In this document: positions 1 to 64,000 of the stretch, in pieces
Position numbering within the stretch: the stretch's first letter is position 1
How the letters are laid out: each line of letters starts with the position of its first letter
Assembly (NCBI RefSeq): GCF_037201915.1
Contig: NZ_CP147505.1
Span: forward strand, 1,426,001-1,490,000
Length of the DNA: 64,000 nt
Reading direction: 5' to 3'
DNA from: Haloplanus sp. CK5-1
Lineage (GTDB): Archaea > Halobacteriota > Halobacteria > Halobacteriales > Haloferacaceae
Notes under the pieces: model-generated
What the model was told of the DNA's origin: nothing
Seen by the model: the letters and a program-made list of their open reading frames with translations, nothing else
The model's database searches: none
Position numbers and translations under genes: made by a program

Positions 1-999
1 GCGACGCCCCCCGTCGACGACGTTTTCGACCGTCACCTCGGTCTCGTAGTCCCCCGAGTGTTTGAACATCGCGTTACCCGCCACGTCGCCCTGTGCCCAG
101 ACGCGGTCGGCGGTCGTCTCGAGGAACTCGTTCGTCTCGACGAATCCGCGGTCGTCGGTTTCGATCCCGGCAGCGTCGAGGTTCAGCGGGTCGGTGTTCG
201 GTCGGCGACCGAGCGCGACGAGCACCTCGCTCCCCTCGACGGCCAATTCGTCGCCGGCTCCGGTCTCGGCGTGGACGGCGTAGCCGTCTCCCGACTCCTC
301 GACGGCCGTGACGCGGTGGCCGGTGTACACGTCGTGGCGAGTGGATGCGCGCTCCGTGAACAGTTCCGCCACGTCGCGATCCTCCCGGTGAACCAGCCGG
401 TCGTTCATCTCGACGATGGTCACGTCGGTGCCCATCGTCTCGAAGGCGTACCCCAGCTCGACGGCGATGTAACCACCCCCCACGACGACGAGGCTGTCCG
501 GGAGGTCGCGGCGGTAGAGCGCGTCCCGACTCGTGAGGTAGTCGATGCCGTCGAGACCGTCGATTGGCGGCGCGACCGGCCGACTCCCCGTCGCGATGAC
601 CACCTTCTCGGCGGTGACGGATTCGCCGCCGAGCCTCACCGTCCGGTCGTCGACGAACTCGGTGTACTCGTCGAACAGGGTCAGGTTGGATCGCTCGCGG
701 TACCGCGCTTCCACGTCGGCGGCGATGCCACCCAACAGGTCGTCCATGTCGTCGACGACGGCCGCGTGATCCACGCCGTCGAGCGTCGCGTCGACGTGGA
801 ACCGCTCGGCGTCACGGACGTGGGCGACGGCGTTGGCGGCCTGTATCAACATCTTCGAGGGGTTACAGCCGCGGTTGAGACAGGTGCCACCGAGCGGCCC
901 TGGTTCCACGAGAGCCGTCTCGAGTCCCGCCTCCGCTGCCGCCGAGGCGACGTTGTTTCCGGTTCCCCCGCCGACGACGAGTACGTCGAAGTCGCTCAT
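1..999 (-). CDS. FAD/NAD(P)-dependent disulfide oxidoreductase (dihydrolipoamide dehydrogenase/MerA-like), partial
   Basis: Reading from the ATG at 999, the frame stays open to the left edge, so about 333 residues of a protein of usual length near 460 are present and the C-terminal dimer domain is missing. The N-terminus has an FAD dinucleotide-binding glycine motif (VVGGGTGNNVA). It is followed by the redox-active pair GGTCLNRGCNPSK, typical of class I pyridine nucleotide-disulfide oxidoreductases. A second Rossmann motif (VVVGGGYIAVELG) near residue 175 should bind NAD(P)H, and an ALGRRPNT-type motif comes later. Such flavoproteins move electrons from NAD(P)H through FAD to a disulfide or metal substrate in the cytoplasm. 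No lipoyl-complex genes or mer regulator are visible, so the substrate is undecided. Confidence 0.9.
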   Translation of the reverse strand, partial: MSDFDVLVVGGGTGNNVASAAAEAGLETALVEPGPLGGTCLNRGCNPSKMLIQAANAVAHVRDAERFHVDATLDGVDHAAVVDDMDDLLGGIAADVEARYRERSNLTLFDEYTEFVDDRTVRLGGESVTAEKVVIATGSRPVAPPIDGLDGIDYLTSRDALYRRDLPDSLVVVGGGYIAVELGYAFETMGTDVTIVEMNDRLVHREDRDVAELFTERASTRHDVYTGHRVTAVEESGDGYAVHAETGAGDELAVEGSEVLVALGRRPNTDPLNLDAAGIETDDRGFVETNEFLETTADRVWAQGDVAGNAMFKHSGDYETEVTVENVVDGGRR

Positions 1000-1090
1000 G
1001 TGACTCGGAGTACGCCGGCTGGGACCAAATAAGCGTCAGCGGCTCCGCAACGGCGTTGCACGACCACCGAACGGGGCACGTCGCGTCCAG

Positions 1091-1678
1091 TCAGCGGTCG
1101 GGGAACGACTCCCAGAACACGTCCGGGAGTTCGTGGTCCGGGTTCTCGGCCATGTAGTCCTGTTTCGTCACGTTGGCTTCCTCGATGAGTGCGGCCGCTT
1201 CGCCGGCCCAGATGTAGAACCCGATCAGTGTCTCCCGGCGCATCCGCTCCAAATCGACCGAGTGATAGACGTTGACGACGCCGCCTTCCTCGCGGTTCAG
1301 TTCGGAGCGGCGAAGCAGGCCGATGTCGACGAGTTTGTTGAGGTACCGTGTCACCGTGCTCCGGTCGTAGCCGAGCGATTCGGCGACTTCGTTGGCCGAG
1401 AGCGGCCCCTCGCCGATGACGCACAGACAGATGTCGAGGCCGGCTTTGGGGAGACCGAACGCGTCGAGGAGGACTTGCCTGACGTCGGGCGGTTTGACGG
1501 TGATATCGCAGTCGGTCACGCGTTCCATCGACGCCCCGTGACAGGACATCGGCGGGTCGTCGCGACCGAGCGCGAGGACCACGTTGTCACAGTCGGGGCA
1601 CTCGAAGACGTCGTACCTGCTGGACGCCGGATCGTACTGAACCGCCTCGGTCGCTTCGTTCGTGTCGTGTTCAGACAT
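1091..1678 (-). CDS. Zinc-ribbon plus winged-helix transcriptional regulator
   Basis: A 195-aa cytoplasmic protein. Residues 27-50 hold a CPDC knuckle and a later Cys-His (MSCHG), suggesting a small zinc site. Residues about 80-135 form a winged helix-turn-helix (GPLSANEVAESLGYDRSTVTR) of the TrmB/MarR-like type common in haloarchaea. The C-terminus is a helical extension containing FYIWAGEAAALIEE. I chose the ATG at 1678 because the family-like sequence begins there. An in-frame ATG at 1726 would add 16 residues with no recognisable content. The target genes are unknown. The flavoprotein gene lies downstream on the same strand, 91 bp away, and could be co-transcribed. Confidence 0.8.
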   Translation of the reverse strand: MSEHDTNEATEAVQYDPASSRYDVFECPDCDNVVLALGRDDPPMSCHGASMERVTDCDITVKPPDVRQVLLDAFGLPKAGLDICLCVIGEGPLSANEVAESLGYDRSTVTRYLNKLVDIGLLRRSELNREEGGVVNVYHSVDLERMRRETLIGFYIWAGEAAALIEEANVTKQDYMAENPDHELPDVFWESFPDR

Positions 1679-1743
1679 CGGTGACCACTCCCAGCATTCG
1701 TCCCGATAGACGACGGTCGAATCCATAAGTCTGCCCCGTGTGC

Positions 1744-2013
1744 TCAGCCACGATCGGTCGCCTCCGGATCGACGATGATCATCTCGTCGAGCGCGAGCGC
1801 GAGGAGTTCTTCGCCGGTTACGGTGATTCTAACCTGCCCGTCGGAGTCGACATCAGCCAGGTCACAGGCTTCCAATCCGTCCAGATGTTCTCGGAGCGTT
1901 CGCTCGTCGACGGCGAGTGCGTCCGTGAGCGTCCCGATGGACGTCCGCTCCCCGGTACTGGCGTCGCTCCGTCCCCCGAGTCGCTCCAACACGTCCCTGC
2001 GGGTCACCGACAT
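1744..2013 (-). CDS. Small HTH domain protein
   Basis: An 89-aa protein starting MSVTRRDVLERLGG. Residues 22-60 read as a helix-turn-helix (SIGTLTDALAVDERTLREH) followed by a short wing with a DGQVRITVTGEE strand. The ORF is open for 34 more codons upstream to an in-frame ATG at 2115, but that stretch is low-complexity and lacks hydrophobic core, so the shorter start is preferred. It is probably a DNA-binding regulator acting on nearby genes. No ligand or dimerisation domain is visible. Confidence 0.6.
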   Translation of the reverse strand: MSVTRRDVLERLGGRSDASTGERTSIGTLTDALAVDERTLREHLDGLEACDLADVDSDGQVRITVTGEELLALALDEMIIVDPEATDRG

Positions 2014-2355
2014 CTTTCGTCCTGCTCGGTCGGCACTCGACGATGGAGCGTGGCGCGTGATTCGGGTCTCGCTCTCGTCGGAGGGACGGTACGACGTCGG
2101 CGGCGAGGATTCCATCCACCGTCATAGCATTCCCCCCGATATCGCGCAGGTGTGGTGTCCCACGTCGAGGCGCACCTGCCCCTGTCTGCGGTCGGCGCCG
2201 ACCGATCCGCGTCCAACGCTGTTGGTCGAAGGGGGCGTGTCACGGGTGCTCTCCGAACGATATCGGCACCGCCGTCACATACGGCTTCGGCGGGCGTGCA
2301 ATCGGATCACAACCGCTCTCCAGTGACCGTGGCTGGCGTCACGAAGACGGACGGT
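2014..2355. other. Intergenic gap, nothing recognised
   Basis: About 340 bp between the small HTH gene and the MFS gene. Frames open here are compositional shadows of GC-rich DNA. I see no RNA gene, repeat or clear TATA box. Confidence 0.4.
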
Positions 2356-3567
2356 CTATCCGCGGCCGCCGGCGAGCTTCGCCGACTCGGGGAGGTTCCG
2401 GAGTCGCCGCATCGACAGCGTCCCGATGATCGGGCCGAGAGCCAGCGGTGCGAACGCCCATCGCCAGCCGACCAGGTCCACGACCATCGGGATCAGCTGG
2501 ATCGATACGGTAGTCAGGAGGAACCCGATGGCCGTCTGGAGCGTCAGCGCCGTCCCGACGTAGGACCCCTCGGCGAGCTCCGACACGGCGGCCGAGAACT
2601 GTGCCGAGTCGGCGACGATGACGAATCCCCACACGAGGACGAAGGGGACGAGCAGGAGCAACGACGAGCCGAAGACGAACCCCGCGGCGATACACGCGGT
2701 GCCGCTGACGGCCATGCTCGCGCTCGTGATTCGTGTCCGTCCGAACCGGTCGGCTGCCGAGCCGGCGACGACGGCGCCGACTCCACCGACAGCGATGGTC
2801 CCGAAGGCCAGCAGCGAGGCGAGACTCGACGAGTCACTGCTCCCGCCGTTCGCCGCGATGCTCGCGATCAGGTAGGCGGGGATCCACGTCCAGACGGCGT
2901 AGAGCTCCCACATGTGGCCGAAGTATCCACCGTTGGCCAACATCGTTCCTCGATCCCGAAGGATGCGACCGATCGCGCCCGGATCGAACGGTGCCGCCGG
3001 TGCCTGGTGTGGCCCGGGCTCGACGAGGAGGACCAACAGCCCACCGAGAACGGACAGGCCCGCGGCGCCGTACAGCACGACCCGTGGCTGTCCGACGCCG
3101 CCGACGGCTCGGAGCAGGTGCGGAAGCGACGAGCCGACGGTCAGCGCGCCGACCAACGTGCCGATCGCGAACCCGCGTCCCTCCTCGAACCAGCCGGCGA
3201 GGATCTTCATACCCGTCGGGTAGACGCCGGCCAAGGCGACGCCCGTCAGAAACCGGAGGGCGATGGCTGGCACGGCCGACGTGACGACTCCAGCGATACC
3301 GGCCGTGAACGCCGCGCCGAGGACGGCCGATCCGGCGAACAGATAGCGGGGCCGGATCACGTCCGAGAGCGTGAGGGCCGAGGAGAGGAGCGCGCCGACG
3401 ACGAAGCCCAACTGCACCGCGATGGTCAACCACGCCGTCTCGCCGTCACTGAGCCCCCACTCGGCCGCCAACTCCGGAGCCGCGGCCGTCGCGCTGAACC
3501 AGAGGGACATGGCGAGGAGTTCGGCAGTGGCGATCACCAACAGCACCCGGCGTTTTCGAGACACCAT
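2356..3567 (-). CDS. Major facilitator superfamily transporter
   Basis: 403 aa, starting MVSRKRRVLLV at 3567. The longer in-frame extension to 3879 is rich in Ser/Thr/Pro and is not membrane-like. About twelve hydrophobic segments are visible in two six-helix halves, with a cytoplasmic loop around residues 195-215. Loop 2-3 has a degenerate MFS signature (ALTLSDVIRPRYLF), and the second half has the better-preserved GSAADRFGRTRI. The start ATAELLAMSLWFSATAAAP resembles the NarK/CynX-like branch of MFS permeases seen in haloarchaea. The substrate cannot be read from sequence. A divergent HxlR regulator does not flank it directly; both genes run leftward with 241 bp between them. Confidence 0.87.
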   Translation of the reverse strand: MVSRKRRVLLVIATAELLAMSLWFSATAAAPELAAEWGLSDGETAWLTIAVQLGFVVGALLSSALTLSDVIRPRYLFAGSAVLGAAFTAGIAGVVTSAVPAIALRFLTGVALAGVYPTGMKILAGWFEEGRGFAIGTLVGALTVGSSLPHLLRAVGGVGQPRVVLYGAAGLSVLGGLLVLLVEPGPHQAPAAPFDPGAIGRILRDRGTMLANGGYFGHMWELYAVWTWIPAYLIASIAANGGSSDSSSLASLLAFGTIAVGGVGAVVAGSAADRFGRTRITSASMAVSGTACIAAGFVFGSSLLLLVPFVLVWGFVIVADSAQFSAAVSELAEGSYVGTALTLQTAIGFLLTTVSIQLIPMVVDLVGWRWAFAPLALGPIIGTLSMRRLRNLPESAKLAGGRG

Positions 3568-3808
3568 AGTCGGTGACGAACAGTAACTACCCGAGCTATC
3601 AAAAGCGTCGGCTAACCCGCGGGTAACCTCCTGTCGTCGGTGGTGATGCCGTGGGAGGGGACGGGTGGCTGCCCCCGGGACCACCCAATTCACCGGGCGA
3701 GTCCGCTCGCACCCCTCGGGAGACACCGATACGACCGGTGAATCGTCGTGGTCGGGGTCCGTGATGTCATAACGGCCACTCGTGGAAGGTGACTCAACCG
3801 GACGACAC

Positions 3809-4177
3809 CTACGTCCGCACGTCGTGTTCGACACCCCACTCGTGGATGCGGTCGACGACGGGAGCGAAGTCACGCCCACGGTCCGTCAACGCGTACTCGA
3901 CGCGAACCGGCTTGTCGTTCACGATGCGGCGTTCGACGAGTCCGTGTTCCGTCTCGAGCCGTTCGAGGCTATCCGACAGGACCTTCGACGATATTCGATC
4001 GATATCCCCCTCGAGTTCGCCGAATCCCATCCCGCCCTCCGTCAGCAACTCGTGGAGGATGACCAGGTGCCACTTGCGCCCGAGGACGTCCGCCATGGAG
4101 ACGAGCGTCTCCCGTGACTGACGCGGTGTGACGACCGGCGTCGAGTTCGTGTCACTGCGTTCCGAGTGTGTACTCAT
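3809..4177 (-). CDS. HxlR-family winged-helix regulator
   Basis: 122 aa, near the usual length of HxlR proteins. The core reads VLGRKWHLVILHELL, then GFGELEGDIDRISSKVLSDSLERLE, then a wing (VNDKPVRVEYALTDRGRDF), which is the classic HxlR layout with a recognition helix and a basic wing. The N-terminal 20 residues are disordered and acidic or polar. Members are homodimeric cytoplasmic regulators, often redox or electrophile sensitive, but no Cys is visible here, so direct thiol sensing is unlikely. It may control the MFS transporter immediately downstream on the same strand. Confidence 0.88.
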   Translation of the reverse strand: MSTHSERSDTNSTPVVTPRQSRETLVSMADVLGRKWHLVILHELLTEGGMGFGELEGDIDRISSKVLSDSLERLETEHGLVERRIVNDKPVRVEYALTDRGRDFAPVVDRIHEWGVEHDVRT

Positions 4178-4976
4178 GAGTCTCCGTGTCGGTGACGGGT
4201 GTTCGGCCGGGAGATTCGGTCGCTAGTACACCAACTGTCGTTCACGGGTGTACGATCCCATTCGATGGTTTTTATCATTCTGAGGGCGTGCCGGGCGACG
4301 CCGGAAGCGAGTAACATATTTATATCGGCGGCTCCGTCGGAATCCCCCGAATCCGACGGAGCTAGCGTACAAGACACCCCGGAAAGTACAGTAAAGCGTG
4401 GATGGGACGTTGTGCGACGGTCCATTCGGAACGTCCTCTCGGCGGCCGTCGGTCCCGGAGTGATGGCACCGACGATCGTCGTCGACGACGAGTGTGCGTA
4501 CGTTCTCCGTACTACCGGTTTCGGGCATCCGTGTCGTCGGTCTAGCGACGAGTTGTGCCGAACCCGCACAACTGATTCCTTCTCTGCTCACGCCGTCTGC
4601 ACGCTCAGAGAGCAGCGATAAACTCGCTACTCGAGCGTTCGCTACCGATAGTATATTCATCCGGACACCTTCGAACGACGATGTCCGACTCCCCGAAACA
4701 CGAGTGCAGCCCTCCCCGTCGTGTAGGCAGCAGGTGGCGCTTCGCCGACGGAGGTGGGTGTCGTGAGTGAGACGTATCCACGATGACTCGTCGCCGTCGC
4801 AGTTTCCGGGTTACTGCTCGTCACGCCTCTCCTGTTGTGCATGAGAGTGCGTCGCCGGCGTCTAACCGGACGCGAAGCGAGCCTCTGGAGTCTGCGGTGA
4901 CAGACGTCGACGACGTCTCTTGGCGGTCGAGTTCGAACGTTGGCTTTACACCGGCCCCACAGAGACGGGTCGGATA
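4178..4976. other. Long intergenic region, no convincing gene
   Basis: About 800 bp separate the HxlR gene from the histidine kinase. Overlapping ORFs on both strands here lack conserved motifs, start contexts or haloarchaeal acidic composition. Two AT-rich patches, near 4266-4275 (tttttatcat) and 4308-4316 (atatttata), could be promoter elements, although no gene starts a suitable distance away. The region may hold degraded sequence or an untranslated RNA that I cannot recognise. Confidence 0.35.
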
Positions 4977-6614
4977 ATGGGGTTGGTCGCGACGCTTGGC
5001 ACACTCGTTCCTGACGCCGTGGCCGTCGGCGTCCTCGTGGGGCTCACGTGGACGGCGTTCCAGTCGCGGGAACAGCCGAGTGCCGACCCGTTCATCGCGC
5101 TCCTCGCTACTCTCACGCTGTGGGCGGTATTCGCACTCGGGTCGAACCTCCCGGTGGTAGGGTCCGGAACCTCGTTGTCCGCGGTGCTGGTGTTGGGTCA
5201 GTTCGGGACGGCCCTCGTTATCCCAGGTATCTGGACGGTGTACGCACTCAGCTACACTGGACGGGGAACCGGGCTGACGTGGCGGCGAACCGCGCTGCTG
5301 GCTGGCATCGCGTCCCCGGTAGTCGTTGTCGGCGTCGTTATCGCGCTTGGTCCGCCCGAATCAGTCGTGGAGTACGTCGCCGCGTCGATGCTCGGGACCG
5401 AACTGCTGTACCTGCTGGCGTTGTTCCTGTACGCGACGTATCTCTTGGCGGACCTCAGCGGCAGCCACGCCCGCGTTTCCAACACCCAAATAGCGATACT
5501 GACGGTGGGCGTCGGAGCGCCCTACCTCGTCGGTCTCGTGGGAAACAACACGGGTCTCGCGAACGGCGCGGCGTTCGGGCTCGTTCTATCCGGCAGCTTC
5601 CTCGGTATCTCCATGCGGAAGTATCCCGTGATGACTGGCTTTCCGAAGGCGGATTACGTCGCTCGAACCCGCGTCGTCGAGACGCTACAGGAAGCTGTCG
5701 TGGTACTCGACTGGGACGACCACATTCTCGACCTCAACGAGGCGACCGTAGCGCTGTTCGACCGCTCCGCAGCGGAGATGGTCGGGGAACCAGTCCGGTC
5801 GGTTATCGACGGATTCGACCGGACCGACCTCCCCGTCGGTGACACTGGCACGGTGACGCTCCAGACGACGAAGGGGCGCCGTCAGTTCCAGTTCAGCGTC
5901 TCCGCCGTCGACGATGATGACGAACCGGTGGCCAGAACGGTACTCTTCCGGGACGTGACTGCGCGCCAGACTCGGGAGCAGCGGCTTGCAGTCCTCAACC
6001 GGGTGCTCCGCCACAACGTGCGAAACGACTTGGACGTGGTTCTCGCATACGCCGACGGGATAGCCGACGACGAACTCAGGACGGGGATCAGGGACAAGGC
6101 GACCGACCTGCTCGAACTCAGCAACAAAGCCAGAGACGCCGAAGACGTCATGACTGCGAGTACCGACTCACCCGCCCCGGTAAACGTCGCAGACGTCGCG
6201 GCGTCCGTAGTCGACCAGTTCCGAACCGAGGAGTACACTGGAGACGTAACGCTCGAGTGCCCCGACGAAGTCCTGATTTCGTCGCACCGAACCGTCCTCG
6301 AATACGTCCTCACCGAACTGGTCGAAAACGCCTTTGTGCATTCGGATGGGGCTGCGCCGCAAATCGACGTCCGTGTCCGCTCGGGGACGGACGCAGCGGC
6401 GGAACTCGTCGTGGCAGACGATGGTCCGGGACTCCCGAAACGAGAGCAAGAAATTCTCGCCGCCGGGACCGAAACACAGCTCAAACACGGGCAGGGAATC
6501 GGGCTGTGGTTCGTCAACTGGGCTGTCAATCAGCTCGGTGGCGACCTCGAGTTCCAACAGAACGACCCCGAAGGCAGTGTCGTCACTATTCGCCTTTACC
6601 GGGCAGACACGTAG
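4977..6614 (+). CDS. 7TM-PAS sensor histidine kinase
   Basis: 545 aa starting MGLVATLGTL. Residues 1 to about 215 contain seven hydrophobic segments (HisKA_7TM-type sensor module). A PAS domain follows at about 235-330 (VVLDWDDHILDLNEATVALF). The dimerisation box NRVLRHNVRNDLD near residue 343 carries the phospho-accepting His. The HATPase region has the N box ELVENAFVHSDG, the G1 box DDGPGLP and the G2 region GIGLWFVNWAVNQLGG. It is membrane bound and would pass phosphate to a response regulator encoded elsewhere. A close paralogue lies at 35801-37462 with the same architecture and near-identical PAS and ATPase motifs. Confidence 0.92.
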   Translation: MGLVATLGTLVPDAVAVGVLVGLTWTAFQSREQPSADPFIALLATLTLWAVFALGSNLPVVGSGTSLSAVLVLGQFGTALVIPGIWTVYALSYTGRGTGLTWRRTALLAGIASPVVVVGVVIALGPPESVVEYVAASMLGTELLYLLALFLYATYLLADLSGSHARVSNTQIAILTVGVGAPYLVGLVGNNTGLANGAAFGLVLSGSFLGISMRKYPVMTGFPKADYVARTRVVETLQEAVVVLDWDDHILDLNEATVALFDRSAAEMVGEPVRSVIDGFDRTDLPVGDTGTVTLQTTKGRRQFQFSVSAVDDDDEPVARTVLFRDVTARQTREQRLAVLNRVLRHNVRNDLDVVLAYADGIADDELRTGIRDKATDLLELSNKARDAEDVMTASTDSPAPVNVADVAASVVDQFRTEEYTGDVTLECPDEVLISSHRTVLEYVLTELVENAFVHSDGAAPQIDVRVRSGTDAAAELVVADDGPGLPKREQEILAAGTETQLKHGQGIGLWFVNWAVNQLGGDLEFQQNDPEGSVVTIRLYRADT

Positions 6615-6957
6615 CGATCACGAACCGATCGGTGCGGTTCGCGCGATGGCGACCGCTACGCCGAGGAAAAAAGGCGACGGCTGCAAAGCCCGGAAGGGCC
6701 GTCGAAGCGGGTCTGTCTCTGTCGGAACGCATCCCACTCGCGGACGATCCCGAGATCGATGGCGATATCAGCACGACTGCCAACGAAACCGGGAGTGGAC
6801 CACAGCGACGACCCGTATTGGAGTGTCGTGCCGGCCGACCGGAACGCGAGTACGAGCTCCGTTCCCAATAGTGTCGATACCGACAGCTCCGATCGTGATC
6901 GGAACGATCGTCGTCGATGCGATTCAAGCGAATTGAACTGTGGGTTCGAGTACCGGT
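6615..6957. other. Intergenic gap between convergent genes, nothing recognised
   Basis: About 340 bp between two convergent gene ends. Open frames are short and without motifs. No clear hairpin-plus-T terminator was seen. Confidence 0.35.
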
Positions 6958-7850
6958 TCACGAAACGATCGCTTGGACGTAGACGTGTGCATAAGCGCTT
7001 GCCCACACGATGGACAGTAATTCACCGACACTCGACGTGATCACATGCACGACGGGATTCGACGGAGCCAAGCTCGGTCCCATCTCGGGCAGATAGAAAC
7101 TGAGTGCACTTCCGATAGCGATCAAGACGACGAGCAGGAACTTTCTCCGATAGTTCGTCGTGATGTGCCAGCTAACCCGAAGTGATTCGATCGGCCCGTA
7201 CTGGCCGATGACACACGCCTCGGGCGCAAACCAGAACTCGAACAGGAGCAGGAGAAAGGGGACGGCAAAGACGACACCACCGACCGCCGCCGCGGCGGGA
7301 AGGCCGACCATCTCCACTGGAGTGCCTGGGATAGCACCGATCAGAACGAAGAGTGGGAGCGTCAGCAAAAACGGGATCGCAATCACCGAAAAGACGACGA
7401 GAAGGATGACGCCGACCAACGCTGGCGTTCGGGCGAGGCTTCGATGTAGTCCCTCGCGTACGGTAACGGGGTCGCCGGTCAGTTCCCCGGCGACGATCGT
7501 TCCCACGTAGGCGCGAATCGAGACGACGCACGCGAACGCCGTCACGGCCTCGAGGACGCCGACTGCAGGCGTCGGAAGCACGGTGATGCTACCCGTTTCG
7601 AGGAGCCGGTTTACGAGGATAATCACGCCCCGAAAACGACGATCGACGGGGAGGACCGAAACAGGCGAACGGACCAGACGAGTGCGTCGAGGACGGTTCG
7701 ATCGGTGGTGGTCGTCTCGATGTTTCGGCATTCGAGACAGCCACACCCCTCGATATCGTCCCGAGCTTTGATCGTCGGTGCCAGGTCACACCTGATCGTG
7801 TCGTCGATGGAGGACGTACTTCGGACCGGTGAATCGGTGTGTTCGCTCAT
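6958..7850 (-). pseudogene. DUF7847-type multi-TM membrane protein, broken by a 1-base frameshift
   Basis: Two reading frames together make one membrane protein of about 297 aa. The upstream frame starts MSEHTDSPVRST at 7850 and ends SSPSIVVFGA-stop. The downstream frame continues VIILVNRLLETG to a C-terminus at 6958. Restoring one G in the GGGG run near 7625 gives FGGVIILV and a continuous product with about six hydrophobic segments. An N-terminal stretch CGCLECRN may be a small metal site. The start overlaps the stop of the upstream HTH gene by ATGA, indicating translational coupling. The related proteins at 8386-9195 and 32661-33398 are intact. Either the gene is truly broken or the base is an assembly error. 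Confidence 0.7.
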
Positions 7851-8206
7851 TCGGTAGTAACGAATCGAGAGATGGATTCGCCGGCTGCAAGCAGGATCGA
7901 TAGGGGGCCGAGTAACGAGGCGAAAGATTTGAACGCACGTTTGAGACTCGGCCGGTCGTCCTCGGCGCCGAGAAAGAGTAGTGTCGGGTCTTCCGAGACG
8001 ACGTACACACTCATCTCACGGCCATTTTCCGAGTAGCAGGTGTCCGTGACTTCGATCACGCCGGCGGATTCGAGGTTCGTCAGGTGGTAGTGAACGTTCT
8101 GAACGCTCTGGTCGAACTGCTCGGCGATCCGTGCCGGTGTCGCTGGCGTCTCGTTGAGCAGCCTGAAGATTTCGTAGGCAGTCTCGGAGGACAACGCTTC
8201 GATCAC
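7847..8206 (-). CDS. ArsR-like winged-helix regulator (haloarchaeal type)
   Basis: The core reads ALSSETAYEIFRLLNETPAT, ARIAEQFDQSVQNVHYHLTNLE, then GREMSVYVVSEDP: an ArsR-like winged helix with the extended wing typical of haloarchaea. A C-terminal segment (SFASLLGPLSILLAAG) may be a membrane anchor or hydrophobic tail. The coordinates use the GTG at 8206, but homologous sequence (PAVLSLDEEATRD) continues upstream in frame without any ATG. An ATG at 8295 in a neighbouring frame would give MST-TPSETDAAVERS if one base were restored near 8290, so the true start is probably 8295. The stop overlaps the next gene's ATG. A paralogue is at 39967-40320. Confidence 0.75.
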   Translation of the reverse strand: MIEALSSETAYEIFRLLNETPATPARIAEQFDQSVQNVHYHLTNLESAGVIEVTDTCYSENGREMSVYVVSEDPTLLFLGAEDDRPSLKRAFKSFASLLGPLSILLAAGESISRFVTTE

Positions 8207-8385
8207 GTCTCGTGTCGCCTCCTCGTCGAGACTCAGGACGGCAGGGTTATCGCTCCGTTCGACGGCTGCATCCGTTTCGGAAGGAGTCGTGACATGGGTG
8301 CTGTTGAATGCTGTGGGCTGAATCGTTGCGATCCGTTCCGGTTAGTGGCCGTTCGAAACCATCGCACGTAGTTGTTGGTGCACAG

Positions 8386-9195
8386 TCATGCTGACGCCGT
8401 GGAGGGAGGGGGCTCGGCGATCAATCGCAGGTAGTACGCTGTGTACACTGTATAGAAGTACGCGAAGCCAACTGCGGACAGGCCGATCCCGATCGGGAGC
8501 AGAACAGCGGTCGGAATACCGAGGTTGACCGGTAGTACGTCAGCAGCTCGGGCGTCAGCCACCGTCAACTGGAGCAGATACTCGGGGATGAGGAAGGCGT
8601 TCAACAGGAAGATCCACACGATGGAGAATCCGGCGACGCTTTTGAGATTCGAGCGGACGAGCGCGACACTCCTCCGGAAAGAACCGGTCACGCTCCGGTC
8701 TTCGATGACGATCGCAGCATCGTAAAACTGCACGAACATAACGACGGCGAGGATGGACGACAGCCAGACGAGCAGAGACCCGACGCCTGCGGCGAAGGCG
8801 GCCATCTCGTGAATCGCACCGAGTGCCATCGATCCGATACCGAAGATGAACCCGACGAGTCCGAGTCCGATAGCAGTTCCGAGGACGAGCAGCACGAACA
8901 ACACGGTTCCGAGGAGAAGCCGAAGGCAACAGGTCCGTGCTGACGTGAAAAATTGGTCGAACGATGCGTCTTTCCCTTCGATCGCAGCTCGAGCGATGCC
9001 GATGAAGCCGCCGAGAACGAATGGGAAGACGATCAGCCACGCGAGCGAGACACCTGCTGAAAGCAGCGGTGAGTCGATCAGGTGTTCGACGTATTGCAGT
9101 TGACTTCCGCCCCCGACGAGGAGGCCGGCGAGGAGCAGGACCGGATTCGCTTGGAGGGCAACAGATCCATCTTTGAATGCGGAGACCGTAACCAT
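8386..9195 (-). CDS. DUF7847-type multi-TM membrane protein
   Basis: 269 aa with about six strongly hydrophobic segments (for example LLLAGLLVGGG and LLLGTVLFVLLVLGTAIGL). The central loop ends with the FRRSVALVRSNLKSV segment, equivalent to the RRSWELASGNRW loop in the paralogue at 32661. This repeat of amphipathic loop plus helices is typical of the haloarchaeal DUF7847 family, whose function is unknown. It starts at the ATG at 9195, 28 bp downstream of a short broken ORF, and lies upstream of the HTH gene and the frameshifted DUF7847 gene. All run leftward and likely form one transcription unit. Confidence 0.82.
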   Translation of the reverse strand: MVTVSAFKDGSVALQANPVLLLAGLLVGGGSQLQYVEHLIDSPLLSAGVSLAWLIVFPFVLGGFIGIARAAIEGKDASFDQFFTSARTCCLRLLLGTVLFVLLVLGTAIGLGLVGFIFGIGSMALGAIHEMAAFAAGVGSLLVWLSSILAVVMFVQFYDAAIVIEDRSVTGSFRRSVALVRSNLKSVAGFSIVWIFLLNAFLIPEYLLQLTVADARAADVLPVNLGIPTAVLLPIGIGLSAVGFAYFYTVYTAYYLRLIAEPPPSTASA

Positions 9196-9223
9196 CGTAG
9201 CGACGACGTGACGTCGTCGCGTA

Positions 9224-9468
9224 TTAGGTCGAACGTAGTATCAAAACGAGATTTGAACGTTTCGAGCGGTCGTGGCCGTACTTGTAGACGTCGTTGGTGA
9301 GAAGCGACTCGACGAGGGCCCCTGCCGGAAGCAGATCGCTGCGAGGACGGCAAACGCGCTCCCGACTGTGAGGACTCGACGCCGGGAGGACGAGAAGATC
9401 GGTTCTCGGGGGAACACGCCCAGGCTATCGCGGGTGATGTCGAAGCCGCGCCGATACTTCGAACCCAT
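9224..9468 (-). pseudogene. Small membrane protein gene, apparently frameshifted
   Basis: The frame from the ATG at 9468 reads MGSKYRRGFDITRDSLGV, then a hydrophobic segment VGSAFAVLAAI, then loses sense. Adding one base near 9338 continues into LPAGALVESLLTNDVYKYG and a stop at 9224, giving a plausible protein of about 80 aa with two membrane segments. I do not recognise the family. It lies 13 bp after the preceding gene's stop and 28 bp before the DUF7847 start, as an operon member would. Confidence 0.4.
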
Positions 9469-9481
9469 GCTACGTCACCAC

Positions 9482-9868
9482 TTACGGTGGCGTTGCAACG
9501 ACGAAGCCGATCTCGTCCGTGGAGACACCGATCGACAGCGCGTTCTCCGGATCGGTTCGCTCCCACCGGTACGTGTTCTCCAGCCCAGTATCCGTCCGGA
9601 CCGTCACGTCGAGTGGTTCGTTGGCAGCCAGCCCCGTGTATCCGTGGTCACCGTTCGCCGATATCGGTGTCGTGTCGTCGACGACGACCTCACTGTCCGT
9701 AGCGGTGCGAATCACCGTCGTAACAGCCAATTCGGTCTCCGTTTGATTGTTCACGATCAGATGTGGCGCGTCTTTTCGAGTGGTATGTGCTACGGCACTA
9801 CCGATCGCCCCGATCGCAACTACACCCGTGAGTAGCGTCACGGCGTTCCGTCGTGTGGTGGAGGGCAT
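9482..9868 (-). CDS. Exported beta-rich protein with twin-arginine-like signal
   Basis: 128 aa. The N-terminus MPSTTRRNAVTLLTGVVAIGAIGSAVAH has two arginines and a hydrophobic core, consistent with a Tat signal peptide or membrane anchor. The rest (LIVNNQTETELAVTTVI, DHGYTGLAANEPLDVTVRTD) alternates polar and hydrophobic residues, as in a beta-sandwich. A TATA-like box sits 26-34 bp before the ATG, so the transcript is probably leaderless. In-frame codons up to 10075 are not used because they span that promoter. It is transcribed divergently from the gene at 10027. The function is unknown. Confidence 0.75.
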   Translation of the reverse strand: MPSTTRRNAVTLLTGVVAIGAIGSAVAHTTRKDAPHLIVNNQTETELAVTTVIRTATDSEVVVDDTTPISANGDHGYTGLAANEPLDVTVRTDTGLENTYRWERTDPENALSIGVSTDEIGFVVATPP

Positions 9869-9893
9869 ACAGGTCCCGCTTCGGCTGATGTAC

Positions 9894-9902
9894 CTATAAA
9901 AA
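9894..9902 (-). promoter_or_regulatory. TATA box of a leaderless gene
   Basis: The minus-strand sequence tttttata centred about 30 nt upstream of the ATG at 9868 matches the haloarchaeal TATA position for a transcript that starts at or just before its start codon. Confidence 0.55.
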
Positions 9903-10026
9903 CTTGGAATAGTGAAAACGCGTTCGAACCGCCGGGGTCTCTCTGGTAGGAGACGTCCGCTCGGGGCACTAAAATCGGCGTTTGAGCCTACGCCATCCTT
10001 TCGTCGTTTGCGAGTAACGTTCAGGT

Positions 10027-10404
10027 ATGCCCTCCCCGCGAGGTACGGATGACCTCCCGTCTCACAACCGATCACAGGAGCCAGAACGTGTCGTTGCCGG
10101 CGTCGCGGACCGGAGCGAGGACATCCTGATTCGGAATTACGATCATCGGAGTGGATACGACCTCCATCTGACCGCCGTCACGCACCCGGATAGCACGACG
10201 TTTCAGAAGCGATACTACCACCCACCAGGAGCGGTCGTCAGCGAATGTGATCTGCTACCGAGTTCCGACTGTGAGATCACTGTTGTCCTCGACGGCGTGC
10301 AGGAAGCATCTAAACACTGCCGGATTGATTCGTCCCCAGATCACACGGCCGTTATCGAGATAGGTAATGGAACTCTCAGTCTGACTGAGGGCCTCTATGC
10401 CTGA
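10027..10404 (+). CDS. Hypothetical acidic beta-rich protein
   Basis: 125 aa starting MPSPRGTDDLPSH. The first 30 residues look disordered. From ILIRNYDHRSGYDLHLTAV onward the sequence has alternating strands and ends AVIEIGNGTLSLTEGLYA, a closing motif I associate with small haloarchaeal conserved hypotheticals. There is no signal peptide or membrane segment. The strand pattern resembles the exported protein encoded divergently at 9482-9868 (ligand-like N-N/N-Y starts), which hints at a shared fold, but this is inference. 158 bp separate the two start codons. Confidence 0.7.
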   Translation: MPSPRGTDDLPSHNRSQEPERVVAGVADRSEDILIRNYDHRSGYDLHLTAVTHPDSTTFQKRYYHPPGAVVSECDLLPSSDCEITVVLDGVQEASKHCRIDSSPDHTAVIEIGNGTLSLTEGLYA

Positions 10405-10506
10405 CCGATGTGCCGAAACTATCGCCTGCCGATCATCGAGATCGGGGCTCGACCGACGAGATCAGTCGACAGTGACGAGATTGCACGGTGACTCGACGAG
10501 CCAGAT

Positions 10507-10614
10507 ATGAGCCAGCCATCTCCTGAGGATGGGAACGATGCGGATAGCGAAGAAAGCGAAATCGACGAAAGACTGGATCGGATCCTTGACTTCCTCGCGA
10601 CGTATCTGCCGTGA
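10507..10614 (+). CDS. Possible 35-aa small protein
   Basis: The ATG at 10507 opens a 35-residue frame, MSQPSPEDGNDADSEESE followed by IDERLDRILDFLATYLP. It has a disordered acidic half and an amphipathic helix, a layout common among haloarchaeal microproteins. There is no promoter or ribosome-binding evidence. It could be part of the downstream untranslated region of the 10027 gene. Confidence 0.35.
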   Translation: MSQPSPEDGNDADSEESEIDERLDRILDFLATYLP

Positions 10615-10681
10615 GTTATCACTATCTCAAATACCACTACTGACGCAGAGCTTCTCGGTCTGAAGTTCGCTGTTCCTGTTT

Positions 10682-10936
10682 ATGTGTCGTTCGCCCTCTA
10701 CGAAGGTATCATCGGATCAATCGCGGACACGGCGGACATTCCTCCGAGCCACGCTCGCCACCGCAATAACCGGCATAGCCGGGTGTAGTGGGTCCAGCAA
10801 GAGGCGGACATATCTCCAGCCGAAACGGCTAATCGATGGTCGACTCCACAGGAGGGGTAACGGTCCATGCGAATCGAACACGCTCCTATCGAGGGCCGAG
10901 AACGACCTCGGGGGCGGAGATAGTGAGGCCGAGTAG
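10682..10936 (+). pseudogene. Truncated Tat lipoprotein remnant
   Basis: The first 40 residues form a good Tat lipoprotein signal: RTRRTFLRATLATAITGIAGCSG, whose twin arginines, hydrophobic core and lipobox GIAGC would direct export and lipid anchoring. After the lipobox the sequence becomes basic and featureless and overlaps the 3' end of the convergent gene at 10886. I read this as the 5' end of a lipoprotein gene whose body has been lost. Confidence 0.45.
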
Positions 10937-11257
10937 ACCGATCAGCCAGAGGATCGCGGCGACACGCAGTCCGCCAGCGATCCGTCGGCGGTCGGTCGGA
11001 AGGGATTCGGCGAATCCGGACAGCGCGAACCCGACCGCCATGATGAGCGAACTAAGGGCGGATCCGTCGCGTAGAATGCCGTAGTAGAGGTAGATGCTCG
11101 ACATAACGACTGCACCGGCGAACATGACGAACGCAGTACGTCTTCCGGATGGTTCACTACAGACGACGGCTTCGATTTTGGAGGGCACGCGACGGTCTAC
11201 TCTCGCGACGATGTAAATAGGTGGAGCAAACTGGAGCGCAGCCGTAGCCACGGACAC
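10886..11257 (-). CDS. Multi-TM membrane protein
   Basis: At least 123 aa with four hydrophobic segments (FVMFAGAVVMSSIYLYYGIL, LIMAVGFALSGF, VAAILWLIGLLGLTI and an N-terminal QFAPPIYIVARV). The annotated start is a GTG at 11257, but the frame stays open upstream with sensible sequence (YVYAPFETYVSVATAAL) into the end of the preceding gene, without an ATG. The real start may therefore lie nearer 11330. No family was recognised. It follows the 11332 membrane protein gene on the same strand and may be co-transcribed with it. Confidence 0.6.
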   Translation of the reverse strand: MSVATAALQFAPPIYIVARVDRRVPSKIEAVVCSEPSGRRTAFVMFAGAVVMSSIYLYYGILRDGSALSSLIMAVGFALSGFAESLPTDRRRIAGGLRVAAILWLIGLLGLTISAPEVVLGPR

Positions 11258-11331
11258 GTACGTCTCGAATGGGGCGTAGACGTATGATACGTCGGATCCG
11301 AGCCGAGACGAACGGGAACCGATGTCGGTAG

Positions 11332-11757
11332 TCAGAAGATCTGACGAAGCCCCAATCGTCCGGAAGTACGGTCGAGAGCGACTCTGAGTAGCGTCTCACC
11401 GAGTGTGATCACTAGCGTGACGCCCAAGAGAAGGGGCCAGACGGTCAGATACGACGAGAGGGGATGGAGGTGTGCTCCGTACAGCCACTGATACACCGTG
11501 TTCCCCAGGATTCCGAACGTCACGAGCGGTGGGGTGACAAGTGAGAAGCGCGCGAGTAGATACAGTGGCACAGCGGCCGTCAGAAACGTTCCGAGCCACG
11601 CGTATCCCAACGCGACAACCGCCACGAGTCCACGCCCTGAGATGGACACACCCGAGGAGAATAGCCACGATAGTGCTACGACCGAGTACACGATGCCGCC
11701 GCCGATCACGACGGTGGCTCTCGTTCGGCGAGCCGCGAGTTCGGAGTGGAGGGCCAT
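11332..11757 (-). CDS. 4-TM membrane protein, paralogue of half of the 16373 gene product
   Basis: 141 aa starting MALHSELAARRTRAT, with four predicted membrane helices. The segment TAAVPLYLLARFSLVTPPLV matches LAAVPLYLLVRHRLVAPATL in the second half of the 287-aa protein at 16373-17236, and the flanking helices follow the same order. This protein therefore corresponds to one repeat unit of that duplicated protein. The function is unknown. It probably acts in the cell membrane. Confidence 0.68.
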   Translation of the reverse strand: MALHSELAARRTRATVVIGGGIVYSVVALSWLFSSGVSISGRGLVAVVALGYAWLGTFLTAAVPLYLLARFSLVTPPLVTFGILGNTVYQWLYGAHLHPLSSYLTVWPLLLGVTLVITLGETLLRVALDRTSGRLGLRQIF

Positions 11758-11832
11758 AGGACGTGTATTCGATCAGTACATGGATAGTTGATGGGGTCAG
11801 GCCAGGGGCACGGATTTCGCTGGTGACGCCTC

Positions 11833-12957
11833 CTACCCGCGGAGCACCTCGACGGGGTTGGCTGTCGACGCCTTCCAGGCGGGGTAAACGCCGCTGAGCG
11901 TACTCGCGAGCACCGCGAATCCGAACCCGAGCGCGAGAAACTCGAGGTTCCGGGGTTGGAAGACGAGCATTGGCTGGCCGTTGAGCAGGCCGTTGACCGC
12001 GTAGCCGATCAGAACGGAGAGGACGACGCCGACGAGACCACCGACCACGCCCAGGAGCGTCGCCTCGGCGACGATCATCCGCATCACCTCGCGCCGGCGG
12101 ATGCCCACCGCCCGGAACACACCGATCTCGGCCTGTCGTTCGACGACGCTCATCAGCATCACGTTCAGGATGCTGACGCCGGCGACGACCAACGAGATGG
12201 AGCCGACACCGAGGAGTGCGGCGTTCAGCGTGGCGAAGAAGCCGCTGACGCTCTCTTGGACGTCGGCGGGCGTGAACGTATCGACCACCTCCTCGCGCTG
12301 GTTCACCTCCGCCGGAATCTCCGCGGCGAGTCGCTGGGCTTCCTCGCCGTCCGCGGCGACGACCGTCACCTGATCGTAGCCGTTCTGATCGATGTCGTCG
12401 AGTGGGACGACCACCGAGACGCCCTGACCGAAGCCGCCGGGTTCGTCGAGGATGGCGATGATCCGGTAGGACCGTCCGCCGATGGAGACGGTCTGACCGA
12501 GTTCAACGCCGAGTTCGTCGGCGAGTTCGGCGTTGAGTAGCGCCCCGCTCCGCATCGGCGTCGGGACAGTTCCCTCGGCCGCGTCGTAGAGGGCGGCGGG
12601 CCGGGAGACGGCCTCAACGCTCACCTGTCGTCGCTCCGAGCGCGAGGCCACCTCCATCGTCTCCGAGCGCTGGGGGGCGACCACCGCGCCGGTCGCCACT
12701 CGCTCGATGGAGGCGACCTGTGTGTCGGTGATGACACCGTCGTCGTTCTCCTCGCCGGGAAAGACCGTCACCGTGTTCGAGAGGCCGCCGAGCTCTTGGG
12801 TGGCGCCGTACTGGAGCGCCGTCCCCGTGATGCCGATGGCCGCGATGGCGACGACACCGATGACGATGCCGAGGGTCGCCAGTCCGGTGCGGAGCGTGTT
12901 CCGCCGGAGGTTGAGCCACGCCATCCGGAGCGCCGGGAACTCGAGGGGATCGATCAT
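11833..12957 (-). CDS. MacB/FtsX-type ABC transporter permease
   Basis: 374 aa. It has an N-terminal membrane helix (RTGLATLGIVIGVVAIAAIGI), a large extracytoplasmic MacB periplasmic-core-like domain at about 45-250 (VTVFPGEENDDGVITD and onward), then three C-terminal helices of the FtsX fold containing ERQAEIGVFRAVGIRRREVMR and ending VYPAWKASTANPVEVLRG. This is the standard MacB/LolCDE permease signature. Such permeases do not move substrate through a channel but transmit ATPase motion to extracytoplasmic partners. The start overlaps the ATPase gene by ATGA. The partner is presumably the CARDB-like surface protein encoded first in the operon. Confidence 0.92.
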   Translation of the reverse strand: MIDPLEFPALRMAWLNLRRNTLRTGLATLGIVIGVVAIAAIGITGTALQYGATQELGGLSNTVTVFPGEENDDGVITDTQVASIERVATGAVVAPQRSETMEVASRSERRQVSVEAVSRPAALYDAAEGTVPTPMRSGALLNAELADELGVELGQTVSIGGRSYRIIAILDEPGGFGQGVSVVVPLDDIDQNGYDQVTVVAADGEEAQRLAAEIPAEVNQREEVVDTFTPADVQESVSGFFATLNAALLGVGSISLVVAGVSILNVMLMSVVERQAEIGVFRAVGIRRREVMRMIVAEATLLGVVGGLVGVVLSVLIGYAVNGLLNGQPMLVFQPRNLEFLALGFGFAVLASTLSGVYPAWKASTANPVEVLRG

Positions 12958-13664
12958 CGGACCACCCCGTCGACCAGTTCGACCGTCCGGTCGGTGAACT
13001 CCGTGACCAGTTCGTCGTGGGTGACCGCCACCACGCCAACCTCCTCGTCGGTGCTGATTCGCTCGAACTCCTCCAGAATCTGCCGCCCGGTGTCGCGGTC
13101 GAGGTTGCCCGTCGGCTCGTCGGCCAGCAGGAGGCGGGGCTCGTTCACCAGCGCACGGGCGATGGCGACCCGCTGGCGCTGGCCGCCCGAGAGCTGGTCG
13201 GGGCGGTGGTCGAGTCGGTCGCCGAGGCCGACCCGTTCGAGGAGGTCACGCGCCCGCGGTCGCTGGTCGCCGTCGACGAACATCGTGGGCACGAGGACGT
13301 TCTCGACAGCGGTCAGCATCGGGACGAGGTGAAAGGACTGGAAGACGAAGCCGATGGTGCGCCGACGGGCCATCGTGCGCGACTCGTCGTCGTAGCCGGT
13401 CACGTCGTCGCCGTCGAGGCGGACCGTCCCCGCGGTGGGCACGTCGAGGAGGCCGAGCACGTTGAGGAGCGTGCTCTTGCCGGAGCCGCTGGGGCCGATG
13501 ACGGCGACCATCTCGCCGGGGCCGACCGCGAAGTCGACGTCCGCGAGCGCGGCGATGGTCTCGCCGCCGCTCCGATACTCTCTGGTCACGCCGTCGAGTT
13601 CGGCGACCGGGGCGGCCGCTCGTTCCGGCGGGGCGGCCCCGGTATCGGGGGTGCGTTCGGTCAT
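12954..13664 (-). CDS. MacB/LolD-type ABC transporter ATPase
   Basis: 236 aa. Walker A GPSGSGKST, Q-loop FQSFHLVPMLT, signature LSGGQRQRVAIARAL, Walker B LLLADEPTGNLD and switch His in VVAVTHD are all intact. Residues 1-30 are a disordered N-terminal leader. The start MTERTPDTG at 13664 overlaps the upstream gene's stop by ATGA, and a longer in-frame extension to 13691 is poly-Arg and unlikely. The gene lies between the surface protein and the permease and completes a three-gene exporter-type unit. Confidence 0.93.
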   Translation of the reverse strand: MTERTPDTGAAPPERAAAPVAELDGVTREYRSGGETIAALADVDFAVGPGEMVAVIGPSGSGKSTLLNVLGLLDVPTAGTVRLDGDDVTGYDDESRTMARRRTIGFVFQSFHLVPMLTAVENVLVPTMFVDGDQRPRARDLLERVGLGDRLDHRPDQLSGGQRQRVAIARALVNEPRLLLADEPTGNLDRDTGRQILEEFERISTDEEVGVVAVTHDELVTEFTDRTVELVDGVVR

Positions 13665-15187
13665 CGCTCGTCGTCGCCGCGACGCCGCCACCAGTAGATC
13701 ACGCCGCCGCCTACGGCGAGGACGGCGGCGAGCCGAACCAGTAGGCCGATCACGTCGATCCGGCCGACGCCGAAGAAGCCGCCACCGCCGGGTGGACCCT
13801 CGGGCTCCTGTCCTCCCGCCTGCGGGCCGGCGGGAGCGCTACTGGCCCCGTCGAGGGCGACCTCGACGACCCGGGAGTACTGCTGACCGTCGGCGATGTA
13901 ACTGATGCGGACGGGCACCGTGTCCGTCCGGTTGCCGGCTAAGCGTGCGGTCAGCTCGAAGGACGTGAACTCGCCGGCCGGGACGTTGCCGACGAAGTAA
14001 TCCTTCGCCGGCGAGACCGGCGTCACCCGGTCGGTCCCGACGACGCCCACGACGGCGCCGGTCACGGGTGTTTCACCGGTGTTCGAGGCACTCCCTGCGA
14101 GCCTGACCGACCCACCGGTCGGGATCACCTCGATCCCGGTCAGCGCGATTCGCCCGTCGGTCGTCGGCGCGAAGTCGACGGTTGTCGCCGTCTCGTGGGT
14201 GTCGCCGTTGGCCTCGTACACTGCCCGGAGGGTGACCTCCCCGGCCGGGAGGCTGGATTCGCTCACCGAGACCTCCCGCGTGGATTCGATACCCACGTCG
14301 TCGACGAGTTTGCGTGCGACCGTCTCTCCGTCCGACTCGGCACGCAACCGGACCGTCTCCAACGGGACGTTCCCGAAGTTGGTGAGCGACGCATCGATGC
14401 GGGCCGTGCCGTTCTCGCGGACCGTCTCCGCGTCGAGTTCCGCGTCGACCCGCGGGGGATCGACGACGAACGTCCGTGTCGCGGCCGTCGACGCTCGGTC
14501 TCCGTCGGGATCGCTGTACTCGAGGGTCGCGGTGAGCGGGTGCCGACCGGGGCTGTCGAAGGTCACGTCGTACTGGACGACACGCTCGCGGCCGTTCGAC
14601 AGCGAGGCACTCACCCTGTCGGCGTCCTCGACGGTCGCGTTCTCCCCGGCAAGCGTCAACTGGAGATTGGAGACGTTCGTGGCTGCGCCGTTGGCCACGG
14701 TGACGTTCACTTGACTCTCGGTCGAGGGATCTGTCGGCGTCTCCAGCGACAACTGCACGTCGCTGTCGCGCTCGTTGACCGTCACCGACACCGGGTACTG
14801 GATGTTGAACACGCTACCGTCGACACCCACGCCGTAGACGTGGACCGCGAGTTGCTTGCGTCCGGGCGACTCGAACGTGGTCGTCAAGGGCAACTCGATA
14901 GATCCGCCGGTGCCGATCGTTCCCGGGTCGCTCGCCGTGGCGAGGGTTCGGGTACCTTGCCGGAGCGACACCTGGGTGATCTCGGCGGACGTGGTGGCAC
15001 TCTGGAAGTTACGGATCGTCGTCCTGATCGTCACGTCCTCGCCGACGCGTGGCGTCTCCGGATCGACGGTCGCGGACTGTATCGCCACTTGGCTATCGGC
15101 CGTCACGACGCCGACGCCGAGCGTGGCCGCGCTCGTCGCCAGCGCAGCCACCAGCACGAGAGCAGGAAGTGGGGACCGGTCAACCAT
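13661..15187 (-). CDS. Exported CARDB/COG1361-like surface protein with C-terminal membrane anchor
   Basis: 508 aa. It has an N-terminal signal (ALVLVAALATSAATLGVGVV), then several Ig-like CARDB-type beta modules (IQSATVDPETPRVGEDVTI; VNVTVANGAATNVSNLQLTL; ALTGIEVIPTGGSVRLAGSA), a Gly/Pro-rich linker (GPQAGGQEPEGPPGGGGFFG), one hydrophobic helix and a WWRRRGDDER cytoplasmic tail. It is thus anchored outside the cell facing the permease it is co-transcribed with. Several N-x-S/T sites suit haloarchaeal N-glycosylation. It likely provides the extracellular arm of the exporter. Confidence 0.86.
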   Translation of the reverse strand: MVDRSPLPALVLVAALATSAATLGVGVVTADSQVAIQSATVDPETPRVGEDVTIRTTIRNFQSATTSAEITQVSLRQGTRTLATASDPGTIGTGGSIELPLTTTFESPGRKQLAVHVYGVGVDGSVFNIQYPVSVTVNERDSDVQLSLETPTDPSTESQVNVTVANGAATNVSNLQLTLAGENATVEDADRVSASLSNGRERVVQYDVTFDSPGRHPLTATLEYSDPDGDRASTAATRTFVVDPPRVDAELDAETVRENGTARIDASLTNFGNVPLETVRLRAESDGETVARKLVDDVGIESTREVSVSESSLPAGEVTLRAVYEANGDTHETATTVDFAPTTDGRIALTGIEVIPTGGSVRLAGSASNTGETPVTGAVVGVVGTDRVTPVSPAKDYFVGNVPAGEFTSFELTARLAGNRTDTVPVRISYIADGQQYSRVVEVALDGASSAPAGPQAGGQEPEGPPGGGGFFGVGRIDVIGLLVRLAAVLAVGGGVIYWWRRRGDDER

Positions 15188-15403
15188 GGCGTCGCCACCG
15201 GGCGTATCGGTGAGGGATCGAAGGGCGTGACTGGCGCGTGAGGGGGTTGGGGACCATCACCGGAGGCTGTGTCCCGAGCGAACTTATACCGTGGGGTGGC
15301 GGCGATCCGACGTGACGCGCCCGTGAGACTTGAGTATCCGATCCACATACATCTTCACCATGCCCTCCAACCGATTCGACCGTTCCCAAAGTATCGGACA
15401 CTG

Positions 15404-16295
15404 ATGAGACGCCGTGACCTCCTCGCAGCAGTCGTGTGTGGAACCGGAGTGCTATCCGGGTGTTCGACGGATCCCGAACCGAATCGAGAGCCGAGTCCGA
15501 CATCGAGGCCGACGGTGCCGCCGGGCGTGGCGACTGTCACGGAGAAACTGTCGCTACCGACCCCGGACGACGTCTCGAACGAGGCGGCCGCACGTTCGTT
15601 CGTCGAGACACACGAACGGCGGTACGTCTACAACGAACTCGTCGACGGGGTCGGAACTAGCCACCCCGCCACCGATATTACCGTCGAGTCCGCGGACTCC
15701 GCCGTCGTCCACACCACTCCCGGGGGCTATTACCTGTTGTCGACGTGTCGCGGCTCCGCGAAGTACTACGACCCGGACGGTTCTCCGCGGCGCGCGGGAC
15801 GGAACGCAGCCAGCGTCGCCCACTTCGTCGGGTCGGATCGACACCGGCGGATTCCGTTCAACGCCTACCGGTGTGCGGAGCCGGTCGTCACCGACTCCGA
15901 CGGGGAGGACGAGGATGGATCGTCGGCGCGGTTCCAGATCTACGATTTCGAGACCGTGCCGAACTACGACCGGCCGGAACAGGGAGGTCACGCGCTCGAC
16001 GTCCGTGTCTCCGACGCCGGTGGGGAAGTCGTGCTGGAACGGGACTACCGGACCTCGCTTCCCCTGACCGTACAGCCGAGGGTGACTCGTGGGGGCCGGA
16101 GAGTATTCGCTTTCGGTGTCTACGACGGACGGCGGGCGAGCACAGCACGACTGGTCGCCGTTCGGACCGACCGATCCCACTTGGTGGGCGCTCGCCGTCC
16201 TGATCACTCGCGGCGGCGACGTGGCGATCAAGACGCTGTATCCCAACGAAGAGATTGGCTTGCCCGCTACCTCCTTGTGTACCAGAATGGACTGA
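15404..16295 (+). pseudogene. Lipoprotein with a single-base frameshift
   Basis: Begins MRRRDLLAAVVCGTGVLSGC, a Tat lipoprotein signal with lipobox LSGC. The mature part has a conserved-looking beta region (TTPGGYYLLSTCRGSAKYYD). In the first frame the sequence degrades after LTVQPRVTRGG near 16088. Removing one G from the GGGGG run at about 16088-16092 continues as GAGEYSLSVSTTDGGRAQ to IKTLYPNEEIGLPATSLC and a stop at 16295, a sensible ending of about 296 aa. Without correction the frame reads through into the next gene. The short frame starting ATGCCCTCC at 15360 upstream ends after 14 codons and is not the start. Confidence 0.72.
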
Positions 16296-16372
16296 GATCC
16301 GGATCGGTCGTCGTCCCCCCGACGGGATTCAGAGCGGAAACACCGAAATCCCTGGGGAACACAGTTCGAACG

Positions 16373-17236
16373 ATGCCCTCCAGACGTCCTCTCGTCGTCA
16401 GTCTCGCCGTCGGCGTGGTACACGCAGTCGGATTGCTCGCCGTCGCCCTCTACCTCGGCTACACGGTCGGACCGACCGAGTACTCGCTCTCGGGAGCCGT
16501 CTGGCGGTACGGGGGCCTCGTCGTCGTGGCGACGCTTCCGGTGTGGCTCGCACTACGGTACCGACTCGCCACACCGCTCGTTGCGCTCGCCGTCACGACC
16601 GGCTACGTTCTTGGCGTGGAACTCACGCCCCCCGGACCGACGTTTCGCGACGTCGCCGAACTCGAACGGCTCGCCGAGCCGACCGGAATCACGGTCGTCG
16701 AGGACGGCCTCTACATCGTCCGGTACATGGTCAACGCGTCGGTCTGGACGGTGGGATTCCTGTTTCTCGGCCTCGTCGAGTACGTCGTCCGGAGTACGTG
16801 GCCCGTCGTCCCGTCGGTCGAACGAACGGTCCTGGAACTCCCGGTTCCGGCGCCACGTCGACGAGCGGTAGCCGTGGCAACGACGGGTGGCGTCGTCCAC
16901 GCAGCAGTAATGGTGTGGTTCGCTGCCAGACTCGGCGTGACGATCTCCGGTGACTGGGAGTGGGCGCTGTATCTCTTCGGAACCATCGGTATGTGGGTGC
17001 TCGCCGCTGTCCCGTTGTATCTGCTCGTTCGTCACCGACTGGTCGCGCCGGCGACACTACTGACGCTGTTCGTCCTGCTCGACGTTTGGAGCGAGTTCGC
17101 GGCGAACGTCGAGGGGCCCCACGCGCTCTACTTCGGTGGTTGGTTCCTGTATTTGAGTATCCTGCTCGTTGCCGGCGGTGTCGAGTACGGTTTGCGACGA
17201 ATCGAGGTCTGTCGGCGGTTCGAGTCTTGGCTGTGA
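16373..17236 (+). CDS. 8-TM membrane protein with internal duplication
   Basis: 287 aa starting MPSRRPLVVSLAVG. Two homologous halves of four helices each are visible. GVVHAVGLLAVALYLGYTV in half one aligns with GVVHAAVMVWFAARLGVTI in half two. VATLPVWLALRYRLATPLVA aligns with LAAVPLYLLVRHRLVAPATL. FLGLVEYVVR aligns with VAGGVEYGLR. The 141-aa protein at 11332 is a single such unit. There are no catalytic motifs. It could be a permease or membrane scaffold, and function is not assigned. It begins 77 bp after the frameshifted lipoprotein gene and may share its transcript. Confidence 0.78.
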   Translation: MPSRRPLVVSLAVGVVHAVGLLAVALYLGYTVGPTEYSLSGAVWRYGGLVVVATLPVWLALRYRLATPLVALAVTTGYVLGVELTPPGPTFRDVAELERLAEPTGITVVEDGLYIVRYMVNASVWTVGFLFLGLVEYVVRSTWPVVPSVERTVLELPVPAPRRRAVAVATTGGVVHAAVMVWFAARLGVTISGDWEWALYLFGTIGMWVLAAVPLYLLVRHRLVAPATLLTLFVLLDVWSEFAANVEGPHALYFGGWFLYLSILLVAGGVEYGLRRIEVCRRFESWL

Positions 17237-17582
17237 CACGAAACATGTGGCTGCGCTATCGGCGGGATCGATCGGAGTCTTTCTCCAACCGAAGCGGAGG
17301 GTACTACGGAACCACAGCGGATGGACATCTGTTCACTGGTTTTCGAGGGATTGGAACGAGGTGTCGGGGCGCCGCAAGGAGTCTGCTTTTCGATCGAACT
17401 GTCGTCAGTGATTCTCCCGTCGGGGCCGCGGATCGTCTAGTTCGCCACCGAGAACCACCAGCGTATTGGGCTCTATGTGTCTCACTGATCGCCGAGTTTT
17501 CGGATCGTACGACGACCGCGACAACTCTCAAGGGATGAGAGGTGGCAAAAGTGACTTGTTGTAGTTCGGCCTACATTGAGGT
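17237..17582. other. Intergenic gap, nothing recognised
   Basis: About 345 bp with only motif-free short frames. The last 40 bp before the next ATG contain ttgttgtagttcgg, with no clear TATA box. Confidence 0.35.
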
Positions 17583-17795
17583 ATGTCGATTCGGGCCATT
17601 CTCGTATTGTTCGGGGTCATTGAGATGGTGATGCCAAAGCGGGTGGTGGATTATATTATGAAACTTTCAACGAAAGGGACACCAGAGTACGAGTTCAAAT
17701 CGTGGGTGTATCTGCTTGCAAGGCTAGAGGGACTGGTGATCGTCGTCCTAGCGCTTCGCTACGGGAGAGAGTCCACGAATACGGACGAGAGTTAA
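17583..17795 (+). CDS. Small membrane-associated protein
   Basis: 70 aa: MSIRAILVLFGVIEMVMPKR, then a charged middle, then a second hydrophobic stretch LARLEGLVIVVLALRYG. The pattern (helix ending in Pro-Lys-Arg, a WVYLLARLEG segment, a second helix) resembles a small haloarchaeal conserved family of unknown function. It is not the shadow of another gene, as neighbouring frames are broken. Confidence 0.62.
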   Translation: MSIRAILVLFGVIEMVMPKRVVDYIMKLSTKGTPEYEFKSWVYLLARLEGLVIVVLALRYGRESTNTDES

Positions 17796-17951
17796 CTCCC
17801 GAGTGGGACGATGCGAATGCGTCCTCCGTATGCCGTTCGGTAGATACGGCAGGAGGGGTGTCGCAACTGGGTCGAGTATCATTCGGACCGATCCCAAACG
17901 GAGTACCACTAACCAAAGATCAAACCGGTCAGTACAGGCATGTGTCTGCGC

Positions 17952-18278
17952 TTACTTCGCTACTCGAGTGTACAACGCACCAACGATGACGGCACCGATC
18001 ATAATTCCGCCAATCCATCGGACGAGGCCGCCGTACGAGAGCAGTGGCAGCGCAATAAGTGAAGTAAACGCCGACGATAGTCGGATTGATTCGGGACCTT
18101 CGACGACGATATACACCGATCCAGCGATCACGAGGCCGATTCCCAGCGCAGCGAGGAGTGAAGTGATCCCGAACGAATCTCGGAACATGAGGCCTATAAT
18201 AGCAAACGAGAGGCCAATAAGGACGATACTTGACTCGGGGAGTGAGGGGGCGTTGCTGTTCTTTAGGAGGGCATCCAT
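17952..18278 (-). CDS. 4-TM hypothetical membrane protein
   Basis: 108 aa with four hydrophobic segments (SIVLIGLSFAIIGLMFRDSF, LLAALGIGLVIAGSVYIVV, AFTSLIALPLLSYGGLV, IGGIMIGAVIVGALYTRVAK). Its third codon positions are less GC-rich than neighbouring genes, hinting at recent acquisition. It is convergent with the gene at 17583. No function is assigned. Confidence 0.62.
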   Translation of the reverse strand: MDALLKNSNAPSLPESSIVLIGLSFAIIGLMFRDSFGITSLLAALGIGLVIAGSVYIVVEGPESIRLSSAFTSLIALPLLSYGGLVRWIGGIMIGAVIVGALYTRVAK

Positions 18279-18557
18279 GAACTGTCTTGCATCGTGAATC
18301 AGTTAAATTCCTGTCGTTCAGTACGCACACTAAACAGCTGATTCGACAGAACGCGTCTGGAACAAGTGAAGCGCTGTGCTGGCTGTATTCTCTCCGGAGC
18401 ACCCGGTTTCTATCAGCTGTCGAAGATTTTAACAGAGCAACGGTTACGATCCCAAGCAAAGACGGAAATCGGCCGTAAACTGCAACACTTCACGTGTTCC
18501 GTGGATCGATAGTAGTTCGCAACGATTAGGCGGTCCCCTCTCGAATGCGAGGATATC

Positions 18558-19334
18558 ATGCCCTCCAAGACTGACGATATCGCCATCCAGGCGACCGATC
18601 TCCGGAAGACGTACGGTTCCGAGGTCGCCCTCGATAGCGTCTCGCTCTCGATTCCGACGGAAACGGTCTACGGATTCCTCGGACCGAACGGTGCGGGGAA
18701 GACCACCACGATGCGACTGTTGACTGGACTGTCCCGTCCGACAGCCGGAACAGTCGGCATCCGTGGCGTCGCCGTCGACGACCGACGCGACATCGCGTCG
18801 CTCGTCGGGTATCTCCCCGAAACCCCGCCGCTGTACGAGGAGTTCAGCGCCCGCGAACAGCTCGAGTACGTCGCCGACCTGCGTGATCTTCCACGACCCA
18901 CCGCCCGCGACCGAATCGACGAGTATCTCGACCGGTTCGAGTTGGCCGACGACGCCGACCGGCGTATTAGCGGCTACTCGAAAGGGATGAAGCAGAAAAC
19001 CGCGTTCATCCAGAGCGTGATTCACGACCCAGCCGTCTTGTTCTTGGACGAACCGACGTCGGGACTCGATCCGCGCGCCGCCCGCCGGATCCGTGACTCG
19101 ATCACCGAGTTCGCGGACGCCGGTACGACCGTCTTCCTCTCGACGCACATCCTTCCGGTCGTCGAAGCGGTCGCCGACGAGGTCGGTGTCCTCTTCGATG
19201 GACACCTCGTCGCCGAGGGCACGCCTGCGGAGTTACGATCCCGCGCGGAGACCGGCGAGAGCGGGACACTGGAAGACGCGTTTCTCGCGGTGACCAGCGA
19301 GAGCACCACGGAGACGGTGGCGGAGACAGAATGA
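18558..19334 (+). CDS. ABC transporter ATPase (ABC-2 exporter type)
   Basis: 258 aa. Walker A GPNGAGKTT, signature ISGYSKGMKQKTAFIQ (the SKGMKQK variant typical of ABC-2 drug or peptide exporters), Walker B VLFLDEPTSGLD and switch His FLSTHI are present. A C-terminal tail (TGESGTLEDAFLAVTSES) matches the DrrA/CcmA branch. It starts MPSKTDDIAIQATDL. Its stop overlaps the permease start by ATGA. With that permease it forms a two-gene exporter; the substrate is unknown. Confidence 0.93.
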   Translation: MPSKTDDIAIQATDLRKTYGSEVALDSVSLSIPTETVYGFLGPNGAGKTTTMRLLTGLSRPTAGTVGIRGVAVDDRRDIASLVGYLPETPPLYEEFSAREQLEYVADLRDLPRPTARDRIDEYLDRFELADDADRRISGYSKGMKQKTAFIQSVIHDPAVLFLDEPTSGLDPRAARRIRDSITEFADAGTTVFLSTHILPVVEAVADEVGVLFDGHLVAEGTPAELRSRAETGESGTLEDAFLAVTSESTTETVAETE

Positions 19335-20941
19335 GCGTTCGACGCGATATTCGCCACGGAGCGCGTATCGGACGCGCCGAGTTCGTCCGGAGCGTTCGAC
19401 GACAGGTCAAGAACAAGCGACGACTTCTCGGACTGATCTTCGCAGTCCTCTTTTTCGGCGGCAATCTCTTCTTCGTCCTTCCGACGGCGTACGTCCTCGG
19501 ACGGACGGCACGATCGATCGCGACGATTCCGTATCTCGCGCCTGCTGCAACGGTACTGCCGGCCGGGATTCTCGTTCTCGCACTCCTTCGAACGTTGGAA
19601 CGGATCGGTAGCAGTGACACGGAAGATCTGTTGTTGACGACGGTCCACCCCCGAGCGGTCGTCGTCGGACTCATCGTAGCGGAGGTCGGTCGCGTTACGG
19701 TGTGGTTCGGTCTCCCCATCGGTGCGGTACTCTTCACGTTCGCGCTCGGGGTCGGGTCACTCTCACTCCCGCTAGCGGTTGGACTCCTCTTGCTCCCGAT
19801 CGTTTGCTGGGCTGCCATCTGGGGCTACGCCGGTGGTTTGGCTCTCCTGCGCGTGTTCCGACGCATCCCCACCGTTCACCGCGCTCTGAAAGTCGGAGGT
19901 GTCGTCGCGATGCTCGGTCTGATCGTCGCATCCCAGTTCGTCGGGCAGTACGTCGTGGAGAAGGGGGTCTCGATACGCGGGATTCTCGATGGACTCACGT
20001 TCGCGCCGTTGACGGACTACGTTGCGCTGGCGTTCGTGGGGACACGACTCGAACAACCGACATCGGCGGCGGCACTCGGGGTGCTCGGAGCCACGCTTGC
20101 CACGACACCGGTCGGCTTCGCAGTCGCAACGCGACAGGCATCGGCACTGTGGTTCACCGACAAGCCACAGTCCAGCGGGTCGACAAGGGAGCCCACATCC
20201 ACCGGCGGATTCCGAGCACCACCTCCGTTCGCGTGGCGAAAATCCGGGCGTATCGCGTGGGGACTACTGCTTCGCGGTGTTCGGAACCCTGGAGAGCTCG
20301 GTCACCTCGTGATGATTCTGTTTTTGATCGGACCGCTGGGCACGACGGTCGTCCAGTCGTCGGGCGACACACTCGGACCGCTCGTTGCCGGGACGGGTGT
20401 GGGGATCGGAACGTATCTTGCGGGTGCAACCTTCGGACTGAACCCGCTCGGGGACGACCGCCCACAGTTGCCACTTCTCTTGCTCACCACGACGGACACT
20501 CGGACCGTGGTGTGGGGACGCGTCGTCGCTGGCCTCGCCGTCGGGATACCGATTGCCGTGCTTGTTTCTCTCGCTTCGATACCGCTTGGGACGTCGCCGG
20601 TGTCTGCCATCGTATTCGCCGCCGTCGGTGCCGGGATGTGTCTTGGGGCAGCGCTGTTTGCCGTGGGAATCGGGACACTGTACCCGATCTACGAAGAGCG
20701 TGAATTCTGGGGGACCGAGACAGTCGTTCCCTCGACGCTCGTAATGATGGGATACACGCTCGTCGTTGGCGGTGGAACGACTATCGGACTGATTACGACG
20801 TGGTACACTCTCACCGGTCACGTCGCCGTAACACCCGTGTTGAGCGTCGGTGTGGGTGTGTATCTCCTAGTGACGATCGGGACGTCGTATGGATCATATC
20901 GGTACGCACTGCGGCGATATCGTCGATACGCTCTCGATTGA
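19331..20941 (+). CDS. ABC transporter membrane protein, large ABC-2-like permease
   Basis: 536 aa with about 12-14 hydrophobic segments arranged as two similar halves (LLGLIFAVLFFGGNLFFVLP in the first; LGHLVMILFLIGPLGTTVV in the second). A cytoplasmic loop near residue 285-310 is rich in Ser/Thr/Pro (SSGSTREPTSTGG). It is immediately coupled to the ATPase gene by ATGA and is the membrane half of that exporter. The length and duplicated layout are larger than the typical 250-300 aa ABC-2 permease. Confidence 0.85.
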   Translation: MSVRRDIRHGARIGRAEFVRSVRRQVKNKRRLLGLIFAVLFFGGNLFFVLPTAYVLGRTARSIATIPYLAPAATVLPAGILVLALLRTLERIGSSDTEDLLLTTVHPRAVVVGLIVAEVGRVTVWFGLPIGAVLFTFALGVGSLSLPLAVGLLLLPIVCWAAIWGYAGGLALLRVFRRIPTVHRALKVGGVVAMLGLIVASQFVGQYVVEKGVSIRGILDGLTFAPLTDYVALAFVGTRLEQPTSAAALGVLGATLATTPVGFAVATRQASALWFTDKPQSSGSTREPTSTGGFRAPPPFAWRKSGRIAWGLLLRGVRNPGELGHLVMILFLIGPLGTTVVQSSGDTLGPLVAGTGVGIGTYLAGATFGLNPLGDDRPQLPLLLLTTTDTRTVVWGRVVAGLAVGIPIAVLVSLASIPLGTSPVSAIVFAAVGAGMCLGAALFAVGIGTLYPIYEEREFWGTETVVPSTLVMMGYTLVVGGGTTIGLITTWYTLTGHVAVTPVLSVGVGVYLLVTIGTSYGSYRYALRRYRRYALD

Positions 20942-21162
20942 GACTATTTAAACAACACCCAAGTTACAATTGCGGCGTGCAAGATACAGGAGTTGTAGTC
21001 AGCACAGCAGCTACCTTCGTTCCACACACAGTTCGCCGAATCAGCTGACCAGTCCGGGTACTGCGCTATTTCGTCATCGAATCACCTCCGGTGTCGAAGA
21101 CGAGCTGGCACTCTGGCCGTCAAGCAACAGGGATATTACTGTCCGGAGTATACATACGAAGA

Positions 21163-21383
21163 TGACACCCTCCACCGAGCAACAGCCGGCTGATAAGGCG
21201 ACTCTCTACTGTCCCGAGTGCGGTCATGAAAGCTGCATCAACGGCGACTGGATGATTCGCGTTCTCGCCGACTCAACGACCTACGCGTGTCCCAAATGTG
21301 AAACGACGATAGAGTCCCGCCGGAATCGACACGCGCTGACTGAAGGGAGTGATGGAGCGTTTCACTTCGCTTCCGACGACTGA
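21163..21383 (+). CDS. Small zinc-ribbon protein (DUF8106-like)
   Basis: 73 aa: MTPSTEQQPADKATLYCPEC starts a ribbon with knuckles CPEC and CPKC about 30 residues apart, and the core GHESCINGDWMIRVL matches the haloarchaeal CPDCGHESPINGDW family. It probably binds one zinc ion. The N-terminal extension of the frame to 20970 is ignored because it lacks conserved sequence. Its partner and function are unknown. Confidence 0.75.
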
Positions 21384-21496
21384 CCTGCGAGTTGTAACTC
21401 CCGTACTCACCTCGCAGTTGAAAGTGGGCCGACACGTCGCTCCGAGTCGAGTTATCACCTGCCGAATCACGGAGCCAGTTTGCTACTCGTCGTGGT

Positions 21497-22750
21497 TCAG
21501 GGCCAAGTACCTGCCTGTTCACCAGCGTCGATGATTCGCTGAAGTGCAACGACGTACGCAGCAGTTCGGAGCGACGGTAGTTCGCGTGATTCGTAGACCT
21601 CAACGAGGTTCCAGAATTGGTCGACGATGGTCGTATCGAGCTGCTCGTTGACGCGCTCTTCGGGCCAGTAGAATCGTTGGCGGTTCTGGACCCACTCGAA
21701 GTAAGAAACGATGACACCGCCCGCGTTTGCTAGAATGTCCGGGATTACGAGGACATCGTCGTCCTGTAGAACGTCGTCTGCGGTCGGGGTGATCGGACCG
21801 TTTGCAGCCTCGGATACGATGTCGGCCGCGATGTCGTGAGCGAGTGATTCGTCTATCGCGTTTTCTAGGGCTGCAGGAATCAACAAATTGACGTCCAGCG
21901 TCAACAGTTGGTCGTTTGAGAGTGTTTCGTCGGCATCAGGATATCCGACGACACTCCCAGTTTCACGTTTGAATTCCTTGACAGCAACTGGGTCAAACGA
22001 ATCTTCTGCGTAAATACCACCACTAGAGTCCGAAACGGCCACCACGTCAGCCCCCATCTCGTAGATGAATTTCGCCGCGATCCAGCCTGCGTTACCGAAC
22101 CCTTGGACAGCAACTGTTGCTCCTTCGAGACTCTTATCGAGGTAGTCGAACGCCTCACGCGCTGCGACGACCGTCGACCGACCCGTCGCCTCGACTCGTC
22201 CCTCACTCCCACCACTGGAGATGTCTTTCCCAGTAATGACGCCTGGTTCGGTCGTATTTTCCAGTGTCTCGTAGGTATCTTTGATCCAGTTCATCTCTCG
22301 CTGTCCCGTATTGACATCTGGTGCAGGAATGTCCCGGTCTGTGCCGATAAACGGAGTCAGTTCGACTGCGAATGCTCGGGTGATTCGCTCGAGTTCGGAC
22401 TCGGAGTAATCGCTGGGGTCGACGACGATTCCCCCCTTACCGCCACCGAGCGGTAGATCGGTCGTCGCTGTCTTGTAGGCCATCCAGCCCGATAGCGCTT
22501 TGACCTCGTCACGCGTCACCTGTGGATGATAGCGGATACCGCCCTTGTACGGACCGCGGTCACCGTTGAACTGGGACCGGTACGCGCGAAACACCTCCGT
22601 CGAACCGTCGTCCATCTCGACAGAGAGATTCGTTTCCAACACTCGTTCGGGGGCCTTCAACCGGTCGATCCGTCCCTGGTCTACATCTAGATATTCTGCC
22701 GCCGCTTCAATCTGTGTCCGGAGACTCCGGTACGGATTCACTTCGGCCAT
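21497..22750 (-). CDS. gdhA: Glutamate dehydrogenase (Glu/Leu/Phe/Val dehydrogenase family)
   Basis: 417 aa, standard length for hexameric GDH. The substrate site has [11 protein letters not shown] at about 66-76 and the catalytic lysine in [14 protein letters not shown] (K105), followed by [11 protein letters not shown]. The Rossmann domain carries [15 protein letters not shown]. Near the C-terminus are [21 protein letters not shown] and [13 protein letters not shown]. It interconverts glutamate with 2-oxoglutarate and ammonium in the cytoplasm. Cofactor preference (NAD versus NADP) cannot be decided by eye. The start [10 protein letters not shown] is the only reasonable one. Confidence 0.96.
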
Positions 22751-22866
22751 ACTGGGACCACGGCAACCTAACTACCAAAATCTATCCATCTTCTTCCTAA
22801 TTTTTCTGAAAGTTTAAATTTAGATGTGTCTACTGCGAGGGCAAAATATCTCGCTCAGCGGTCCTC

Positions 22867-23181
22867 CTATCTCTGAAGTGTTACACGATCGTCATATTCA
22901 GTTAACAAACGGCGATCCGATTCTCGGGTGACTCGTACTGTTGTCTCTGTATCGAGAACGACTGCCTCGCCGGCCCGTCGACTCCCGGTTACGGGCACGT
23001 CGATCCGGTCTATATCGGGGAGCAGACAATCACGACGGTCCTGCAGTTCGAGTAGGACTTCTCCATTGGGGAAGTACCAGATTCGCGTGACGGACGGGAA
23101 ACACGGCATCGATATTGGATTTTTTATATATCTGGTGCCCTTCGATATCTCTCGGAGCTCACGATCACCAGTCATCTTCAA
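22867..23181 (-). CDS. Hypothetical protein
   Basis: 104 aa, MKMTGDRELREISKGTRYIK at the start. The central part (SVTRIWYFPNGEVLLELQDR) alternates like a beta-sheet, with no signal peptide, metal ligands or known motif. A start at the second Met (MTGDRE) is equally possible. It lies between the glutamate dehydrogenase gene and the small zinc protein, all leftward. Confidence 0.5.
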   Translation of the reverse strand: MKMTGDRELREISKGTRYIKNPISMPCFPSVTRIWYFPNGEVLLELQDRRDCLLPDIDRIDVPVTGSRRAGEAVVLDTETTVRVTRESDRRLLTEYDDRVTLQR

Positions 23182-23348
23182 TATGTTTCATATTCAGGCA
23201 GTTGGGAAATTCACGGCTAGAGGCCGCGGGCTTCGTGTGCCCCGGCGACTCGCCAGAGTGCGACAATATCGAGCTACTACGACTGCCGATTCGTCACCAC
23301 TTGCTACCTGCTGGTCGTCGAGGATACCCGACGCGTCCGTCCTCGTCG

Positions 23349-23492
23349 TCATTCGAGTGGTGTCTGTCGGTTACGCATCTCGCCTCCACACTTCGGACAG
23401 GGACTCGGATCGTCTTCGGCGACGACGACGGTTCCACAGTCGAAACACTCGTACGGCGTTTCCTCGTCGGGAGTCTGCGTGACGTCTCTCAT
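23349..23492 (-). CDS. Rubrerythrin-like zinc/iron ribbon microprotein
   Basis: 47 aa: MRDVTQTPDEETPYECFDCG, then VVVAEDDPSPCPKCGGEMRN and a short tail. Two CxxC knuckles (CFDC and CPKC) 15 residues apart form a rubredoxin-like knuckle pair. Haloarchaeal genomes often place this rubrerythrin-like domain microprotein next to Bat/HTH_10 regulators, and here it lies just downstream of the 957-aa regulator on the same strand. The function is not established. Confidence 0.8.
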   Translation of the reverse strand: MRDVTQTPDEETPYECFDCGTVVVAEDDPSPCPKCGGEMRNRQTPLE

Positions 23493-23602
23493 GGTGATTC
23501 ACGAGCGCCTCTCGCCGGCCCTCGGTCCACCTCTTGCTACGCAGCGGACACGCGAATAGTGAGCAGTTCAACAACGAACCATTTGCAAACAAAGGGGGTT
23601 TG

Positions 23603-26476
23603 TTATTGAATCCCCGAAGACGCAGCCACCGAGACGTTTCGGTTCTCGAAGAGCACGCCGAACACTTTCCGCTGGACGGCCCGGATATGCTGGTAGAAGG
23701 CCGTTGGTGAGATATCAAGAGTCGCCGCGACACTCTCGCCGGTGTTCTCCCGTGGGGACTCGAAGAACCCACTGTAGTAGGCTGTCTGGAGGACTTCCAA
23801 CTGCCTGTCAGTGAGGTCCGCGAGGAACTCCTCGTAGATATGGTGTTCGGCTGCCTGATCGAGTGTCTGCTTACTGTGCAGTTCGACATCCTCGAACGTC
23901 TCGCTCACCAGTTGGGTAACGGTTTGGCCATCGATGCTCTCCGGAACGTCGATGGTGAGTATCGTGGTCGAATCGTCGGCAAATGCCTCACGGAACACGG
24001 CACCGTGCTCGGCGAGTTCCAGCGCAAAAAACGGCTGGTTGAGTCCGATCCGTACTACGCCACCCTTACCGTCGTCGCTGATTCGTTGGACTCCGTCGAT
24101 TCCGAGCAGTTCAGTGGCCGTGTTTTCAACGGATTCAAGCGTACCGTCTTCCACGGTCACGAACACGTAACTGCCGTCCGCGGTTTGCTGGACGCCACCC
24201 TGATAGGAGAGGGAACAGCCAGCTTCCCGCGCGAGTTGGGAGAGGACGAATGCCGAGTCGTCGATGTCGAACCTGATGCGCGTCATCGATGTCGTCAGGA
24301 GCGCGTTCCTCCGTTCGATGGCACTGATTGCCGACCCGATCGTTTCCCCGAGTTCGCCCAACACTGCACGGGCAGTGTCGTCGAACGCGTCCCTGGTATC
24401 CGTATAGACGGCCAGGACGCCGTGCATGACATCGTTGTAGACGAGTGGAATACTCAATACGGACATGAAATCCCGGGTGAGCGCCTCGGCACGCCACGAA
24501 TCGTCTCGAAGGTTGGATGCGACGTTTGGAACCAGTGTCATCTCACCGGTCGCCGCCGTTTCGCCCACCGGTTCTGTCCCCGAAGCACCGACCTCGAAAG
24601 ATCGGGCATCGAGGTACCCCTGTTCTTCACCAGCCCATGCTCGTACTTCGAGTGTGTCGGTCGTGGAGTCGACCGCCCCGATCCAGGCGAAGCTGAATCG
24701 ATCGTCGCTGGTCAGAAGCTCACAGACCGTGTGATCGATCTCGTCACGAGTCTCGGCCCGAACGAGTCCCTGGTCGATCGCTCGTATCGTCTCGTTGATC
24801 CGGTTGAGAGTCGTCAACTGTTCGTTTTGCTGTTGTAACTGCCGGTCCTGTTTCCGGAGCCGTGACTCTCGGGTGACCCGATCGAGCGCCGCTTCCGTCG
24901 TCGCAGCAAGCAGGTCGGCTAGTTCTCGGGTCACCTCGTCGAAAACGTCAATCTTGTCCGACCCAGCGACGAAGACACCGTGATCGCCTAGTGGGATGTA
25001 GCTCGCGCTTCTGAGGTCTGTCGCCCGATTCTGGAGACGGTCGGACCCGTGGATGTCCGCAAAAAACAGCGTCGATCCGGAGATGAATCCGTGTCCGGGA
25101 AGCGTCTCGTCATCTGCGTGCACCTGCGGGAGCGGGCCGTGAAGGTCCCGCATCGCCCGCGAGTGTGCCGCGGGCCGCAATTCGTTAGAATCCGCGTCGA
25201 ACAGGTAGACCGCGCTCGCCTCCAAGTCGAGTACCGGTGACACGTTATCGACGATCAACTGTGCGACCTCGTCGTGAGTCCCAGCGTACGGAAACTCCCG
25301 TGCGAGTTCTTGAAGTGCCGCCAGCGACTCCTCGCGCCGTTTGCGCTTCGTGATGTCACGGCAGCTGTAGAGAAGTGTCCCGCCCTGAATGTCGACCTCC
25401 CTGACGGTGACCAGCAGCGTGTGTTCCCGCCCAGCCTTGTCAGTCGCGGTACACTCGATGTTCTTGAGAATACCCTCGGCCGCGAGTTCCTCACGCTCGA
25501 AGAGATTCTCACCGAGGAGTTGATCGATCGTCCCCTGATCGTGAATCTCCTCGGCAGTGTACCCGAAAATGAAGTGGACGTTAGGACAGACATACGTGTA
25601 TTCGTCGTCCTCGTTCGTGATGAGGACGGTATCGGTCATGTTGTTGAGCGTGACACGATGGAGTTCTTCAGATTGTCGCAAGTCTCGTTCGAGCGCGACC
25701 CGACCCGTGATATCGACACCCTTGACGACGACCGATGTTACGTCACCGTACTCGTCTTCGACAGGCCGGACCGACAGATCGATCACCTGCCGAGGATGCT
25801 CGTCTAGCGGATCCCAGATAGTCGCATTGCCAAACGATCCCGCGAGCGCACGGGTCACGAGCTGCCGAACGTCACTCTGGACAGCGGACGAGTGTGTCCA
25901 CCACTGGGATTCCCAGAACTGCGTCCCGATAGTGTGGTCCTCGTCGATCAATTCACGTGCCGTCCGGTTTACGCGTTCTATTCGGCCTCCGGAATCGAGG
26001 ACCCACGTCGAAGTCTGTGTATCGTGGAATGCTGCGTCGAACTGTCGGCCTCGTTCGCGACGACGGTTCGTTTGCTCCGCGGAATGGAGCGCATCCTCGA
26101 TGCGTGGCACTACACTTTCGATGGTCTGAGCTATCGGGGCGTCAACGAAGATGTAATCAGTGACGCCGGCTGCGATGGCTTCGCTGGCCACCTCTTCGTC
26201 GCCGTCTCCCGTCCCGAGGAGAACTGGCAACGTTGTCGTTTCGGCCCTGATGTCTTTCAGGAATTCGACGCCGGTCGTGTCGGAGAGCGTGTATTCCGTG
26301 ACGACACAGTCGACTGTGCGCTCGCGGATCGCGTCCAGTCCATCAGATGCTGTCGTTTCCCTCTGGACGGACGGGGCCATGTCTGCCTCGATTGTTTTCG
26401 TGAGTTCTCCCAACCACTTCGCCCGCCCGACTACGAGAAGGTGCGACGTCTCGGCTGCCGACTCAGAACGAATCAT
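23603..26476 (-). CDS. Bat-like multi-sensor regulator: pseudo-receiver, PAS-PAS-GAF-GAF, HTH_10
   Basis: 957 aa. Residues 1-135 have the fold pattern of a response-regulator receiver but lack every key residue: no N-terminal acidic pair (LLVVGRAKW), Glu where the phospho-Asp normally sits (DCVVTEYTL), and Asp where the conserved Lys is expected (YIFVDAP). Two PAS domains follow (about 145-265 and 270-385), then GAF domains (about 395-540 and 575-715), then the bacterio-opsin-activator region and the HTH_10 domain (LTDRQLEVLQTAYYSGFFES near residue 890). It is a cytoplasmic transcription regulator that likely senses light, redox or small ligands. It is comparable to haloarchaeal Bat, though its target need not be bacterio-opsin. 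Confidence 0.9.
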   Translation of the reverse strand: MIRSESAAETSHLLVVGRAKWLGELTKTIEADMAPSVQRETTASDGLDAIRERTVDCVVTEYTLSDTTGVEFLKDIRAETTTLPVLLGTGDGDEEVASEAIAAGVTDYIFVDAPIAQTIESVVPRIEDALHSAEQTNRRRERGRQFDAAFHDTQTSTWVLDSGGRIERVNRTARELIDEDHTIGTQFWESQWWTHSSAVQSDVRQLVTRALAGSFGNATIWDPLDEHPRQVIDLSVRPVEDEYGDVTSVVVKGVDITGRVALERDLRQSEELHRVTLNNMTDTVLITNEDDEYTYVCPNVHFIFGYTAEEIHDQGTIDQLLGENLFEREELAAEGILKNIECTATDKAGREHTLLVTVREVDIQGGTLLYSCRDITKRKRREESLAALQELAREFPYAGTHDEVAQLIVDNVSPVLDLEASAVYLFDADSNELRPAAHSRAMRDLHGPLPQVHADDETLPGHGFISGSTLFFADIHGSDRLQNRATDLRSASYIPLGDHGVFVAGSDKIDVFDEVTRELADLLAATTEAALDRVTRESRLRKQDRQLQQQNEQLTTLNRINETIRAIDQGLVRAETRDEIDHTVCELLTSDDRFSFAWIGAVDSTTDTLEVRAWAGEEQGYLDARSFEVGASGTEPVGETAATGEMTLVPNVASNLRDDSWRAEALTRDFMSVLSIPLVYNDVMHGVLAVYTDTRDAFDDTARAVLGELGETIGSAISAIERRNALLTTSMTRIRFDIDDSAFVLSQLAREAGCSLSYQGGVQQTADGSYVFVTVEDGTLESVENTATELLGIDGVQRISDDGKGGVVRIGLNQPFFALELAEHGAVFREAFADDSTTILTIDVPESIDGQTVTQLVSETFEDVELHSKQTLDQAAEHHIYEEFLADLTDRQLEVLQTAYYSGFFESPRENTGESVAATLDISPTAFYQHIRAVQRKVFGVLFENRNVSVAASSGIQ

Positions 26477-26847
26477 GAATCCGTCGCGTGGTAGGTCCTG
26501 AATAGCGATAGTTCGTCCTACTGCACCGATACGAAATCTGTGGGTGTCTTCCTCTGGTGGCTCGCGGATTCATAATTGGTTACGGATTCAACTCCGGCTC
26601 AAAAGATTGTTTGTTATCGAACCAGATAGAATCGGTGTCGCTACGACGAGACTCCCACGAGTGTAACTAACCACGATACCGAAGACGGTGTTCAATTGAG
26701 TGGCAAGCCCACTCTTGATTTGGGCTCAGCTTTGCACGGTGAAGTAGTGTCCACGGATTTTATGATCGTGTCCACATCCCTCGAAGAATCTTCAGGTGCG
26801 AGCCACACTGTTTAACAGCCGTCACCCGGTAGCCAAAGCACGCAAGA
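26477..26847. other. Intergenic region between divergent genes
   Basis: About 370 bp, relatively AT-rich (gcggattcataattggttac, aaaagattgtttgttatcg), expected to hold the promoters of both flanking genes. No gene-like frame or perfect repeat was seen. Confidence 0.4.
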
Positions 26848-27672
26848 GTGCGGGAACGTACAGCAGTCCTCACAATCGGGGTGCTCGCAGTAGTGTGTCT
26901 CGGGCTCGTCCTGTCTGTCCTGTATCCATTCACCACCTCCCCACCACACACCGCGAACCCCGCCGGCGAACGCTTCACAGTCGGCGATGCAGACGCGTTC
27001 AGCGCGACAGGACGCATCGCCGTCGAGGGGGAGACGCGACTCGCGTTCGATGGCGCCGTGACTACCGACGGCGCGTGGTACCAAAGGGTGGTCGACGACG
27101 GTGTCGTCTCCGAAGAATATCATCCCCCGAGCGGACCGGTCTACGGGCGGCTCACCGTCCAGGGAGTCGATGCCGCCGAGCAGCGTCGAGCGCAACTCAC
27201 CGAGGACGAGGATGAGACTATCCTCCGTGAATCCCGGGCGGGGAACTGCGTGACGTTCGTCACCAAGTCCGAGACGACCCCCGCGTCAGAGCCGGTGTCG
27301 GGAACGGCATCGGTTTTCGTCGACAACCTCTGGGCTGCCGCATACGAGGCGACGGAGACGGACTCGACGGGCGTGACGACGTACGAGCCACAACCCGGCT
27401 GGTACGAGAGTCGTGTCGTGTACCGACTCACCGACGTCTCGGGAACCGTCCGTGTGGATGACGAGACGGGTGCGGTCACCTCGGCGAACGTCTCGTGGAC
27501 GGAGACACGAGGCGAAACGTATGCTCACTATGTGCTATCCGAGGTGCTGTACTCCAGTTCGACGGAGTCACGAACGACGTTTGCCTTCGACGCAACTTCC
27601 TCGTCCCTCGAGCGGCCAGCGTGGGCAACCGAAGGAGAGACGGACACAACGGACACGACGAACGTCTGCTGA
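26848..27672 (+). CDS. Membrane-anchored exported protein of unknown function
   Basis: 274 aa with a GTG start (MRERTAVLTIGVLAVVCLGL). One N-terminal helix then an extracellular beta-rich domain. Recurrent patterns include GRIAVEGETRLAFDGAVTTD and SRVVYRLTDVSGTVRVDDET. Two lone cysteines (GNCVTF and the C-terminal NVC) could form a disulfide. The repeated sheet layout resembles haloarchaeal lipoprotein-like proteins that read as LolA/LppX-style lipid-binding folds, but that is a guess. No partner gene is evident. Confidence 0.7.
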   Translation: MRERTAVLTIGVLAVVCLGLVLSVLYPFTTSPPHTANPAGERFTVGDADAFSATGRIAVEGETRLAFDGAVTTDGAWYQRVVDDGVVSEEYHPPSGPVYGRLTVQGVDAAEQRRAQLTEDEDETILRESRAGNCVTFVTKSETTPASEPVSGTASVFVDNLWAAAYEATETDSTGVTTYEPQPGWYESRVVYRLTDVSGTVRVDDETGAVTSANVSWTETRGETYAHYVLSEVLYSSSTESRTTFAFDATSSSLERPAWATEGETDTTDTTNVC

Positions 27673-28287
27673 CTGCTGCCTCCGGTCGTAGTGGGGTGTG
27701 ACTGGCGGCGTGTTCCGACTACCGCGTACAGCCGACGTGTCTTCAGCCGACTCGCGCTCCGCATTCAGCAACCCTCCAAGATCACGTCAGATATCACGGA
27801 TTTCGATTCAGAGAACGGCTCTGATCGGTAGTGCGGCGCAGACTCGTCTCGAATAGTAGGTTCTCGGTGTGGAACGCCGTTTCTGGACCGACGGCGTCTG
27901 CGCGTGGCTGCTCTCGCCTGGTGTAGAGACCCGACGCGCCCTCGGGTTCGAACTGCACCTTCGACGCGAGGCACTGATCACTAGCTCTGATTCGCGACAG
28001 CCTAAGCGGATATACGCGCTCTATCACGAGGTCACCGATTGCGGCGGATCCATCGACTGTTTCTAGCCCCGAGATACTGCGTTGTGGTACATGATGTGAG
28101 AGACGGTACGGTCAGGTACTGATGACTCAGAGTACCGCTTTCACCGAATTGTCCGCAACGGATGTGAACCAAAGGCCCCACGTCGTCTCACTTCTGACAC
28201 GGGAAGTTACCGGTGAACGGGCCCGCGTGTTCATTGGTAGTCGGGAGTGGCAAAACGAGCGAAATCGAGAATATTTAGATAGCTAAC
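27673..28287. other. Intergenic region, no supported gene
   Basis: About 615 bp. Short overlapping frames on both strands around 27.77-28.07 kb show no motif. An AT-rich patch (gagaatatttagatagc) precedes the small gene at 28288. Possibly degraded DNA. Confidence 0.35.
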
Positions 28288-28440
28288 ATGAATTCGTCAA
28301 TGACTGGGTTTGCCGTCGTGGATCACCCAACTTGGTTCCTCAGGACTGGCGCGACCGATCCAGTCGGGATGGTACTGACTATCGCGTTCGTGTTGGTGGT
28401 GAATCTCGTGATCTATCTACTGAAAAAGACACTTGCCTGA
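28288..28440 (+). CDS. 50-aa single-pass membrane protein
   Basis: MNSSMTGFAVVDHPTWFLRT begins the frame, followed by a single clean membrane helix (GMVLTIAFVLVVNLVIYLL) and a basic end KKTLA. Amino-acid use, ATG start and an upstream AT-rich patch support translation. It resembles the many uncharacterised one-helix microproteins of haloarchaea. Confidence 0.5.
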   Translation: MNSSMTGFAVVDHPTWFLRTGATDPVGMVLTIAFVLVVNLVIYLLKKTLA

Positions 28441-28643
28441 CGATCACTGTGAACATCGGCTGCTAAGTCCGCTTCGTTGGGTCCATCCGGTCGTTTCCCT
28501 GCTCTGTACCCTTGCGGCACCGAGCCGACAAGCACGGGATGTGACTGACGTGTTTCTCGAAATCGGTCCGGACCGATGCAGTCCGTCAAAAAGTGAGGAC
28601 GGTTCCAACACGTCTAATCGAACCACATGATCACACTCTCACG

Positions 28644-29300
28644 ATGCCCTCCACAAAAACGGTTGACCGGCCACAGGAGGCAGTCACCGTCGCGAAGCGA
28701 TACCTCAGACGCGAACGTCCGCTGAGTGCATCGGTCGCCGTGCTCGTCGTGGCCGTCTTCCTCGGCACGTTCGTCGCGACGTCATTGGTGCCCGCAGCCG
28801 TCGTCGGGGCACTGCTGGTAGTCCTCGTGCGTGCCCCGATTATCAAACCACGTGGGACCGTCCGTCTTCGAACTGACGACGATACCGACTCGGTCGTCGA
28901 GTCGTTCACGGGGGTGACACCGCCGGTCCTCGTGTTTCAGTGGGGAATCGCGAACGGGGTCGTCACCGAAGATGGAACGGTGACGTACCGACTCTCGTAT
29001 CTGTTTGGCTTGCGGTCGGTCGAGGCAACGGTCGATACACGGACTCCCCACATGCCGGACGGCGACCGTCGGATCGGATTGGAACTCACGGTCGGTGGCC
29101 GGCCGTGGTCGACGTACCTCGTCACCGTCGACACACGGGATGGTCAAACCGTCGTCGAGTACGAGTACACGGCGGAACGGCGATTCGGTCTGCGCCGGAT
29201 TCCCCAACGAATCGTCGCGAAACGGTATCGGGATGAAGCGCTCGAGGCCCAAGGATACGTGGTCGTCGAGCGCAGCGAACGGTACAGTGTCGTCGGCTGA
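28644..29300 (+). CDS. Membrane protein with N-terminal two-helix hairpin
   Basis: 218 aa starting MPSTKTVDRPQEAV. Residues 30-75 form two helices (SASVAVLVVAVFLGTFVATS, VVGALLVVLV). The remaining 140 residues are a cytoplasmic beta-rich domain (VLVFQWGIANGVVTEDGTVT, GLRSVEATVDTRTPHMPDGD). No catalytic motif was found. The ATGCCCTCC start is shared with several other genes in this window. It precedes, convergently, the third ABC exporter operon. Confidence 0.72.
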   Translation: MPSTKTVDRPQEAVTVAKRYLRRERPLSASVAVLVVAVFLGTFVATSLVPAAVVGALLVVLVRAPIIKPRGTVRLRTDDDTDSVVESFTGVTPPVLVFQWGIANGVVTEDGTVTYRLSYLFGLRSVEATVDTRTPHMPDGDRRIGLELTVGGRPWSTYLVTVDTRDGQTVVEYEYTAERRFGLRRIPQRIVAKRYRDEALEAQGYVVVERSERYSVVG

Positions 29301-29390
29301 ACGGCACCGGAGCTGTACGACGGCATGAACGATCCGGTATTCGTCCGGGATTGCCACGGGGCAGGTGAGTCCACGACGAACCCGAATCCG

Positions 29391-30209
29391 CTAGAGGTCG
29401 GCAGTCTTGAACCGGAGGTAGCCCAGCGCAACCGGAACGAACGTCCACGCGACCAGCAGTCCAAAGGCGGCCGGCCAAGCGACATACGCGGCGCCACTGT
29501 CGACGTACCGACTGGCCCGATTGACGGCGAATCCGGTCCGGACGAGCAGGTCGAAGGACTCACTCGGTGCCGCGAGACGGACGAAGAGAGCCCAGCCGGG
29601 CATATCGTTCGTGACCGCCGTATCGAACCGATGCAGAACCAACAGCACCGCCGTATGGAGGTCTTCCCAGAGGACGACCGTCACCAGATACGCACCGATG
29701 GTACCGACGGTAACTCGTCGGCCAGTAGCCGTCGATAACGAGACGCCAACCGCCAGCCCGACGAACGCCACCCCGTACAGTACCGTTACGCCGGCGAACC
29801 ACGGCAGCCACGGCCACGGCACGCCGCCGTCGGCGAGCATGATGGCTACGCCGCCCGCGAGACAGAGCGCGAGCGCCGTCGGCACGGCGAAGACGGCGCT
29901 CCGTCCGACGAGCTTGCCGACTGCAACGTCCCGGCGGGTGTGTGGGACGGAGAGTGCCAGGCGGAGTTGCCCACCGGTTCGCTCCGCGAGGATCGACTTG
30001 TAGCCAAGCAGGAGCGCAACGAGCGGAATCGTCACCGCGACGACCCCGGAGAGGCTGTCGACGTACGTCGAGAACGAGCCGTCGTTGAGCACGAACTCGA
30101 CGGCGGCGACGCCGACGAACAGGAGGAGTTGAGCCCCGCCGACGATCCAGATGCCGACCGACCGACTGGCTGCACGAACGTCCCGGAGGGCGACGTCGCG
30201 CCAGGTCAC
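29391..30209 (-). CDS. ABC-2 type permease (third gene of exporter operon)
   Basis: 272 aa from a GTG at 30209 (VTWRDVALRDVRAASRS). About six membrane helices are visible. The loop LLGYKSILAERTGGQLRLAL (with SVPHTRRD following) is the ABC-2/NosY-like signature and is repeated in the neighbouring permease as LFGYGAIAREHESGALRLAL. The GTG overlaps the upstream stop (GTGA), so translation is coupled. The in-frame extension to 30308 lies inside the upstream gene and is rejected. Confidence 0.85.
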   Translation of the reverse strand: MTWRDVALRDVRAASRSVGIWIVGGAQLLLFVGVAAVEFVLNDGSFSTYVDSLSGVVAVTIPLVALLLGYKSILAERTGGQLRLALSVPHTRRDVAVGKLVGRSAVFAVPTALALCLAGGVAIMLADGGVPWPWLPWFAGVTVLYGVAFVGLAVGVSLSTATGRRVTVGTIGAYLVTVVLWEDLHTAVLLVLHRFDTAVTNDMPGWALFVRLAAPSESFDLLVRTGFAVNRASRYVDSGAAYVAWPAAFGLLVAWTFVPVALGYLRFKTADL

Positions 30210-31012
30210 GCGAGGTCCCTCCACTCGAACCGGAGTATCGCTATCGACAGTGGACCGAGGAGCCAGCCGACGAAGACCGGAAGCGCCAGGGCCGGCCCGT
30301 CGTACCACGCGTCCGCGCCCTGGTCGCTCGCAGTCAGGGCGGTCACGAGCATCTCGAAGGCGCTCCCGGGGTCGAGTTGGGCGCTGACCCGAACCGCGGT
30401 ACGGATCGGACCACCGGTGACCCCCGCTGCCACCAGACCAGCCTCGGCCCCCGCAGTGACGGGGTCCCAGACGATGACCAACACGAAGAGCGCGACGACG
30501 CCGAGAACGAGCGCCCGTCGGTTCGTCGCGACCAGCGCGGATGCTGCGACACCGATCCCGACCCAGGTGGCGCCGTGGCCGACGGTCAGGAGGACGAACG
30601 CCAGAAAGCGAAGCGGCTGCAGCGTTCCGTACGGATAGACGACCAAGACACCCGCAATCGCCATCCCGACGACGGTGGCGGCTCCCAGCACGCCTGCTCG
30701 GCCGACGAACCGTCCGAGTACGAGCGTCGATCTGCCGTGTGGCATCGACAGCGCGAGTCGGAGCGCGCCGGACTCATGTTCGCGGGCGATGGCACCGTAT
30801 CCGAACAACACGCCGATTGGGGCAAGCAATCCCCCGAGCCACCCACCGACGAAGCCGCCGAACCGACTCGTCGTGATCGGCGGGGTGCCGACGACGGGGT
30901 AGACGTACGCCGCGATCGAGACGACGCCGATCAGGCCGACGAGCGCGACCTTCGGGAGTCGGGCATCGAGTACCACCCGCCAGTCCCGACGGGCGATCAC
31001 GCGCCACGTCAC
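30206..31012 (-). CDS. ABC-2 type permease (second gene of exporter operon)
   Basis: 268 aa from a GTG at 31012 (VTWRVIARRDWRVVLDARLP). Six hydrophobic segments and the NosY-like motif AIAREHESGALRLALSMPHG are present. The start overlaps the ATPase stop by GTGA. It probably pairs with the third gene as a heterodimeric membrane domain. An alternative ATG at 31141 lies deep within the ATPase gene and gives Arg-rich nonsense. Confidence 0.86.
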   Translation of the reverse strand: MTWRVIARRDWRVVLDARLPKVALVGLIGVVSIAAYVYPVVGTPPITTSRFGGFVGGWLGGLLAPIGVLFGYGAIAREHESGALRLALSMPHGRSTLVLGRFVGRAGVLGAATVVGMAIAGVLVVYPYGTLQPLRFLAFVLLTVGHGATWVGIGVAASALVATNRRALVLGVVALFVLVIVWDPVTAGAEAGLVAAGVTGGPIRTAVRVSAQLDPGSAFEMLVTALTASDQGADAWYDGPALALPVFVGWLLGPLSIAILRFEWRDLA

Positions 31013-31920
31013 GCCCGGTCGCCTCCGGTGAACTCGACGAACATGTCCTCGAGCGACGCCTCCTCGGTGCGGAAGTTCACGACCTCGACGCCGGCGTCGT
31101 GGAGTTCGACCAGCGCGTCCATCTTCGCGTCGTTCGTACACGTCGCCTCGATTGTGCCGTCGCGTTCGACCGCCGTCTCGACGCCCTCGACCCGTCGGAC
31201 GGCGTTGAGGGTCCCGTCGTCGACACGGTCGGGCGTGATGACCAGTTTCGTCCCACCGCCGATCGCATCACGCAATCCGGCGATGGTGTCGGTCGCGATC
31301 AGCCGGCCGTTCTGGAGGATGCCGACCCGATCACAGACCGCCTCGACCTGTTCGAGGACGTGACTCGAAAAGAAGATGGTCGCGCCGCGGTCGGCCTCCT
31401 CGCGAAGGATGGTCCGCATCTCCGCGGCGCCGTTCGGATCGAGCCCGGTCGTCGGTTCGTCGAGGACGAGCAGGTCCGGCTCTCCGACGAGCGCCATCGC
31501 GAGCGCGAGCCGCTGGCACATTCCTTTCGAATAGTCCGCGGCCGGTCGCGCGGCGTCGTCACGGAGTCCGACGCGGGAGAGCACGTCGGCGGCGTCCTCG
31601 TCGACGCCTTTCGACCGGATGGCGTATTCGACGTGTTGGCGGCCCGAGAGTCCGTCGAATGGGGCGTACCCCTCTGGCAGGACGCCGACGCGTTCGCGGA
31701 CGGCGACGCCGTCGTCCCGGCAGTCGTGGCCGAACACCGACAGCGTGCCGTCGCTCGGCGCGACGAATCCGAGCAGGATGTCGATGAACGTCGACTTGCC
31801 CGCGCCGTTCGACCCGAGGAAGCCGAACGTCTCGCCGGCGTCGACGGTCAGATCGACGCGGTCGAGAGCGAGCACGTCGCCGTAGCGCTTCGAGAGGTCC
31901 GTGGCGCTGATGACTGTCAC
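31009..31920 (-). CDS. ABC transporter ATPase (NosF/CcmA-like)
   Basis: 303 aa from a GTG at 31920 (VTVISATDLSKRYGDVL). Walker A GSNGAGKST, signature ADYSKGMCQRLALAMAL, Walker B LLVLDEPTTGLDP and switch His FFSSHVLEQVE are intact. A C-terminal domain (about 215-303, ending SLEDMFVEFTGGD) is typical of NosF-like ATPases. It leads a three-gene operon with two permeases, and all three genes start with GTG. The substrate is unknown. A copper (Nos) role is unsupported because no other nos genes are present. Confidence 0.93.
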   Translation of the reverse strand: MTVISATDLSKRYGDVLALDRVDLTVDAGETFGFLGSNGAGKSTFIDILLGFVAPSDGTLSVFGHDCRDDGVAVRERVGVLPEGYAPFDGLSGRQHVEYAIRSKGVDEDAADVLSRVGLRDDAARPAADYSKGMCQRLALAMALVGEPDLLVLDEPTTGLDPNGAAEMRTILREEADRGATIFFSSHVLEQVEAVCDRVGILQNGRLIATDTIAGLRDAIGGGTKLVITPDRVDDGTLNAVRRVEGVETAVERDGTIEATCTNDAKMDALVELHDAGVEVVNFRTEEASLEDMFVEFTGGDRA

Positions 31921-32050
31921 AGGACGTTGGGACGGGATGGCGGCCGATGAATACCCCGTGGAGGTTTCAGAGTCGGCAACACCGACACCATTGTTTGGTC
32001 GGACCTGTTGGGGCCACGAGTACCGATTCGGGGTCGATCGGCCGTCGTCG

Positions 32051-32479
32051 CTATGCCGCGTGCGACCGGAGCGCCTGCCCGGCACGCCAGAGAAAGGTGG
32101 CAAACAGCGGGAGCAACGCTACACACATACTGAGCGTCAGCGTCTGCGGGACGATCCAGGGCGTCACGAACGCCATCCCGACCCCGACGAACGGGCCAAC
32201 AGCCACGGTGATCGTCGTGATCACGAGCAGCCGTCGCTGGCTGTCGTCGAACTCGACGCCGAACCCACCCGTCGGCGGTATCAACAGCCCCAGCGGGAGG
32301 AGAAACAGCCCGCCCCAGACGACGAGGGACAGCGTGAGGAGCGCAACTGCTGGACCGAACAGTCCTCCCGTGCCCGGCGATGGCAGCCTCACGAGCGCCC
32401 AGTAGCCGAAGGCTGCCAGTCCTGCGCCGACCGCCGCCACCGGCAGCTGGAGCAGGCCCAGTAGGCGGTGTCCGTTCAC
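32051..32479 (-). CDS. 4-TM membrane protein
   Basis: 142 aa from a GTG at 32479 (VNGHRLLGLLQLPVAAVGAG). Four membrane helices are visible, with a short charged loop (GVEFDDSQRRLLVI) between helices 2 and 3. The frame is open to 32725, but the extra residues are Arg/Pro-rich and not membrane-like. It may be co-transcribed with the exporter operon downstream (130 bp to the ATPase start). Confidence 0.65.
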   Translation of the reverse strand: MNGHRLLGLLQLPVAAVGAGLAAFGYWALVRLPSPGTGGLFGPAVALLTLSLVVWGGLFLLPLGLLIPPTGGFGVEFDDSQRRLLVITTITVAVGPFVGVGMAFVTPWIVPQTLTLSMCVALLPLFATFLWRAGQALRSHAA

Positions 32480-32660
32480 GAGTTTCCTGTAGCCCGACGT
32501 TTCAAAACCTGTTGACGCGGCGTTTCGTGGCCTGCAACAGCGTCGTGACGGGCGTGGCGTCCCCGCACTGAGCGGAACGCGAACGACGGACCCACGCGGG
32601 GGTTTCCGAACGAGAAACGCTGGACGACGTTTCACACGTCCCACTCTCGACACACCACGT

Positions 32661-33398
32661 ATGGCTCTCCAGTTAGGCAAAGCGATCGGGCGTGGTGCCC
32701 GACGCTCGCTTTCGAGTAGTGGCATCGTCGCGCTCGTCTTGATGATCTGTTATCAGGTTCTCTTCGTCGGGTCGTTCAACGCCGTCGTCGTGGACCAACT
32801 TCCATCGGGGGTTCGATCCGGCGACGCCGGGATCGGCTTCGCGCTCCCGTTGTCGACCGAGGTCGCAGCCGGACTGGCCGTATTTGCACTGTTGCTCGGC
32901 ATCGGCGTCTTTCTCGTGACCGCACGGCTATTCGCGCGTGACCTCTCCGATCTCTCGTCGCTCCCCGGAAATCTGTTCACCCGGCGTATCGGCCGTGCGT
33001 TTCTGTCCACGCTCGTCATCAGCGTCGTTCTCGGAGTGGCGATCCCGATCGGGTTCGCGTTCCTCCTCGTTCCCGGTCTGTTCCTCGCTGTGAGTCTTCA
33101 GTTCGCCGTGTTTGCCGTCGCCGTCGAGGATACCGGCCCGATCGAGGCGTTCCGTCGGAGTTGGGAACTGGCGAGTGGAAACCGTTGGCGACTGCTCGCA
33201 CTCGTCGTTCTGTTCGGTGTCATTGGCGCTATCGGTGGTGCGGTCGGATCGGTGTTCGCCTTCGTCTCGCCGTCCGCCGGCCAACTCGCCTCGCTCGTCA
33301 TCAATTCGGTGCTCGTTATCCTGATGTACGGCATCATCGCCGATTCGTTCGTGCAACTGCGCGGCGGATCGGCGTCCGCCACGAGTTCGCTCGCCTGA
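32661..33398 (+). CDS. DUF7847-type multi-TM membrane protein
   Basis: 245 aa starting MALQLGKAIGRGARRSLSSS. Six helices are visible, with the family-typical amphipathic loop EDTGPIEAFRRSWELASGNR followed by a hydrophobic hairpin. It is paralogous to the proteins at 8386-9195 and 6958-7850. There is no enzymatic motif; the family has no known biochemical role. The gene stands alone, divergent from the 32051 gene. Confidence 0.82.
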   Translation: MALQLGKAIGRGARRSLSSSGIVALVLMICYQVLFVGSFNAVVVDQLPSGVRSGDAGIGFALPLSTEVAAGLAVFALLLGIGVFLVTARLFARDLSDLSSLPGNLFTRRIGRAFLSTLVISVVLGVAIPIGFAFLLVPGLFLAVSLQFAVFAVAVEDTGPIEAFRRSWELASGNRWRLLALVVLFGVIGAIGGAVGSVFAFVSPSAGQLASLVINSVLVILMYGIIADSFVQLRGGSASATSSLA

Positions 33399-33641
33399 GG
33401 CGGGTTTGTACTGCCTTCCCGGCAGTTTTCGATGGTAAGACAGGACTGAATCGCGGATACAGCCGCGTATCTAAAGTCTTCGTGAAACTTCTCCGCATCA
33501 TCTGGCGGGAAAGCGGGCTTAGCGACTCGTCGCCCGGTATCCGCTCTGATGTGACATATTCGGACGTATTCACAGTCAGCCCGTTGCTGACTGCGAAATA
33601 CGGTTTGAGCATTCAATAGCCAGTGAAGAAGTCGTATCGAT

Positions 33642-34607
33642 ATGCAAACTCGACTGCTCGTTGCCACAGCCACAGCGGTCTGTCTCGTTGCACTCGCCGG
33701 TTGTTCACAGCCCGCCGGGTCGCTCTCGATGGACCCGGTCAACGACACGGAACTGGCCGACCACGCCAGCACGACCGTCCCCGAGGATGAACTAACGACG
33801 GAACACGAACGCGGCCCGCAACCACAGGTTCTCAGTCGCGCCGTCCAGAACGAATCCGCGACGGTCGCTGCGACGGACCCACCACACAAGAACAATTCGA
33901 CGGTATACCGGACGGGCGACCGGTTCTACACCCTTTCGTACACGACCGTAGGCACGACGAGCGGGCGGGAAGTGACCTACAGATTCGACGGAAACGCAAC
34001 TACGGACGAGGCAGATCGGAACGGGTGGGCGACCGTCGCGTACGACGACTTGCCGCCGGTCGACAGGGCGATGCTTCGTACTCCCCTGTCGGTGATAACG
34101 GCAGAGGAAGGCAGTCGGTCAAGCATCAAGGAGAGGCGAACGTACAGTCCAGCCGAATTCAACCAGTCGGTCATCGCCGACCAGCGGTACGATGCGATCA
34201 GATACGACGGAACGTTGGTCGAAGTCGACGTCGCGTCGAGCGAACCACGCTCCCTGACCGTCTATCGGTACCAACCGAGACCCGTTGCGACGACCGCTGA
34301 CGCGTACGCCGCCTGTCTGCGGGACGAGTATGTGTTCGAGCTGTCGGGGCTCGATCCGAACACGCGAGAGACTGTGAACGAGGCGGCCGACGGGACGTAT
34401 CGCGCGGAGAACACCAGCGATACGGCGTTTCGATCCCTCGTTGAGACGTTCCACAGCCACACGGCGGTGTCAGCGAACACCGCGTCCGGGTCGTGGGTTA
34501 CCCGATACGAGGGGAGACTCTACTGGGTCGACCTTCGGTACACCGGCTTCGAATCCTACCGAGACTCCCGTCCGCGGGTGCGAGCCCCGGCGGCTATCTG
34601 TTCGTGA
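33642..34607 (+). CDS. Lipoprotein of unknown function
   Basis: 321 aa. The signal MQTRLLVATATAVCLVALAG runs into a lipobox LAGC, so export and lipid anchoring are expected. The mature domain is strand-rich (TGDRFYTLSYTTVG, SLTVYRYQPRPVATTADAYA). The last residues RVRAPAAICS may be wrong: a +1 shift near 34590 would continue as GGYLFVTGECSVGGS, a more natural ending. The segment around SLTVYRY is duplicated as a remnant at about 45.47 kb next to an IS element. Confidence 0.75.
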   Translation: MQTRLLVATATAVCLVALAGCSQPAGSLSMDPVNDTELADHASTTVPEDELTTEHERGPQPQVLSRAVQNESATVAATDPPHKNNSTVYRTGDRFYTLSYTTVGTTSGREVTYRFDGNATTDEADRNGWATVAYDDLPPVDRAMLRTPLSVITAEEGSRSSIKERRTYSPAEFNQSVIADQRYDAIRYDGTLVEVDVASSEPRSLTVYRYQPRPVATTADAYAACLRDEYVFELSGLDPNTRETVNEAADGTYRAENTSDTAFRSLVETFHSHTAVSANTASGSWVTRYEGRLYWVDLRYTGFESYRDSRPRVRAPAAICS

Positions 34608-34634
34608 CCGGAGAGTGTTCGGTCGGAGGAAGTT

Positions 34635-35015
34635 TCAACTGCGTCCGAGACGGTCGCGGCGTCGATAGAGGTAGCACGTCAGGAGCGGAACCGAAGCGAG
34701 CAATAGTGGCGAGAAGATGGCAGCCCCGAGGTGTGCGAGGCCACCTAGGCTCCACGCGATACTCGGCGACCATTGCTCGTCGTCACCGAGTGCCCGAATG
34801 TCAGCGAGCAGGCATCCGAAAACGACGAAGGCCACGAAGATACCGCCCCAGAACGAAGCCACTGCGAGGACGAACGACGCGATGCCAGTAGCGACGTTCG
34901 GATCACCGCCGGAGGAGGACACGACGATAAACGTCCGCGAACCAAAGTCGGAGAGAAGCGTCGTCACCGCAACGAGGGGGAATAGAGCGACACCGTACCA
35001 CCACGAACTCGACAT
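34635..35015 (-). CDS. 4-TM hypothetical membrane protein
   Basis: 126 aa from MSSSWWYGVALFPLVAVTTL at 35015. Hydrophobic segments include IASFVLAVASFWGGIFVAFV and LAHLGAAIFSPLLLASVPLL, and the protein ends in a basic tail YLYRRRDRLGRS. It is convergent with the lipoprotein gene. No function is recognised. Confidence 0.68.
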   Translation of the reverse strand: MSSSWWYGVALFPLVAVTTLLSDFGSRTFIVVSSSGGDPNVATGIASFVLAVASFWGGIFVAFVVFGCLLADIRALGDDEQWSPSIAWSLGGLAHLGAAIFSPLLLASVPLLTCYLYRRRDRLGRS

Positions 35016-35119
35016 AGTGTTAATCGAGGAAGGGATAGTAGTCACACGGAGGTACGTCGGGTGTCAGGAACGCTAGTGGTGTAGAGTGCGTTCTGGCTTC
35101 TCTCATCGGAGATTCCTCG

Positions 35120-35557
35120 CTACGTACGACTCCGTGGGTCGGCGACACCGTCGCGACCCCTCCGTTCGGCCAGCCAGCCACCGAATCGGCCGGCGAGCGC
35201 GCCCGAGACGGCCACTACTAGTAAAATGAGGCCACCGAACGCGAGTGCCATCCCGACGCTGACCGCTTGGAACCACGGCGGGTTCGGGATGCTCGAGACC
35301 GCCCAAAGAAGTTCGTTCAGCGCCCAGAGAGCCGGTATTCCACCGATAAGCGCGGCTCGTAATCCGGTCGCGGTGCTGTTCCCGCCGCGTCGCTTGATCA
35401 GATACCCGGCGAATACGCTCCCGGCGACGACCGCCCCGAGCGTTATGTTCTCCGGGGACCGCCACACTTCGAGCGCGGTGAACGGGAGTGCGAGTAGCCC
35501 ACCGACGAGTGCGTACGTCCACGTCTCGCTCAACTGGAGGGGACCAATCCGAACCAC
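35120..35557 (-). CDS. DUF5518-like membrane protein
   Basis: 145 aa from a GTG at 35557 (VVRIGPLQLSETWTYALVGG). Four helices with Gly-rich turns (TLGAVVAGSVFAGYLIKRRG, GLRAALIGGIPALW) and the C-terminal GALAGRFGGWLAERRG are the layout of the haloarchaeal DUF5518 family of small membrane proteins. The GTG start is favoured over the 35611 start because a strong TATA box lies 21-30 bp upstream, giving a leaderless transcript. Confidence 0.7.
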   Translation of the reverse strand: MVRIGPLQLSETWTYALVGGLLALPFTALEVWRSPENITLGAVVAGSVFAGYLIKRRGGNSTATGLRAALIGGIPALWALNELLWAVSSIPNPPWFQAVSVGMALAFGGLILLVVAVSGALAGRFGGWLAERRGRDGVADPRSRT

Positions 35558-35577
35558 GTCGGGATGTCTACCGCTCC

Positions 35578-35587
35578 ATATAAAAAT
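35578..35587 (-). promoter_or_regulatory. TATA box of the DUF5518-like gene
   Basis: On the minus strand the sequence atttttatat is centred about 25 nt before the GTG at 35557, the expected spacing for a haloarchaeal leaderless transcript. Confidence 0.6.
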
Positions 35588-35666
35588 CCCGTCACGGTGT
35601 TGCTCGGCCAAAGAGTGGCGTTCGGTGCATTACGAACGGTCTCCGTCCTCGGAAGGTCGGAATACA

Positions 35667-35752
35667 CTATAGTAGCGTTTGTAACTGTCCGCACACCTGA
35701 TCGAACGCTGTCATGCGATCAGGTGTGTGATGACTTACAAAGGCTACTATAG
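35667..35752. mobile_element. 86-bp palindromic MITE-like element, copy 1
   Basis: The element starts ctatagtagcgtttgtaac and ends in the near-inverse, with inner inverted arms acacctgatcg / cgatcaggtgt. It is therefore a long imperfect hairpin with no coding capacity. A second copy of exactly 86 bp, inverted and differing at about one base, lies at 48063-48148. In both, the outermost bases fit insertion into CTAG with a TA duplication, and the terminal TAGTA matches the ends of the IS630-type element at 46742-47802. It is probably mobilised by an IS630-family transposase. Confidence 0.78.
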
Positions 35753-35800
35753 CTCCCGCTGTATGGGGCGTATTCGTTTTTGCGGTTGCGGGTCGGCCAG

Positions 35801-37462
35801 TTACTGTACCGAATCGTAGAGCCGGACCGTGACGAGACTGCCTTCGGGGTCGTTCTCCCGAAACTGAATCTCCCCTCCTAACTGAGTGACTGCCCAGTTG
35901 ACGAACCAGAGTCCGATACCCTGGCCGTGTTCGAGCTGTGTCTCGGTCCCGGCAGCGAGGATATCCCGTTCCCGTTCGGGGATACCGGGTCCGTCGTCTG
36001 CGACGGACATCTCGACTATCCCCGCGGACGTCTCTCGGACACTGACTTCGACACGCGGCGAGTCCGTATTCGTGTGTTCGAGTGAATTTTCGATCAGTTC
36101 GGTGAGTACCCGTCGAAGGACGGCTTGGTGAGAGGAGATCGGAACCTCGTCGGGGCAAACGAGCGAGATGTCGGCCGAATCGTTCTCGGATCGAAACTGG
36201 TCGACGACGGTGTTCGCCACGTCGCTCAGATCGACCGGTTCCGGTGAACCGGTGCGGTCAGTCATGACGGTCTCCGCCTCTCTGACCTTGTCACTCAGTT
36301 CGAGAAGGCCGGTGGTACGCTCTCGAATGACGGTTCGTAGTTCCTCGTCGTCGACGTGGTCGGCGTACGCGAGCACGACGTCCAAGTCGTTTCGCACGTT
36401 GTGTCGGAGGATACGATTGAGAACCGTGAGTCGTTGCTCTCTGGTCTCTTGATCGGTGATATCCCGGAAGAGCACGGTTCTGGCGACGGGATTGTCCGCG
36501 TCGTCGGTAGTGGCTTCGTCGACTGCGGAGACGCTGTACTGGAACCGTCGGCGGCCTTTCGACGTCCGAAGGGCGACCGTTCCCGTCGCTCCAGCGGTGA
36601 GTTCGGTCCGTCCGAGCCCGTCGACGACCGACCGGACTGGTTCGCCGATCATCCGTTCCGTCGACCCGTCGAACAACTCCGCCGCCGTCTCGTTGATATC
36701 GAGGACGTGGTCGTCCCAGTCGAGCACGACGAGCGCTTCCTGCAGGGTCTCGACCACCCGTGTCCGTGCGACGTAGTTCGCTTTTGGGTACCCGGTCATG
36801 ACGGGATACCGCCGCATCGCAGCGGTTAGAAAGACACCTGACAGGAGCAAGCCGAACGCCGCGCCGCCGACCGGCTGGGTACCGTTCTCCGTGACAGAGA
36901 GAAGACTCGGAGCCACGACAGCGGCCGCCAACAGGGCTACTTGTGTGCTCGAAACGCGAGGATGACCCCAACTGAGATCGATCAACAGGTACGTCGCATA
37001 CAGGGAATACAGGAGCAGTAAGAAACCATACAGGATCGTCCACCCGAGTGCGAGCCCAATCACCTGCCCGACGACCGTCTTGGAGGCATCACTAGTGAGA
37101 GCAATCGCGCCGATCACCAGCGGCAACACGATTCCGGATAGCAGTAGGATCCGCTTTCGCGTCGCTATCGTTCCGTGGCCGGTGTAGCTGAGTGCATAGA
37201 CGATCCAAGCGATGGGCAGAAACGACATGGTGCCGAATCGCGCCAAGTCGAAGAACGGCTCGAGGAACCCTACGGCCGCCACGTTCACGACCGTGGCTCC
37301 AAACGAGGAGACCGACCAGAGGGCTAACGTGGTAACGAGTAACAGGAACGGCCCCGCATTGGGTTGCTCTCTGGATCGGTAGACCCTCCACGTCGTCCAA
37401 AACAACAGACCGGATGCCAGCGCATCGAGCACCAGCGTAGCGAGTGCAGTAGCGAGGGCCAT
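35801..37462 (-). CDS. 7TM-PAS sensor histidine kinase, paralogue of the 4977 kinase
   Basis: 553 aa from MALATALATLVLDALASGLL. Seven helices lie at about 5-220, then a PAS domain (VVLDWDDHVLDINETAAELF), the phospho-His box NRILRHNVRNDLD near residue 350, the N box ELIENSLEHTNTD, and DDGPGIP with GIGLWFVNWAVTQLGG. The frame runs upstream to 37711 but without membrane or family sequence. It resembles the kinase at 4977 over its full length, so the two arose by duplication. It is divergent from the 37936 kinase, with a tandem-duplicated promoter region between them. Confidence 0.92.
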   Translation of the reverse strand: MALATALATLVLDALASGLLFWTTWRVYRSREQPNAGPFLLLVTTLALWSVSSFGATVVNVAAVGFLEPFFDLARFGTMSFLPIAWIVYALSYTGHGTIATRKRILLLSGIVLPLVIGAIALTSDASKTVVGQVIGLALGWTILYGFLLLLYSLYATYLLIDLSWGHPRVSSTQVALLAAAVVAPSLLSVTENGTQPVGGAAFGLLLSGVFLTAAMRRYPVMTGYPKANYVARTRVVETLQEALVVLDWDDHVLDINETAAELFDGSTERMIGEPVRSVVDGLGRTELTAGATGTVALRTSKGRRRFQYSVSAVDEATTDDADNPVARTVLFRDITDQETREQRLTVLNRILRHNVRNDLDVVLAYADHVDDEELRTVIRERTTGLLELSDKVREAETVMTDRTGSPEPVDLSDVANTVVDQFRSENDSADISLVCPDEVPISSHQAVLRRVLTELIENSLEHTNTDSPRVEVSVRETSAGIVEMSVADDGPGIPERERDILAAGTETQLEHGQGIGLWFVNWAVTQLGGEIQFRENDPEGSLVTVRLYDSVQ

Positions 37463-37935
37463 CGTTCGATACTCCGGACTACGATCCGGCTGTTCTGTCG
37501 GTCGAACACGGCGGTTGCTGTCCGGTTCGATCGTTGAACTCGGAAGGTCGGTGAGTGGAGCGAAGCACGTGTGGAAGTTGGAAGCGTGGACACCCGCTGG
37601 TGGACTGGACGGGCACGGGAACCATCGTTCCGGAAACCCATAGATGACCGTCCTCTGTTTCACTATCGGAAACCACCAAATCGAAACTATTCGTGTCGCC
37701 TCGGAGTACATCGAACAGATGTGTGCTCGTTATCGAGAGCGTATCGGTCTGAACGGAGTGGCGGAGGCTACCTCTCCGACGATATTCGTGTCGCCTCGGA
37801 GTACATCGAACAGATGTGTGCTCGTTATCGAGAGCGTATCGGTCTGAACGGAGTGGCGGAGGCTACCTCTCCGACGAGGGCAGATCCGCTAACAGGCGTG
37901 GTTATTATTACTGTCCTCCGAACAATTGGGGTCGA
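37463..37935. other. Divergent regulatory region between two kinase genes
   Basis: About 470 bp containing the 95-bp tandem duplication described separately. A TATA-like ttattattac at 37903-37912 lies about 25-34 bp before the ATG of the rightward kinase, so that transcript may be leaderless. Confidence 0.5.
37689..37877. repeat. Two perfect tandem copies of a 95-bp unit
   Basis: The unit beginning attcgtgtcgcctcggagta starts at 37689 and again at 37784. The second copy runs without a mismatch to 37877 and then diverges. The unit length is not a multiple of three, so a coding repeat is unlikely. The duplication lies between the start codons of two divergent histidine kinases and would double any operator inside the unit. 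Confidence 0.9.
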
Positions 37936-39843
37936 ATGGACAGTAAGGAACTTCTGCCGGATGGAATCCGCTCACGATATGCGGTGAAGCTCTTTGCTGT
38001 CTCGTTGCTTATTACCGCCGTTATCGTCGTTAGTGGGACTGCGGTTGCAAATCAAGTGTCCGATCGGGTCACCGAAGAGCAGTTGGATTCGGTGGAAGCA
38101 AACGCGGAACTCGAGGCCGAGAGTCTCGCTAGATGGTTCGAGGGTGAACAGGAGTCGATTCGGCTGCTATCCTCACATCGAGGTATCGATCCGTCGAACG
38201 AGACACGAACCGAACACACCCTTGCCAGGGAACTCAATCGAACGTCGGACGAACTCGTCGGCCTTCACGTCGTCGAGCGGCCGACAGAGCAGCCGTCGAA
38301 CGGCACAACGGAGCGGATCGTCGCGAGCAGTGATGGATTGGCGGGCGAACCGCTGGCTGCGACAGCGATCGACTGGGGACAAACCGCTTCCGGCGAGGAG
38401 GTTGCGTTCCAATTCGACGATACGGCGGATACGCTCGTCTCGTGGGTGTATCTGGATAACGGTAACATGTCGGTCGCGATCGCCTCACCGACGCCCGATG
38501 GCGATCACGTGTTGATCGGCGAGTACCACCCCAGCACTCGGGTCGCGGCGGCGGCCAACGCGACCAACGACACGAGCACCGTCGTTCTCGGCGGCGTGAG
38601 TGGGTACGTCATGTTCGAGGAGAACAGCCCAAACGAGTTTCGTCCGTACAAGGGCGACTCGACCGTCACCGAGGTCGAATCCCGAATCGAGGAGCGACCG
38701 AATCAGTTCGCGCCGATCAGCGGTTCCGAACTGGATGACACGGAAGTTCGCGGGTACCATAGCGTCCCGAGCGAGGGTGTCAACTGGGTCGTCGTCAAGG
38801 AGGTTCCCAAATCGACGGCGCTCGCCGTGACTACTCAAGTCCAGACCGATTTGACGGGGCTGATCGGACTCACCGCCGTCGGCTTTTTACTGATCGGTGC
38901 GATGATCCACTTCGGCCCGATCAGTTCGATCAGACGACTGTCGCGTCAGGCGGAAGCGGTCGCCGACGGTGATCTGACTGTCGAAATTCCGGATGGAAAC
39001 CGGATCGACGAGGTCGGGCAACTTAACACCAGTCTCCACAGAACCAAGGCGTACATCGAAACGATCACCGAACAAGCCGAAAAGATCGCCCGTCGCGAGT
39101 TCGACGACACAGCCCTCGACGAAGAGATTCCGGGACCCGTCGGCGAGGCGATGGCGGATATGCGTGACGACTTAGAGCGGTTCGTTACCGAACGCGAACG
39201 ACGCGAACAACGCCTCGAGGTGTTCAACCGAGTGCTCAGACACAACCTCAGGAACCGGCTCGACGTTATCAGAAGCCACACGGAGCAACTGGCCGACCGA
39301 ACGGATGATGACGACGTCGAGGCTGTTCTGGCAGCAACGGACCGGCTGGCGTCGATCGGCACTCGAGCCCGGCGAATCGACCGACTGATGGCTCGCGACC
39401 CCGACCCGACGACGGTGGATCTGACGGACGTGGTTCCCGATCTGCTCTCGCAGGTCGAATCCGACGACGTCACCGTCGACACGGAGCTTCCATCGACGGC
39501 GACGCTCTGGACCGACGCCGAAATACTACGAACGACACTGACCAGTCCGGTGGAAAACGCGGTCAAATACGCGGAGTCGCGTGTCACCGTCTCGGTCGAT
39601 CCGACAGCCGAGGGTTACAGTATCGCTATCAGCGACGACGGCCCCGGTATTCCAGCGGCCGAACTCCAATCGCTGGCGGCCGGAACCGAGACCCCCCTCC
39701 AACACGGACGCGGACTCGGGCTCTGGCAACTCAGGTGGGGGGTCGATGCACTAGACGGGGATCTATCGTTCGAAACCGAGGATGGTACGACAGTCATCGT
39801 AACGCTCACCGACCTCACGGGGAGACCTGAGACTGAAGAATGA
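37936..39843 (+). CDS. Membrane sensor histidine kinase with extracellular domain and HAMP
   Basis: 635 aa from MDSKELLPDGIRSRYAVKLF. Membrane helix 1 lies at about 16-38. An extracellular region runs from about 40 to 300 (dCache-like strand pattern, ending RGYHSVPSEGVNWVVVKEVP). Helix 2 is at about 315-335, then a HAMP (ADGDLTVEIPDGNRIDEVGQ). The H box is FNRVLRHNLRNRLDVIRSH. The ATPase has ENAVKYAESR, DDGPGIP and GRGLGLWQLRWGVDALDG. It likely binds an external small molecule and signals to an unlinked or HalX-type regulator. Confidence 0.9.
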   Translation: MDSKELLPDGIRSRYAVKLFAVSLLITAVIVVSGTAVANQVSDRVTEEQLDSVEANAELEAESLARWFEGEQESIRLLSSHRGIDPSNETRTEHTLARELNRTSDELVGLHVVERPTEQPSNGTTERIVASSDGLAGEPLAATAIDWGQTASGEEVAFQFDDTADTLVSWVYLDNGNMSVAIASPTPDGDHVLIGEYHPSTRVAAAANATNDTSTVVLGGVSGYVMFEENSPNEFRPYKGDSTVTEVESRIEERPNQFAPISGSELDDTEVRGYHSVPSEGVNWVVVKEVPKSTALAVTTQVQTDLTGLIGLTAVGFLLIGAMIHFGPISSIRRLSRQAEAVADGDLTVEIPDGNRIDEVGQLNTSLHRTKAYIETITEQAEKIARREFDDTALDEEIPGPVGEAMADMRDDLERFVTERERREQRLEVFNRVLRHNLRNRLDVIRSHTEQLADRTDDDDVEAVLAATDRLASIGTRARRIDRLMARDPDPTTVDLTDVVPDLLSQVESDDVTVDTELPSTATLWTDAEILRTTLTSPVENAVKYAESRVTVSVDPTAEGYSIAISDDGPGIPAAELQSLAAGTETPLQHGRGLGLWQLRWGVDALDGDLSFETEDGTTVIVTLTDLTGRPETEE

Positions 39844-39966
39844 GTAAAACAACACCACTCGCTCGAACCCGTTCCGGTCTGCCTCTCGTGAATCGGCCAC
39901 TCAGCCGTCGGTGACGGTCGCTGCAACGGGCTGTGCCGGGTATCGAATGAAAGGTTCCCGTAGTTG

Positions 39967-40320
39967 TCAGTTACTGCGACCGTCGGCGGTCCCAAACTGC
40001 ACGACGAGTTTCTCGGCGGTAAGCGCGTAGACGGTCATCTCTCTACCCTTGACCGAGTACCACGTTTCAACCGGTTTGACGAGGTCGTTATCTTCGAGAC
40101 GCCGCAGATGGTGGTGGACGTTCTGGATCGACGTGTCGACTATCTCCGCGATCTCGGATGTCGTCTTCGGGTCACCATCCAGCGCCCCCAAAATCGCCTG
40201 TGCCGTCCCCGACGACAGCGCTTGGAGGGCTTCTGCCTGTGAATCACTGGAGACGGTGAGATCCGTTCGCTCGTGAGGGCTGTATTCGACGTGGCTCTGG
40301 CGTGGAAAGGCACTCGTCAT
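39967..40320 (-). CDS. ArsR-like winged-helix regulator
   Basis: 117 aa. The core EALQALSSGTAQAILGAL, then SEIAEIVDTSIQNVHHHLRR and wing GREMTVYALTAEKL, matches the haloarchaeal ArsR subgroup also present at 7847-8206 (compare SVQNVHYHL). The N-terminal 30 residues are disordered. It is probably a homodimeric repressor. The divergent or convergent gene it controls is not obvious. Confidence 0.83.
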   Translation of the reverse strand: MTSAFPRQSHVEYSPHERTDLTVSSDSQAEALQALSSGTAQAILGALDGDPKTTSEIAEIVDTSIQNVHHHLRRLEDNDLVKPVETWYSVKGREMTVYALTAEKLVVQFGTADGRSN

Positions 40321-40733
40321 CGTCTCTAACAGTAGTCTCGTGTTGCACCCCTCTGTAACCGGAGGCTATCAATGCAGACTCGTCCAATAGAGACAGTCTA
40401 GTTGTTCAGAGTTCGCCTCCCCAACGGTTGGCGGCGCGGTATGCCGGCGGAGCTTTCATTCCGTTTCCTTCGCGGCCCCACGATCGAACGGTCCCGAACT
40501 GGAACGCCTCGGGATCGAGCCCCGAGGTGCTCGCCTCACTCCTCCGTAGACGGTCGGTCGTGGTATCGGGGCTACATCTGTGAACTGTTGGTCGCGGAGA
40601 AGGCCGCTCTGGATATTGATGCCAACAACCTCGCCGCTTGCACCACCACGACCGGCGAGCAATATCTGTACGACGACCGAGACCTGTTCGCCCGCTCTCG
40701 CGAAACGACCGGGGAAATCGTTCGGTTACGGGA
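40321..40733. other. Gap with only weak coding signal
   Basis: About 410 bp. Frames on both strands read through, but none has a convincing start and motif. A leftward fragment ([20 protein letters not shown]) could be the decayed partner gene that often follows the HTH gene at 40734 in haloarchaea. That reading is uncertain. Confidence 0.3.
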
Positions 40734-41081
40734 TCAATCCGCGACGTCGACTGTGGCCCCGATCCCGTCGCCGAGTGATATGGAGATGGACGTAGGCACA
40801 GACATGAACCGTTCCTTGTGATGCCCATCGTCACAGATCATCATCTCGGTGCGAACGAGACCCGCATCACGAAGATCGTTGAGGCGACGGTATGCCGTTG
40901 CCCGCGAGACGTCCGCTGCTTCGGCGACCGCACGGCCGCTTCGTGGCTGCTCCGTGATCGTCTCGTACACGCGACGGGTGTATTCGTCCCCGAAGAGCTC
41001 GAACAACTCGTTCGCCGAGAGGTCGATATCTCCAGTCCAATCGGGGTGTCGCTTCGATCTTGGGGTCGGGTTAACGGACAT
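40734..41081 (-). CDS. Winged-helix regulator (haloarchaeal HTH family)
   Basis: 115 aa from [23 protein letters not shown] core: [40 protein letters not shown], then a short wing and [14 protein letters not shown]. The sequence is closely typical of a family usually encoded next to a small membrane protein in haloarchaea; here the partner is missing or decayed. It was chosen from the second Met, since the upstream residues to 41135 lack conservation. Confidence 0.8.
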
Positions 41082-41232
41082 ACTCCTAAGAGAACACGAT
41101 TGATACTGGAGACCGGGGCTAAGCATGCAGACCACACGACGGTCGGAACTCTAGGAGTACAGATCGTCCGTCTCGAAGAAGATCATCAGTTATGTGGCTT
41201 CGGCTTCGAGACCACATACGCAGTCGAAACAG

Positions 41233-41811
41233 ATGTCCGGAAACGATCGCGCGGCCGACGTGCACACACTCGTCGTCGACGACGAGCAGGAGGTGGCAGA
41301 CGCGTATGCACTACGACTGCGCGGCTACTGCGACGTCGAGACGGTGTACAGTGGAGAAGCAGCGCTTTCGGCAGTCGCGGATACGTCGGTCGATATCATC
41401 CTTCTGGATCGCCACATGCCGGGGATGTCGGGCGACGATGTGCTGTCGGAGTTGGCCGAGTGTGGATACTACGGACGGGTAGTCATGGTAACCGCGGTCG
41501 ACCCCGGAATCGAAGTACTGGATATGCCCTTCGATGATTATCTCTGCAAGCCGGTCGAGCGTGAAGACGTCCGTGCAGTCATCGATCAACAGCGACGGAT
41601 TCTCGCGTACGAAACGCTCGGGAAGTATTTCGGTGCCGAGGCCAAGCGGGCAGTGCTCAAAGCGGAACTGGACTCCACGAAGCACCGCGAGCACGAACGA
41701 TTCGTAGAGGTGGCCGAGCGGGCGGAGCGACTCGAAGCCCGAGCCAGACGATTGCTGACTGATGATGCCATTTTCGCTCAGTTCGACGATATCAATCGCG
41801 GGGAGACGTGA
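41233..41811 (+). CDS. Response regulator with HalX domain
   Basis: 192 aa from MSGNDRAADVHTLVVDDEQE. Receiver: acidic pair DDE, phospho-Asp in IILLDRHMPGMSGDD, Thr in VVMVTAVDP and Lys in DYLCKPV, so it is phosphorylatable. The C-terminal about 70 residues (EAKRAVLKAELDSTKHREHE onward) form the HalX helical domain, found only in haloarchaeal receiver proteins. It is the only canonical response regulator in this cluster, and so a likely acceptor for one or more of the nearby kinases. Confidence 0.92.
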   Translation: MSGNDRAADVHTLVVDDEQEVADAYALRLRGYCDVETVYSGEAALSAVADTSVDIILLDRHMPGMSGDDVLSELAECGYYGRVVMVTAVDPGIEVLDMPFDDYLCKPVEREDVRAVIDQQRRILAYETLGKYFGAEAKRAVLKAELDSTKHREHERFVEVAERAERLEARARRLLTDDAIFAQFDDINRGET

Positions 41812-41928
41812 CGATTGGTCGCGCCACTGCGGACAGGCACGACGAACGGCCGGTCTCTCCGACGGTCGAGGATTTCACAAGACCGGGCGTCAGTGTTGGG
41901 ACACTCATCGTGAGCGGCGTCGGTGCCA

Positions 41929-43515
41929 TCATTTTCTCTCGGATGCCCGCACATGCCCGTCGAGATAGGCATCCAGAAGTTTTCGCTGGCCGGCACGCAG
42001 GTGATGGAGCAACGTCGACCCCGTGATATCCAGTGAGGCAGCGACTTCTTCGGCCGTGCTTCCCCGAGGCGACTGGAAGTAGTCGGCCAAATATGCGGTT
42101 CGAAGGACTGTCCGCTGTCGCTGTGTCAGCCGGTCGTCCAGTTCGTCGCGGAATTCGCGGGCGGTTGTAACGGATCGTTTCCGTTCCTCCTTCGCGACGA
42201 ACTCCACGTCGTACTCCCGACTGAGAGTGTCCACGATACGGCGGACGTCACCGTCCGGAGGGAGGTCCACGACGAGACGACCCGTCCCATCGTCGAAGCT
42301 GGCACGCCGGACGGTACCACCGAGCGACGAAATGGCGAGGAGCGGAGTCGAACCACGGATAGTGAGTTCGACGCTCCCACCGGAATCGGATTCGTCGATG
42401 ACTCGTGTCGCCGTGATCGTCTCCATCCCTGTGGTTTCGTGATCGACGCGGTCGATCCCGTCACCTTCGACCGAGACGAAACAGAGCAACGCATCGTCAG
42501 CCTGTGGAACCATTCCTTCCAGTTTCAGCGTCGAGTCGAGTGTCTGACTCAGTCGCGCCAGCACCGAATCGTCGCCGAGTTCGAAGGTGATCTCCGCGAC
42601 GCTATCCGAAAGCAACAGGTTCCGATTTCGGACCGCGGTGATTGCGAATCCAGCTATCTCACCCAGTGTCTCGAAACTAGCCCGCTCCCGTTCGGAGAAC
42701 GCCTCGGTACCACTCGCATAAATTCCGACCACCCCGTGGACGTTCGGCCCGTATACGACTGGGATACTCAGTGCTGACTGGACACCGTCGGCAAACCCGG
42801 CTGTCCGGACCGGTTCGGGAACTGTGGAACTGTCAGTGAGTGGCTGGATAGTCTGCAGTTGACCGTCTCTGACTGCACGCTCCTCGGGTGTCGTCACCGT
42901 CTCGTCCTCGACCGCATCACGAACAGCCCCGAACGTTTCGCCGGTCTCACCCGCGACGGCGCGAACGACGAAGTCGCCGGGTCCCATATCACGTTCCCCA
43001 ACCCACGCGAATTCGTACAGTTCAGTCTCACCGAGTCCCCGAGAGATCGTTTCGGCGATCTCCTCACGCGACGTGGCGTCGACGAGTGCCGCGAGGATGT
43101 CCGAACGCACGTCGTCGATGAGTTCCGTCCGTTTACGCTCTTCTCGGAGTCGTCGGAGGGAGCGTCTCTCGCGTCGTCGCTCGGTCACATCTCGAAAATA
43201 GACGGCTCCTCCCTCGTCGAGTGCAACGACCGAGACGGCAAACCACCTGTCGAGCTCGGGATAATACTCCTCGAAGTCCGTTTCGGTGACCGAGGCACCT
43301 TCGAATGCGGTCAAGACGGTGTCGTCGACGGATCGTGGAAATACGTCGGCAAGCGGGACTCCAGTTGGGTCTGTGGCGTCGATCAGTCGCTGACCGATCT
43401 CGTTGCTGTCTAATACGACTCCCTCGGTCGAGACGTCGAGAACACCGATCGGCGCTCGGTGCAGCCGATCATCCATGATCGGGGGCCTCACTTTCGTCAA
43501 TTCGTTCTTTGTCAC
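41929..43515 (-). CDS. Bat-like regulator: PAS-GAF-HTH_10
   Basis: 528 aa. An N-terminal PAS-like domain (GVLDVSTEGVVLDSNEIGQR) and coiled linker (RRRERRSLRRLREERKRTEL) lead to a GAF domain at about 140-290 (VQSALSIPVVYGPNVHGVVG). A bacterio-opsin-activator beta domain follows, then HTH_10 at about 460-515 (LTQRQRTVLRTAYLADYFQS, then GSTAEEVAASLDIT). It is a soluble transcription regulator. It ends 27 bp downstream of the histidine kinase gene on the same strand, suggesting joint transcription. Confidence 0.9.
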   Translation of the reverse strand: MTKNELTKVRPPIMDDRLHRAPIGVLDVSTEGVVLDSNEIGQRLIDATDPTGVPLADVFPRSVDDTVLTAFEGASVTETDFEEYYPELDRWFAVSVVALDEGGAVYFRDVTERRRERRSLRRLREERKRTELIDDVRSDILAALVDATSREEIAETISRGLGETELYEFAWVGERDMGPGDFVVRAVAGETGETFGAVRDAVEDETVTTPEERAVRDGQLQTIQPLTDSSTVPEPVRTAGFADGVQSALSIPVVYGPNVHGVVGIYASGTEAFSERERASFETLGEIAGFAITAVRNRNLLLSDSVAEITFELGDDSVLARLSQTLDSTLKLEGMVPQADDALLCFVSVEGDGIDRVDHETTGMETITATRVIDESDSGGSVELTIRGSTPLLAISSLGGTVRRASFDDGTGRLVVDLPPDGDVRRIVDTLSREYDVEFVAKEERKRSVTTAREFRDELDDRLTQRQRTVLRTAYLADYFQSPRGSTAEEVAASLDITGSTLLHHLRAGQRKLLDAYLDGHVRASERK

Positions 43516-43542
43516 TCATCGGTGTGGGTTCGGCTATCGGCG

Positions 43543-44682
43543 TTAGAATCGGACCTCGAACCGTGCTCCACCACTGTCGGACGTAGTGAGAGCCACGCTC
43601 CAATCGTGGGCAGCGATGATCTGTTCGACGATCGCGAGGCCGAGTCCGGTTCCGCCGTCCATCGTCGAGTGGCCCGGTTCGAATACTGTCTCCCGTTCGT
43701 CGGCGGGGATACCTGTGCCATCATCAGCGACGTAGAACCCGTCCGCCAACGCGCCGACAGTGACCGTCACGCGACGTTCCACCGGCGTTTCGTCGCTTCG
43801 ATCACGGGACTGGTCTCGGTTCTCGGTATCCCACTCTGCCTGCTCTCTGTGGGTGTTTGCGGCGGGAGCGTCCGAGTCGCGTTCGACCGACCCTCTGGAT
43901 CGCACTCGGTTGTCCGTAGTGCTATGCTCTACACTGTTGGTATCTTGTGCCCGCCTGTCGGAGGTGTTGTGCTCCACGCTGTTCCGGAACAGGTTTTCGA
44001 ACAGCCTTCGTACTTGATCGGCGTCGGCGGTGACGGTAGGGAGTGATCCGACGAGGTCAAGCGTCGCTCCATCAGTGTCGACGGATTGCCACGCGTCCGT
44101 CGCTGCGGTTTCGACCGAGACCTGCTCCGATGGGTCCACGACTGCGTCCCGCGTAAGGGTGAGGACGTCGCGAATTATCCGTTCCATCCGATCGTGTGCC
44201 TCGGCGACCGACTCGAAGTGTTCCGGCTCTCCCGTCTCCCGTGCTGCCGTGAGATGTGCCTTGGCGACATCGAGTGGGTTACGGAGGTCGTGGCTGATCA
44301 CGCTACTAACTTGGTCGACAGCAGGCACCTCCCCGATACTGGGACACTGCTGCAGGTCGGAGAAGACGAGATACCCAGCGTCGCCGTCGGAAGGGACCAC
44401 CCGCGCAAAAAACGGTCCCTGATCCCCATCCCCGTCGAGGTATATCCCGACACGATCGCCCCGAACGAGATGGGTTATCGGATCCTGATCGCCGGCTACG
44501 GTACTGTGGCTGAACCGCTCGAATACCGTCGAGACGAGGGATTCGGGTGCCGTATTCTCGAACCGTCGCTCGAAGCTCTCGTTTCTCGTCGTAATGCGGG
44601 CCTCACCACCGTCTATGGCGTAGGCGAGAACGGGATCCGGAAACGCGTCCAACGGGATCGCTGCGTCACACTCGTCGGTCAT
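43543..44682 (-). CDS. Soluble PAS-type histidine kinase with SVEH repeats in the ATPase domain
   Basis: 379 aa from MTDECDAAIPLDAFPDPVLA. A PAS-like domain spans about 1-120. The H box is VSSVISHDLRNPLDVAKAHL. The N box FENLFRNSVEHNTSDRRAQD is followed by two degenerate copies (TNSVEHSTTDNR, RGSVERDSD) and a charged linker before the G1 box ADDGTGIPADE and GTGLGLAIVEQII. The repeats lie between the N and G1 boxes. The frame extends to 44955 but lacks domain sequence. No membrane helix is present, so it is a cytoplasmic kinase. The stop is 27 bp before the Bat-like gene. Confidence 0.88.
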   Translation of the reverse strand: MTDECDAAIPLDAFPDPVLAYAIDGGEARITTRNESFERRFENTAPESLVSTVFERFSHSTVAGDQDPITHLVRGDRVGIYLDGDGDQGPFFARVVPSDGDAGYLVFSDLQQCPSIGEVPAVDQVSSVISHDLRNPLDVAKAHLTAARETGEPEHFESVAEAHDRMERIIRDVLTLTRDAVVDPSEQVSVETAATDAWQSVDTDGATLDLVGSLPTVTADADQVRRLFENLFRNSVEHNTSDRRAQDTNSVEHSTTDNRVRSRGSVERDSDAPAANTHREQAEWDTENRDQSRDRSDETPVERRVTVTVGALADGFYVADDGTGIPADERETVFEPGHSTMDGGTGLGLAIVEQIIAAHDWSVALTTSDSGGARFEVRF

Positions 44683-45060
44683 TGGTCTCCCGTAGTCCTC
44701 CCGTACGATCGTCGCGGAACCACCAGCCCCGATAGCTGGTGAAGACATCTCCGGTGGGAACGGAGTCGCACGCGACTCATGCCTCCCCGTTAATTCGGAC
44801 GCGTGTTTATTATTACCGGCTGTCTCTGACTCAGAAACACCGTGTGGATGCCTCGTAGTTTCTTTTTCGGTGCGCTGTTTTCCGCGTTGCCGACCTAAGA
44901 ACGGGGCCTCCCGCTCCGGAACGTCCTCACCGGTCTGGGTGCGTTCGAACGACACACCCTGTCGACGGCGGTTTGCGACCCCAATATGAATGCTGCTCTC
45001 GGTTGCTGACCGAAAGACACGGCTGTACGACTGTTATTGTGGTCTCACGACGTGGCTGAT
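44683..45060. other. Intergenic region between divergent genes
   Basis: About 380 bp. The leftward kinase frame remains open through most of it but looks non-coding (low hydrophobicity, many His/Arg/Thr). An AT-rich patch (gcgtgtttattattacc) near 44802-44815 may be a promoter element. Confidence 0.4.
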
Positions 45061-45255
45061 ATGTCGCAAGGACAGATGCTCCTCCAGAACCCACTCTTTC
45101 GGTGGGGAATGCCCGTAACGAGTGCCGCGATAGCCGTGGCAATAGTGTTTCTCGTCGCCGAAGATCGAATCGTTCGATCGGCCGTCGTTACGGTTTGTGC
45201 TATCAACGTATTAGTTGCGCCACAGATATTGAAACGAGCAGCACGGGACGGATAG
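45061..45255 (+). CDS. Small two-helix membrane protein
   Basis: 64 aa: MSQGQMLLQNPLFRWGMPVT, then helix SAAIAVAIVFLVA and helix VVTVCAINVLVAPQILKRAA. The start pattern NPLFRWGMP and the ending APQILKRAA resemble a short haloarchaeal family of unknown role. Confidence 0.6.
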   Translation: MSQGQMLLQNPLFRWGMPVTSAAIAVAIVFLVAEDRIVRSAVVTVCAINVLVAPQILKRAARDG

Positions 45256-45424
45256 AAGTTACCGATACCCCCGTACTGAACGGGGCCAGCCACCACGCGA
45301 GTCGTCGCACCCGCTGAAAAATCAACGCAGGGGCCGTCTCCGTGCTCGCAACTCCGGTAGAACAACGATTCGAGCCTCGCGGAACACCCCTCCGCGACAA
45401 CCCAAGGGAAACCCTCCGTTCGGT

Positions 45425-45571
45425 GTCGTTTGCGAAACGCGTGTTGGGCGTCCAAGCGAGTCGCCGTTCCTGACTGTCTACCGATATCGACCCGAGTCCG
45501 TTGCGACGGCCTCCGGCACATACTCCGCTTATCTCCAATACGCGTCCGAGCTTGATGGACTACACCTGGAG
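45425..45571 (+). pseudogene. Lipoprotein gene fragment cut by an insertion sequence
   Basis: The frame GRPSESPFLTVYRYRPESVA, then TASGTYSAYLQYASELDGLH, aligns with ASSEPRSLTVYRYQPRPVAT, then TADAYAACLRDEYVFELSGL, in the lipoprotein at 33642-34607. The match ends exactly where the IS begins at 45572. The 5' part upstream is unrecognisable, and no continuation was found after the IS. This is an internal fragment of a paralogue. Confidence 0.6.
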
Positions 45572-46642
45572 GAGGGTGTCATAGAACAGTTCGCATACCA
45601 AAGAGCAGGGTGAACGCTGAGGTGGAATGAGTTCAGCGACCCTGCAAGATGATCCTTCGGTAGAATCGTTCTTCAATGCCGTGGAAACGGAGACGTTGGC
45701 GTTGTTCGAGCACCTCTCCTTCGAGTTTCTTGAAGGGTTCGACGTGTTCGCCCCGGCGGAGACGGGGCGAACACGAGATCTTGAGCCGCCCGAGATGATG
45801 CGTGGCTTTCTCCATTGCTATTACAAGAACATCTACGGTATCCGTCCGGTTGCACGAGAACTGAACAACACCGTTGTCTGGCTCAGCTGTAGCTTCGATC
45901 GACCGCCGTCGAGAGACGCGGTCGATCGATTCCTCACTGATCTTGAGCACGTTGTTGACCGGGTCTTCGACCATCTCGTCGAGCAGGCCGCCTTGCGGGG
46001 CCTGCTCGACTTGACGTATTCTATCGATTCAACCGACGTGAGAGCGATGCCCGCCGATCCAGACGCATCGAAGTGCTATGATCCAACCGATGACGAGTAC
46101 TACTACGGCTACGGCTGCACGATCGTCTCAACCGGGCAAAAGATCCCGATTGCAGCCGAGTTCACCGAGAGCAAACAAGCACCAGAAGAGACGGCGATGC
46201 GCGTCACGCGTGACGCGCTCGCCGTCGGGAAACCGATGTGGATGCTTGGAGACAGTGCCTACGACACGCTCGACTGGCACGACCACCTGCTGGCCGCAGG
46301 GGTCGTGCCAGTCGCTCCGTACAATCCACGAAACACCGACGACCCGAAAGATATCGAGTACAGGGTAGAAGACCGCATTGAAAAACACAGCAACGACGTT
46401 CAGCTGAAGCAATCAACGCTAGACGAGACGTACAACCGCCGGAGTGGCGTCGAACGAACCAACGAATCAGTCAAGGGCTGCGGCCTCGGGCGAACGCACG
46501 CCCGAGGCCGCGTCCATGCACGAGCGCAGGTGTTCCTCGCGTTGTGTCTGCGCCTCGTCGTCGCAATCACCAACTACGAACGCGGAGACAATCCGGGAAG
46601 CACAATCATCACGGTGTGAGAAGAGTTCTATGACACCCTCTT
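45572..46642 (+). mobile_element. IS4/IS5-type insertion sequence, 1071 bp
   Basis: Terminal inverted repeats gagggtgtcatagaacagttc (left) and the inverse of gaagagttctatgacaccctc (right) match at all but two positions over 21 bp. One transposase gene fills the element. No clear target duplication is visible in the immediate flanks, so the insertion may have been followed by a deletion. Confidence 0.85.
45627..46619 (+). CDS. IS4/IS5-family DDE transposase
   Basis: 330 aa. The DDE core has YSIDSTDVRAMP (first Asp), MWMLGDSAYDTLDW (second Asp) and RRSGVERTNESVKGCGLGRT (Glu, in a Y-R-E like helix). The N-terminal region (MMRGFLHCYYKNIYGIRPVA) is the DUF772-like DNA-binding part. It appears complete and likely active. 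It catalyses excision and insertion of the surrounding element by DNA strand transfer. Confidence 0.92.
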   Translation: MSSATLQDDPSVESFFNAVETETLALFEHLSFEFLEGFDVFAPAETGRTRDLEPPEMMRGFLHCYYKNIYGIRPVARELNNTVVWLSCSFDRPPSRDAVDRFLTDLEHVVDRVFDHLVEQAALRGLLDLTYSIDSTDVRAMPADPDASKCYDPTDDEYYYGYGCTIVSTGQKIPIAAEFTESKQAPEETAMRVTRDALAVGKPMWMLGDSAYDTLDWHDHLLAAGVVPVAPYNPRNTDDPKDIEYRVEDRIEKHSNDVQLKQSTLDETYNRRSGVERTNESVKGCGLGRTHARGRVHARAQVFLALCLRLVVAITNYERGDNPGSTIITV

Positions 46643-46789
46643 GTCAGTCAATCCAGGCGATGCTCACGTCCGGATGAGCGCCCTGCACCCTTCGGGGACC
46701 GAAAAACACATCGACGGTTGCCCAATGGAGTGACTGAATAGCTATAGTAACCGTTAGAATTTTTTGCTCGGAGACTGTTGTGGGTGGTA

Positions 46790-47314
46790 GTGGATCATCT
46801 CGACGAGATCTCCGTCGAGGAATTGCAAGACGCTCTCGACAACGTGGACGAAAAGAAGCCGACACAACGGCTCTTAGCGGCAATTGCGTACAAGAATGGT
46901 GTAACGCAGACCGAGCTAGCTGAGTGGTACGACGTTCAGCGACGGACCATCTACAGCTGGCTCAAGCGACTCGACACCGACGAGTCGCTTGAGCAAGCCG
47001 TGTCTGACGATAAACGAACTGGGAGAAAACGTAAACTTTCAGAATTACAGCAAGAAGAATTCGAGGAAACCGTTCACGATCCACCTGAAAAGGTCGGGAT
47101 CGACGCGCCGGCGTGGACGCCGGCGCTTGCCCAAGAGTATCTCGAAGAAACGTACGGCGTTGAGTATTCACTCCCGAGTTGTCGGCGGTTGCTGAAAGAA
47201 GCGGGATTGAGCTATCAAAAACCACGCCGTTCAGCCGCCGAGGCTGACGAAGACGAGCAAGAAGCGTTCCACGACGAGCTCAAAAAAAGCGGCGGGAAAT
47301 GGACGCCACCGTAG
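46790..47314 (+). CDS. IS630-family transposase, N-terminal (HTH) ORF
   Basis: About 174 aa from a GTG at 46790 (VDHLDEISVEELQDALDNVD). Two HTH motifs: NGVTQTELAEWYDVQRRTIY and, later, YLEETYGVEYSLPSCRRLLK, which bind the terminal repeats. The frame ends KKSGGKWTPP-stop inside the start of the DDE ORF. A run of seven A residues at 47282-47288 just before the overlap could allow a -1 shift to make a full-length transposase. Confidence 0.85.
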   Translation: MDHLDEISVEELQDALDNVDEKKPTQRLLAAIAYKNGVTQTELAEWYDVQRRTIYSWLKRLDTDESLEQAVSDDKRTGRKRKLSELQQEEFEETVHDPPEKVGIDAPAWTPALAQEYLEETYGVEYSLPSCRRLLKEAGLSYQKPRRSAAEADEDEQEAFHDELKKSGGKWTPP

Positions 47315-47790
47315 TTTGTATTGACCAAACCAAGAAATCCGTGCAAGTTGAGCCGCGTGCCGCGTGGTTTCCGCGCGGCACGCGGCCCTCGGTCGAGCTT
47401 TCAGGCCAACGTGATTGGACGTGTCTGCTGGGCGCGATCACCGAGGACGGTGATCGCTTCTTCTCTCGATTTACCGAGTACGTCACGGCCGAACACGCAA
47501 AGCATTTCATTTTAGCATTATGTAAAGAATTCGAAGATGACTTGATCGTCGTGTTGGACGGAGCGCCGTATTTCCAGGCGTCGGCCGTCACGGACCTAGC
47601 GGCCCGTGACGACCTCGCCTTCGTGACGTTACCCTCGTATTCACCGGAGTTGAATCCAGTCGAAGAATGCTGGAGACAGCTGCAAAAGGCTCTGAGCAAC
47701 CGCTTTTTTGACTCGCTTGATGAGCTAACAACAGCGATCGACACCGCTCTCGACAAACTCTCTGTTCCTAAAATAAGCAATTACTTCTAA
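47299..47790 (+). CDS. IS630-family transposase, C-terminal DDE ORF
   Basis: 163 aa with catalytic Asp in VVCIDQTKKS, second Asp in DLIVVLDGAPYFQ, and Glu in SPELNPVEECWRQLQKAL, the typical IS630 D-D-E spacing (about 35 residues between the last two). It overlaps the HTH ORF by 16 nt in the -1 frame. It may be translated from its own ATG or, more likely, as a frameshift fusion. Confidence 0.88.
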   Translation: MDATVVCIDQTKKSVQVEPRAAWFPRGTRPSVELSGQRDWTCLLGAITEDGDRFFSRFTEYVTAEHAKHFILALCKEFEDDLIVVLDGAPYFQASAVTDLAARDDLAFVTLPSYSPELNPVEECWRQLQKALSNRFFDSLDELTTAIDTALDKLSVPKISNYF

Positions 47791-48062
47791 TGCCTACTAT
47801 AGTTTCTTTATCAAGGGTGGATTGGTCCGCCCCTTCTTGATCACTACCGGCCATATGCCTGCTGTACGCCGGAGCATTAAAAAGATTAACCCCCGTCGAT
47901 GTTTATTCGCCCGCTGTATCCAATAAATCCCCTGAATTCTGCATTCTCACGCCTGAATAGCAAGAACCGACACCGAAGTACATCTAGTGGGAGACCCCCC
48001 GTCATCGATGTGTAACGCAGAATCGGCGGCCTTCGTGTGGATTTGCGTATCTGTGATTGGAC

Positions 48063-48148
48063 CTATAGTAGCCTTTGTAAGTCATCACACACCTGATCGC
48101 ATGACTGCGTTCGATCAGGTGTGCGGACAGTTACAAACGCTACTATAG
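48063..48148. mobile_element. 86-bp palindromic MITE-like element, copy 2
   Basis: Inverted copy of the element at 35667-35752, same length and nearly identical, again with CTAG-type borders (ctatag at each end). It lies inside the repeat-rich region, between the first and second origin-like boxes. Confidence 0.78.
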
Positions 48149-48255
48149 TTGTTCCCCTCCCCATTCTCGAAGTGTAAGCCGCACGTCTGACACCCCCCGT
48201 CATCGAAGTGTAAATATAGGCTCGACAGCCCCCCGTCATCGATGTGAAAATCAGT

Positions 48256-48453
48256 TCAATACTCGACTCTCTTGCTCTCTACGTGCCAATCACATTCTGG
48301 AGTGTCCTCGAGTTCTAGTCCGGTGAACGCCTCGGGATCATTCTTGAAACGCTTCGCGAAGACTCTCGGATCGATATAATCTCGCCCGAGGAAGTCGAAT
48401 CGGTCGTGAAAGCGCGGACTTGAAACGAAAGTTGAGTGCGGTCCGTTCCTCAA
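48256..48453 (-). CDS. Hypothetical protein or gene remnant
   Basis: 65 aa from a TTG codon. The C-terminal 50 residues (DRFDFLGRDYIDPRVFAKRF, FTGLELEDTPECDWHVESKR) look like real protein. The frame is open further upstream through one of the repeat boxes without a start codon, so it may be the 3' end of a truncated gene. No family was recognised. Confidence 0.3.
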   Translation of the reverse strand: MRNGPHSTFVSSPRFHDRFDFLGRDYIDPRVFAKRFKNDPEAFTGLELEDTPECDWHVESKRVEY

Positions 48454-48836
48454 CCGACCACGGAGGGGACACCCCTCTATCGATGTGTATTCAAGCTGGA
48501 TAAGGATGCTATCTACAGAAATTGACGATATTGAGCTGACAGCACCTGAGAACTGACACGGTGACTAACGACAATCACCGGTCGTCTCGGTACATTTCGA
48601 ACTCGATCAAACTCCATCTATTTTGTAGAACACCCCCCCGCTATCGATGTGTTCGTCAGACCGCCTTGTTTCCACACACCCCTCTATCGATGTGTTCGTC
48701 AGGTCGCCTTGCTTCCATACACCCCTCTATTGATGTGTTCGCCAGATCGCCGTGCTTCCATACACCCCTCTATCGATGTGTATCCACGAAATTCGCCCCG
48801 TGATCGAAATCGTGATTGTAACATGACGAGCGTGTC

Positions 48837-49160
48837 CTACTCATCGGGATTGACTGGGCCCTTGTACTCAGAACAGATTTTTTCGCCGTCCCGCCACTGC
48901 CAGTAGTAGTAGCGGTTGTCGTTGATCTCCTTGATCGTGATTGTGGCCTTCGACGGGACATCATCCGGAAGGTCATCCGGCCGGTCGTCGATCTCGTCCT
49001 CCTCCGACTCCTCTTCGAGACGGGCCTCGCGAGCTTTGTGCTCAGCTAGTTCTTCAGCGTAACGGGCAACGTGCTGGAGCTGGTCTGAAGAGTACCCGTT
49101 GAGTGTGTTGACGATCTCTGTTGGGAGTTCCGTCGGCGGCGTTGGTGGCTCATATGACAT
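48837..49160 (-). CDS. DUF6788-like small protein
   Basis: 107 aa from MSYEPPTPPTELPTEIVNTL. An N-terminal helix region (SSDQLQHVARYAEELAEHKA), an acidic low-complexity middle, and a C-terminal YYYWQWRDGEKICSEYKGPV domain match a family widespread in haloarchaeal plasmids and accessory DNA. The function is unknown. A decayed copy is at 56582-56804. A 9-bp inverted repeat lies just upstream of the start. Confidence 0.75.
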   Translation of the reverse strand: MSYEPPTPPTELPTEIVNTLNGYSSDQLQHVARYAEELAEHKAREARLEEESEEDEIDDRPDDLPDDVPSKATITIKEINDNRYYYWQWRDGEKICSEYKGPVNPDE

Positions 49161-49176
49161 CTGCGTTCGCCTCGTT

Positions 49177-49217
49177 TTAACCAACAGAGCGCGTATCCCG
49201 ATAGATTTGTTGGTTAA
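49177..49217. promoter_or_regulatory. Inverted repeat ttaaccaac / gttggttaa, candidate operator
   Basis: Perfect 9-bp arms separated by 23 bp, 17 bp upstream of the DUF6788-like start codon. One more copy of the half-site is at 52683-52691 between two divergent accessory genes. Confidence 0.4.
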
Positions 49218-49391
49218 TACGCCACATGCCTTTGTTATAAAAAGCAAAAATACCCGCGTCTTTAGACGTGGAATAAATCCGACAATCCATTCCACAGTAC
49301 GCCACCGATAGCAGGCTTGGATATTCTACTTTTATCGAACACCAAAATTTACAAGAGAAACAAGTATAAGTGATTATACAGGCGTTTCACG

Positions 49392-50708
49392 ATGCTGGAA
49401 GTCCACCGTACCCACCGAGCGAAAATCCTCAACCACAACCAGGTAGAGGACCCGCTCAACCGGCATGGGTGGAGTGCCAGCAAGCTCTGGAACGTCGCAA
49501 ACCATCACTCCCGCCAAGTGTGGGAAAAGACGGGTGAGATTCCTGACCACGCCGACCTCAAAGACGAGCTGAAAGGTCACTCAAAATACAAGGGACTGCA
49601 CAGTCAGTCCAGTCAGCGCGTTCTGGAGGAACTCGCTGAAGCCTTCAACTCGTGGTACGGTTCCGACGACGAGCGGGACAATCCCCCCGGCTACCGCAAA
49701 CGCAACTACTACGACGACCAAGGCCGCCGCGCCCACGAAGAACACCCGCGCAGCACGGTGACGTGGAAGCAGAACGGCATCAAACACGACCCAGCGAACA
49801 ACCGAGTACGTCTCTCGAAGGGAGCGAATCACAAGGAACACCCCCGAGCGTGGGAGTACATCCTTGTTGAATACGAGACGCGCCCCGATGTCACGGTCGA
49901 GAACCTGCAACAGGTCAGGGCTGTCTACGACCAGCAGAACGAGCGATGGGAACTGCACCTCGTCTGCAAAGACGAAGTTGAGACACCAGATGCACCTGGC
50001 AACGAGACTGCGGGCATCGACCTCGGTATCAGCAACTTCGCAGCCGTCGCCTACAGCACCGGGGACGCCGATCTCTACCCCGGCAACCGCCTGAAACAGG
50101 ACGGGTATTATTTCCCGAAAGAGATTGCCAACTGCGACGACTCAGGTGGTGAACGGGCCACTCATCTCCACGCGAAGTGGTCGGAGCGCAGAACGCACTT
50201 TTTCCATAGTCTCGCCAAACACATCGTCCAGCGGTGTGTCGAGAAGGGTGCTGGCCAGATTAATGTTGGAGACTTGGAAGGTGTTCGTGAGGACGAGAAC
50301 GGCGACTCGAAGAACTGGGGTCGGCACGGCAACCTCGACCTGCATGGGTGGGCGTTCGACCGCTTCACGAACATTCTCGAATACAAGGCAAAAGTCCAGG
50401 GCATCAAAGTCGTGGAAGTGTCCGAACGCGACACGAGCAAGACCTGTTGCGTGTGCGGTCGGGAAGACGACAGTCAGCGTGTTGAGCGTGGGTTGTACGT
50501 GTGTGATCTGTGTGAGACGGCGTTCAACGCGGATGTGAATGGAGCGGAGAACATCCGTCTCGATATCAACGGCGAAAGTAACTCCGAGTCTGCCGGGCAG
50601 TTGTCCGGGGATAGGAGTACCGGCTGGTTGGCACAGCCCGGAGTCTACCTGTATGACTTGTCCAGCGGATTCCAACCGCAGGAACAAGTGGTGGACTGCA
50701 AACCTTAA
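49392..50708 (+). CDS. tnpB: IS1341/IS605-type TnpB (OrfB) RNA-guided nuclease-like protein
   Basis: 438 aa. RuvC-I Asp is in TAGIDLGISNFAAVAYS (D210). The usual RuvC-II Glu position reads GQINVGDLEGV, with Gly (G293) where most TnpB have Glu. A zinc finger has CCVC (about 352-355) and CDLC (371-374), and the RuvC-III Asp is in FNADVNGAENIRLD (D381). No TnpA is present. The 3' end is followed by a GC hairpin typical of the element's right end, from which a guide RNA (reRNA) would be made. It may be a stand-alone TnpB with altered catalysis. Confidence 0.88.
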   Translation: MLEVHRTHRAKILNHNQVEDPLNRHGWSASKLWNVANHHSRQVWEKTGEIPDHADLKDELKGHSKYKGLHSQSSQRVLEELAEAFNSWYGSDDERDNPPGYRKRNYYDDQGRRAHEEHPRSTVTWKQNGIKHDPANNRVRLSKGANHKEHPRAWEYILVEYETRPDVTVENLQQVRAVYDQQNERWELHLVCKDEVETPDAPGNETAGIDLGISNFAAVAYSTGDADLYPGNRLKQDGYYFPKEIANCDDSGGERATHLHAKWSERRTHFFHSLAKHIVQRCVEKGAGQINVGDLEGVREDENGDSKNWGRHGNLDLHGWAFDRFTNILEYKAKVQGIKVVEVSERDTSKTCCVCGREDDSQRVERGLYVCDLCETAFNADVNGAENIRLDINGESNSESAGQLSGDRSTGWLAQPGVYLYDLSSGFQPQEQVVDCKP

Positions 50709-50757
50709 TATTCCAACCTCGGAATTCCTTCGCCTTCAGCCGGAGGAGGATGTCAAG
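50709..50757 (+). ncRNA. Right end of the TnpB element, likely reRNA scaffold 3' part
   Basis: The sequence after the stop (taatattccaacctcggaat, then cttcgccttcagccggagga) is repeated in near-identical form at 51504-51552 behind a second TnpB remnant. IS200/605 elements encode the TnpB guide RNA across their right end. Confidence 0.45.
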
Positions 50758-51325
50758 CGGGTGAGAGTGTCTGGCCGTCGCCGGACCAAGTCCTCGAACG
50801 CTATGGCCGAACAGTCGTGACGACGAGCGTCCTGCACGATGGCTTTCGACACACGGTGGAAGTAGTCTTCACTCTATCGGCGAACCGATCCCCAATGCTC
50901 TGAACGGTAAGGTGTGCCGACCGCGTACCCGTCTGTTGGAGGCGACCTCGCCGCCGTTCGTACTCGTCGCGTTTGTGGTTGAGGAAGTCGGCGTTGCCAA
51001 GGAACGTTCCCGTGCTGGTGACGGCGAGGTGGCCGTCCACGTTGAGGTCAACGCCGAGAACCGCTCCTTTCTCGACTATTAACGCATCCGTTTCTGGTTC
51101 TTTCTCCATGGCGACGTGGAGGTAGTACTCGCCGTCACGCTTGTGCAGGGTCGCCTCTTTGCGCTCCCACTCGTCCCTATTCCAATACTCCCCAAACGGT
51201 GCGCCTTCGTCGTCCTCTGATGTGACGTATTCTGCGCGAACCCTGCTGCCGACGGTAGCGAGTGTACAGTAGTCGTCGTTATACGTGACGGTGCGTGTAC
51301 CATACACGACGACCGTCTGTTCATC
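50750..51325 (-). pseudogene. Internal fragment of a different TnpB, frameshifted
   Basis: The leftward frame reads TRTVTYNDDYCTLATVGSRV, DEWERKEATLHKRDGEYYLH and the RuvC-I block AVLGVDLNVDGHLAVTSTGT, all typical of a second haloarchaeal TnpB subtype. After SIGDRFA near 50885 the frame breaks. A neighbouring frame continues with YFHRVSKAIVQDARRHDCSA, then IAFEDL (the RuvC-II Glu). Both ends of the gene are missing. It was apparently inserted into the second TnpB copy or joined to it by deletion. Confidence 0.7.
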
Positions 51326-51503
51326 GTGCGAGACGCCGATGAACGCGGACGTGAACGGTGCGGTGAACATCCGCAGAAAGATAACTCAGAGTTCCCCGAC
51401 AGGGGATATGAGTAACGGCTGGTTGGCACAGCCCGGAGTCTTCCTGTTCGACCGCGAGAGCGGGTCGTTCAACACGAGAGAGCAGGGAGACTGCAAACCC
51501 TAA
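51285..51503 (+). pseudogene. C-terminal TnpB remnant
   Basis: From about residue 10 the frame reads TTVCSSCETPMNADVNGAVN, then MSNGWLAQPGVFLFDRESGS and ends GDCKP, matching the zinc-finger, RuvC-III and tail of the intact TnpB at 49392 (LCETAFNADVNGAEN, GWLAQPGVYLYD, VVDCKP). Only about 65 residues survive. Confidence 0.75.
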
Positions 51504-51552
51504 TATTCCAACGCTCGGGATTCCTCCGGCTAAAGCCGGAGGAGGATGTCAA
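51504..51552 (+). ncRNA. Right end of the TnpB remnant
   Basis: taatattccaacgctcggga then tcctccggctaaagccggag forms a strong hairpin (cctccggct aaa gccggagg). It matches the right end behind the intact TnpB gene. It marks the boundary of the old element. Confidence 0.45.
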
Positions 51553-51766
51553 CGACTGTTTGCGGGATCGGTCCTGCTCGGTTGGCGAGTTAGCCGATGC
51601 AATGATAAACGCAAATCGTGCGAGACTTTATCGGTTGGCAGAGCCAAGGTCTGCCCGACCAATGAGTCTGGACGACGCGGTTGAAGAGGCTCTCGCAACA
51701 TACGGGATGTCGCGGAGCGAAGAGGCCGAAGAAATCGGCCGCACGGTCGCGACGCTCCAGGACTAA
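51553..51766 (+). pseudogene. Duplicated N-terminal HTH fragment fused to other sequence
   Basis: Bases 51553-51609 match 54933-54980 onward with few mismatches. They encode the recognition-helix region (LRDRSCSVGELADAM against LRDRSYSVGELADAI) of the HTH-nucleotidyltransferase gene at 54907. After that the frame continues into unrelated MSLDDAVEEALATYGMSRSE. This points to a deleted or rearranged paralogue at the end of the TnpB remnant. Confidence 0.5.
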
Positions 51767-51821
51767 CGTACGCCGCTTACTCGAGAGTCCGAATTTTCTC
51801 TACGAACTCCGCGTTAATAGT

Positions 51822-52622
51822 TCACCGTTCCCCACTCTCCTCCCACTCCGGACGTGGTGTCGGGGACGGGAGTTCGTCAACCACAGTTCGGAGTTCGTCC
51901 TCTGTCGTCCACGGGAAGCACCGTTCGTGGAGTTCGAATTTGCGGAACTTGTTGAGATGAACCCAGCTGTACGTTGCTGGCTCTTCGCCCTCATTTGTCC
52001 GGTCGTCGATCACATCCCACACCTCCTGTTCGTCGATGTCGAGACCGCTCTCTTGGGCGCGATCAACGAGCGACTCGACGTTTGCTTGGACGTCATCCGC
52101 CGCCAAATCGTCTGCGAACGCAATCTCAAGGGCGGCCTGAACGACGTGCTGTGTCGAGTCAAGATTCTCGTCAGTCACCCACGCGTAGTCACGTGGGAAC
52201 ACGTACGACTTGTCGAAATACGGTGGGTCATCGATCTCGCCCAATTCAGGCGCCTCCCCACCACTCTCCTTCTCGAAGACACCGACGATGTAGTCGCTGT
52301 ATGTCGCGAGCAACGAAAACATGATATCGAACGTATTGAGTCGGTCAGTCGGGAGTTCGAGGAGATCGCCCATGATGAACGGATAGGCACCGAGCTGCTT
52401 CGTGAGTTCGTTCTGGACGGCGCGAAGCCGGCGGATATAGGGATCGCGATAGCTCCCCAAGATGAAATACGATGTCCGCTGACTCCAGAGATACGGCAAT
52501 TCACGCTGGGTAAACCGCCAGATTTCCCGTTTCTCTGCGGGCTCCAGTTCGATGCCCCCGACGGCCTCGTGAACGACGGTCATAATCCCCCCAGCGTCCG
52601 GCGGCGGGCTTGGGTCGGTCAT
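51822..52622 (-). CDS. Conserved-looking acidic protein of unknown function
   Basis: 266 aa from the ATG at 52622 (MTDPSPPPDAGGIMTVVHEA). It is largely helical and soluble: IWRFTQRELPYLWSQRTSYF, LGSYRDPYIRRLRAVQNELT, ADDLAADDVQANVESLVDRA. There are no catalytic or metal motifs. It is divergent from the winged-helix gene at 52738 with 115 bp between, a common arrangement for a regulator and its target. It is possibly part of a small two-gene accessory module. Confidence 0.65.
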   Translation of the reverse strand: MTDPSPPPDAGGIMTVVHEAVGGIELEPAEKREIWRFTQRELPYLWSQRTSYFILGSYRDPYIRRLRAVQNELTKQLGAYPFIMGDLLELPTDRLNTFDIMFSLLATYSDYIVGVFEKESGGEAPELGEIDDPPYFDKSYVFPRDYAWVTDENLDSTQHVVQAALEIAFADDLAADDVQANVESLVDRAQESGLDIDEQEVWDVIDDRTNEGEEPATYSWVHLNKFRKFELHERCFPWTTEDELRTVVDELPSPTPRPEWEESGER

Positions 52623-52737
52623 TAGCTGCCGATTCAAACCACACCAGCTTATTCCTTCTGAATCACTTTGGCTTTTTCTGGATTAACCAACTTGGATGAC
52701 CCTAACTGTTATAGCGCCCTCCCTCGTACCAGCACGT

Positions 52738-53226
52738 ATGAGCGAAACCGACACTGGTTCGGCCGATGCAGGGCCGTTCGCGGAACAGCAGCGGCTGTTC
52801 AAGCTGCTGTCCCAGGATACGCGCCATCTCATCATCCAGGAGCTGCTGGGCCATCCCGCCCATCTAATGTCGCTCGCCGAACTCGAGTATATGACCGGGA
52901 AGAGCCAGGCGGCCATCAAAGACCAGTTGGAGACGTTGATCGACGCCGGGCTCCTCGCACGCTACACGTACGAACCAAGCGAGGGGAAACGTGATCTCCC
53001 CTCCCAGTTCTACGGATTCACAGAGCGGGGGGTCGAGGTCCTCCACGACTACAAGTATCTCCGTGGGCTTCCGGTCGCACGTGCCCTCTACGAAAACACG
53101 CGCAAGACCGAGAAAATCGAGCGCCACGAATCGGCCCCTCGCCCGGAGCTTCCGGATGCCGTCGCGGAAGCCCTCGACTTCGACGAGCCCGATCTCGACG
53201 CCGTCGATGGTGGCACAAACCCATAG
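52738..53226 (+). CDS. Winged-helix regulator
   Basis: 162 aa from MSETDTGSADAGPFAEQQRL. HTH core: FKLLSQDTRHLIIQELLGHP, then MSLAELEYMTGKSQAAIKDQ and wing DLPSQFYGFTERGVEVLHDY; ArsR/MarR-like. The C-terminal 45 residues are charged and acidic. It presumably regulates the divergent 266-aa gene. A ttaaccaac half-site lies at 52683 in the shared intergenic region. Confidence 0.78.
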   Translation: MSETDTGSADAGPFAEQQRLFKLLSQDTRHLIIQELLGHPAHLMSLAELEYMTGKSQAAIKDQLETLIDAGLLARYTYEPSEGKRDLPSQFYGFTERGVEVLHDYKYLRGLPVARALYENTRKTEKIERHESAPRPELPDAVAEALDFDEPDLDAVDGGTNP

Positions 53227-53288
53227 TTCGTTGTTGAACAGCACCGTTCTCAACGCTGCAGAGAAGGTACGCCGACTTCGTACCTTGG

Positions 53289-54029
53289 TCAGGACTCCGT
53301 GGGCTCCAGCATGGCTGGCTCGACGTTGATTCGGAGGCGATACGTACTGTCGGTCGATCCGGTGTCGGGCCGCGTCGGATCCAGCAGCGAGTACCCACTC
53401 GTGAACGACGCGACGAGTTCCTTGCGAGCGGGGAGGTCGATGCCGAGCTGGTCGGCGAGGTAGACGATCCGTTTGGTCGCAGCGCCGTTGTCGAGATGCT
53501 CAAGGTACTCGTTTGCGAGATCGAACCACTGCGTGAAGTCGATGGGCTCGAAGACAACGTGGTACTCAGGGTTTGTCTCTTTGAACCGCCGGTCGATAGA
53601 GGCGCGAAGCTCGTCAACTGACTGTCTCGTCGGCTCGCCGACTCGGGCGAGAAACCGGCCGCGGAGATCCGTATCGGTCGCGAGTGCATCACGTAGGAAC
53701 GCGCGGAGTTCGTCGGCGTCGGCGCCATCGAGTGCGGCGTCGAGTTGATCGCCTTCGTCAGGCGGGGGGTCGTCGATACACCGAAGCAACACGGCGACGA
53801 CGTGCTTGCACGTACCCGGCCCGTCGTACGGACAATCACACCACGGGGCAAACCCGTCGGTGGCGAGGTCAACACGGACCTCGTACTGACGGCTGCCGCT
53901 CACGATGGCGGTTACGGTGGTACCGATGCAGTGTATTTCGTGGATACGGCTCTCAGTGAGATATCGTTCGCCACGTTCGAAGACCGCGTCCGTACAGATA
54001 TCTCGAACCGCCTCCTCGGTTACGTCCAT
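53289..54029 (-). CDS. SWIM zinc-finger protein
   Basis: 246 aa. The SWIM motif CxCx(n)CxH is clear: WCDCPYDGPGTCKHVVAVLL near residues 63-82, preceded by strands GSRQYEVRVDLATDGFAPW. The C-terminal two-thirds is helical (LRAFLRDALATDTDLRGRFL), matching the SWIM-associated helical region seen in archaeal and bacterial proteins. SWIM domains bind DNA or protein and occur in SWI2/SNF2 and transposase contexts. The partner here is unknown. Confidence 0.82.
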   Translation of the reverse strand: MDVTEEAVRDICTDAVFERGERYLTESRIHEIHCIGTTVTAIVSGSRQYEVRVDLATDGFAPWCDCPYDGPGTCKHVVAVLLRCIDDPPPDEGDQLDAALDGADADELRAFLRDALATDTDLRGRFLARVGEPTRQSVDELRASIDRRFKETNPEYHVVFEPIDFTQWFDLANEYLEHLDNGAATKRIVYLADQLGIDLPARKELVASFTSGYSLLDPTRPDTGSTDSTYRLRINVEPAMLEPTES

Positions 54030-54165
54030 ATGCGTTGACGGTGTTCCAGCGCGAACGGGAAAACCGATCGTCGATCTCGCCTTCGCACTGGATTAGAACG
54101 GTCTGGTTTTGCGAGAAGCCATGATACAACTGTAGCACACCTAGAACTCCCAGCTTGGCGGAGTC

Positions 54166-54303
54166 CTATTCGGTGGCGAGTTCCTCGTAGATATCCGCGT
54201 GCTCGTCGAGGTCTTGACGACCGAGGAACCGGATGAGATACTGCCGCGCCTCCTCGGCGGACAGCTCATCGGGCATCTCGGGCGGCTCGCTTTCAGCGGC
54301 CAT
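54166..54303 (-). CDS. 45-aa acidic protein, possible antitoxin partner of Doc
   Basis: MAAESEPPEMPDELSAEEAR, QYLIRFLGRQDLDEHADIYE, then ELATE. It starts 2 bp after the Doc-like stop, so the pair is probably co-translated. The size, acidity and helical character suit an antitoxin fragment or an accessory, but there is no Phd or AbrB-like DNA-binding segment, and the gene order (toxin first) is unusual. Confidence 0.5.
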   Translation of the reverse strand: MAAESEPPEMPDELSAEEARQYLIRFLGRQDLDEHADIYEELATE

Positions 54304-54305
54304 GC

Positions 54306-54856
54306 TTATTCCTCACTACGGGGGTCGTGGTCATAATCGTTCGGTTCGTGGGATTCCTGCTCGCCGGTGTCGCGGTCCGCCGGGAGCTGCTCCGCTCCCT
54401 CGATACGGGCCAGCCACAAATTGATGATCGCCTCGTATTCCGGTGTCAGCGGCTCTGTGTGCGCCCGCAGATACGCGAGCACGTCGTCCGCATCGACGCT
54501 GGACTCATCCGTCGCGAACGCCTTCACAATCTCTTTGATCTCCCGATCGTAGTCGAAGCGCAGCACATTCAGCGCGTAGAAAATCCGGGTCGACATGAGC
54601 GCCGTTCGCTTATTACCATCAATGAACGGATGATTGGCCGCAATGAGCCGGAGCAGTTGGAAGGCCTTCTCGTGGAGCAATTCGGCGCCCTGACCGAACT
54701 GGCCTTCCTGAACGTGTTCCACGGCGTATTCGATATCGCCTGGCGAAGCCACTCCGGCGGTGGTCTCTGCATTGCATCCACGATCAGCTCGTGAATGGCG
54801 TGGATGTCGTCGGCCGATAGGTAGCTGATGACCAGATCTGGGCGACAGTAGTCTAT
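54306..54856 (-). pseudogene. doc: Fic/Doc-family toxin gene with a frameshift
   Basis: The Fic core is complete: QLLRLIAANHPFIDGNKRTA (motif HPFxDGNKRT), preceded by SPGDIEYAVEHVQEGQFGQG. The N-terminal part LVISYLSADDIHAIHELIVD is in another frame; one extra base near 54776 would join them (VDANAETTAGVAS). The first in-frame codon next to the operator is ATA at 54856, where an ATG would be expected. Doc proteins phosphorylate elongation factor Tu-type targets and stop translation. This copy is probably inactive unless the frameshift is an error. Confidence 0.68.
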
Positions 54857-54904
54857 ATTCCAATCTCACCGATATAATTATAAATACATCGGTGTAATTG
54901 GAAT
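54857..54904. promoter_or_regulatory. Perfect 48-bp dyad operator between divergent genes
   Basis: Arms attccaat (54857-54864) and attggaat (54897-54904), plus inner arms accgat (54868-54873) and atcggt (54888-54893), are perfectly symmetric, with 3-bp gaps on both sides and a 14-bp AT-rich centre containing ttataaat. It fills the space between the Doc start and the ATG at 54907, covering both TATA boxes. It would allow one dimeric repressor to control both leaderless transcripts. Confidence 0.8.
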
Positions 54905-54906
54905 CT

Positions 54907-56568
54907 ATGAGGGAAGCAGAGCTTCGAGTTATCGACGGTTTACGCGATCGGTCCTACTCAGTTGGCGAGTTAGCCGATGCAATCGATAAAAGTCAAAGCT
55001 GGACATCGGAGGTCGTTGGCGACCTCGAACACGCCAATCTTGTGGAGCGAACCGACGGCGTCCAATTGGCAACCACGTACGAAGCGTCACTGCTTGCCGA
55101 GCTCCTTGACCGCTACGCACTTACGAAGGTACTGACGGGAACGAAAGAGGACATTTTGAGTGCGCTGGTTGGCGGCCCGACGACGATTTCGGAGTTACAA
55201 CAGCAGGGCTTCGCCAAGTCCACGCTCTACAAGCATTTGAACGAGATCCAGGAAACTGGCGCGATCGCGCATACGGACGATGGGTATATCATCAGCGATG
55301 ATACGCTCCGGTCGTTTCTCGAAGCTAAAACCCGAACGACACCGTTCGAAACCGAATACCGCGCGAACGGCGACCGAATGGTCGCGACGAGCAAGGACAC
55401 CGTCGATGGGAAGCCGACTGCGTTCTCGGCGTTCACTCGCTACGGTGTTGACTATCACCCAGCGAAGACCTACGTGTATCAAGGTGATCGCTCGCTAGAA
55501 CTCGAAGCAATTCTGATCCATGCGGTGACTGTCGCTGAGAACAAGAAACAGATGGCGATGGCTGGCGTGTTCTATCTCACGCATCGCGCGAGCCTCGACA
55601 CCAGCGACCTGTGGCGGCTCGCAAACAGGTGGGAGTGCGTCGAGAAATGGGCCGATCTCTTTGCATACATCGATCAGCGGGAGGTCCACCACGAGGAGCT
55701 CTTTCTCCCGTGGGAGGAATTCATCGATATCGCGAACGACTATGGGGTCTATCCGCGCGGCCAACATCCGGAAGATAGCCTTCGACGGGGGCTCGAAGAG
55801 CTTGGCGACTACTTGGAGACGTCTGCCGACGTGTATCTTCTCGGCGGTGGCAACCTCATTCTGCGTGGGTTGAAGGATTCAACGAAAGACGTCGACATCG
55901 TCGTTGAGGACGGACAGACGTTCCTCGCACTCGCTGAATCGCTCCAGGACCTGGGATACGAGGAGCGTGGTGACTTGGAAACGGCATACAACCAACTCGA
56001 TCCCAGTATTGTGCTGGAGAAGGAGGGATTTCCACGCTGGGACATCTTCGTAGAGGCGGTTGCTGGTCAGCTCCAGTTGACGCCGGCGATGATCGAGCGG
56101 TGCGACCAGTCATTCGAGTACGGCAATCTCCATGTACATCTGCTCTCGCTGACTGACATCTTCGTATTCAAATCGATCACGGAACGCGAAGGCGATCTCG
56201 AAGACGTCGCACTGATCGCCAGACAAGCCGACCTCAACTGGGAAAGTATCTTCCAAGAGATCACAACCCAGGAAGATCGCACTGACCAATTCTTCTCCTT
56301 TGCAGTGCTTGATACGCTCAATATCCTCGATGAGCGACACAATATTGCGGCCCCAATTACCGATCGCCTCGTCTCGTACTGTCTCGAGAACGCGTTGCTC
56401 GTCTTGCTGGACGCTCCGAAAACGATCGAAGACCTCCGAGAAGAGCTGGATTTTCCCGATCACCAGATCTACAACAAGCTCCGGAAGCTCGAAGAGGAGG
56501 GACAGATCACCGTCGACCGCAGCGGTCGGCTCAATACATACCAGCGGGCCGAATCGACTGATCGGTAA
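54907..56568 (+). CDS. HTH-nucleotidyltransferase-HTH protein (AbiEii/DUF6036-like core)
   Basis: 553 aa. An N-terminal HTH (SYSVGELADAIDKSQSWTSE) lies at about 15-45 and a second winged helix at about 80-120 (TISELQQQGFAKSTLYKHLN). A DNA-polymerase-beta-type nucleotidyltransferase motif (LLGGGNLILRGLKDSTKDVD, hG-G...DxD) is near residues 310-330. A C-terminal winged helix ends the protein (DFPDHQIYNKLRKLEEEGQI). It may be an autoregulated toxin- or antitoxin-type enzyme of the AbiEii/MNT kind that carries its own DNA-binding domains. It is divergent from the Doc module and likely its regulator. The TTG at 54898 is not the start. Confidence 0.8.
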   Translation: MREAELRVIDGLRDRSYSVGELADAIDKSQSWTSEVVGDLEHANLVERTDGVQLATTYEASLLAELLDRYALTKVLTGTKEDILSALVGGPTTISELQQQGFAKSTLYKHLNEIQETGAIAHTDDGYIISDDTLRSFLEAKTRTTPFETEYRANGDRMVATSKDTVDGKPTAFSAFTRYGVDYHPAKTYVYQGDRSLELEAILIHAVTVAENKKQMAMAGVFYLTHRASLDTSDLWRLANRWECVEKWADLFAYIDQREVHHEELFLPWEEFIDIANDYGVYPRGQHPEDSLRRGLEELGDYLETSADVYLLGGGNLILRGLKDSTKDVDIVVEDGQTFLALAESLQDLGYEERGDLETAYNQLDPSIVLEKEGFPRWDIFVEAVAGQLQLTPAMIERCDQSFEYGNLHVHLLSLTDIFVFKSITEREGDLEDVALIARQADLNWESIFQEITTQEDRTDQFFSFAVLDTLNILDERHNIAAPITDRLVSYCLENALLVLLDAPKTIEDLREELDFPDHQIYNKLRKLEEEGQITVDRSGRLNTYQRAESTDR

Positions 56569-56581
56569 TTCTGCACCAAGA

Positions 56582-56804
56582 TCATTCGTCCGGGTTGACT
56601 AGCTTTTTGTACTTCGGCGTCACTGAATCTCCTCCCCGCCACTGCCAAGAGTCGTAGCGCTTGACATTGATGTCCTTGATTGTGATTGTGGCCATCGACG
56701 ACTGGCCGCTCGTCAATCTCGGTCTCATCCGAATCATCTTCGAGGCGGATCTTGTGAGTCTTGTACTCTGCCAGCTCCTCGGGATAGCGTGCGACGTGCT
56801 GGAG
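56582..56804 (-). pseudogene. Decayed DUF6788-like gene
   Basis: One frame gives LQHVARYPEELAEYKTHKIR, then LEDDSDETEIDERP, and another gives MATITIKDINVKRYDSWQWR, ending KLVNPDE. Both match the intact protein at 48837-49160 in order (LQHVARYAEELAEHKA, ATITIKEIND, GPVNPDE). The N-terminus is missing and a deletion or shift separates the two parts. The fragment abuts the stop codon of the 56805 gene. Confidence 0.68.
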
Positions 56805-57701
56805 TTACTCCCACACGTGTTCGTACTCACAGACAGCTTGGAAGTAACTTGGCTCATCGACGACTGGTCGAGGGATAACGCCACCGTCGAAGTCGCTCAA
56901 CCGTCCGAGGTGAATCGGGAAATGGCCGGTCGATGGGTCATCCTCTCCGCTCGTGGCGACGAGCCGTCGATTGACCAGTCGGAGGGTTGCCGTATCGTCT
57001 TCCTGTTCGGCGGTTCGTTTCCACTGTTCGATCGCGTTTCGGACGGCGGACTGCTTCGCCGGCGCGATATCGTCCTTCGGGACGTTCACCCACACGTGCG
57101 CGTTCTCCGTGATGTATAGTCGCCCGGCTGTTCCGCGGTATCGTTGATACTTGTCGACGAGTTCGGGGTGGTGGAACGCGGATTCGAATCGGTAGTCCTT
57201 CCACTTCCAGAACAGGCTCTCGTCCTGGCCGACACTCCAGCGTTCCCCGTGGTGGAACGGAAACCCGGTCCACACTTTGATACTGTTTCTGGTTGGTGTC
57301 GGTGGGTCCGAGTCGACTTCGTCGAAGTCGAGTGTTCCCGAGAGTTTCCCGACGTACACGGGTATCCATCCCGTGTCGATGGGGGCCTCGTCGACGTGTT
57401 TGTAGTCGTCGGCTTTGACTTTGGTGATGACTTCGTTGTCAGCCGTGACGCGGAAACTCCCGTACCCGCCGGTCTTCCCGAGAAGAACGAGCGCACGGCG
57501 CAATCCATGCGGTGGCTCCGTGTAGATCGCGAGGTCCCGTTGCTCCCACTTGAGTACGGCATCGTCGAAGTCGTCGTCAGAGACGAGGCTGTATTTCGAG
57601 CCTCGGTACGCGGACGGCCATGGTTTCCCCGGCTGTAGTGTGACTGATCGTTGATTTTCCAACGGGACATTCGTCGGTTCCTCCCTCAGTGTTGCCTTCA
57701 T
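56805..57701 (-). CDS. Unrecognised soluble protein, last gene of the zinc-repeat operon
   Basis: 298 aa. Beta-rich with notable aromatic patches: GKTGGYGSFRVTADNEVITK, TGWIPVYVGKLSGTLDFDEV, FFHHG-like segments and LYITENAHVWVNVPKDDI. There is no signal, membrane helix, Walker or nuclease motif. The start overlaps the stop of the REase-like gene by ATGA, so its product is made together with that protein. The C-terminus (VCEYEHVWE) meets a DUF6788 remnant directly, so a natural end is not certain. Confidence 0.75.
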   Translation of the reverse strand: MKATLREEPTNVPLENQRSVTLQPGKPWPSAYRGSKYSLVSDDDFDDAVLKWEQRDLAIYTEPPHGLRRALVLLGKTGGYGSFRVTADNEVITKVKADDYKHVDEAPIDTGWIPVYVGKLSGTLDFDEVDSDPPTPTRNSIKVWTGFPFHHGERWSVGQDESLFWKWKDYRFESAFHHPELVDKYQRYRGTAGRLYITENAHVWVNVPKDDIAPAKQSAVRNAIEQWKRTAEQEDDTATLRLVNRRLVATSGEDDPSTGHFPIHLGRLSDFDGGVIPRPVVDEPSYFQAVCEYEHVWE

Positions 57702-58975
57702 CGAGACTCTCCCGTGTAGTCGACATCCATCGCAGCTACGGCACTAGCCAGCGATCCGAACGTTTTCTGATAGTATTCGACCGGATACGATCCGTGGGCT
57801 TCTACGTCTCTCCAAGACTGCAGTCCATTCGCGTCTTGTTTTACTTCTAAGAGGTCGGACACCAGTTCTCCCCGTCCGACATCGGTGTAGGTGGTCGACT
57901 GGCCATCCACGCCGCTGGATGCGCCGTCCGCCGTAGCCGGATCGTCATCTGCAGTCGACCCCGACTGCTGGTTCCCGTCGCCGATCTCGTCCACGAACCG
58001 ATCGAATGCCTCGAAATCGCCATCTTCATTCGGGTCGGCGTACAGCGTCCCAGTTTCACCGGACGGGGAGCGACCCCCGCCGAGCGGGTCGTCCCGTGCG
58101 GTCGACCGGTCCAAGCCGGTGGTCTGTTGGCCCGTGTTCGGCTCCGTCCGTTCATCCGTCGCGGACGTGGTGGCCGCCTCGGCGGGCGTGGTGAGCGAAT
58201 CGATATCGAATGCCCGACCGACGTCGAGTGGATCGACGGACTTCCTCGGAGACGGAATCGAGGGTAGGTTGACGAGGTCAGTCAGCGGTCCGTCGTGGGA
58301 TTCCCCGTCCTCGAGTAGCGTCCCCGCAGTAGCCATCGGGATTCTGGCGCGGCGGAACCACTCTCCGACGTGCCCGGCATCGAAACAGTGGATGTCGTGT
58401 TCCTCGGCTCGCGAGACGGCCTCGTCGGTGAACGCTCGATTCGTGACGATTGCCAGTTCGGACGGGCGTCTGATATCGTCCGGGACGACGGTCCCGTTCA
58501 GTATCGCATCGACATGGCTGGCATCGACAGTTCCCGACAAGAGTGGGACGATACGCAAGGCGACGGTGGCGTGTTGGCGATGCCAGACGAGATCGGTTTC
58601 GACGTGCGTCGTTCCGGGCGGGCGTACCGTGTTCCCATCGAACTGTTCGAGTACACCCCCGATGAGCCGAGCGGCTTCACGGTTCGAGAGGTATTCTAAG
58701 TCGTTGACGGCGAGTTGATATGGGACGGAATCCCGCGGTTCTGCGTCTGTAGCTTCGGGTTGTGAGAGGTCGATCCCCGCTGCCGACGTGTCCTCGGAGA
58801 CGGGCATGCGTTCGACGATGTGTTCGACACGGGACGTCGGGATGTCCTCGAACTCGTGTTGTGCCAGATACTCAGCTATACGACGCTTCGGGACGTCGTC
58901 CGCAACCCCGTTTTCGACGGTTGCACGGACACTGTCCGGGTCGTACCACGAGAAGGATCGTTCGCTATCGCTCAT
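57698..58975 (-). CDS. Mrr-like restriction-endonuclease-fold protein with C-terminal HNR-like module
   Basis: 425 aa from MSDSERSFSWYDPDSVRATV. Residues about 90-210 follow the Mrr/HJR plan: a helix (NREAARLIGGVLEQFDG), ETDLVW with Asp128, a strand, then LAIVTNRAFTDEAVSRAEEH and HCFDAGHVGEW. The strand that normally has (E/Q)xK reads VALRIV, so catalysis is doubtful. A 150-residue low-complexity acidic linker follows. The last 55 residues (VSDLLEVKQDANGLQSWRDV and SYPVEYYQKTFGSLASAV) resemble the homing-endonuclease-associated repeat (HNR), a DNA-binding helical unit. It overlaps both neighbours by ATGA. Confidence 0.75.
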   Translation of the reverse strand: MSDSERSFSWYDPDSVRATVENGVADDVPKRRIAEYLAQHEFEDIPTSRVEHIVERMPVSEDTSAAGIDLSQPEATDAEPRDSVPYQLAVNDLEYLSNREAARLIGGVLEQFDGNTVRPPGTTHVETDLVWHRQHATVALRIVPLLSGTVDASHVDAILNGTVVPDDIRRPSELAIVTNRAFTDEAVSRAEEHDIHCFDAGHVGEWFRRARIPMATAGTLLEDGESHDGPLTDLVNLPSIPSPRKSVDPLDVGRAFDIDSLTTPAEAATTSATDERTEPNTGQQTTGLDRSTARDDPLGGGRSPSGETGTLYADPNEDGDFEAFDRFVDEIGDGNQQSGSTADDDPATADGASSGVDGQSTTYTDVGRGELVSDLLEVKQDANGLQSWRDVEAHGSYPVEYYQKTFGSLASAVAAMDVDYTGESR

Positions 58976-59834
58976 AGTCGCCCTCCCGAGAGTCGGGCAA
59001 GCAACCCGGTTCGGTACTGTTCGACGATATCCCCGGTTTCGCGTTCGAGCACGACGATCTCGTCCGACCGCATGAGCCGCGTCCCGTGGACGACGACATA
59101 CGCCGAATTGGTACTGATGCGCATCGAGCGGAAACTGAGCGAATTCGGGAGCGTGTCTTCGACTTTCGGCTGTAGTGTGTCGTTCTCGGCCAACTCCTGA
59201 CAGGTTCGACACTCTCCATTGTCCACTGCCGCCGTCGCGACCTGTTGTCGGCACGTGGTACACGTAGTCTGGTGCTCCGAACACACCGCTCTCTCCAGGA
59301 TCGGGTCGGTGTGAGCGTGTTCGGAACACAGGTTCGCGTCGTCGACGACGCATTGCTCCAAGTGATTGTTACAGCGTGGCTGGTCCTGGTCGGTCTCGTG
59401 TCCGCAGACGCTGCACGTCGCGATGTGCTCGTGACAGTGCCGGTCCTCGTCGTCGACACATTCGGTGCTGTCCGCGACACAGATCGGGTCGTTGCAGGTG
59501 CCACACCGGGTGTGGTGGTCGGCACAGAAGCTCTCCTTGCAGTGGATACAGTCCGCACCGTCCGAGAGGCACGTCGTTTCACCGCATGCATCGCAGGTTT
59601 TCCGGTCGGTGTGGCAGACGGGGTTCCCGCAGTCGTCACATTCCGCTGAATGATCCGTACAGAACGTGAAGTCACACTCCACGCAGGTGTCCGAATGAGT
59701 TGCACAATACGGTTCGTCACAGGTGAGACACGTCTCGGTGTGGCTCATGCAGTGGGGTCGCTCACAGGTAGTACACGCCATCGCATGCTCGTCGCACAAC
59801 AGATCACCGCAGTGAGTACAGGTTTTGACATGGT
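58972..59834 (-). pseudogene. C-terminal part of the giant zinc-repeat protein, cut off by ISH3-type insertion
   Basis: Continues the repeat series in the same frame as the 61341 gene: VKTCTHCGDLLCDEHAMACT, CERPHCMSHTETCLTCDEPY and so on, about twelve more units. The final 60 residues form a non-Cys beta domain (FRSMRISTNSAYVVVHGTRL, VVLERETGDIVEQYRTGLLA). The apparent start MLPPPSREW at 59871 is made of IS sequence and is artefactual. Without the IS and one copy of accat the upstream codons join directly (CEDH then VKTC). The stop overlaps the start of the Mrr-like gene by ATGA. Confidence 0.85.
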
Positions 59835-61346
59835 CGCTAGTTGTCCACTCTCTTGATGGCGGCGGCAACAAGAGTCCGGTCTAACACGGTAAGGACGCTG
59901 ATACGAGACGAAGTACACATCTGACGCCACGGAGAGTTGAGGAAGAGTCACAAATCTGGATTGTTTTGGCTGTAGTTGTCGTTCAGACTGATCTCCGAAG
60001 ACAGCTGTCGCTGTTCGCCAGCCTCGCTTCGCCGAAGCGAGGCGGCTCAACCGAGTCCGTGTTCGTATCCTGCTGGCAGTCCTTCTCCGTTAGTCCGGTA
60101 CTTCTCTTTCCAGCCGAGTTCGTCGTCTAACACCCGTTCGATCCCGTGCAAAAACGCGTCACCAAACGCGAATGTTTTCGGAAGTGCTCGCCCGCCCCGC
60201 CGTGGTCGGGCGAGCACGGCCCACTGTAACACGAGCCACAACTGCTCTAACAGAAACCCCACGCCCACGTAGAACAGCCGGATTGTCGTCGATGGCGTTG
60301 TTGTCAGGGCACGCGCTTCTCGGAACTTCTCGTAGCTCTTCTCTATCCGTGAACGCTTGTTGTAGGTCGTAGCGACTTGCGCGGGCGTGCGGTCTTCCAG
60401 ACCGTACGCCGCGTATCCTGTCGCTTTCACACCAGACTTTCCGCGGTCACCGTTCTGATAGGTAACGTTCACCGCCAGTGGATACGTCTGTTCGTGCTCT
60501 TTCCCTTCGCAAATCGTCTCTTCGGTCATGTGTGACGCGGCCTTGGAGAGTTTCTTCCGGAGCGAGTCTTTCCGGGTTATGACCGGAAAGACTGGCGGTG
60601 CTGTCTCCCGAAGAATACCGATTAACTCCCCGACAAAGGCGTCCCTGTCCATGAGGATCTGGTCGGTCTCGAATGGGTATGTTTCGACGCGGGCGAGCAC
60701 GCGCTCGACCGCGTCGGCCTTGCTGTCCTCGCCGTCAACTGGTTCAACCGCCAGTGTGAGTGGCTTTCCCTGCGCGATGACGAACGCAGTACAGTACCGG
60801 TGACACTTCGTGGTTCCATCTCGTGCTTCCATTCTCCTGAACTCGTCCTCGTCGTCTGGATGACCGTGGAACGGATTGTCCATGAAGTCCAGACAGATGG
60901 TTCTCGACCCGCCGCGGTCGAGAACCGTCATCGCCACCAGTGCGAGGATATCGTTGACAGCATCAAGCATCGGCTCTTTCTCCAAGGTGTGCAACCAGTC
61001 CATCACTGGCTCGCGGTTTGGCGTGTCCTCAGTGTTCGTCGTGACACCGTTGACGGAGGTTGTGTCAACAGCAGCTCGTAAGACGACTTCCATGATTTCC
61101 TCGGAATCGAGGCCGGAGCCCTCGATTCCTTCCATCGGTATCAGCTCAAGCAACTCCATGCTAAGAGACTTCAACTGGCTGCTCGAAATGTACTCGTCCG
61201 GATCTGTGAGGATGCGTTTGAGTCTTGGGAACTCCATCACACACAGGAATCCGGGCAGCGGCTGAATCAGGCGACTGATTCAGTCGCGTCATTCTAATCA
61301 CTACGTGTCAGAAACTGGTCTCTTGAGCCAGAGTGGACAACTAGCG
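59835..61346 (-). mobile_element. ISH3-type insertion sequence, 1512 bp, with 5-bp target duplication
   Basis: Both ends carry the 17-bp inverted repeat cgctagttgtccactct. The flanks have direct repeats of atggt (59830-59834 and 61347-61351, accat on the coding strand), a 5-bp target duplication as expected for ISH3-like elements. It lies inside the zinc-repeat gene in the same orientation. A single transposase gene (60047-61237) fills it. Because the duplication is intact, the insertion is probably recent. Confidence 0.92.
60047..61237 (-). CDS. ISH3-family transposase
   Basis: 396 aa from the ATG at 61237. Catalytic Asp candidates are in SRTICLDFMDNPFHGHPDDE and ETDQILMDRDAFVGELIG. The Glu helix is NKRSRIEKSYEKFREARALT, then TTPSTTIRLFYVGVGFLLEQ. 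The closing ARPRRGGRALPKTF resembles the TPRRGGRRL end of ISH3-type transposases. The gene looks complete. Confidence 0.9.
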   Translation of the reverse strand: MEFPRLKRILTDPDEYISSSQLKSLSMELLELIPMEGIEGSGLDSEEIMEVVLRAAVDTTSVNGVTTNTEDTPNREPVMDWLHTLEKEPMLDAVNDILALVAMTVLDRGGSRTICLDFMDNPFHGHPDDEDEFRRMEARDGTTKCHRYCTAFVIAQGKPLTLAVEPVDGEDSKADAVERVLARVETYPFETDQILMDRDAFVGELIGILRETAPPVFPVITRKDSLRKKLSKAASHMTEETICEGKEHEQTYPLAVNVTYQNGDRGKSGVKATGYAAYGLEDRTPAQVATTYNKRSRIEKSYEKFREARALTTTPSTTIRLFYVGVGFLLEQLWLVLQWAVLARPRRGGRALPKTFAFGDAFLHGIERVLDDELGWKEKYRTNGEGLPAGYEHGLG

Positions 61347-63929
61347 ATGGTCTTCGCAGACTCCCTCACCGCACGCGTCACAGGGAACGATGTGGGAGGT
61401 ACAGTGTAGCTTTCCGTCGACGGTACACGTGGCTTGGTCCGTTTGACAGAGGACGTCGTCGCAGGTCGCACAGGTCACCCTGTCCTCCTGACAGACGTGG
61501 TCGCCGCATCGATCGCAGGCTTCCAGATGCTCGGGCGTGAACAGCGTTCCGCAGTCAGCACACTCGGCTGCGTGGTCTACGCATCGGACCTCATCGGTAT
61601 CGTCGGTGGTGACGGAGTGAGCCGGGCAAAACGCATCGTCACAGACGGCACAGGTCCGGTTGTGCTCGGCACAAACCGTCTCTCCGCTATGGCTACATGT
61701 CCCTTCGTGGTGCTGACAGACGACACCGTCACAGTACGCGCAGTCGGTGACGAGGTCGGCACAGTAGACCTCCTCGCATTGAGCACACGTCTCCGCGTGC
61801 GTGTCACAGAGGGCGGCATCGTGGTCCGAACACCGGGATCGGTCGGCCGGGCAGAGGACGTCCCCACATGTCGCACACGTCTCGCTGTGCTCGGGACACA
61901 GGGCCTTCTCACACGTGTCGCACGTCTCTGCGTGTGCCTCGCAGGTGACCGCGTCACAGACGGCACAATGTATCCGGTCCGGTTCACAGATATCGTCGCC
62001 ACAGGTCGCACACGCTTCGAGATGATCCGTACAGAACGGGTCGTCACACAGGTCACAGCGGTCGGTGTGAGTCGGGCAAACGAGGCCGTCACACTTCATA
62101 CAGACCGCCGAGTCGGTGGTACAGACGATCTCGTCACAGATTCGACACTCACCACGGTCGGTCTCACAAATTTCCTGACCGCAGGTTCCACACGCCGCCA
62201 AGTGTTGGGTCCCGAAGGAATCCGCACAGATCTCACACTCGTTGCTGTGCGTGTCACACAGCGCCTCACTGCAACCTGCGCAGTCGACAGCGTGGTCGGT
62301 ACAGATCGTGTCCCCGCAGGTGCCACAGGTCGTGGAGTCCGTTGCACAGACGCTGCGGTCACAGGTGGCACACGTGGAGAGGTGGGCGCTCCCGAAGTGG
62401 TTCATGCAAATTTCGCATTGCTCGACTGCTTCGGCACAATGATGCCCGCCACACCCGTCACAGGCGACGGCGTCGTCGTGACAGCGAGTATCACCGCACG
62501 TCTCACAGGTCACTCGGTCGTCGGGACACAGTTCGACGTCACAGGCGGTACAGGACCGGAGATGGGTCTCACAGATCGTGTCCGTACACTCGTCACAGGT
62601 GTCGGAGTGAGCGTCGCAGTGGAGGTCCCCGTCGACACGGCACCGGTGGAGGTGCGAGTCACCGTGGAACGTCCCACAACTGGCACACGCCTCACCGCAG
62701 GCCAAACACGTCGCCTGCTCAGTCTTCGCACACGTTTCGGTGTGGCTCGTACACACCGCTCGGCCACACTCGTCGCAGACCGAGCCACATCGGTGACATT
62801 CGACGCGACCGCACAACTCGCAGGCTGCGACCGGTGTCTCACAGTTCGGACAGCCGGTTTCACCGCACTCCGTACAGACGTTCAGACAGCCAGCACAGAC
62901 GACGCTCCCACATGTGCACACTTGGGGCCGGGTCGTTCGATCGAACGAGGTCTCACACGTCGCACACCCGAATTCGATCGTTTCCCCCGTTGCAGGTGCA
63001 TATCGAGCCGACGCGGTCCCGGAGCGTTCACCGTCGCCGATCGAGAGTCTGAGGGTGCCGACATCGTGGGAGAGGAGCGTCATCCCGACGAGGGAGATGT
63101 TCACGGTGACGTCGTGTCGGTCGACCATGTCCTCGATCTCGTCCCGCTCGCGTTTGTCGAACGATTTCCGTCGTTGACGGAGCGCGGCACCGTGGAGTTC
63201 CTCACCGAGTTCGTCCCGCCGTTGGTCGTACAGCTCACTGATTTCCTCGGCCCGAGTTGCTGCGGCCTCGGTCGCTTCGTTTAGTAATTCGGCTGCATCG
63301 GCTTCGATACGCCGTTCGATTTCCTCGATGGCCGTGGCGTATCGCTGTTCAATCGTCTCAGCTGCTGGGTCGATGTCGGCCGGTTCGTGGGATCGGCTGA
63401 GCGAACTGGCGTGTGCCAGTAACCGGTCGGTGAGGGCTGGTTGGGGACTGCCGTTTGCAAGGTCGAGCGTGACGGTTTCGAACCGTTCTCGGTGAAACGA
63501 CGAGACACTCTCCATCTCGATCAAAAAATGGAACGCGACGGCGTCAGCGGTCTGTTCGGGGTCGAACTCCTCGATCGTTACTGTCGTTTCGGAGACGTCG
63601 AGCACGTCGGGCAGCGTAACCTGCATATCCGCCGCTGTGAGGTACAGTTTCCCGATCGAGATATCCTCTTTCACCAGTTCGAGTAACTGGTTGAACGCGA
63701 GGGAGCCGGGTTGAACGAGCAGTTCGTCACGACCCGGTTGCTGATCTTTCGGATCGAACACGACGGCGACGTCACGGGACTCGGCGAGATTCCGGAGCGG
63801 TTCCGGGAGTGTGACGTGCCACGAATCCGCGTCGCGTCTGTTGACGTCGCCGCCGTACGCTTCGATCGTCGTCGCAGTGAATCGACGGACCTCCAACCGA
63901 TTGAGCGTCCCGACGTCGTCGACGCTCAT
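61341..63929 (-). CDS. Giant Cys/His-repeat (zinc-binding) protein, N-terminal 862 codons before IS insertion
   Basis: 862 codons as it now stands, ending with CEDHR-stop, where CGC TAG come from the IS end. Residues 1 to about 190 have two beta-rich segments (TLPDVLDVSETTVTIEEFDP). About 200-290 is coiled coil (RYATAIEEIERRIEADAAEL, RKSFDKRERDEIEDMVDRHD). From about residue 320 the protein is a tandem array of units C-x2-C-x4-C-x2-[H/D]-x3, often alternating His and Asp as the fourth ligand (CDTCEKALCPEHSE, then CATCGDVLCPADRSR). There are about 33 units here and about 45 in the uninterrupted 1146-residue protein. It should bind many zinc ions and act as an extended scaffold or nucleic-acid or protein binder. 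The start overlaps the upstream stop by ATGA. Confidence 0.85.
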   Translation of the reverse strand: MSVDDVGTLNRLEVRRFTATTIEAYGGDVNRRDADSWHVTLPEPLRNLAESRDVAVVFDPKDQQPGRDELLVQPGSLAFNQLLELVKEDISIGKLYLTAADMQVTLPDVLDVSETTVTIEEFDPEQTADAVAFHFLIEMESVSSFHRERFETVTLDLANGSPQPALTDRLLAHASSLSRSHEPADIDPAAETIEQRYATAIEEIERRIEADAAELLNEATEAAATRAEEISELYDQRRDELGEELHGAALRQRRKSFDKRERDEIEDMVDRHDVTVNISLVGMTLLSHDVGTLRLSIGDGERSGTASARYAPATGETIEFGCATCETSFDRTTRPQVCTCGSVVCAGCLNVCTECGETGCPNCETPVAACELCGRVECHRCGSVCDECGRAVCTSHTETCAKTEQATCLACGEACASCGTFHGDSHLHRCRVDGDLHCDAHSDTCDECTDTICETHLRSCTACDVELCPDDRVTCETCGDTRCHDDAVACDGCGGHHCAEAVEQCEICMNHFGSAHLSTCATCDRSVCATDSTTCGTCGDTICTDHAVDCAGCSEALCDTHSNECEICADSFGTQHLAACGTCGQEICETDRGECRICDEIVCTTDSAVCMKCDGLVCPTHTDRCDLCDDPFCTDHLEACATCGDDICEPDRIHCAVCDAVTCEAHAETCDTCEKALCPEHSETCATCGDVLCPADRSRCSDHDAALCDTHAETCAQCEEVYCADLVTDCAYCDGVVCQHHEGTCSHSGETVCAEHNRTCAVCDDAFCPAHSVTTDDTDEVRCVDHAAECADCGTLFTPEHLEACDRCGDHVCQEDRVTCATCDDVLCQTDQATCTVDGKLHCTSHIVPCDACGEGVCEDHR

Positions 63930-64000
63930 GCGCTCTCACCGAACTCGAAGCTGTCGAACACACCGCGGTTAAACTCGTCCATTTTCTCCGCGGCTTCGGT
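63926..64000 (-). CDS. C-terminal end of the first visible gene of the operon, partial
   Basis: The last 24 codons, TEAAEKMDEFNRGVFDSFEF then GESA, end with a TGA that overlaps the ATG of the zinc-repeat gene (ATGA). The gene continues beyond the right edge. Too little is visible to name it, but coupling shows that it belongs to the same system. Confidence 0.7.
   Translation of the reverse strand, partial: TEAAEKMDEFNRGVFDSFEFGESA

Follow-up and report, generated by a model that had tools for sequence, protein, structure and literature searches.

Does a cluster of G-string boxes in the chromosome of Haloplanus sp. CK5-1, lying apart from any intact initiator gene, represent a replication origin, or is it the remainder of one? 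Haloarchaea constantly gain and lose cdc6-linked origins, and the intermediate steps of this turnover are rarely visible. The cluster is contained in a stretch of 64,000 nucleotides, the whole of which is referred to here as the window. We conclude that the array is very probably a chromosomal relic of two plasmid replication-control systems, the scar of an initiator exchange on an integrated plasmid, in which case the locus preserves one such intermediate step.

Architecture of the box array

The array comprises nine boxes, eight clear and one decayed, which extend from position 47995 to 48788 and all lie on the plus strand. The initial annotation described eight boxes of the same orientation; the shared strand holds, but the count rises to nine with the decayed box at 48159. 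The boxes are listed below as origin recognition boxes (ORBs) of two types.

47997–48012, plus strand: B-type ORB 1, CCCCGTCATCGATGTG; same box at position 5178 of loci L172 and L173
48159–48174, plus strand: B-type ORB 2, decayed, two mismatches; aligned with position 5259 of both L172 and L173
48195–48210, plus strand: B-type ORB 3; box search and alignment to plasmid loci
48231–48246, plus strand: B-type ORB 4; box search and alignment to plasmid loci
48472–48487, plus strand: A-type ORB 1, CCCCTCTATCGATGTG; box search and alignment to the cdc6-A flank
48636–48651, plus strand: A-type ORB 2, opening the 43-bp series; aligns with position 10970 of locus L050
48679–48694, plus strand: A-type ORB 3, 43-bp series
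48722–48737, plus strand: A-type ORB 4, 43-bp series, one T change
48765–48780, plus strand: A-type ORB 5; aligned to the final L050 box, at 11013

All nine boxes fit the form CCCCnnnATCGAtGTG, and a search allowing at most one mismatch to CCCCNNNATCGATGTG returns eight boxes on the plus strand and none on the minus strand. Mononucleotide shuffles of the 800-bp box stretch average 0.001 boxes against the eight observed, a count never matched by dinucleotide shuffles of the whole window. The four final boxes are spaced by 43, 43 and 43 bp, the exact period first reported for them, and the box stretch has a GC content of 51% compared with 60% for the window, in agreement with the AT-rich setting described initially. 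No second cluster of the box exists in the 3.24-Mb genome (a single contig of 3,243,851 bp), where the box is otherwise seen only as scattered singletons.

The boxes do not share one common sequence, as had been proposed, but fall into two subtypes, CCCCCCGTCATCGAtGTGTAA in the first four and ACACCCCTCTATCGATGTGT in the last five. A single origin was rejected as the source of the array, because the two subtypes map to two cdc6 families, A and B. The nine boxes are ORBs with G-strings, of the kind repeated at halophile origins, that derive from two fused plasmid-type orc1/cdc6 origins; the Cdc6 proteins of the A and B families would presumably bind their respective boxes. The original attribution of the G-strings to Orc1/Cdc6 boxes is borne out by named plasmids of Haloplanus and other haloarchaea, on which both box types flank cdc6 genes.

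The left half corresponds to a family-B origin

The left half of the array matches the flank of an orc1/cdc6 gene of ~430 aa (cdc6-B) that is found on plasmids of Haloplanus, Halorubrum, Halopiger, the halophilic archaeon DL31 and others. This segment and the two mobile elements associated with it are as follows.

46745–47799, plus strand: IS630-family insertion element, TA-flanked, with two overlapping ORFs (46778–47314 and 47299–47790)
47800–48274, plus strand: direct-array side of a plasmid origin of family B, lying 5′ of the gene; blastn and alignment to plasmid loci
48066–48145, no strand assigned: MITE, an inverted repeat with the terminal sequence TAGTAGC.TTTGTAA, inserted at a TA in a spacer of the B array

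An 87% blastn match to 47800–48274 lies on plasmid NZ_CP098520.1 of Haloplanus sp. HW8-1, beside its orc1/cdc6 gene, and further matches occur on BOL3-1 p117, pHALXA02 and phalar01. At the plasmid loci cdc6-B starts 110–130 nt to the left of the equivalent of window position 47800, and the gene is missing in the window, where the TA on the right of the IS630 element is exactly the point at which homology with the B locus ends. The right flank of this element, TA followed by GTTTCTTTATC, matches the plasmid sequence TA followed by GTTCCTTCATC; the left flank has no match to cdc6-B. Both ORFs of the element match the IS630 model NF033545, and a match to PF13358 (DDE_3) was also obtained. In plasmid pNATPE01 of Natrinema pellirubrum (L174, 2067–4864), cdc6-B is split after approximately codon 22, and an ISH3 transposase gene lies between the two parts.

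Plasmid homologues of the B array that lack the MITE confirm it as an insertion between the first two clear boxes, where it had been placed. Its limits follow from the MITE-free site in L172, where a TA lies between GATTGGACT and GTTGTTCC; the window has a TA on both sides of the insertion, and removal of the MITE yields a box spacing of 80 bp, compared with 81 bp in the plasmids. The ends of the MITE resemble those of IS630, and the TA target duplication and related terminal repeats that characterize IS630/Tc1-type elements and their MITEs are present. Two other mobile elements were observed in the window, an IS1182/IS5-like element at 45573–46660 with about two dozen near-identical genomic copies and an element at 59830–61352 with ~17 near-identical copies in the genome.

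The right half contains a cdc6-A stub and its downstream array

The right half (48296–48830) consists of a 3′ stub of an orc1/cdc6 gene of family A followed by the downstream direct ORB array of that family.

48296–48435, plus strand: decayed 3′ end of a family-A orc1/cdc6 gene, last ~43 codons, with a frameshift and two in-frame stops

The stub is detected by tblastn with an E value of 2e-11, and the region 48296–48490 shows 87% DNA identity to H. rubicundus cdc6-A, at its 3′ end and in the adjoining flank. The earlier statement that no orc1/cdc6 gene is adjacent is thus correct with respect to an intact gene, and the boxes are indeed orphaned, but it overlooked this stub. Changes in the stub are distributed over the three codon positions as 4/6/4, compared with 0/1/11 in a functional congener copy, and this even spread indicates that the stub decays neutrally. 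Further downstream, 48469–48695 matches the downstream array of cdc6-A at 81%, the 164-bp and 43-bp spacings included; the window has lost 103 bp comprising a box with its spacer, and the 43-bp unit has been multiplied there.

The A-type box is found on both sides of a gene of ~493 aa, cdc6-A, in six congeners and in one genome of another family, and intact copies of the array flank cdc6-A in Haloplanus and dozens of other haloarchaea. Approximately 55 of 72 named loci contain A boxes, mostly in a '++--' arrangement upstream and as direct '++' repeats downstream of cdc6-A, and a reversed control pattern scored near zero; A boxes are essentially absent in a cdc6 subfamily of ~70% identity. Among the plasmid records that match the A array, 41 of 42 contain cdc6-A. 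In the genome with a 488,918-bp contig, taken to be Haloarcula hispanica, the search for family A gave no member, the best match reaching 52%.

Repeats unrelated to replication, such as insertion-sequence ends, virus termini or transcription operators, might be suspected from the IS and MITE that adjoin the array and from a few isolated box pairs away from cdc6. We attach virtually no probability to this reading, since the boxes track cdc6-A and cdc6-B over dozens of loci, the sole viral contig with an exact 20-mer carries a single copy, and no matching phage record was found. A search of viral contigs for the 36-bp-type B array returned none. IS ends and virus termini were accordingly ruled out by the phage-record and viral-contig searches and by the linkage to the two genes; the boxes are not confined to non-origin places, the observation that the initial annotation named as contrary to an origin, but flank plasmid cdc6 genes. 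The isolated pairs consist of A-type boxes at distances of 38–45 bp; both are intergenic and have no cdc6 in their vicinity (L057, 8162–8215; L215, 4008–4068).

Genomic setting

The region at 36.0–44.8 kb of the window is a chromosomal block conserved among congeners, and that at 51–57 kb resembles plasmid contigs of congeners. In Haloplanus G003, the A origin has the genes of window 53.5–54.8 kb as neighbours within 5–8 kb, but their order is swapped. Together, these three observations place the array in a variable, plasmid-derived region. An empty integration site could not be defined, as the sequence after the 36.0–44.8 kb block is not conserved among congeners, and the intact A origin of G006 (at 1.425 Mb) was discarded as a positional equivalent of the window after its gene order showed no real synteny. 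The array is followed by a small ORF.

48837–49160, minus strand: 107-aa ORF; in many haloarchaea a neighbour of direct ORB arrays of several cdc6 families, A and B included

This ORF has no match to a Pfam or NCBIfam family. Its homologues next to the arrays are 64–87% identical, and although it most resembles the B-associated copies (83–87%), it accompanies both families; the encoded protein is possibly a replication-control partner.

The array is not an origin by published criteria

Published criteria for an origin are inverted ORBs and an adjacent cdc6 (PMC3528665), and published genetics shows that origins depend on their own adjacent cdc6 (PMC3936714). Neither feature is found at the array, which is therefore not an origin by these criteria: the nine boxes share one strand, with no inverted ORB pair flanking an unwinding region, and directly adjacent there is only the 43-codon stub with its stops. 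Inverted ORB sets are present in the intact relatives of both the A and B loci, and since neither inverted pair survives in the window, the array is not a complete origin. A replication-competent 'orphan origin', as initially suggested, is unlikely; what the array holds instead is the accessory, direct-repeat half of each of two origins that used different initiators. The accompanying suggestion of an integrated plasmid or abandoned origin is right; the boxes come from plasmid-type replicons, and both initiator genes have been lost.

A search of this genome revealed no cdc6-A or cdc6-B gene, and an order-wide search for cdc6-A likewise found none in it. Several other orc1/cdc6 genes are present, the closest of which, at 1,752,515, reaches 54% against A and 59% against B; the ORBs on its flanks read CACCCCCCGTGTGCGANATGAA, unlike the array boxes. 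The distance from the array to the nearest orc1/cdc6 is ~278 kb, and that gene belongs to another family. These other initiators, together with the intact ORBs and the AT-richness of the array relative to the window, speak for a functional origin fired in trans. Such firing is nonetheless highly improbable, given the missing inverted pair, the confinement of this box cluster to a single place in the genome, the different ORB core of the closest Cdc6 and the published tests that tie origins to an adjacent cdc6 (PMC3936714). A 69-aa N-terminal fragment of another orc1/cdc6-like gene was observed at ~855 kb of the genome (L067, 10267–10476, minus strand).

A probable scar of initiator exchange and its recurrence

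The array is best explained by the bringing together of two orc1/cdc6 replicator-initiator systems, A and B, most likely through the swapping of one plasmid's initiator/origin cassette for that of another. Such a swap would leave the C-terminal stub of cdc6-A and the downstream direct ORB array of A beside a B-type origin. Later steps would be the arrival of the replicon in the chromosome, loss of the cdc6-B side at the IS630 insertion, and entry of the MITE. Without a cognate initiator, the array would stay silent as long as no plasmid brings one in.

The insertion of an A fragment into a B locus would look similar to a cassette exchange. The small ORF was considered as proof of such an insertion and dropped, as it accompanies A arrays too. 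Among the loci retrieved, none has intact A and B origins within 11 kb of each other. Against the relic explanation as a whole stand the only partial flanking synteny, with the swapped order in G003, the failure to find an integration boundary with att sites, and a comparable junction in G319 where the stub joins the other side of cdc6-B.

Similar junctions exist elsewhere: A C-terminal stubs with A boxes beside the locus of another initiator also occur in two other haloarchaeal families. G319, from one of these, contains an intact cdc6-B origin followed by codons 451–494 of cdc6-A, two A boxes and the small ORF; G310, from a third family, contains a full cdc6 of another kind followed by codons 430–494 of cdc6-A, four A boxes and the small ORF. 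The junctions of G319 and the window are not the same event, as the stub lies on opposite sides of cdc6-B and its start codons differ. The window places the accessory arrays of two incompatible initiator systems side by side and retains a stub of one initiator; junctions of this type exist in other families too. Presumably, exchange of the initiator/origin cassette happens repeatedly among replicons, with the previous downstream array staying in place.

Several related loci were also recorded. Independent C-terminal stubs of cdc6-A with A boxes are joined to loci of other initiators in L265 (4183–5749) and L232 (2261–6408). Stubs resembling the cdc6-A C-terminus, with neither an intact gene nor recognisable boxes, occur in L263, L264 and L266 (a Halopenitus persicus plasmid, a Haladaptatus plasmid and G246). 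A cdc6-A on a 3.48-Mb Haloarcula contig (L267, 4720–7215) has an insert of ~1.07 kb and intact flanking ORBs.

Possible retention of the array as a Cdc6 sink

By analogy with published work, the direct arrays of intact plasmids probably hold the origin in check by serving as sinks for Cdc6. In H. hispanica the ORB-rich region that follows cdc6E (oriC2D) has no origin activity and restrains its origin, and when this cluster stays behind in the chromosome without its origin and cdc6, it lowers the replication of an incoming plasmid that carries both (PMC3936714). The array could therefore persist by titrating the initiators of incoming A- and B-type plasmids, the chromosome or the source plasmid interfering in this way with competitors. 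Both surviving halves are direct arrays, the A array has grown in the window into a series with a 43-bp period, and scars of this kind are seen in three haloarchaeal families. The boxes have also changed less than their surroundings, with 2/57 changes in A boxes against 17/125 in the neutrally decaying stub (p = 0.03) and 40/186 in the spacers (p = 0.0006), 3/95 against 14/112 when all five A boxes are counted (p = 0.012), and 2/82 in B boxes against 27/245 in the spacers (p = 0.01), although these statistics are small and duplicated boxes do not count as independent. The branch includes time before the gene loss, when the boxes were surely constrained, and gene conversion among boxes could preserve them too. 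Moreover, the published effect was obtained with 11 ORBs, compared with five and four per initiator in the window, and family A apparently does not include cdc6E of H. hispanica, which makes the titration precedent an analogy. The small tests, the non-independent boxes and the constraint before gene loss keep the probability of titration low, and we regard it as an improbable reason for the persistence of the array. It is similarly doubtful that stub-plus-array scars form a recurrent class in which the old array is kept as a decoy for the initiators of competitors, the window array still acting as one. The locus offers a direct test of leftover ORB arrays as initiator sinks, that is, as determinants of plasmid incompatibility.

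Comparison with known systems

The array is homologous to intact plasmid origin loci of the type described for haloarchaeal orc1/cdc6-linked plasmid and minichromosome origins (Wu et al. 2012, PMC3528665), which it resembles in ORB sequence, G-string, spacing and a neighbouring cdc6, here a stub. In contrast to those origins, it has no functional cdc6 or inverted ORB pair, and arrays of two initiator families stand in a row. With oriC2D of Haloarcula hispanica (PMC3936714) it shares an ORB cluster directly 3′ of cdc6: in the window the cdc6-A stub is followed on its 3′ side by the A boxes, and relatives have the cluster 3′ of an intact cdc6-A. The initiator in the window is apparently of a different family, its cognate gene is dead, and titration would apply by analogy. 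A third parallel is the loss of origins in variable chromosomal regions of Haloarcula, where cdc6D origins have been disrupted or replaced via transposase insertion and coupled deletion (PMC4441112). Those origins involve a single family, whereas the window fuses two families and preserves their accessory arrays.

What the first reader, a model, noticed from the sequence alone, without database searches (positions are those of the whole stretch)
54857..54904. Perfect 48-bp nested dyad exactly filling a divergent promoter
Two pairs of arms (8 and 6 bp) are perfectly symmetric around 54880.5. The dyad fills the interval between the two expected start codons and contains the TATA-like sequences for both genes. 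The HTH-nucleotidyltransferase protein is the obvious candidate repressor of both itself and the Doc module.
Basis: partly seen in the sequence, partly recalled or inferred. Interest (0 to 1): 0.65.

Follow-up and report, generated by a model that had tools for sequence, protein, structure and literature searches.

The report
Self-repressor operator of archaeal regulator–nucleotidyltransferase
A 48-base mirror-image DNA site sits exactly on the promoter of a gene for a DNA-binding protein fused to a toxin-like enzyme in a salt-loving archaeon, and sites built the same way precede every relative examined across this archaeal class, so it is almost certainly the switch with which the protein controls its own production.

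Summary
The dyad is real: 54857–54904, 20 of 24 half-positions symmetric (perfect 8- and 7-bp arms, so not 'perfect' overall), the best in the window; about 0.0005 expected by chance. It is a family-wide operator. All 19 distinct full-length homologues of the 54907 gene keep it, centred 27–28 bp upstream of the start codon. The gene is a fusion of a double-winged-helix regulator and a DUF6036 nucleotidyltransferase. Elsewhere in haloarchaea these are two adjoining genes, and all 57 such operons analysed carry the same nested dyad at the same place (26 of 26 after removing redundancy) but with different letters; both halves change together. The symmetry centre is the TATA box. Best explanation: autorepression by the gene's own product, architecturally like bacterial AbiEi at the abiE promoter. 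The NTase fold matches MenT1, so a toxin–antitoxin role is plausible but untested. Verdict: observation confirmed with small corrections; self-repression supported, Doc regulation not. New variant of a known kind.

The parts
54857..54904 (.). Nested dyad (operator), centre 54880.5
   Evidence: 20/24 half-matches, best of window; same place in all 19 distinct full-length fusion loci
54857..54864 (+). Left outer arm ATTCCAAT
   Evidence: positions -24 to -19 are 94-100% conserved in 17 fusion loci
54867..54873 (+). Left inner arm CACCGAT
54874..54886 (.). TATA-box region ATAATTATAAATA at the dyad centre, about 27 bp before the ATG
   Evidence: sequence; position fits leaderless haloarchaeal promoters (PMC4983044)
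54888..54894 (-). Right inner arm ATCGGTG
54897..54904 (-). Right outer arm ATTGGAAT
54907..56568 (+). Regulator-nucleotidyltransferase fusion gene, 553 aa
   Evidence: single-origin fusion of a two-gene system
54922..55047 (+). wHTH 1 (residues 6-47)
   Evidence: Pfam HTH_5, E 5e-10
55150..55269 (+). wHTH 2 (residues 82-121)
   Evidence: Pfam HTH_20 E 2e-9; HVO_A0261_N E 1e-7, below its cut-off
55417..55749 (+). HVO_2833_C-like domain (residues 171-281)
   Evidence: E 2e-6, below curated cut-off here; E 5e-48 in two-gene regulators
55798..56268 (+). DUF6036 nucleotidyltransferase domain (residues 298-454)
   Evidence: Pfam E 1e-5, above cut-off; fold match to MenT1; motifs kept in all 35 sequences compared
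56401..56523 (+). C-terminal wHTH (residues 499-539)
   Evidence: Pfam TrmB, E 1e-7
54306..54856 (-). doc/Fic remnant: frameshifted, ATA at start position (neighbour, not part of the system)
   Evidence: DOC_P1 and Fic hits; comparison with relatives

Best explanation
The dyad is the operator with which the product of the 54907 gene represses its own promoter. The protein is a double-winged-helix regulator fused to a MenT-like nucleotidyltransferase. A dimer (or two monomers) binds the two half-sites. Each half-site has an outer and an inner arm about one helical turn apart, possibly one per winged helix. Binding covers the TATA box and its flanks, so TBP/TFB cannot load and the probably leaderless mRNA is not made. 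When free regulator falls, expression resumes, as in an autoregulated toxin-antitoxin operon; here regulator and putative toxin are one chain. Shown: the dyad, its conservation and fixed spacing, symmetric change of both halves, one site in the genome, the fusion architecture and intact NTase motifs. Inferred: binding, repression, dimerisation, arm-to-domain pairing, leaderless start, toxicity.
For: The site is kept 27-28 bp upstream of the start in all 19 distinct full-length fusion loci. The two most diverged fusions (57-58% identity) have new letters but still a dyad (17-20/24). DNA homology to the diverged loci starts exactly at the dyad's left edge, while neighbours differ. All 57 two-gene operons have the dyad 27-28 bp before the regulator start: mean 15.4/24 at -28 against background 6.1 (sd 0.8) in 26 non-redundant loci; with the TATA core left out 11.1/17 against 4.3 (sd 0.6). 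Left and right halves match within subfamilies (16.5-18.8/24) better than across (8-16). Both exact half-sites in the own genome lie in this dyad. wHTH domains, NTase motifs in 35 of 35, MenT1 fold match E 1e-4. Bacterial AbiEi represses abiE by binding a dyad of the same size and layout (PMC3985639).
Against: No binding, footprint, start-site or toxicity data. In one search the regulator start was chosen among in-frame candidates with help of the dyad score, so the exact spacing is mildly circular, although the N-termini are homologous. The protein could activate or be a ligand-dependent switch rather than a plain repressor. Toxin function rests on fold and motif similarity only.
Confidence: 0.82

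Rival explanations
1. The dyad is a shared operator of a divergent promoter that controls both the fusion gene and a Doc toxin module.
For: In the window the doc remnant begins just left of the dyad and the TATA region is nearly symmetric.
Against: No other fusion locus has doc beside the dyad. Intact doc relatives have an ATG start and no such dyad. This doc is frameshifted, with the same frameshift in a second genomic copy, and has ATA at the start position; homology to relatives ends at 54829.
Confidence: 0.05
2. The dyad is the end (recombination or transposition site) of a mobile cassette, because DNA homology among loci starts exactly at its left edge.
For: The homology edge coincides with the dyad edge in diverged loci; neighbours differ.
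Against: Closer loci share up to about 200 bp beyond the edge. No second copy of the arms occurs at the gene's 3' side or elsewhere in the genome. The distance to the start codon is fixed, and two-gene operons have the same layout with other letters. Rapid drift outside a constrained operator explains the edge.
Confidence: 0.04
3. The dyad is an operator, but for another (global or host) regulator rather than for the gene's own product.
For: The binding partner was not measured; a comparison of sequences alone cannot name it (inference).
Against: Arm letters change together with the subfamily of the adjacent regulator, and only one such site exists in the genome, which a global regulator would not give.
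Confidence: 0.06
4. The dyad acts as an RNA hairpin (attenuator or translational control) in the 5' leader.
For: Inverted repeats can form hairpins (general knowledge; no call supports it here).
Against: The TATA box is at its centre and the start codon about 27 bp downstream, so in a leaderless transcript nearly all of the dyad is not transcribed (72% of Hfx. volcanii protein-coding transcripts are leaderless, PMC4983044).
Confidence: 0.03

Closest known systems
AbiE type IV toxin-antitoxin system (AbiEi/AbiEii; S. agalactiae abiE promoter, PMC3985639)
   Same: Winged-helix regulator upstream of a polymerase-beta-type nucleotidyltransferase; the regulator binds a pair of 23-bp inverted repeats separated by 3 bp (49 bp in all) over the core promoter and represses it. 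The half-site of one haloarchaeal two-gene subfamily (TGTTGCA...TACCGAA) even resembles TGTTGCTTTTATACC.
   Different: No match to AbiEii/DUF1814 or AbiEi Pfam models; the NTase is DUF6036, the regulator has two wHTHs plus an HVO_2833_C domain; archaeal TATA promoter instead of -35/-10; in the window both parts are one protein. Toxicity and neutralisation untested.
MenAT (MenT1 / MenA1, MenA3) of mycobacteria (PMC10435456, PMC7319586)
   Same: Best structural match of the NTase half is MenT1 (Foldseek E 1e-4, target TM 0.56-0.63). A MenA-type antitoxin, Rv2827c, autoregulates through two sets of inverted repeats.
   Different: 14-18% identity over the match; no MenA1-like small antitoxin seen; Rv2827c has four repeats and negative cooperativity, here a single dyad.
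Haloarchaeal HVO_2833-type regulators (Pfam PF24271)
   Same: Two-gene regulators match HVO_2833_C at E 5e-48 to 3e-29.
   Different: No paper naming HVO_2833 or DUF6036 was found in the held library; the fusion matches the domain only weakly.
Phd/Doc type II toxin-antitoxin
   Same: A doc/Fic remnant lies next to the dyad in this genome.
   Different: It is decayed and the association is not conserved.

Membership tests
AbiE type IV toxin-antitoxin | Two-gene operon: wHTH regulator followed by NTase | tested here: met
   Met by the two-gene relatives, with adjoining or overlapping stop/start; in the window both are fused in one frame
AbiE type IV toxin-antitoxin | Toxin belongs to DUF1814/AbiEii by sequence | tested here: not met
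   Pfam gives DUF6036, not AbiEii; the PADLOC AbiEii model hits only one two-gene NTase, weakly (E 7e-4), and not P0001
AbiE type IV toxin-antitoxin | Polymerase-beta NTase motif hG[G/S]x9-13DhD | tested here: met
   LGGGNLILRGLKDSTKDVD, kept in all 35 sequences (one with a small insertion)
AbiE type IV toxin-antitoxin | Antitoxin of the COG5340/AbiEi family | tested here: not met
   Domains found are wHTH x2 and HVO_2833_C; no AbiEi structure among the listed PDB matches
AbiE type IV toxin-antitoxin | Inverted repeats of about 23 bp over the core promoter | tested here: met
   24+24 (or 24+1+24) dyad on the TATA box in 19 fusion and 57 two-gene loci
AbiE type IV toxin-antitoxin | NTase toxic, neutralised by the regulator | not testable with these tools
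   Needs expression tests
Autoregulated transcriptional repressor | Conserved operator at own promoter, unique in the genome | tested here: met
Autoregulated transcriptional repressor | Direct binding and repression | not testable with these tools
   Needs gel shift and reporter
Phd/Doc operon regulation | Functional doc transcribed from the dyad promoter | tested here: not met
   Frameshift and ATA start position; association not conserved

The most novel reading that the evidence does not exclude
A class-wide haloarchaeal toxin-antitoxin family (double-wHTH regulator plus MenT-like NTase), unreported in the literature held here, of which one lineage has become a single-chain system: operator binding and NTase activity are tethered in one protein that sits on a symmetric operator built around the archaeal TATA box.
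Probability: 0.45. Interest if true: 0.65.

Novelty: new variant of a known kind. Interest (0 to 1): 0.52.

Why it matters
It gives an uncharacterised gene family, found in 182 of 391 haloarchaeal genomes searched, a concrete regulatory mechanism and a testable toxin–antitoxin hypothesis. It also shows that the AbiE-like plan (a regulator on a nested dyad over the core promoter, followed by an NTase) recurs in archaea on a TATA/TFB promoter. The symmetric letter changes between subfamilies offer a natural set for working out which winged helix reads which arm.

Tried and rejected
Doc as co-regulated partner: rejected. Mobile-element end: rejected, since shared flanks extend beyond the dyad in close relatives and there is no second copy. 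Regulon in own genome: no second site; the next hits have at least 2 mismatches of 17 in a single half-site, about the number expected by chance. PDB sequence search with the protein alone: nothing; with the profile only generic wHTH proteins at the top. The first search for palindromes in L021, L025 and L031 used the wrong strand and was corrected. Literature on DUF6036 and HVO_2833: none found in the held open-access library.

Full report
OBSERVATION. The window is haloarchaeal by its homologues (60% G+C). Between 54857 and 54904 the sequence reads ATTCCAAT-CT-CACCGAT-ATAATTA | TAAATAC-ATCGGTG-TA-ATTGGAAT. The two outer 8-bp arms and the two inner 7-bp arms are exact; the spacers and two central positions are not, so 20 of 24 half-positions pair. 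It is the strongest 48-bp dyad in the 64 kb (next best 17). About 0.0005 such dyads are expected in the window by composition, and none of 20,000 local shuffles reached 20.

THE GENE. The + strand gene (54907–56568, 553 aa) has a winged helix (residues 6–47), a second one (82–121), an HVO_2833_C-like domain (171–281, below Pfam's cut-off), a DUF6036 nucleotidyltransferase (298–454, above cut-off) and a C-terminal winged helix (499–539). AlphaFold2 (mean pLDDT 78, low-confidence stretch 144–197) and Foldseek against the PDB give MenT1, the NTase toxin of a MenAT pair, as best match (E 1e-4, target TM about 0.6), then TM1012, a small NTase. The polymerase-beta motif LGGGNLILRGLKDSTKDVD and a second motif FKSITEREGDLED are kept in all 35 proteins compared, with a small insertion in one.

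CONSERVATION IN FUSION LOCI. Homologues were found in GTDB genomes and by whole-genome search of 391 haloarchaeal genomes. All 19 distinct full-length fusion loci (the window and 16 close relatives, plus two at 57–58% identity) have the dyad with its centre 27–28 bp before the start. A truncated copy in Haloquadratum (L010) has only a degraded site. Per-column conservation falls on the arms: positions -24 to -19 and -13 to -8 and their mirror images are mostly invariant, while the spacers vary. DNA homology to the more diverged loci begins at window coordinate 54857, the left edge of the dyad, and ends near the gene's stop; neighbouring genes differ from genome to genome. The two diverged loci carry ATTCCAACTATAGCAATA-type arms with a one-base centre: letters differ, symmetry remains.

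TWO-GENE RELATIVES. Most relatives are two adjoining genes: a 306–316-aa double-wHTH regulator with a strong HVO_2833_C match (E 5e-48 to 3e-29), then a 267–281-aa DUF6036 NTase, usually sharing or touching stop and start codons. Sixty such loci were fetched; 57 could be analysed (three lacked a usable regulator frame). In all 57 there is a nested dyad 27–28 bp upstream of the regulator start. In 26 non-redundant loci the mean half-match at offset -28 is 15.4 of 24, against 6.1 (sd 0.82, maximum 8.6) at other offsets. Leaving out the TATA core, the arms alone give 11.1 of 17 against 4.3 (sd 0.62). Caveat: where several in-frame starts existed, the one with the best dyad was taken; the homologous N-termini support the choice. 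Arm letters are subfamily-specific: GTAACA...CGAAAC, GTTGCA...CCGAAGT, (G/A)TCTCA...CGCAA, ATTCCAAT...CACCGAT. Left and right halves match within a subfamily (16.5–18.8 of 24) better than between subfamilies (8–16). This symmetric change, together with change of the adjacent regulator, is what one expects of a site read by a dimeric protein encoded next to it. Trees of the regulator and NTase parts both put the fusion proteins in one clade (support 100/100 and 100/99), so the fusion arose once in this sample.

PROMOTER. The centre of the dyad, ATAATTATAAATA, is at the TATA box position for a transcript starting at or near the ATG; in Haloferax volcanii 72% of protein-coding transcripts are leaderless, and the proposed haloarchaeal elements are CGAAA (BRE) and TTWT (TATA) (PMC4983044). 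In many two-gene operons the inner arm contains CGAAA, so arm and BRE coincide. A protein on the dyad would exclude TBP and TFB. The spacing of the arms in the window (outer to inner about 10 bp, inner to inner about 21 bp, counted from the sequence) puts all four on one face of the helix, which fits a dimer of double-wHTH subunits; this is inference.

DOC. The minus-strand neighbour matches Doc/Fic but is not a working gene: compared with intact relatives (L059, L060) it has a frameshift near its N-terminus, shared with a second, 95% identical copy elsewhere in the genome (L058), and the position of its start codon reads ATA. Homology to doc relatives stops at 54829, and those relatives have other sequence upstream. 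No other fusion locus has doc next to the dyad. The dyad is therefore not a Doc operator in any conserved sense.

REGULON AND MOBILITY. With up to 3 mismatches the half-site pattern finds only the two halves of this dyad at 0 mismatches in the genome; all other places have 2 or 3 mismatches and occur singly. Seventy-three plasmid records hold a relative; one viral-contig scan found none.

COMPARISON. The nearest known design is the abiE promoter of S. agalactiae, where AbiEi binds 23-bp inverted repeats 3 bp apart and represses (PMC3985639), and its relative Rv2827c (PMC7319586). The layout and gene order are alike; the sequence families are not (DUF6036 and HVO_2833_C rather than DUF1814 and COG5340). 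It works like AbiE regulation but is not filed as AbiE. Toxicity, neutralisation and binding are untested.

VERDICT. Observation confirmed with small corrections. Self-repression strongly supported by comparative evidence (0.82). Doc regulation not supported. New variant of a known kind; interest 0.52.

Noticed in passing
window 56585-56804 (-) and 48840-49160 (-); L061:392-712 (-): A 107-aa acidic haloarchaeal protein without a Pfam match (MSYEPPTPPANLPTEIV...YYYWQWREGD) is the divergent neighbour of many two-gene systems, its ATG about 111 bp from the dyad centre. It also lies near three fusion loci (L008, L017, L021). The window has a decayed copy just 3' of the fusion gene and an intact copy at 49 kb: a possible third component.
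   Followed up: partly
window 54306-54856 (-); L058 (G000:C1:2326500-2332500): A doc-containing segment (53497-54829) is duplicated in the genome at 95% identity; both copies share the doc frameshift.
   Followed up: partly
window 54166-54303 (-): A 45-aa acidic ORF directly downstream of doc (MAAESEPPEMPDELSAEEARQYLIRFLGRQDLDEH...) is conserved next to doc in relatives L059 and L060; candidate partner of haloarchaeal doc.
   Followed up: no
window 51907-53292; L009:1244-2628: This block is 95% identical to a block upstream of the same fusion gene in Halobellus clavatus, where the SWIM-protein and doc region lying between them in the window is missing.
   Followed up: no
L010, L029, L032, L033: Decaying or truncated fusion copies (internal stops or fragments) exist in Haloquadratum and other genomes.
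   Followed up: no
L005, 1864-3230 bp after the fusion gene start: A different wHTH plus NTase-like gene pair with overlapping ends lies downstream of the fusion gene in Halosegnis, suggesting clustering of such modules.
   Followed up: no
two-gene loci L061-L120: The inner operator arm often contains CGAAA, the haloarchaeal BRE consensus, on both strands, so these promoters are symmetric and could in principle fire both ways.
   Followed up: no
L062, L040 and similar (TGTTGCA...TACCGAA): The half-site of one haloarchaeal subfamily resembles the S. agalactiae abiE half-site TGTTGCTTTTATACC (PMC3985639), possibly by chance.
   Followed up: no
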